Source of the DNA: Liolophura sinensis
Taxonomy: Eukaryota > Mollusca > Polyplacophora > Chitonida > Chitonidae
Assembly (NCBI RefSeq): GCF_032854445.1
Contig: NC_088295.1
Location: 77,652,028 to 77,716,027, forward strand
Length of the DNA stretch: 64,000 nt
Reading direction: 5' to 3'
Under the pieces are notes generated by a model, which was not told the DNA's origin, did no database searches, and saw only the letters and a list, made by a program, of their open reading frames with translations. The translations under genes were made by a program, and so were the position numbers. This document shows positions 1-64,000 of the stretch, piece after piece; position 1 is the stretch's first letter; every line of letters starts with the position of its first letter.

Positions 1-650
1 GATAAAATCACATTCATTTATTGAGGTTATATTATACTAAAACGTGTAAACAATTTCAAATATGGCAGAGGCAGAAACAGAGTTTATAGTAAGATCGCCG
101 GCAGTTTAGGAAACTGGTGACGCCCTCCGACAAAACATGTTGAACTCCGCCCAATATCCAGCATGCCACTGGTTTTTGAATAATTATGGCGTCACCCGAG
201 GCAACAGGTTCTTGCCATCAAAACGGGGCTTATGGACTTCAACATTATGAAAAAGTTAGAAAAAGTTTTCTAACTTCATTTTCCATGCAATGCGGTGAAC
301 TTGAAACATATCAATGTGTAGAGTTTGTGTTGTTACGTGTCACTTATCACAGGCAATTTTGGTGGCGAGTATGACTGATTTTACAGGCATCTGAAAATAG
401 GCGACTCTCGAAAAGAAATAGGCAGTAGCTGTGACGGCCACCGCTTTTGGTATCGGTTTAGAAAAAAACCGAAACACTGTATGCTGCTGCCTTTACAGAA
501 ACATGAGCCATTTGGAATTTTACATAACGGAGTGGGCTGAAATGGACAATACAAATAACAATATAAATGTACAGATAAAATACACTTCATATTCTATTGA
601 ATAAAACACATAAGAGGAAATGTCCGAGGGGGAATTGTCCATAGGGGGAA
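1..650. other. No gene recognised
   Basis: Should be intron of gene 1 if its exon 3 lies further left. Short open frames here show no known motif, no codon-like pattern and no repeat unit shared with the rest of the window. Confidence 0.5.
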
Positions 651-699
651 ATGTCGAAGATCTCTCTGTTGCATTCTTTAGTCCCATTTGCGAAATTTA

Positions 700-980
700 T
701 ACCATCAAATCAGGTGTCTGTCTTGTCTATGTTTATTAGGTGTCTGTCTCATCTGTGTGCTTTGAATGTCTGTCTCACCTGTGCGTATTGGGTGTGTGTC
801 TCACGTGAGTGTATTGAGTGTGTTTCAAACCTAATGTCTTTCTGTCCTGTGTGTATGGGATGTCTGTCTCACCTGTGTGAATTCGGTGTCTGTCTCACCT
901 GTGTGTATATTGGGTGTCTGTCTCACCTGTGTGTATATTGGGTGTCTGTCTCACCTGACTGTATTGGGTGTCTTTCTCAC
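700..980. repeat. 26-bp minisatellite next to gene 1 exon 2
   Basis: About 10 units of GTGTCTGTCTCACCTGTGTG plus ATTGG-type ends, abutting the donor of gene 1 exon 2. Read on the minus strand each unit is close to the exon end plus its donor (ATACAG/GTGAG). The last four variant units before the exon match, in the same order, those beside gene 2 exon 2. Confidence 0.9.
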
Positions 981-1763
981 CTGTATGTATTGGGTGTCTC
1001 CCGGTCATTATTGTACTTCGTGTAGGTGTACATATCGGCTGTACGTAATAGTTGTTGAGAATAATTACGCTCCTGGCCAGCTCGTCAATGTTAGGTGTGG
1101 AGATCTCCGAGCCGTGAAATCTCACGTCATCCCAGCCCTGTTTGTGACAAAATAACACAACATTAAGCAGTTTATCGAAAAGGGTAATATCCCAGTAACG
1201 TACAAAGTGTTCATGCGCATTGTAACGCAGTGGATACGTTCATTAATTTCTCAAGAGAGAAACGCTATAAATTTGTTTGAATAAGATTCAACGTCGCTTT
1301 CAGCCTTACCTCGACGATGTCTCTTCCTAGCACGTCGGTTCTAATACCGTTTTTTCCTGACAAAGCCAGAGAAAACTGGAGAAATCCATTTATAGATGAG
1401 AAACTTTTTTCACCGAAGGGTGACAGTTCTTGGTGATAGATTTTGGAAAAAAATCACTCCAAACAGGTAAATTACTGAGTCAAAAACTTGTAAACTGAGC
1501 GTCAAAGTCTAAGTCGATAATCGCAAGAACAACTTTAATCATCAAGCCCCACAGAAATATGGAAGAAACAATATGACTTGAGAGAGTTAAAAAAGGACAC
1601 GCACGGCACTAAATTAAAGCACCTGTGCGCTTACGAGATCATCGGAGACGATGAAATCAATGTGAGGTCTCTGTGCAGACCGAGCTGTGATATGTTTTAT
1701 CACACACCCAACACCGAGTAGGAGCACAAATACGTGCCCTTGTACAACGCTTCTGGGTAGCAT
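981..1763 (-). CDS. Gene 1: arylsulfatase B-like, 5' part only (exons 1-2)
   Basis: First two coding exons of a sulfatase whose remaining exons lie off the left edge. Exon 1 (1635-1763, 43 codons) begins at ATG 1763, has a hydrophobic stretch (VFVLLLGVGCV) that could be a signal peptide, and ends RPHIDFIVSDDL before a GTAAGC donor. The two Asp match the metal-binding pair of sulfatases. Exon 2 (981-1137, 157 bp) starts GWDDV and carries the sulfatase signature CTPTR, whose Cys is converted to formylglycine in active enzymes, then RHPIHTG and a GTGAG donor. Exon 2 is nearly identical to exon 2 of gene 2, but exon 1 is very different. Exon 1 was found by frame and splice logic and is the less certain part. 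Whether the complete gene is functional cannot be seen here. Confidence 0.68.
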
Positions 1764-2384
1764 AGTGCACAGTAACAGGTATAGCTTGACGTAAATAACA
1801 TTAAAGCTGCAAGGAAAAATTATGAATCTTACCTTGCAAAGGCACAGACAACGTACAGTCTTCGTGGCTTTTTCCTATCTGTGTTCAACCTTTAGTACGG
1901 TAAAATGTCTTTACCATTACGTGTACCTGATGGCAGAAAGTGATGTCATTCTCGATCCAATAGACATACTACATACATGTATGTTTGAAATGACGCGTTG
2001 AACCACCACAAAGCTTAGCTAGATTGGTTATAATATGATGTTACATAGCGGATTTGTATACAACACGGTTTCAAAAGCGAGCACCGCCAGAATCATTATC
2101 TCTGTGAGTTCACACAAACGAAATTTTAAGCATTAAAAAATAACATAAACAAACAATAAATGAAAGAAAAACATTCACAAAAATATTGCCAAAATATTTT
2201 AAATGAATAAGTTCCATAGGGAAAATACGCAGATGTCTAGGTGGAAATTTGAATGCATCAACTGACGGCGCGGTGATATACTGTGCAAAAAGGTATGAAA
2301 CCCAAGTCGCGAAAGTACCGTATCGCGAACCGTGCGTGACCAAGCGAAACACATGATAGTCAATAGGTATACAGTTGCTTTAAA

Positions 2385-2622
2385 TTGATTGATTGGTTGA
2401 TCGATTGATTGGTGTTTAGCGCCATGCTCTAGAATTTATATCACGGCTGTAAGTTCTGTGGGAGTGCCTGGTGTGCCGATCTTTGCCAAGTACATGCACC
2501 TAAACCGCCTGATACAAGACCTAGAACAAAACGGAGAGAGCCGGATTCGAACACACGACCCTATTGGCATAGTGTCGGATTGTCACAGTGAAACAGCGGC
2601 TTAACCCTCTGAGATAGCGATG
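2385..2622 (-). mobile_element. SINE-like element with tRNA-like head
   Basis: TGATTGGTGTTTAGCGCCAT tail side, and at the far end GCCGGATTCGAACACACGACC and CTTAACCCTCTGAGATAGCG, the reversed B and A box regions of a tRNA-like head. It differs from the main SINE body, so it may be a sister family sharing the tail. Confidence 0.7.
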
Positions 2623-3377
2623 CACAACCATCATGTACTGAATGGAGAAAATGCTAAACAGGAACAATCACAAAACATTCCACGCATGGTAGAACACAGT
2701 TTGAATAAATGTGCAATACACGCATTACATCTTGATGCATGCATCAGCTCGGTGGTTCTGTTAACATATAAGTCTGCAGCGATCGTGCTGGTGGACTATA
2801 AGTCAACCTAACAACAATGCCGGTATTCTGCTAGCGGACTAAGAATCCCTGCGGCCGGGATCCTTCGATTTGTTTTCGTGTTAATCGCCAAATGTGATGG
2901 TAACACATCAATTTAAGGAATCCAAGACCAGTAATCTAATGAACAGCTATTAAAAATCTCATTTTTTGAACCAAGCTCTGCTGATGTACTGTTGTATAGA
3001 GGTTTTTGTAAACATGCAGTGTCTAATGTATTATACCTCATTCGACCGTGCAGTGTATAACGTATGCTCTCAACTGTGTATGTTTCCATTCTAAAATTTA
3101 CAATCAGATTAACCAGATAAGATATCTATCATATGATTCATACAGAGAATAAGGTGGATAAAGTTTAATCTGCGCTGACTGTAACGCTATAAACCAGCCG
3201 CCATGGGTGAAGGTGACACAGTTAAAATCAATATTAGGCTGTGTGCTGGTGACAACATAGGTATCGAGTGAACCGTGGTACAACCTTTGGTCATTCAGCT
3301 GACCCTAGCACGGCCTTTAACGCACAATAGAAACAGTGCATTGTACGGTATGCCTACTGTGCTTATATGCAGAAGTC

Positions 3378-3378
<1 letters not shown>

Positions 3379-3464
<86 letters not shown>
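3379..3464. repeat. (TA)n microsatellite
   Basis: Uninterrupted TA run of about 84 bases between genes 1 and 2, followed by a looser CATA/TATACA tract to about 3506. Confidence 0.97.
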
Positions 3465-3466
<2 letters not shown>

Positions 3467-4305
3467 CCACACACATACATATATACATATATATACACAT
3501 ACACATGCCCCAAAGAAACATAAATGAGTTATGAGAATTTCACAAGGTCTATTTCACACTGAACAGACTATGTATTGTAACTATCATACATAATATATGC
3601 ATTCATTTTTTGTGTTAAATTGCCAACTTCAGTGCTATTGTGTTAAAAGGATTCCAAATTACGGCAAATGCTGCACCACCATCTGCAATCAGACACTTTT
3701 AGCTAAATATAAAATAGGTGACTTCTATTACAGTTTTATTGCCATTGTAGTTTACGCTGGTATATATTCAAATCAAAATGTATCTTTGTATTTTTTGGCA
3801 AAATTTAAACAATTCACAACGGTGCATTGATCACTTATATGACAAATAATTGACAGTCTGCACAATGAGGTACTAATACATACCACGAGAAGACTGCTTG
3901 AATTTAATGCAATTTAATACGTTATTCATTAGCAACATGAACTGCAAACAACCATTTGACTCCGGTTACCTGTTAGGCGGCAGTCACAGTATGTGGCATT
4001 GACGTTAAATGTTATTGCTGTTTGGAATAAATGGAAATAAAACGTCATGGTACATAGAGCAAAGGGCTTGTGAAAGACGCGGAAGAACGTTTTTGTTATT
4101 GCAGATACGGTATTGTTTCCTGGTTTCCTGTATATATGCCATTCCTTCCAATAAAAATGAGTTCCAAACATTATACGTTTCACCCATTCCAGAGAATATT
4201 TGTTGTCCATGGGCAGTTGCTATAATACCAGAAAACAAGCTAGGGACTCCAGCTCTTCAATAAAATAGCATAACAACGGAAATACGTAATGAGAATTATT
4301 AAATG

Positions 4306-7300
4306 TTAGAAGGTCTGTTTGTCCATCCAGCAACTCCAGGCCCCGTCGTAGTACTTGGGATTGGCATTAGGATCGGTTGGTTTGTTTCGCGGTGGAACCG
4401 ACGTTTTCCTATAGTCTTCGATTTTCTGAAGAAGCATCTCAACAAGGTTTGGATTTTGATCCGCGATGTTGTGGTATTCACAGGGATCAACGGGAATGTT
4501 GAATAAACAAGGAGCTTTCTTTGGCATGCAATTTGTTGAAAGGTTTGAAGGCTTTGGACCGCACTTTACGACGATAGGAATGTCTTCTGAGCTGAATGTG
4601 ACAGGGTTGCTGTCCATTGCTTGAGGTTCAACAATGTCGCCACCAGAGGGCGTGTCGTCCCCAGGAGGCGTGCATCCATACCAGCCATCGTTACGCCCGT
4701 TGGATATGTCCCCCGTGACCAGTTTAAAGTCGCCAACGCGAATCGAGGAGAAGTTCTGGATGGGGTCGATGTTGTGAAGAATCTCCTTCCTGACGTCAGC
4801 CCCACGGGAGTTGAGAACGTCCCACATGTCATAGCCGTCTATTGTCGTCATTTCACTGGGGTCTCCGCCCGCCACCCTGTAGATCGTGGGCAGCCAGTCC
4901 GCCACGTGCATCATGTGACTGGAGACATAGCCTGTGTTCTGCAGAAGAGGGCTGTACACAAATCCAGTTCCTCGGACCCCTCCCTCCCACATGGTGTTCT
5001 TTAAACCTCTGACAATGGAAAACACACACAGCATGTTTGATAAAAGCTCCACGTTGGATATAGGAGCAGTTGCACTCAAAGCGCAGCTGAGATACACACA
5101 TTTTGATTAACGACAATTTATAAACTACTCAATGATTTGGGTACTGATTCAATTTACTCGCCTCGAACATTTCTTGCGTTTTTCCGCGATCATTGAAAAC
5201 TATTGACTCCTTATCTTTGCATGAATCCCTCCTGATATCTTACTATATTTGTATGGTTTCTTAGTTCTTTGGTGTTTTGAAAATTGGTCTTGCGATTCTA
5301 GATATTGATTTGGATGACGGCTGGTACATAAATGACTATTCCAACGCCTAGATGCACGTGGAGTTTATGTCCAAAATCATCATTCCAAACACCTTCTAAC
5401 ATCTTACCTACTGTACACTCTCGTCACTTTCAATACTACTACGACCGTGGTTGCTAGTGTACTACAAGAGGATCTGTTAAAGCGGACCGTGGTTGCTAAT
5501 GTACTACACGAGGATCTGTTAAAGCGGACCGTGGTTGCTAGTGTACTACAAGAGGATCTGTTTAAGCGGACCGTGGTTGCTAGTGTATTACAAGAGGATC
5601 TGTTAAAGCGGACCGTGGCTGCCAATGTACTACAAGAGGATCTGTTAAAGCGGACCGTGGCTGCTAGTGTACTACAAGAGGATCTATTTAAGCGGACCGT
5701 GGTTGCTCGTGTTCTAGGCTAGAGATTTTTCTGAAGACCATGATATGATAGTCACACGAGGTATGGCTTGGAAAAGATACAGGTGTGGTGACTTAATATG
5801 GTAGCATAGTTAAATATGACAGTTTTAACTGAGAGAATAGTCACACGAGGCATGGTTACCTGCATCTTCTTGGAACAGATACAGGTGTGGTGACAACGTG
5901 ACAGCATAGTTACTTATAACAGTTTTAACTGAGAGGATAGTCACACGGGGCATGGTTACCCGAGACAATATGCAGATACAGACTTGTGGGCCTAACCTTG
6001 GAGGCGGTTGCGTAAGGCAGCTTTACCGAGACAAACGATACAGGCACGTTGACTCAGATATCGATGGTTGCATGTTGCAGTTTTACCCAGTGTGACTACA
6101 CGAGGCATGGTTACCTGTGACAAAAGATACAGGCTTGCTTGCCCAACGTGAGAGGATGGTTGTATATGACAGTTTTATCCAACACGTCAAAGGAGGCATG
6201 GTTACCCGTGACAAAAGATACAGGCACGGTGATTTAACTTGAGACAGCTGTAGTATGCGCGTGTCAGTGTTACCTGAGGGGATAGTTACAGGCAGCATTC
6301 CCGTCGTACCCATTGGCTGGTCCTCCATTGTCCGTGGTAAAAATTATAACAGAGTTTTCCATCATTCCAGTTTCTCGTAGCGCCCGAGTGACGTTACCCA
6401 CGGAGTCGTCGAGAGCTGACACCATGCCTGATAATATTTAGAACATTTCGTATTAAATTTTACATTTAGTTAGAGAGAGCCAAGTACAACATACCGGGAT
6501 AATATTACACTGAAAGGTACACCGCAAGTTTTGATACAAAACATTCTTTTTTTTATAATAAGATCATGCCTAGAAATCTGGGGGATAAATTATCTATAAT
6601 ATCAAAAGTTTATTTATTTATTTGCTTGGTGTTTTACGCCAATAATAGTAAAGCAATATTTCCTCAGTAGTAGACCGAACTACTACTATTTCCAAATAAA
6701 TTACTGATTAGTACTACGCTCAGTTTTTTATATTTCAGTATTACCCGCAAAGACTCGTCTCTTTTCATTTTGGATATTCGGAAACCTGTTGACATATTTG
6801 GCCGGAGCTTCCACTGCCTTGTCTTTGCCACCATTTCCGGCATGGACCGCTTGGTGAGCCAAGTACAGAAACAGAGGCTGGGAAGAGAACAGCGCAAAAT
6901 TAAAACACAGTACCGTACGTGGGAAGGTCTGGTAGTAACAGACGGATGGTCGTGGTTTTCTCCCTGGCTGTGTCTGGTTTCCTCCAATCATAATGTTGGT
7001 AGCCGTCACATAAGTAAAATATTCTTGAGTACGGCGTAAAACACCAATGAAATAAATAAATAAATAAATAAATAAATAAAAGAACACAATAAGCTGTGTA
7101 TCTTTGCTGAAGAGGGTTTCTGTATATTACAGGAGTAAATAATTTATATCAAGGAGTAAATAATGTGGTTGTAGCACTGTAGTGAAGGTAGGGAGAATGA
7201 GTCGGTATTCACTTAATTGCTTAATTGAGATTTAACGCTGTGCATAAATACATTTCACTCAGATGACGGCGGTCAGAGTCTTATCGGTGGAGGAATTCAG

Positions 7301-10300
7301 TCAGATTCGGTCAGGTTTGTCAATATTAAATTACCGGCACGTAAATAACCCGCCCGCTGATGATTGTGTCATGATAAAGGAAGACTTAAGTTCAGTAGGA
7401 AACTGGGATAGATGAAGGTACCATACTACCGATAAAAGTAGTTAGATTTGCTTTTATACACATCGTGTTCTTCGTGGCATTGGGAGATAAGTGCTTGTAA
7501 ATGAGAACAATTTCGTATTCATGGAATATTTCGACTGTGTGATAAAAAAAGGGTGAATTGTGACGCAGATAAATACTGATGACTACCTCTGAGGTATGAT
7601 GAGAGAGGATAAAGACTGGTGATTACCTCAGAGGTATTGTGAGAGCGGATGATGTTCTCAGCAGCAGACGAGAAGAGTTCCGTACTGTAGCTTCCGTTCT
7701 CATTCCGCACCACGTTCATATCCTGACGGAAGTCCAAACCTGAGTACATCTAAAATCAGGAAAATAACACATTATACTTGTCACGTGTAAGTGTATCGTA
7801 GTTCTGCATAGTCGTTCATTAGTTGAATTCTGTCTTCCGAAATCATAACAATTTTCAGCATGGTGCGCTTACAATTCGACAATTACACACAATACGACAA
7901 GACTTTCTTCACACGACATTGTAGGGTTAATCAGCGATATCAACATCGACAATACTTTTAACAGTAGGCCTATGGTATATAAAGGCCTTTGTTCGTGTGA
8001 TAGGCCTAGTTTTTGTTTCTAATTGTAATTTAATTTTTTCTTTAATCCTCTGTACAACACCATATTGCCACAACACTAACTAGGCTCCACAAACTACTGT
8101 TCCTTTCTTTCTTGTGTCTTTGCTCTGTACGTTTTATTATCCCTCCCTGTTTTCAGTTCATTACAATGGAGACACTGTCAGGCAAATTAAAATATCGATC
8201 GTTATCAGTTATTTTGTTTCATTCCCCTTTGACACACCTCCTTAACTGCTTCACTCGATCGTTCACACATATCTTTGAGAAAAGTTCATCAGAATTTTCC
8301 CCCATACCCGTTTCAAACGTCAGAACGACCTCACCGAGTCATAAATGAAAAGATTTCATTACCTAAGGACAGACAAATAACATCGTGATGCACATACCAC
8401 TTCTGCCACGTGATCGAAGTAGTCCTCCTTTCCCAGCCAGTATCCGAAGTGGCTTTTGAAGCCTCGATATGTGGGAGTGTATTCTTTTTGGAAGAATCCA
8501 AGATGCCACTGCCGAGAGAAAACAAAACTGTCACCGAATAAAGTAGTTATTCATGGTTAAAGAAATCCGCTTTAACAACCCTAATGTGTTTTTCCTCCAC
8601 ACGCCCCTCACCCCGCCCCCATTTTTCCAATCCATGAATAGGCGTAGGCGATCTAATCCAGAATAGAACAAAGTACTTTTCTCCGATTATCTAGTCCTTA
8701 CACAAACTTTATCAAAATAGCAAAATATATTTTCCCGTTTCCCCACTTTGTCCACTTTTGATCCTAGTCCAAAATAAAATCACTTCCTTTTCCCCATTTC
8801 TCAGGTATGTGCACCTTCGATACTAATCGATAATAGCATAACTTACTTTTCCACAGTTTGTGCACCTTTAAAGTTCGAATCCATAATTAAAGATCTTACT
8901 TCTTCACACATTCCGGGGCCTCCGTGGCTCAGCTGGTTAGCGCACTAGGACAGCATAATGACCCAGGAGTCTCTCACCAATGCGGTCGCTGTGAGTTCAA
9001 GTCCAACTCATGTTGGCTTCCTGTCTGGCCGTAAGTGGGAAGGTCTGTCAGCAACCTGCGGATGGTTGTGGGTTTCCCCTGGGCTCTGCCCGGGTTCCTC
9101 CCAAAATAAGGCTGGCCGCCGTCGTATAAGTGAAATATTCTTGAGCACGGCGTAAAACACCAATCAAATAAATAAATAATAAATACTTCACACATTTTAT
9201 CCTAGTCCAGCTTATTAACTTACTTTCCCCTAGTTCCTCGTTCCGTGCACCTTCGCTCTAAACCCAGAGTAGTCTATTGTACAACTTACTTTTCCTACAA
9301 TATGAGATGAATATCCTAACTTGTTCAAATACTGTGGCATGATTGTCTCGTCCAATGACAATCCATACGGTTCAGGTGCCAGTATTACCGAATGCTGTAA
9401 ACCTGTAGATAGAGAATTAAAAGAGGAAATAACAAAATAAATCACAAACAGATGACACACATATTCTTGAGTCAAAAGTCAAAAAGCGCACTACACTGTC
9501 TGTTTATGTGTATTTGGTGTCTGTCTCTTCTGTAGGTTCTGGGTGTCTCACCTTTTGTATTTGGTGTCTGTCTCACCTGTATGTATTAGGTGTCTTTCTG
9601 ACCTGTGTATTGGGTGTTTGTCTCACCCCAGTGCTATTTGGTGTCTTTCTCATCTGGGCGTATTAGGTGTTTCTCTGCCTGTGTGTATTGGGTGTCTGTC
9701 TCACATGTGTGTATTTGGTGTCTGTCTCTTCTGTATGTATTGGGTGTATCACCTTTGTGTATTGAGTGTCTGTCTCTTCTGTATTTATTGGGTGTCTCAC
9801 TTTTGTGTATTGGGTGTCTGTCTCAACTGTATGTATTAGGTATCTTTTTCCCCTGTGTACTGGGTGTTTGTCTCACCCCTGTGTGTATTTGGTGTCTGTC
9901 TTATCTTGGTGTATTAGGTGTTTGTCTGCCTGTGTATTGGGTGTCTGTCTCACATGTGTGCATTGATTGTCTTTCTCACCTGTGCATTGGGTGTCTGTCT
10001 CACCCCTGAGTGTATTAGGTGTCTGTCTCATCTATGTGCATTGGGTCTCCGTCTCACCCCTTTGGGCATTAGGTGTCTTTCTCACCTGTGTGTATTGGGT
10101 ATGTGTCTCACCTGTGTGTATTAGGTGTTTGTCTCACCTATTTGAATTAGGTGCCTGGTTGACCTGTGTGTACTGAGTGTCAGTCTTACCTATGTGTACT
10201 GGGTGTCTGTCTCATCTGTGTGTATTGGGTGTCTGTCTCACCTGTGTGTATTGTGTGTCTGTCTTACTTGTGTGTATTGAGTGTTTATTTCTTCTGTGTG

Positions 10301-11383
10301 TAATAGGTGTCTGTCTCACTTATGTGTATTGGGTGTTCATCTCTTCTGTGTGAATTGGCTGTTTATCTCACCCGTGTGTACTGGGTGTCTGTCTCGCCTG
10401 TGTGTATTGGGTGTCTGACTCACTCCTGTGTGTATTATGTGTTTGTCTAACCTGTGTGTATTGGGTATGTGTCTCACCTTTGTGTATTAAGTGTCTGTCT
10501 CACCTGTGTGAATTAGGTGCCTGTCTCATCTGGGTGAATTAGGTGTCTCCCTGTGTATAATGGGTGTGTGTCTCACCTGTGTGTATTGGGTGTCTGTCTC
10601 ATCTGTGTGTACTGGGTGTCTGTCTCACCTGTGTGAATTCGGTGTCTGTCTCACCTGTGTGTATATTGGGTGTCTGTCTCACCTGTGTGTATATTGGGTG
10701 TCTGTTTCACCTGACTGTATTGGGTGTCTTTCTCACCTGTATGTATTGGGTGTCTCCCGGTCATTATGGTGCTTCGTGTAGGTGTACATATCGGCTGTAC
10801 GTAATAGTTGTTGAGAATAATTCCGCTCCTGGCCAGCTCGTCAATGTTAGGTGTGGAGATTTCCGAGCCGTGAAAACTAACGTCATCCCAGCCCTGCAGA
10901 ACAAATTACCAGGGTATCGATGGTTTTCCTTGCGACTGCGAACATGGTCAGCGTCATGTAACGGCTTATGCATAAAGATTAAAAACTCAGTTCATACTTC
11001 CAACATCAACGAAATAACTATATTTATCATTTATTTCAGGACGATAGTATTTATTTATTTATTTGATTGGTGTTTTACGCCGTACTCAAGAATATTTCAC
11101 TTATACGACAGCGCCCAGCATTATGGTGGGAGGAAACCGGGCACAGCCCGGGGGAAAATCACGACCATCCGCAGGTTGCTGGCAGACAGGACGATAATAA
11201 AACTGAACTCTAATGTACATTTCTTGTTTATTAGTTAGAAAGATTACATAAATCAAGTTACATTAAACTTACCAGATCATCGGCCACAATGAGAATTATG
11301 TTCGGCCGACTGCAAAATCCCACAGTTGTGAATGAGCACAGCAGCAATAGCCAAATTACCCTTGTAACCATTTCGATCGTCAT
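4306..11383 (-). CDS. Gene 2: arylsulfatase B-like sulfatase, complete, 8 exons
   Basis: Exons, 5' to 3': 11273-11383, 10737-10893, 9290-9402, 8398-8508, 7627-7749, 6745-6877, 6274-6427, 4306-5008. They total 1,605 bp and stay in frame: 534 residues, close to the 533 of human ARSB. Likely hydrolyses sulfate esters of glycosaminoglycans or similar substrates in lysosome or outside the cell (family knowledge; substrate not visible). Seen: hydrophobic leader ([15 protein letters not shown]), ADDL metal site, CTPTR at 73-77 (formylglycine Cys 73), K127 and H129 in VGK-WHLGF, TTDNGG at 280-285, and K304 in [13 protein letters not shown]; all expected active-site elements are present. An in-frame TAA precedes ATG 11383; a second in-frame ATG lies at 11371, so either could be the start. 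Introns 2, 5 and 7 contain tandem copies of the neighbouring splice-donor region. Confidence 0.93.
5446..5715. repeat. 42-bp minisatellite, gene 2 intron 7
   Basis: About six nearly identical units containing GCTAGTGTACTACAAGAGGA and TGTTAAAGCGGACCGTGG. No coding meaning is evident; the open frames across it come from the unit length being divisible by three. Confidence 0.93.
5740..6273. repeat. Degenerate ~95-115-bp tandem repeat running up to gene 2 exon 7
   Basis: About five diverged units, each with GATACAGGTGTGGTGAC, a GACAGTTTTAACTGAGAG block and CACACGAGGCATGGTTACC. The array ends at the donor of exon 7. The block CTGAGAGGATAGTCACACG resembles the end of exon 7 (CTGAGGGGATAGTTACAGG on the plus strand). 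Confidence 0.8.
6905..7080 (+). mobile_element. SINE 3' fragment
   Basis: GTGGGAAGGTCTGGTAGTAA through GAGTACGGCGTAAAACACC and a (AATA)n tail. Sits just upstream (transcript sense) of gene 2 exon 6, about 30 bases from its acceptor. Confidence 0.8.
7565..7650. repeat. Two-copy duplication of gene 2 exon 5 end and donor
   Basis: Exon 5 ends ACCTCTGAG/GTAATCACC; about 45 bases into the intron the sequence ACCTCAGAG/GTAGTCATC repeats it with flanking CTCTCAT and AGTATTTATC. The second copy still has a usable-looking donor. Confidence 0.8.
8917..9178 (+). mobile_element. Full-length tRNA-derived SINE
   Basis: Head GCCTCCGTGGCTCAGCTGG contains a perfect RNA polymerase III A box (TGGCTCAGCTGG); GAGTTCAAGTCC about 60 bases later is a near B box. 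The body carries the dispersed core (GTATAAGTGAAATATTCTTG, CGGCGTAAAACACCAATC) and ends in AATAAATAAATAATAAATA. Lies in intron 3 of gene 2. Most complete copy in the window. Confidence 0.88.
9490..10736. repeat. 26-bp minisatellite filling intron 2 of gene 2
   Basis: Roughly 45-48 degenerate units with core GGTGTCTGTCTCACCTGTGT. It starts exactly at the 5' splice site of exon 2 and fills most of the intron. On the transcript strand each unit contains CACACAG followed by GTGAGAC, a copy of the exon end and consensus donor. Confidence 0.95.
11040..11195 (-). mobile_element. SINE 3' fragment, gene 2 intron 1
   Basis: TTATTTATTTGATTGGTGTT, CGCCGTACTCAAGAATATTTC, GGTGGGAGGAAACCGGGCAC and CCGCAGGTTGCTGGCAGAC: body and tail in reverse orientation, without the tRNA-like head. 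Confidence 0.8.
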
Positions 11384-12835
11384 TTAAAGGGCGGGTAACT
11401 GGAACAAAATCAGGACATAAATGCAGACTGTGCAAAGAAGTTAGGCTAAAACATGCTGGATATGGCATGAGGAAAACGACTGGTCAAGGAAGTACATTAT
11501 GTACCGTACATACTTTCTCTGTGATAACTCAGGCCGCTTTCAGAGCTGAAGTGTGCCGTATAAGGACGCTGTATAAAACTTCTAAACTGCGTGTTCGAAC
11601 TGGCTGGTACGGAGTGGAGGTGTTAACGGTTCCCAAATCTACATTCACTACAGCAATAATCATATCAGCTCTACAAAATCTGTGCTACGAATGTTTTTAA
11701 ATGTATTGTATGGGTCGTGTTGCCCTCATGTGACTAAGTTGGCAAAAGTAACAGGGTCACGTGCATGTTCAGATCAATAGTAATTTAATGAACAAGTCGC
11801 AGGTGTTCAAAGGGGACCTACTAGGTTTCAAAGTGGCGTACCGTATCAGCTTATACTATATATATATAAATATCATTGTGAAAAATAGCTGTTGCTCCCG
11901 TTACAGTGAGTTAAATCGACCCACTTCTACCAGCGCACATGTGCAGGTGCTGAGCGCAGACCGGGGTAGAGCCAAGTTACTCCGTCAGCTTCAGTAGGAC
12001 GGTCTAAAAGACGGCCTATAAAGTTACCTACACGGCCTATGGACGGCCTGCAGACGGCCTGTCAGTTTTGGGTATAGGGCTAACTACATGTTTCTGTACG
12101 CAGGCAGTGTGGATATCATACTTCGTTGTAAGTACTAAAATATAGTCTGCTGGCCTACATTTATATAATGTATATCCTCACACGCAGACGTGCACTTAGC
12201 CAGACACACACTATAGCTCAGGTGTGCCGATATGAAAGGCGAGGAGACCTAAAGATTGAAAGCTAGCGAACTTGGGCAGACCCACTTCAGTGGTCGACAT
12301 GCCCATACTCAAAATGAGGCAACACAGCGGGTTTTGGTTGGCAGCATAAGGCGTAAATGATGGATAGGTAGCGCAAGACATGGCTTTGTCGCAACCAGGC
12401 GTTATTATTGAACGGTAGGCCCTTACATTTTCTCTGCAATGTTTACCCATGGAGGTATATTTATGTCCAAGCAGGGAGGTATATCTGTTGAACCAAGCCA
12501 CCGTGGTTTAACAACTAAGCTACTTTCCCAATTTCGACAGCTTTTACTCAGTAGGGCCTACTGGTAGCTTTCGGGAATCACCATACCAATGAGGAGAGTA
12601 GCAGTAATGTTGGCCTACATCGCATGTAGAGCATATTAATTTCCCCATTGCGACGAGACGCATACACATTCTACACCTCAGCTGTATACGCCTCACATGA
12701 CACAACAGGGTGTTTGACATTAGCGTTAGTCGAGTAAACAGTGCTCACTGTGTTGTACGTTGGCCCGACGGTTGTTGTATTGTTTGGTGTGCAGGTTATC
12801 TCCCTTCAATTGTGGAGCCGTATCTATAGTCTGTG

Positions 12836-12990
12836 CCATTGATAGATGGTTAGGTCCTGTTACAAGTCACCTAAAAGTTATGTTATGTAGAAAGAAAGCT
12901 AATATTTCAAATTTTACCACGTGCCATTGATAGATGGTTAGGTCCCGTTACAAGTCACCTAAAAGTTATGTTATGTAGAAAGAAAGCTAA
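12836..12990 (+). repeat. Direct repeat, two copies, ~69 bp
   Basis: TGCCATTGATAGATGGTTAG through GTAGAAAGAAAGCTAAT occurs at about 12836 and again at about 12922, with one visible substitution. Intergenic between genes 2 and 3. Confidence 0.85.
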
Positions 12991-13310
12991 TTTTACCACG
13001 TACCTCATATTATGTTGGAAGTCTGTTGGCCGAATGATCTAAACTGTTTACATACTGGCGATTAAGTTCATGCATTTGAGGTCGCTGGCTCGAACCCAGG
13101 GCTGTACGTGGGAAGGTCGACCAGCAACCCAGGGTAGCCTCAACCAGTTTCCAGTACTCTTTTCTGTGCCAAGAAAGTGTAAGCTCGAATAACGTTGGTA
13201 CTGTTACCACAATAATTTTTCAAATCACATCCATAAATACCATATATCAGTTATATAAGCTGTGTCATTTCTGATAATTAGAGCGCTATGCGCGTTTGTC
13301 GGGAAGTTTA

Positions 13311-13541
13311 TCTACTCTAAATAAAAAATCTGTTAAATTTAACAGAAATTCTGTTTTCTCAGTGATGCTAGAATGCATTCTGTTAAATGTGGCACAAATA
13401 CTCTATTAATTCAACATAAGGGCTCAACAGGATGATATGTTAAATATGAAACAGTATTACGTTATAATAACAGAATACATTCTGGCATCACTCAGACAAC
13501 AGACTTTCTGTTAAAATTAACACATTATTTTTTTGAGTGTA
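13311..13541. mobile_element. MITE-like hairpin upstream of gene 3
   Basis: Inverted arms of about 60 bases: left contains CTGTTAAATTTAACAGAAAT and CTCAGTGATGCTAGAATGCA; right, read in reverse, gives TGTTAATTTTAACAGAAAGT and CTGAGTGATGCCAGAATGTA. Outer ends CTACTCT / GAGTGTA also pair. No coding capacity. It ends about 145 bases before the gene 3 start codon. Confidence 0.82.
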
Positions 13542-13685
13542 CCTGTGTCCATGTTCTATAGCTGTCGTGACTTTTGACATGACTCGCTGGGGATTCGGGA
13601 TCGTTGAAGTAATGATTTCATGACGTGTTCAAGGTTTTGGAGATGAATTGAGGCTGTTGACGCGCAGAAGCTGATTGGGGGTATT

Positions 13686-16600
13686 ATGGGGTCACGTGAC
13701 GTACCGGTAGTCATCTTCTTCATCTTGCTACACGTAGTCTGTGGGAGCAGACCAAATATCGTCATTATTGTCGCCGATGATTTGGTAAGTAGAACCTCCA
13801 CAGATGCAAAACCCGATTGCTGTTTTTTGTGTCGCCCTTTTGAATGTGTGTTCATTATTTCCTCAGGGTTACGGAATGGTAATCTGTAGTGATGTTATTT
13901 TAAATCAATAAAAAGTTATGCTTTTCATTTATGAAGTAATAATCATACCACTGCTCCCTACATTTATATGGTGATTGGTCAAGTATTTATTTCATAAACC
14001 ATTTCTCCTCGCGTAAAATATGGTGATTGGTCAAGTATTTATTTCATAAACCGTTTCCCCTCGCGTAAAATACATGGGAAATTTTTCCGACAAATTTATT
14101 TATTTATTTTATTACATAATGTTTTTACGCCGTACTCAAGAATATTTCACTTACATTTTCACTTTGCCGAGAGGAAACCAAGCACAGCCCAGAGAAACCA
14201 CATTACCATCCGCAGGTTGCAAACCGAGGAGTTTTTTTCACGTATTAAAACGCCTCCTAGCGGAAGCAAGAGCGGAAAGCAAACATAGATCCTCATCGTC
14301 ACTTATTTGATTGGCGTAAGAATGAATAACGCAACTATGCAACCCTATCATGGCGATTATGCCATTGGTGTTTTATGCCTTTAATACTAAGTTATACCAT
14401 CTATATGAATTCGGCCAGGAGGAAAGAGGAAACCGTGCAGTACCCAGAGGAAAACACTGAGCCTGGTTATGCTTACCTGCATAGGTGTTCGATAGCCTTC
14501 ACATGTCTTTTTAATGCTCTTGTAAAGCCTAATGTAAAATCTAAAGTAAAACCGTATCCCGCAGAGGTCACGTCGGCCTTAGGGTACGTGTATTAAGCCT
14601 GCTGACGTGTTTTTTTTTATTACAGGGGTGGGATGACGTCGGATTCCATGGCTCTGAAATAAAAACGCCAAACCTGGACTACCTGGCTCAGAATGGAATC
14701 GTTCTCACTGATTACTACGTGAACCCAGTGTGCACTCCGACACGGAGTGCCATATTGACAGGCCGCTATCCTATACATACAGGTAATAGTAGTCACTTGC
14801 CAAAGGTCGGTGGCTTTTCCCGTGCACTCCAGTTTCATTCACCCATAATACTGACCGCCATTGTATATGCGTGGAAATTTCTTGAGCAGCAAAAACAATC
14901 AAATAAATTTTAAAAAATACAGAAATACATATTGTTTTCAACTTGCCGAAGTCAGTATTAAATGGCATCGGATACAACATAACTATGTATAGATATATAG
15001 TAAAAGCTGACGTCAGGTACTGTCAGATCTTACATGGTAATGATTCATACGTTTGAAATTAAAGTAAACTCTTTTCTTGACGACGAGATTTACCTTTACG
15101 ACAATACTAACGGCTAAAAGTACGTTTAACCGCTTATTTACGTCAAGGCATATAAAGTGTATTTATGTAAACCCGCCTTAAAATGTCGTCCCCCAAATGT
15201 ATACATTCTATATTCCAGGTTTGCAAACTGAGGTAATATTTGGTCCCGAACCGTACGGACTAGGATTAAACGAAACCCTGTTACCACAGTATCTGAAAAA
15301 GCTCGGATATACCACCCACGCTGTTGGGAAGGTTTGTGGGTTTCCTACTGATCAATACATAGACGACATCATTGTTTTCAGTGTGTTATGCCAATCAAAT
15401 TGCTAACACGAACTCTTGTCTTTTGGGTATCACAAAAAGACGCACGGTTTTTACATATAACTCTAACATGCAAGCTATTTTACGTTTTCTACAAAATCGC
15501 AACCATCGCAGGGTAGTTTTTGTTTACTGTGTTACTTTTGTGTATAGTCGAAGAAAATTCGACCACCAAGATTCGAGTTGCTTAAAACATAACAGCTTTG
15601 AGACTTATATGACGCTTGCGTTATTGTTTTTTTCTTGCTATGTTAATTTGGCGCCAGTTTGTGAATGGGGTTTCTACTAAGTTGATAAAATGAGCACTGT
15701 TCACATTCTTTACATTCTTAATTGCACAAGTACTACTGTTATAAAGTCACCCTCATGGTATCAGTCTGTACTAGCACGCAATTTTGATGGCTCATTGATG
15801 TCAAAATGTAGATAATTTAGTTGGGCAGCATGGAGATGTTGTCGAATTTATATGTTAATTCACCAAACCGATATACATTGGATAGGGATAAAACCAAATT
15901 AGCTGGAAACCTTTATCATATTGTGTTTCAGTGGCATCTGGGATTTTTCAAGAAGGAATACACGCCTACATTTCGAGGTTTTGATTCTCACTACGGATAT
16001 TGGACTAGCCACGAAGACTATTTTGATCACCACTCTTTAGAGGTAAAACTTTAGACCTCAGCCAACTGTACAGTTATATACACTATACACGATTCCACGC
16101 CTCCTAAAATAGGTTTACTATTATTTGAATGATGTTTTACGCCGTACTAAAGAATATATTCACGTTTATACGATGGTGGAATTATGGTGGAAGGAAACTG
16201 GGCAAAACCCCGGGGAAAACCAGCGACCACCCCACAAGTTGCTTTTCCTGTGTATGGAATTAGCAGGTCCTTCCTTTTCCTTTTTAAAGTCTATGTTCTC
16301 TACAGGTGTATTTTGGGCTGGATTTCCGCCGTAACCTCGATGTGGTGTCCAATGAGACCGGGTTGTACAGTACGGAACTATTCACCGCTGAAGCCGTGTC
16401 CAAGATTGAAAACCACAACAAAAGCCAGGTTGGTGATTCTGCACGTTGAGATTTGTTAAATACATTTGCTTTGTGAAATAGTCATTTATGTTTTATTTCC
16501 TTTCGAAGTTTCTTTAGGCAGTAAAAAGCAGTGTACAACACTGGTGTTGTCATACCGGTACCAAAGTCATTTACCCAGCACTCGGTTCCTGCAATCGCCA

Positions 16601-19600
16601 GAAAGTCGGACGCAGCAGATGATGCACTCATATCAGTCGCGAAAACATTACTGTCATCGGAAAGGTGTATTTAAACTGGACTGTATGCTTGTCAGGAACG
16701 TAATCTACAAACTTGTCGACGGAGTTGGATTTTTTGCCCAGCCTGGCCTTGGGCCAAGCTCAAATCCATTGAAATTTGGTGGTGACCCAGGAATTGGTTA
16801 AACTATTCTTCACCATTGCGAGATATCACACCAATGAACAGTATTGTTCCTTTGTTTTTAGAGGGGACTTTGTACATTTAGCTCTAGCAGGGGTTTTTGC
16901 TCTTGAGGAGCCTTCTAGCTTTTATGAAATGTTTCAGTTTTATGATAATGACCTTCACTATTCTACGCCCAATCAAACATTTGTACAGACGTACCAATGC
17001 ATGGTCCAACTGCATGATGAAAGATTTCATGTTGTTTCAATGGTCTTTTACCGACCTACAATAGACTGGAGATTCTGGCGTTCGCCTGATTGATACCGAG
17101 TGGAATCAAGTCAGAGAACATTAAAACACACATGTAGTGTGTCATGTCTGTTATGTTAGTTTTTTCTAGTAAGTTAGATAATTGTATTTACAATTTAATT
17201 TTGAACTACTTTGCGCTGAGTTAAAGTGTTGCCCTTGGAACTACAATGTCTTTTCAAAGCTGTACTATCTGTAATTCTGGTATTCACGTCCAGCCATTCT
17301 TCCTCTACCTGGCCCACCAAGCTGTCCATGCTGGTAACCCGAGTTTGGCCTCGCTAGAAGCTCCTGAACGCTATGTCAGTCGATTCTCCTACATCAAAAA
17401 CCCAAAACGACGTATTTTTGCCGGTAAGACTTTTCTCTGATATCCGAGGTAATCAAGACGTAGATACCGATATTAGCAGGCTGATATATCTGCGATATAT
17501 CTCCAGTAACATTCAAAATACATGTTTTTGCGTAATCGTTAATTTATTTGAGAAATTATTTATTTGTGGGCCGTTTTATTTTGGCTGCTACCCAAAAATA
17601 TTTCCTATACAATGTACAAAGGCGAAGAATTAAAAAGCGCTGCCGTCAATGGTAGTCGTCAGCAGGGGGGAGTGACGCTTCAAATAACTTTCTCAGCGAG
17701 AGCCCCTTGTTGGGCAGGGTATCAGATCGACAGGATGAACGTCACATCTTCGTTTTATTAATGACTCCTTCGAATGTATGTAAGGTTTAATGCTTCTCCT
17801 GACATTTCACATGCGACTGATGGAAAGATTAGCAGAAGATCACTCACCTGCTTTTCTCCGTTACTTCTCAGGTATGGTGTCGGCTTTGGACGAGGGTGTG
17901 GGAAATGTCACCAGAGCTTTGAAAACAGAACGGGTATGCTGGAGAACACCATCATCGTTTTCACCACGGATAACGGGGGACCAGTCAACGGTTACGACAA
18001 TAACGCTGCATGTAACTGGCCTCTCAGGTACGTGCGTTAGCAATGATATATTATTATTTACAATCACAACAAAAACCTCACTGGACTAGTTTTATTCTGG
18101 TACACTTCTTTGGGATACTGTAATTTGTCTGTAGCTTGGTGCTACTGTTAAACTTAGTAAATTCATGACGTTTCCAAAACCATAATCTTTGAAAAACCAT
18201 TGTTGCGGGTGAAATATGGGCTAAATGTTGGTGAGTACCGTATTATACTCCAGTGAAATAAATGAAGAAAACAGACCATTATGTGTGGGTAGTCGGGATT
18301 TAAGCATACAGAATTCTGCATTCATACAGCGTGGTTCTTGTCAAAATGTTGGTATTATAGAAAGGGAAGCGACAGGAGTCTCTCGGGAGATGGTTTTCTG
18401 ATGTTAAATGTCAGGAAAAAATATCCTCTTTCCACCTAAATAAACAACTTCATGTCGAGGATAATCTCTGTTCTCAATCTGCCTCAGACGTTGCAATAAA
18501 CCGGACGTAAATTAGGTACAGTCCTTCATCCGTCCATCCGGGATATAAAACAGGAAAGGAGAGCTACAGTACTGGATCTCTCGACATAAGTGTGTTGTAA
18601 TTTATAGCTTTGAACATCCAAGAAATGTTCGCAAGAAGAAAAAGAAACATTGAGCTAAATAGGCGAAATGTTGATTTTTGCCAATTTGTAAAGTTTAAAG
18701 TACTATCATATTTTATATATAGGCACATTCAGATTACTTTGCCAGAAAAGATCTTGCCTGAAAGCTATATTTGTCATTATTCATGGTGAAATCTTACTCA
18801 AGCCCTGTCTCGCCTGGGTTAAATTCGGTTAAATTCTAGTCACATGACTAAAGAGTGTGTTTATGATTGACTCTTACTTTGCTGTAAATGTGTGTGGTGG
18901 TTTGGGTCAAATGTTGTTTTCAAAATTTCCCTTGACATTTATTGACGTGGAACGTCAATATTGGTTGACGACTGATATACAAATGTCTGTTTCGAAGCAT
19001 ATAGCAATAAACCTGACACAAACATGCTGAGAAAGGATGGTGATTCCCAATGCAAACATTAAACTAACAGACGTAATTGGCTTTGTTTCAGAGGTGGAAA
19101 ACACACTGTATGGGAGGGCGGTGTCCGTGGCACCAGCTTCGTGTACAGCCCCCTCCTACAGCGTAAAGGTGTGGTATATGACCAGCTGATGCATGCCACA
19201 GACTGGGTGCCTACTCTCTACACGGCCGCTAGGGGCCAGCCAGAGGCTCTGAGTGAGAACTTGGATGGGGTAGATATGTGGAGAGCCCTCAACACCGAGG
19301 AGCCGGGCAAACGCCAAGAGGTTCTGATTAATATAGATCCTGTAGGGAAGAACTCTGCCATTAGGGTTGGCGATTATAAAGTGGTAATGGGGGACGTTTC
19401 TCATGGCAGATACGACAGTTGGTATCCGCCACTCAGTGCGCAGGACGCCCAAGATGACTCTTTTACAGATGAAGTCTCTGTAGGCAGACAGAAGTATGGA
19501 TATGCTAATGGTCAGCCTTATTCTGTCAAATGTGGGGAAAAGCCATTCAATGCCTCAACAAACTGTGACCCCATTCGCTCGCCGTGTTTATACCACGTCC

Positions 19601-19773
19601 GATCAGATCCATGCGAGTACAACAACATTGCTGCCAGTAATCCTCATCAGTTACAGATCGTCTTGGATCGTCTGTCAGTGTACAGGAAGAGCATGGTTCC
19701 TCCCAGGAATAAACCAAACGACCCTCGAGCAGACCCAGTAAAACATGGAGGGGTGTGGAGGCCGTGGGAATAA
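13686..19773 (+). CDS. Gene 3: arylsulfatase B-like, 8 exons, frame broken in exon 7
   Basis: Exons: 13686-13784, 14626-14782, 15219-15331, 15932-16042, 16306-16428, 17294-17423, 17872-18027, 19092-19773 (TAA 19771). Leader [22 protein letters not shown] (Cys 69), VGK-WHLGF, TTDNGG and [13 protein letters not shown] are all present and every splice site is canonical. Exons 2-5 equal those of gene 2 in length. Exon 7 is 156 bp against 154 in gene 2: after RALK (about 17924) two extra bases shift the frame, so the DNGG block is read only in the next frame and translation would stop at 19187-19189, losing the second half of the active site. Removing two bases gives 523 in-frame codons, so this is one recent lesion or a sequencing error in an otherwise intact gene. 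Confidence 0.88.
13970..14072 (+). repeat. Direct repeat, two copies, ~52 bp
   Basis: ATGGTGATTGGTCAAGTATT ... CTCGCGTAAAAT occurs twice back to back in intron 1 of gene 3, with small differences. Confidence 0.85.
14093..14225 (-). mobile_element. SINE fragment, gene 3 intron 1
   Basis: TTTATTTATTTTATTACATA, CGCCGTACTCAAGAATATTTC, AGAGGAAACCAAGCACAGCC, CCGCAGGTTGC. Diverged 3' part. A second, more eroded fragment (ATTGGTGTTTTATGCC ... GAGGAAAGAGGAAACCG) follows at about 14360-14455. Confidence 0.7.
16118..16245 (-). mobile_element. SINE fragment, gene 3 intron 4
   Basis: ATGTTTTACGCCGTACTAAAG, TTATACGATGGTGGAATTATG, GGGAAAACCAGCGACC. It ends about 60 bases before the exon 5 acceptor. Confidence 0.7.
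17872..18027 (+). CDS. Gene 3 exon 7 with 2-base insertion
   Basis: The first part reads [17 protein letters not shown] in frame with the upstream exons; the second part reads [16 protein letters not shown] in the following frame. The switch falls within 17924-17934. In gene 2 the equivalent stretch ([11 protein letters not shown]) has two bases fewer. Acceptor (TTCTCAG) and donor (CTCAG/GTACGT) are normal, so the exon itself is not in doubt. Confidence 0.85.
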
Positions 19774-19804
19774 GTATGTGAATACGTGCCGTCTTGAAAA
19801 GTTT

Positions 19805-20532
19805 CAGGTTTTTGGATGATGAGTCACAAGCAAGAAAGCAATAACCATGGCATTTGCTTATGAATTAAATACATTCCAGATAAATTCCTTAGTTTTAGGA
19901 AGTAGGCAAAATTGTACATCAAGTCAGAGCAAAAACGCCTGTGTATTAACATTGTTTACCCGCTTTAGACTGTATCTGTCTCTAGGAATGTGTCATTAAA
20001 TGTATATTTTGGAACAAAGATTGGCTTTTTAATTATTTCATCATTTTATCACTTGTTGGTCACTGACAGGAATTAATAAAGGGACCATAATAAATTGAAA
20101 GCAATATCATACCTTCAACAAGGCAACAACACAAGGACATCAGCACAATGTATAGTCACCCGGTGTATCAGGTTTTTGGATGATGAGTCACAAGCAAGAA
20201 AGCAATAACCATGGCATTTGCTTATGAATTAAATACATTCCAGATAAATTCCTTAGTTTTAGGAAGTAGGCAAAATTGTACATCAAGTCAGAGCAAAAAC
20301 GCCTGTGTATTAACATTGTTTACCCGCTTTAGACTGTATCTGTCTCTAGGAATGTGTCATTAAATGTATATTTTGGAACAAAGATTGGCTTTTTAATTAT
20401 TTCATCATTTTATCACTTGTTGGTCACTGACAGGAATTAATAAAGGGACCATAATAAATTGAAAGCAATATCATACCTTCAACAAGGCAACAACACAAGG
20501 ACATCAGCACAATGTATAGTCACCCGGTGTAT
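19805..20532 (+). repeat. 364-bp direct tandem duplication after gene 3
   Basis: 19805-20168 is repeated at 20169-20532, and I see no difference between the copies. It covers the likely 3' UTR end of gene 3, including both AATAAA signals. The first copy starts 32 bases after the stop codon. Confidence 0.93.
20075..20094 (+). promoter_or_regulatory. Putative poly(A) signals of gene 3
   Basis: Two AATAAA hexamers (20075-20080 and 20089-20094) about 300 bases after the stop codon. Because of the tandem duplication a second pair occurs at 20439 and 20453. Confidence 0.55.
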
Positions 20533-20639
20533 CTCTTCGTATCAGTATATGCCTTTAAATGTAAAACACTACCCTATGGAGAGTAAAACGATTGCGGGGA
20601 CAACATCCACTAAGATGTACGGAATTCTGGACACAATTA

Positions 20640-22260
20640 ATAGTTACGATATCCCGGGTGATTTGACGGAATTAAATTTTACGATACCGCGAGTGTTTGA
20701 ACGGAAAGAATTGCTACGATACCCCGGGTGTTGGGACGGAATTAAATGTTATGATACCCCGAGTGTTGGGGCGGAATTAAATGTTACGAAACCCTGGGTG
20801 TTGGGACTGAATTAAATGTTATGATACCCCGGGTGTTGGGACGGAATTAAATGTTACGAAACCCTGGGTGTTGGGACGGAATTAAATGTTATGATACCCC
20901 GGGTGTTGGGACGGAATTAAATGTTACGAAACCCTGGGTGTTGGGACGGAATTAAATGTTATGATACCCCGGGTGTTGGAACGGAATTAAATGTTATGAT
21001 ACCCCGGGTGTTGGGACGGAATTAAATGTTACGATACCCCGGGTGTTGGGACGGAATTAAATGTTATGATACCCTGGGTGTTGGGGCGGATTTAAATGTT
21101 ATGATACCCTGGGTGTTGGGACGGAATTAAATGTTATGATACCCCGGGTGTTGGGACGGAATTAAATGTTATGATACCCCGGGTGTTGGGACGGAATTAA
21201 ATGTTACAATACCCCGGGTGTTGGGGCGGAATTAAATGTTATGATACCCTGGGTGTTGGGGCGGAATTAAATGTTACAATACCCCGGGTGTTGGGGTGGA
21301 ATGAATTGCTACGATACTATGGGTGTTTAGACGGAATTAAATGTTACGAAACCCTGGGTGTTGGGACGGAATTAAATGTTACGATACCCTGGGTGTTTGG
21401 GCGGAATTAAATGTTACGATACCCCGGGTGTTGGGACGGAATTAAATGTTACGATACTCCGGGTGTTTGGACGGAGTTATTTTTTACAATACCCCTGGTG
21501 TTTAGATGCAGTTAAGGCGATGGCACATCGGGTGTCCGGACAAACCTATAAATGGGATATTCCGGGTGTTTTCAGCTAATTATGATCAGGGTAAAACAGA
21601 TGTTTGGAGGTAATTTGCTTTATATGCACGTATAGCGGGTATTTGGAGGGATTTATGGTTAGGTTGCGTTGCACTGGATGTTTAAGTGGCACATACGGTA
21701 GCTAGTTTGGTTGTGGTATATTCGAGGGTCTGGACAGATTACATGTTAGGATATAGCGGGTATTTGGGGGTAACTAGTGTTTTAGACGTTGAAGTTGATT
21801 AAGGTTAAAATAAAACAAGAGTTTAGAAGAAGTTATTTGTTATAGCGCGCCCTATATTCGCACAGAATTATGTTTAAGTAATGTATTTACAATGCATATG
21901 GACCCAATTATGGTTACAACACATACAGTGTTTGGACGCAACTACGGTCAGAATGGGTGATCAAGCAAATGTTGATACATTTCCCTGATTGGTTTGACGG
22001 GATAATGATAAGATAGACAGTTTGTTCGTAGGTAATTATGGTTGGGAGTGTTGGACAGGATTATATTTTGGCTACAGTGCTAGGTTTGAAAGAATTACAC
22101 TCAAATACACAGTGGAGGTAATTGCGGTTAGGATACACAAGATTTTTGAACGTAATTATTGTTAGAACACACTGAGGGCTTGAGAGTAATTATGTTAGGA
22201 CACACTGAGGGCTTGGGAGTAATTATGTTAGAACACACTAATTATGATCAGGATGCAACT
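20640..22260. repeat. 35-bp minisatellite, decaying to the right
   Basis: About 25 clear units (GATACCCCGGGTGTTGGGAC plus GGAATTAAATGTTAC) to about 21560, then looser units (TTTGGACGTAATTATGGTTAG-type) to about 22260. Between gene 3 and gene 4. Lengthy open frames across it are repeat artefacts. Confidence 0.92.
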
Positions 22261-22349
22261 ACGAACATTGCCCATGGCGTTGTGTAGTGTGGTGTCGAGG
22301 TGTCTAAGTGTCTCCCTTTCATATCATCACTTCCACATCGAAGGACACG

Positions 22350-22445
22350 TTTTTCTTTTTATTATCTATTTTGTTGACTGGAGGTTTACGCCATACTCAA
22401 GAATATGTCGCATTTCGGCGGCCAGCATTATGATGGGTTTTTCTT
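22350..22445 (-). mobile_element. Short SINE fragment
   Basis: TTGACTGGAGGTTTACGCC, ATACTCAAGAATATGTCGC, CGGCGGCCAGCATTATGATG. Core only. Confidence 0.65.
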
Positions 22446-22459
22446 TTTTCACCTGTTCT

Positions 22460-23440
22460 ACAAGGACTACCCTAAGTGATATTACCGAAAGAAAACAAAA
22501 ATAACTTAGCTCGTAGTGAATGACTGTATGGCGTCAGCTTGGCGCACCTTAGTATTCATTTATGTCTATTAGGACTATACATTTTTGAGACTGTTGTTTC
22601 ACTATGCGGATTATTATGGAAACTATTTAACAGAACGAGTTCTACTAAATTCATATCAAGCAAGATATGGGTCATAGGCGTACATATACCAGTACACTCA
22701 ATCCAGTGCAAACTATAGTCGTTTGATAAAAGAACGCAGCCGGTTCTATACCATTGATCTGGTTTTTGTACTCATCAATCCATATACACATGTTTCAGTG
22801 ATAAAATTTGGCTAACACCTCTTTGGGTGTCGAACTAGTGACGTCCGCTAGTCAAGTGCCTAATCGCGAGCAGAGCACGTAAACTGTCTATGCAATTCAT
22901 CTAAAATGTCTCCCCTCAGAAGTAGCTGACCGGTTGTCCTGTTAGCCAGAGGGCTCCTTTTTGTGAAATTCTTGGTGAGATTCCACCTATTTTTAGGAAG
23001 ATTTGTCGTCCAAATGACTCATATTTATGATCTACCGGCCAGATTACTTCTCTTTGTTTGAAGGGTTTGTTGGCCGGATGGTCTGGATAGGTACATTTAC
23101 ACTTGTAGCGCTGGCGATTAGGTTCCAAGATGGAGGTAACTAGTTCGGAACTGACCGTGGTTTTCAGCCAGTTATTAGCATTATTATATTCATAACAAGG
23201 GTTATGAGAAACCCGACAGATCGCCGGTAATGGCGTCGGTTCAAATGGCACCCTAATTGATATTGAACAGGTAGTGCCTTCATGGTGTGCACACAGTGTG
23301 AACGTGCACACCATGCGCACCATGCGCACACCATGTCTAGTGTGAGTAAGTGAGTGCTAATGGTTTAACGTCGCACTTTACAATTTTTCATCATATGACG
23401 ACGAGGAGTCACAGGTCGGGTTTTCACCGCTCTTTTATCT
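22460..23440. other. No gene recognised, upstream of pseudogene
   Basis: No exon 1 or 5' half of exon 2 could be found. Contains a short GTGCACACCATGCGC-type repeat near 23280-23335. Nothing else is supportable. Confidence 0.5.
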
Positions 23441-23450
23441 GGTGGAGGTA

Positions 23451-25657
23451 ATACTGTGAACCCAGTGTGTACTCACACACGGAGTGCGATACTGACTAGT
23501 CGCTATCCTATACATACTGGAAGTACTGTGGTACTGTGTTTACTGTTACTGTCTCACAAAGGTTGATGTTTATCGACACCAGATACAACGTAGATAAAGT
23601 AATAGCTGACACCAGACGCTACCAGATGTTACACAGCTACCTATTGATTCCCCCCGAGTCTGACCACAAAGCTTCTAACCGTAGCCCTGGTAACATGACT
23701 CCTGTGCAACGAACATTAAACATTACATGCACGATTCACAGTGAAATGAAGGCAAACCTATAGCCTATCTAAGCGAGTTATACTAAAAAATTTTATCAAC
23801 TACTCTATATTTCAGGTTTGCAAACTGAGGTAATAAAAGGTCCTCAACCATATGGGGTAACACAAAACGAAACCCTGTTGCCTTAGTATCTGAAAAAAAA
23901 ACTCGGATATGCGACGCACGCTGTTGAGAAGGCTTGTACAGTTCCTCTAGATCAAATATATGGATGACATTGCCATGAGTGAATCAGGGTGTTCAACCTG
24001 TCATTCAGTAACAAGACTTGTTGTCTTTTGGGTATCAGAATAAAGTGAAAGAGCATTTGCCATGCAACTCTAAGATGTAAACTACTAAATATGCATGACG
24101 TTTTAGGGTCCTACAAATTACAACCAGCACGAAAGAGTTATAGATAGACGAATCTGTCAGGATATGATATTAGATATTGTGTATGGGATATGATCAAAGT
24201 TTCAGAATGTCTTCCATTTCATGATTTATTTTCAAAGTTATCGCAGTGTAAGGATAGATTTGGACTTGAGAGCTTAATAAATTGAGAGCTTGGGCAGCAC
24301 AAGCTGGGCAGCACAAGTTTGGCAGCACAGGTTGGGCAGCACAAGTTTGGCAGCACAGGTTGGGCAGCACAAGTTTGGGCAGCACAAGTTTGGCAGCACA
24401 GGTTGGGCAGCAAAAGTTGGGCAGCACAAGTTTGGCAGCACAAGTTTGGCAGCACAGGTTGGGCAGCACAAGTTGGGCAGCATAAGTTTGGCAGCACAAG
24501 TTTGGCAGCACAGGTTGGGCAGCACAAGTTTGGCAGCACAAGTTTGGCAGCACAAGTTGGGCAGCACAAGTTGGGCAGCATAAGTTTGGCAGCACAAGTT
24601 TGGCAGCACAGGTTGGGCAGCACAAGTTTGGCAGCACAAGTTTGGCAGCACAAGTTGGGCAGCACAGGTTGGGCAGCATAAGTTTGGCAGCACAAGTTTG
24701 GCAGCACAGGTTGGGCAGCACAAGTTTGGCAGCACAAAAGATTTTGTGGAACTTGTATGTCAATCCACCAGACTCCACATGTATATTACGAGATAGACAT
24801 AGCTCGAAACATGCATCATGTTCGGTTTCAGTGACATCTGGGATTTTTCAGGAAGGTCTACACGCCTATATTTCGGGAATTTGATACTCACTATGGCTTC
24901 TGGACAGTCCGTGAAGGCTGTTTTGGTCACCACTCGTTACAAGTAAGACGTTAAAATCCTCTGTAGTTATCGTTACGACTGTATACAGTAGATTTCACTC
25001 CTTCATTGCTGACTTTACCATGGATTATACATGTACGTCACGGCTTTTCTTGCATGTCATTACCCTGATTATTAACGTGTACAGATGTCCAGGTATTTTG
25101 GGTTGGATTTCCGCCGTAACCTCGAAGTGATGTCCAATCAGACCGGGTTGTACAGTACAGCACTATTCATCTCTGAGGCCGTGTCCAAGACTGAAAACCA
25201 CAACAAACTCTGGTTGGTGATTCTCTATTGTAGGATGTCTTATGACCGTTGTTTAGTGAAACAGCCCTTTCTGGGTATTTTTTTCTTCTTCTTCCAACGG
25301 ATTTAGATAAATCAAAACTGTATACCTCATGTTGATATATAAAAAACAACTAAGTTATCCTGCTTGTGAACGAACAATTAAAACAACTAAATGTCCACAC
25401 TCTTCTTTACTGAAATGTATCAATAACAAATGTCAGTCACGAGGTCAAATAATCTCTGAATCGACCAGTCCAGAAAGTCGTCCTTTTCCAAGCTGTACAA
25501 TCTGAAATTCTGTTTTTCACGTCCAGCCTTTCTTCCTTTATCTGGCTCACCAAGCTGTTCATGCTGGTAACCCGAGCCTGGCCTCGCTAAAGCTCCTGAA
25601 CGTTATGTTTCAGCCGATTTCCGTACATCAAAAACCCAAAACGACGGATATTTACCA
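23451..25657 (+). pseudogene. Gene 4: decayed arylsulfatase copy related to gene 3
   Basis: Unprocessed (intron-bearing) duplicate of gene 3. Recognisable pieces: 3' part of exon 2 at 23452-23518, where the signature has become CTHTR (Pro lost); exon 3 at 23816-23931, with an in-frame TAG at 23884 where gene 3 has CAG, extra A's in a run, and a GC in place of the GT donor; exon 4 at 24832-24942, its first codon TGG changed to TGA; exon 5 at 25093-25212, missing two bases at its start; exon 6 at 25527-25657, with a one-base deletion. Introns also resemble gene 3 (for example the sequence before exon 4 and the GGTAGTCGTCAGCAGGGGG stretch after exon 6). No exon 1, 7 or 8 was found. Clearly non-functional as a sulfatase. 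Confidence 0.9.
24290..24735. repeat. 15-bp minisatellite inside pseudogene intron 3
   Basis: About 30 units of GGCAGCACAAGTTTG / GGCAGCACAGGTTGG. It is present in gene 4 and absent from the corresponding intron of gene 3, so it expanded after the duplication. Confidence 0.93.
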
Positions 25658-25659
25658 GT

Positions 25660-26890
25660 AAGAGTTATGTTCTTTCTGTTCTCCGAGGTAATCAAGACGT
25701 AGATACAGATATTAACTCAATATCTGCTATACTTCTCTTATAACATTCCAATATTTGTGAAATCGGTAACTTATTTGAGAATTTATTTGATTGCCTTTGT
25801 TTGCGCTGCCAAAGAATATTTCTGATACAATTTACAACGGTGAAAAATTAAAAAAAAAAACGGGCCCTCATTAGTCAGTGGTAGTCGTCAGCAGGGGGAG
25901 TGACGTTTCAAACAACTTAGCCACCGAGTGCCAGAATATTTGAATTTTTTTGCCTCAATATGTTTGATGTTTCTGTTTATTTATTACGTGTATATATCAT
26001 CTGTCTGTAAGCAACATTGGGTTTTGATTGCAAGGGTTCATACATCCAACGTGACTATCTAATTCAACACCCTGAGAATACTGCCCCTACTCCCGGGTTA
26101 TGTGTAATTAGACTCAATCATGAAGCAGTGCGCCAGAGATTCTGGAGGCCCTTTCCATATTTACTTACAAGAGAATTATACTCATTGTAAAACTTTGAGT
26201 GAACGCGTTTGATAGAATAACTTGGACACATTAGTTTTTGCAGTAAGAACTGAAATCGTCACACTACGCGCCGGATCTAACAAATGCTACAATGCAATAT
26301 CTGTACACACCATGTGCAGGACCCTTCGGTGTATTGTACTGCGTGAAACACCAATCGAATATACAATATCATATTTATTATATCATTTACTGAATATCAC
26401 ATCGACGGATTCTCAAAGGAAGATAGTCCCAATGCAAACAACTGCTTTATTAAAATGCAATGCCCAACACTGTGGACTGTGGGGTCGACAAATATAAATC
26501 GATACATATAGATATAACCAGATTTGAAGACTGACAGTTTTAAAGTCTTAGACATGACCTGAACCTTTGTCAATGTCTTATAGAGGTGGATACTTCTCCA
26601 CCACCACTGGGGTCAAATAAATACAGATTTGAAAGATAAGGATAATGTACCTGTCTATAAGTAACACAGCAGTAACAAACACAGAGGTGCAACTTGGCCA
26701 ATATATTTAATTGCAAGTTGTAAAGAGATTTTGATACATGACAAGTATATACGTATGTTAAGTCCAATGGTCGTTCATTAGAATACTGCAAGTGGATTAT
26801 TAGAGTTTGGCAAATTAAATTTTTTATAGTGTATAAGTATCAAAGCAGTCCCTCTTGTCCATGGGAATAGTAGTTCAGAGATGATCTTCT
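25660..26890. other. Intergenic between pseudogene and EGF gene
   Basis: Similarity to gene 3 intron 6 continues to about 25930, then ends. Genes 4 and 5 converge here. No poly(A) signal stands out for the EGF gene; ATTAAA on the minus strand near 26704 is a weak candidate. Confidence 0.55.
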
Positions 26891-63938
<37,048 letters not shown>

Positions 63939-64000
63939 CTGCAAATGTACAAGAATAAATTTATAAAAACACACACATTCATGTGCAAACGCCATGCTGT

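Follow-up and report, generated by a model that had tools for sequence, protein, structure and literature searches.

Why should an intron carry nearly fifty tandem copies of the end of the exon that adjoins it, each with that exon's splice donor, and are the extra donors used? The question is raised by intron 2 of a gene, here gene 2, in a window of 64,000 nucleotides (the whole stretch of DNA analysed; NC_088295.1, positions 77,652,028 to 77,716,027) from the chiton Liolophura sinensis. The assembly of this species was published under the name L. japonica; PMC11068029 lists RNA-seq samples from digestive gland (SAMN35319765), foot (SAMN35319766), gill (SAMN35319767), gonad and heart, and there are HiFi reads of about 14x (SRX20411988). 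By sequence similarity, gene 2 is an ARSB-like sulfatase gene: its exons 2 and 3 match Pfam PF00884 (E 5.5e-15), their best PDB match is human ARSB (1FSU, E 6e-29), and the peptide CTPTR in exon 2 fits C-x-P-x-R, the active-site motif of sulfatases. The parts of the gene that matter here, in window coordinates, are the following.

10737..10893, minus strand: exon 2 of gene 2, 157 bp, ending in phase 1 and encoding GWDDVSFHG...(G)
10731..10739, minus strand: the true 5' splice site, CAG/GTGAGA, with the donor G at 10736
9403..10736, minus strand: intron 2 of gene 2, 1334 bp, of which the array takes up 1241 bp (93%)
9496..10736, minus strand: an apparently donor-seeded 26-bp minisatellite, unit GTGAGACAGACACCCAATACACACAG; wraparound alignment from the donor gives 48 full units and a fragment
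9290..9402, minus strand: exon 3 of gene 2, ...HIVGK with a split codon; the end at 9290 is taken from a tblastn match and the GTAAGT that follows

The array begins precisely at the exon 2 donor. The sequence-only reading had put some 45 copies of a unit of about 26 bp at this position, and was correct in all three respects. Tandem Repeats Finder reports a period of 26 and 47.0 copies (9544-10755, score 1152); spacings between units are 26 bp in 28 of 48 cases and 22-28 bp in the others. Each unit consists of about 18 nt of exon tail and 8 nt of intron, so that the repeats straddle the exon-intron boundary. Beside the donor, 17 of 18 positions of the exon 2 tail GACACCCAATACATACAG agree with the unit consensus; across the whole unit length the figure is 20 of 26. 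As read from the unit, the AG is preceded by A/C-rich sequence, not by a polypyrimidine tract.

The direction of copying can be judged from the protein. The exon 2 tail codes for TGRHPIHTG, and the aligned segment of human ARSB is TGRYQIRTG; because the tail aligns with the human enzyme, it is the exon that would have seeded the array. Related genes nearby allow a comparison.

713..980, minus strand: array of the gene 2 type at the equivalent donor of gene 1, 10 units
981..1137, minus strand: exon 2 of gene 1, its protein 96% identical to that of gene 2 exon 2
14626..14782, plus strand: exon 2 of gene 3, with donor GTAATAG at 14783; its array-less intron is the control within the window
15221..15331, plus strand: homologue of exon 3 in gene 3, 67.6% identical across 37 aa

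The exon 3 homologue shows that gene 3 shares the intron of gene 2, and this intron holds no array. Donor-anchored arrays are present in five sulfatase paralogues, namely genes 1 and 2 and those at 77.633 Mb, 77.643 Mb and 77.519 Mb. The gene 2 type is common to four tandem paralogues, the fifth being divergent; the 77.519 Mb paralogue has longer units with the exon tail as in gene 2. Across the sulfatase paralogues, arrays of 10, 19, 48 and 78 units occur in the one assembly.

Donor-anchored arrays are not confined to sulfatases. Others, built from their own exon tails, lie in a P4Ha_N gene (Pfam E 7e-10 for the exon), in an [FeFe]-hydrogenase-like gene, which we take to be NARFL/CIAO3, and in a probable two-exon gene, with two open exons at C1:1.10 Mb. 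The hydrogenase-like exon (PF02906, E 3e-13) ends in VEVMACPSG, a motif present in solved hydrogenases. For the array a4 the exon call rests on two open stretches in succession, of 64 and 71 codons and bearing splice signals; these gave no match in Pfam, NCBIfam or PDB, and in the genome itself only themselves and one match at E 0.44.

The earlier proposal that the array originated from the splice site is therefore well supported: its start is the donor itself, the exon tail encodes conserved protein, the corresponding intron of gene 3 has no array, and other genes have the same layout with tails of their own. The sequence-only reading had named two observations that would speak against such an origin, the repeat occurring elsewhere with no exon copy and dominant units lacking GT. 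The first is seen in part, as donor-like repeats with no visible exon exist (e.g., C11, three copies), but their unit differs; the second is not seen, the commonest units of gene 2 carrying GT. Two other accounts were rejected. Invasion of the exon by the array does not accord with a conserved tail common to human ARSB and gene 3, and chance resemblance does not accord with so close a match at the exact boundary and in several genes alike.

Repeats of this kind are known from lancelets. The accessible parts of the amphioxus reports describe 'mirage' minisatellites in Adh3, in the globins BflGb6 and BflGb9 and in troponin C, with similar repeats in PGBD5, and note that their length is unstable. 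The globin mirage has units of 150-160 bp in 3 or 6 copies, whereas gene 2 has 48 of 26 bp. Like the mirages, the gene 2 array has many copies with splice signals, AGGT in 20 of 48 units and GT in 31 of 48, the true donor being counted in both. The lancelet cases were reported, in the same texts, gene by gene; here a single mollusc genome has such arrays in several genes that are not related, which suggests that mirages are no lancelet oddity.

The array also resembles the tandem duplication of AGGT by which, in the Rogers model, introns are gained (ATP2A1, fission yeast, potato RdRp; PMC4974935, in its accessible part), the duplicated AGGT there supplying both the GT and the AG. In that model the intron is absent before the duplication. 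Gene 3, however, shares the intron of gene 2 and has no array in it, which argues that an existing intron grew and that no new one arose. The dual-specific splice sites of UBC and VCX3A resemble the array in having tandem units each with AG/GT, but the UBC units, as given in the accessible part of PMC10809524, lie in coding sequence and have a length divisible by three, whereas the chiton units are 26 bp and intronic. The accessible text of a paper on Conus introns (PMC3862624) speaks of simple repeats and does not mention donor repeats. A literature search did not find a SINE sequence.

Taking these observations jointly, we consider it probable that the gene 2 array is a mirage-type minisatellite, grown from a short duplication of the junction, whose additional donors mostly stay silent. 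The array would have begun when a short segment spanning the exon 2/intron 2 junction was duplicated in tandem, a change that would have been tolerated because the copy nearest the exon retains both the exon and a working donor. Growth may then have proceeded by slippage or unequal exchange, in part ahead of the local gene duplications and in part following them. The spliceosome would mainly choose the exon-proximal donor, the others being putative by-products in decay. Units farther from the exon do match the consensus less well in gene 2 (rho -0.40, p 0.005) and in P4Ha_N (rho -0.56, p 3e-5); the gradient is not significant in the other three of five arrays tested (77.633 Mb, 77.643 Mb and a4). 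When each unit is compared with its nearest other unit, a weak gradient is seen in 77.643 Mb (p 0.012) and P4Ha_N (p 0.031), and none of significance in gene 2 (p 0.35), 77.633 Mb or a4.

Are donors special as seeds? Intronic minisatellites may arise widely and some of them cover donors, in which case a donor-like search pattern would simply select these. We give this account a little under an even chance. Triples of CAGGTRAG are 3-8 times commoner than those of seven control words, but the single word already outnumbers its reverse 2.5-fold (59,903 vs. 23,639), and correction per motif copy reduces the enrichment to about two-fold (3.84% vs. 1.81, 2.15 and 1.70% for three control words). Moreover, no exon is visible at four of the eight array edges examined in an unselected C1 stretch. 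On the other hand, the two-fold excess survives the correction, and within the same 5.47 Mb there are 15 arrays of the donor word, where three control words have 3, 1 and 5. It is a tentative suggestion, and one we rate as possible rather than probable, that throughout the genome of this chiton minisatellites are seeded preferentially by 5' splice sites and that introns grow outward from their donors. A duplication crossing a donor might be masked by splicing, or the donor might be a hot spot of duplication. If so, lancelets and molluscs would share a general way of lengthening introns, and a permanent reserve of dormant donors would exist. What donor-anchored repeat growth contributes to intron length, and perhaps to the making of new introns, becomes measurable.

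A second alternative is that the extra donors serve as alternative 5' splice sites. In gene 2 this would concern above all one of them.

10677..10685, minus strand: decoy donor +54, CAG/GTGAGA, the sole GT decoy of gene 2 that both keeps the frame and precedes the first stop

Its use would add 18 residues, the first in-frame stop of the read-through being at +83. Transcripts from the remaining decoys, frameshifted or stopped, would be removed by decay, and array length would then regulate sulfatase output. There is a precedent in human IFI6 (6-16/G1P3), where, in the accessible part of the report, a minisatellite supplies multiple splice donors and two downstream units are used, giving extra mRNA species; the chiton donors are predicted ones and mostly out of frame. 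The sequence-only reading had spoken of dozens of working-looking decoys. The dozens stand for the 30 of 47 extra units that keep GT (AGGT in 19 of 47), not for the rest. 'Working-looking' is too strong: 17 of the 48 units have no GT, and in silico 10 of 47 decoys equal the true donor in U1 pairing strength. Addition of multiples of a short peptide, also foreseen, mostly fails on the reading frame. Stop-free in-frame decoys occur in gene 1 (+54) and in the paralogues at 77.633 Mb (+51, +75) and 77.519 Mb (+39), and none in the 77.643 Mb, P4Ha_N and a4 arrays.

Conservation of the GT columns (true donor included in the figures for the other arrays) bears on the same question. In five of the seven arrays other than gene 2 they are slightly better conserved than the other columns (P4Ha_N, 0.95 vs. 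0.89; 77.633 Mb, 0.87 vs. 0.84; 77.519 Mb, 0.89 vs. 0.77; a4 and L039, 1.00 vs. 0.97), but less well in gene 2 (77 vs. 87%), so that selection on the decoys is unsupported. Lancelet mirages, too, are reported in the accessible texts to leave splicing undisturbed. Use of the extra donors is unlikely. Introns in which dozens of nearly identical donors follow one another every 26 bp offer a direct natural test of how the spliceosome chooses a single 5' splice site among many similar ones.

It is highly improbable that the array is a platform which, by binding U1 snRNP in bulk, suppresses premature polyadenylation or boosts transcription. Thirty GT-bearing decoys in one intron invite the idea, and bulk binding had been envisaged from the sequence, but the GT columns of gene 2 are the 4th and 8th least conserved of 26, and the median U1 duplex energy of the decoys is -6.7 kcal/mol vs. 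-11.1 for the true donor. Least credible of all is the insertion beside the exon of a pre-existing minisatellite, or its conversion of the exon end: donor-like arrays with similar ACACAGGTGAG cores do occur elsewhere, but the exon tail is the protein sequence common to ARSB and gene 3, and the other arrays read have different units.

The array in question lies in gene 2, which by homology is an ARSB-like sulfatase gene on the minus strand: its exons 2 and 3 together match Pfam Sulfatase (E 5.5e-15), and their best match among solved structures is human N-acetylgalactosamine-4-sulfatase (1FSU, E 6e-29). The parts of the gene concerned are:

10737-10893, minus strand: exon 2 of gene 2
9403-10736, minus strand: intron 2 of gene 2
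9290-9402, minus strand: exon 3 of gene 2

The sequence-only reading had placed a minisatellite at the donor of exon 2, and its coordinates and description are borne out both by TRF (9544-10755, period 26, 47.0 copies) and by an alignment anchored at the donor (48 full units and a fragment, reaching 9496). The array occupies 1241 of the 1334 bases of intron 2. Each unit joins an intron part, GTGAGACA, to a copy of the exon tail, GACACCCAATACACACAG, and the actual exon tail mismatches the unit consensus at one of 18 positions. Unit spacing is 26 bp in 28 of 48 cases and 22-28 bp in the remainder.

Sequence conservation indicates that the exon is the source of the array, because the 10-residue peptide of its tail aligns with LTGRYQIRTG of human ARSB, and because gene 3, a sulfatase paralogue in the window, shares tail and donor codon while being array-less. 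In gene 3 the peptide reads GRYPIHTG, the donor falls at the corresponding codon, and a homologue of exon 3 follows at 15221-15331; TRF finds no array between the two. The earlier proposal that the array originated from the splice site is thus supported. Array polarity away from the exon is suggestive only: unit identity to the consensus drops with distance in gene 2 (rho -0.40, p 0.005) and in an array at a P4Ha_N exon (rho -0.56, p 3e-5), and does not fall in three further arrays tested, and the consensus may lean toward near units. Identity to the nearest other unit shows no distance trend in gene 2 (p 0.35), weak trends at 77.643 Mb (p 0.012) and P4Ha_N (p 0.031), and none in the other two of the five arrays tested. 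Directly past the final exon of gene 3, at 19804-20533, a 364-bp unit is repeated twice with 100% identity, either a very recent duplication or an assembly artefact.

Genome-wide searches covered the 609-Mb, 632-contig assembly, the window (C1:77652028-77716027) included. The genome paper uses the name Liolophura japonica (PMC11068029), since corrected to L. sinensis (PMC12441733). A protein search with exon 2 matched 25 loci, and among the 18 where DNA was read, four clustered minus-strand sulfatase copies have the 26-bp array at their donor. A fifth copy, on the plus strand, has decayed units of 35-53 bp by eye.

Arrays at sulfatase donors on C1, the contig of the window, with in-frame, stop-free GT decoys (extra GT units downstream of the true donor) by offset from that donor
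gene 1, minus strand: 10 units; decoy at +54
gene 2, minus strand: 48 units; decoy at +54
77.633 Mb, minus strand: 19 units; decoys at +51, +75
77.643 Mb, minus strand: 78 units; zero such decoys
77.519 Mb, plus strand: nine units; decoy at +39

The 77.519 Mb units have the same exon tail as the 26-bp arrays and a longer intronic part; judged by eye, dropping 13 nt of that part from the 77.519 Mb unit would give the 26-bp unit. The two kinds may be one diverged array or two seedings. At the same locus (L037:5210-5326, C1:77.52 Mb), 4.2 copies of a 28-bp unit, TTGTGGACTGTATCTTTTCCTGATAATG, extend into the acceptor of the donor-seeded intron, which thus has repeats at both ends. The 77.64 Mb paralogue (C1:77643788-77643886) may be a pseudogene despite the longest array, since the match of its exon 2 is confined to residues 21-53 of the 53, the beginning seemingly being deleted. 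Arrays seem to have been inherited along with gene duplications, because gene 2 (5443-5716) and this paralogue (L035:812-985) also have a 42-bp array with a common unit. Within the window, an extra exon 3-like sulfatase fragment (23818-23931, plus strand, 44.7% identity, one internal stop) is probably a gene remnant.

The pattern recurs in other genes. Similarity to the gene 2 array pointed to a 26-bp array at C1:6.61 Mb, with 48.9 copies, which begins at the donor of an exon assigned to P4Ha_N (joined exons, Pfam E 7e-10); the exon tail AATACATACAG has eight unchanged copies in the array, and 12 read AATACACACAG. Likeness of the sulfatase and P4Ha_N tails is expected, the locus having been found by similarity. 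A scan independent of the sulfatase unit sought CAGGTRAG three times in succession, separated by 8-38 nt. It matched at 2,300 places across the genome, and the 100 of these listed comprise 15 arrays (a1-a15) within the initial 5.47 Mb of C1. The 5′ edge was examined in eight (a3-a6, a10, a12, a13 and a15), and four begin at a donor, two of them (a5 and a13, each following a short open stretch that has a good acceptor) only probably. Array a15 (5.47 Mb) adjoins an exon that encodes part of a [FeFe]-hydrogenase-like protein, presumably NARFL/CIAO3, whose tail VEVMACPSG compares with VEVMACPGG or VEVMTCPEG in solved hydrogenases; a4 (1.10 Mb) comes after a 71-codon open exon, itself preceded by one of 64 codons, neither with a family match. 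No exon was found at the 5′ edge of a3, a6 (ambiguous), a10, which may have older degenerate units further upstream, or a12, which lies some 67 nt into a probable intron. Elsewhere, an array on C3 (L039) starts after a possible 72-bp exon for which no homology was found, and one on C11 (L008) has three donor-like copies and no exon visible alongside.

Against the 2,300 triples of CAGGTRAG genome-wide, seven control words, made up of three scrambles plus the reversed forms of all four, yielded 429, 700, 627, 741, 301, 766 and 656; over the initial 5.47 Mb of C1 the three scrambles formed 3, 1 and 5 clusters vs. 15. As single words, CAGGTRAG occurs 59,903 times vs. 23,639 for its reverse, and CATGGRAG 34,414 times (reverse, 17,727). 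Triples per single are 3.84% for CAGGTRAG vs. 1.81, 2.15 and 1.70% for three control words, so that the corrected excess is two-fold; tolerance, instead of a hot spot, may account for it. The start of C1 (0.16-5.47 Mb) is rich in minisatellites.

How good are the units as donors? Of the 48 units in gene 2, the true donor counted, 31 have GT at the aligned site and 20 have AGGT. Donor strength was computed as the energy of pairing with the 5′ end of U1, using a conventional U1 sequence from which the chiton's own may differ; on this in silico scale 10 of 47 decoys match the true donor, and the decoy median is -6.7 vs. -11.1 kcal/mol. The GT columns of gene 2 are conserved at 77% vs. 87% for the others, ranking fourth and eighth least conserved of 26. 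Among seven other arrays, with the true donor included, they are less conserved than the rest in gene 1 and at 77.643 Mb and more conserved in the remaining five (77.633 Mb, P4Ha_N, a4, L039, L037). GT protection is therefore not consistent across arrays, and in gene 2 GT is worse kept than the rest. Reading through the true donor of gene 2 meets the first stop at +83; the only in-frame decoy ahead of it, at +54, would add 18 residues. The P4Ha_N and a4 arrays have zero in-frame, stop-free GT decoys, with stops at +6 and +1.

The observations comprise the position of the array, its unit, its conserved source and its recurrence in other genes. Such an array could arise by a duplication across the exon/intron junction, to which selection would be blind because a complete exon and a working donor remain; slippage or unequal exchange would then lengthen it. 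The layout is that of lancelet mirages (exon-boundary minisatellites), among which the chiton arrays are, by analogy, best classed. Repeats of this sort in lancelets reportedly leave splicing undisturbed (PMC3087553, PMC3902484), and in human IFI6 two downstream repeat units are reported to be used (PMC4526556). For donor choice, one study of human data points both ways: long introns favour the sites that lie nearest across the exon, while overall the downstream site is preferred in about 60% (PMC9225289). Among the matches listed from the openly licensed literature, none reports donor-anchored mirages in a mollusc or treats them as a class that spans a genome.

Other features of the window deserve mention. 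A 14-bp array at 24194-24847 (31.9 copies) can be read as long open frames on either strand (up to 217 aa) and is probably not a gene. A dispersed tRNA-like element, ending by eye in CGGCGTAAAACACCAATCAAAT, lies at 8930-9175 and 11050-11200, and at about 6050-6300 of L037; most of the 40 candidates scored, of 3345, are near-identical over about 210 bp. On the minus strand at 28-50 kb, open reading frames assigned by eye as EGF-like and thrombospondin-like exons (e.g., 34080-34418, 45368-45772 and 28984-29382) perhaps belong to one large multidomain gene.
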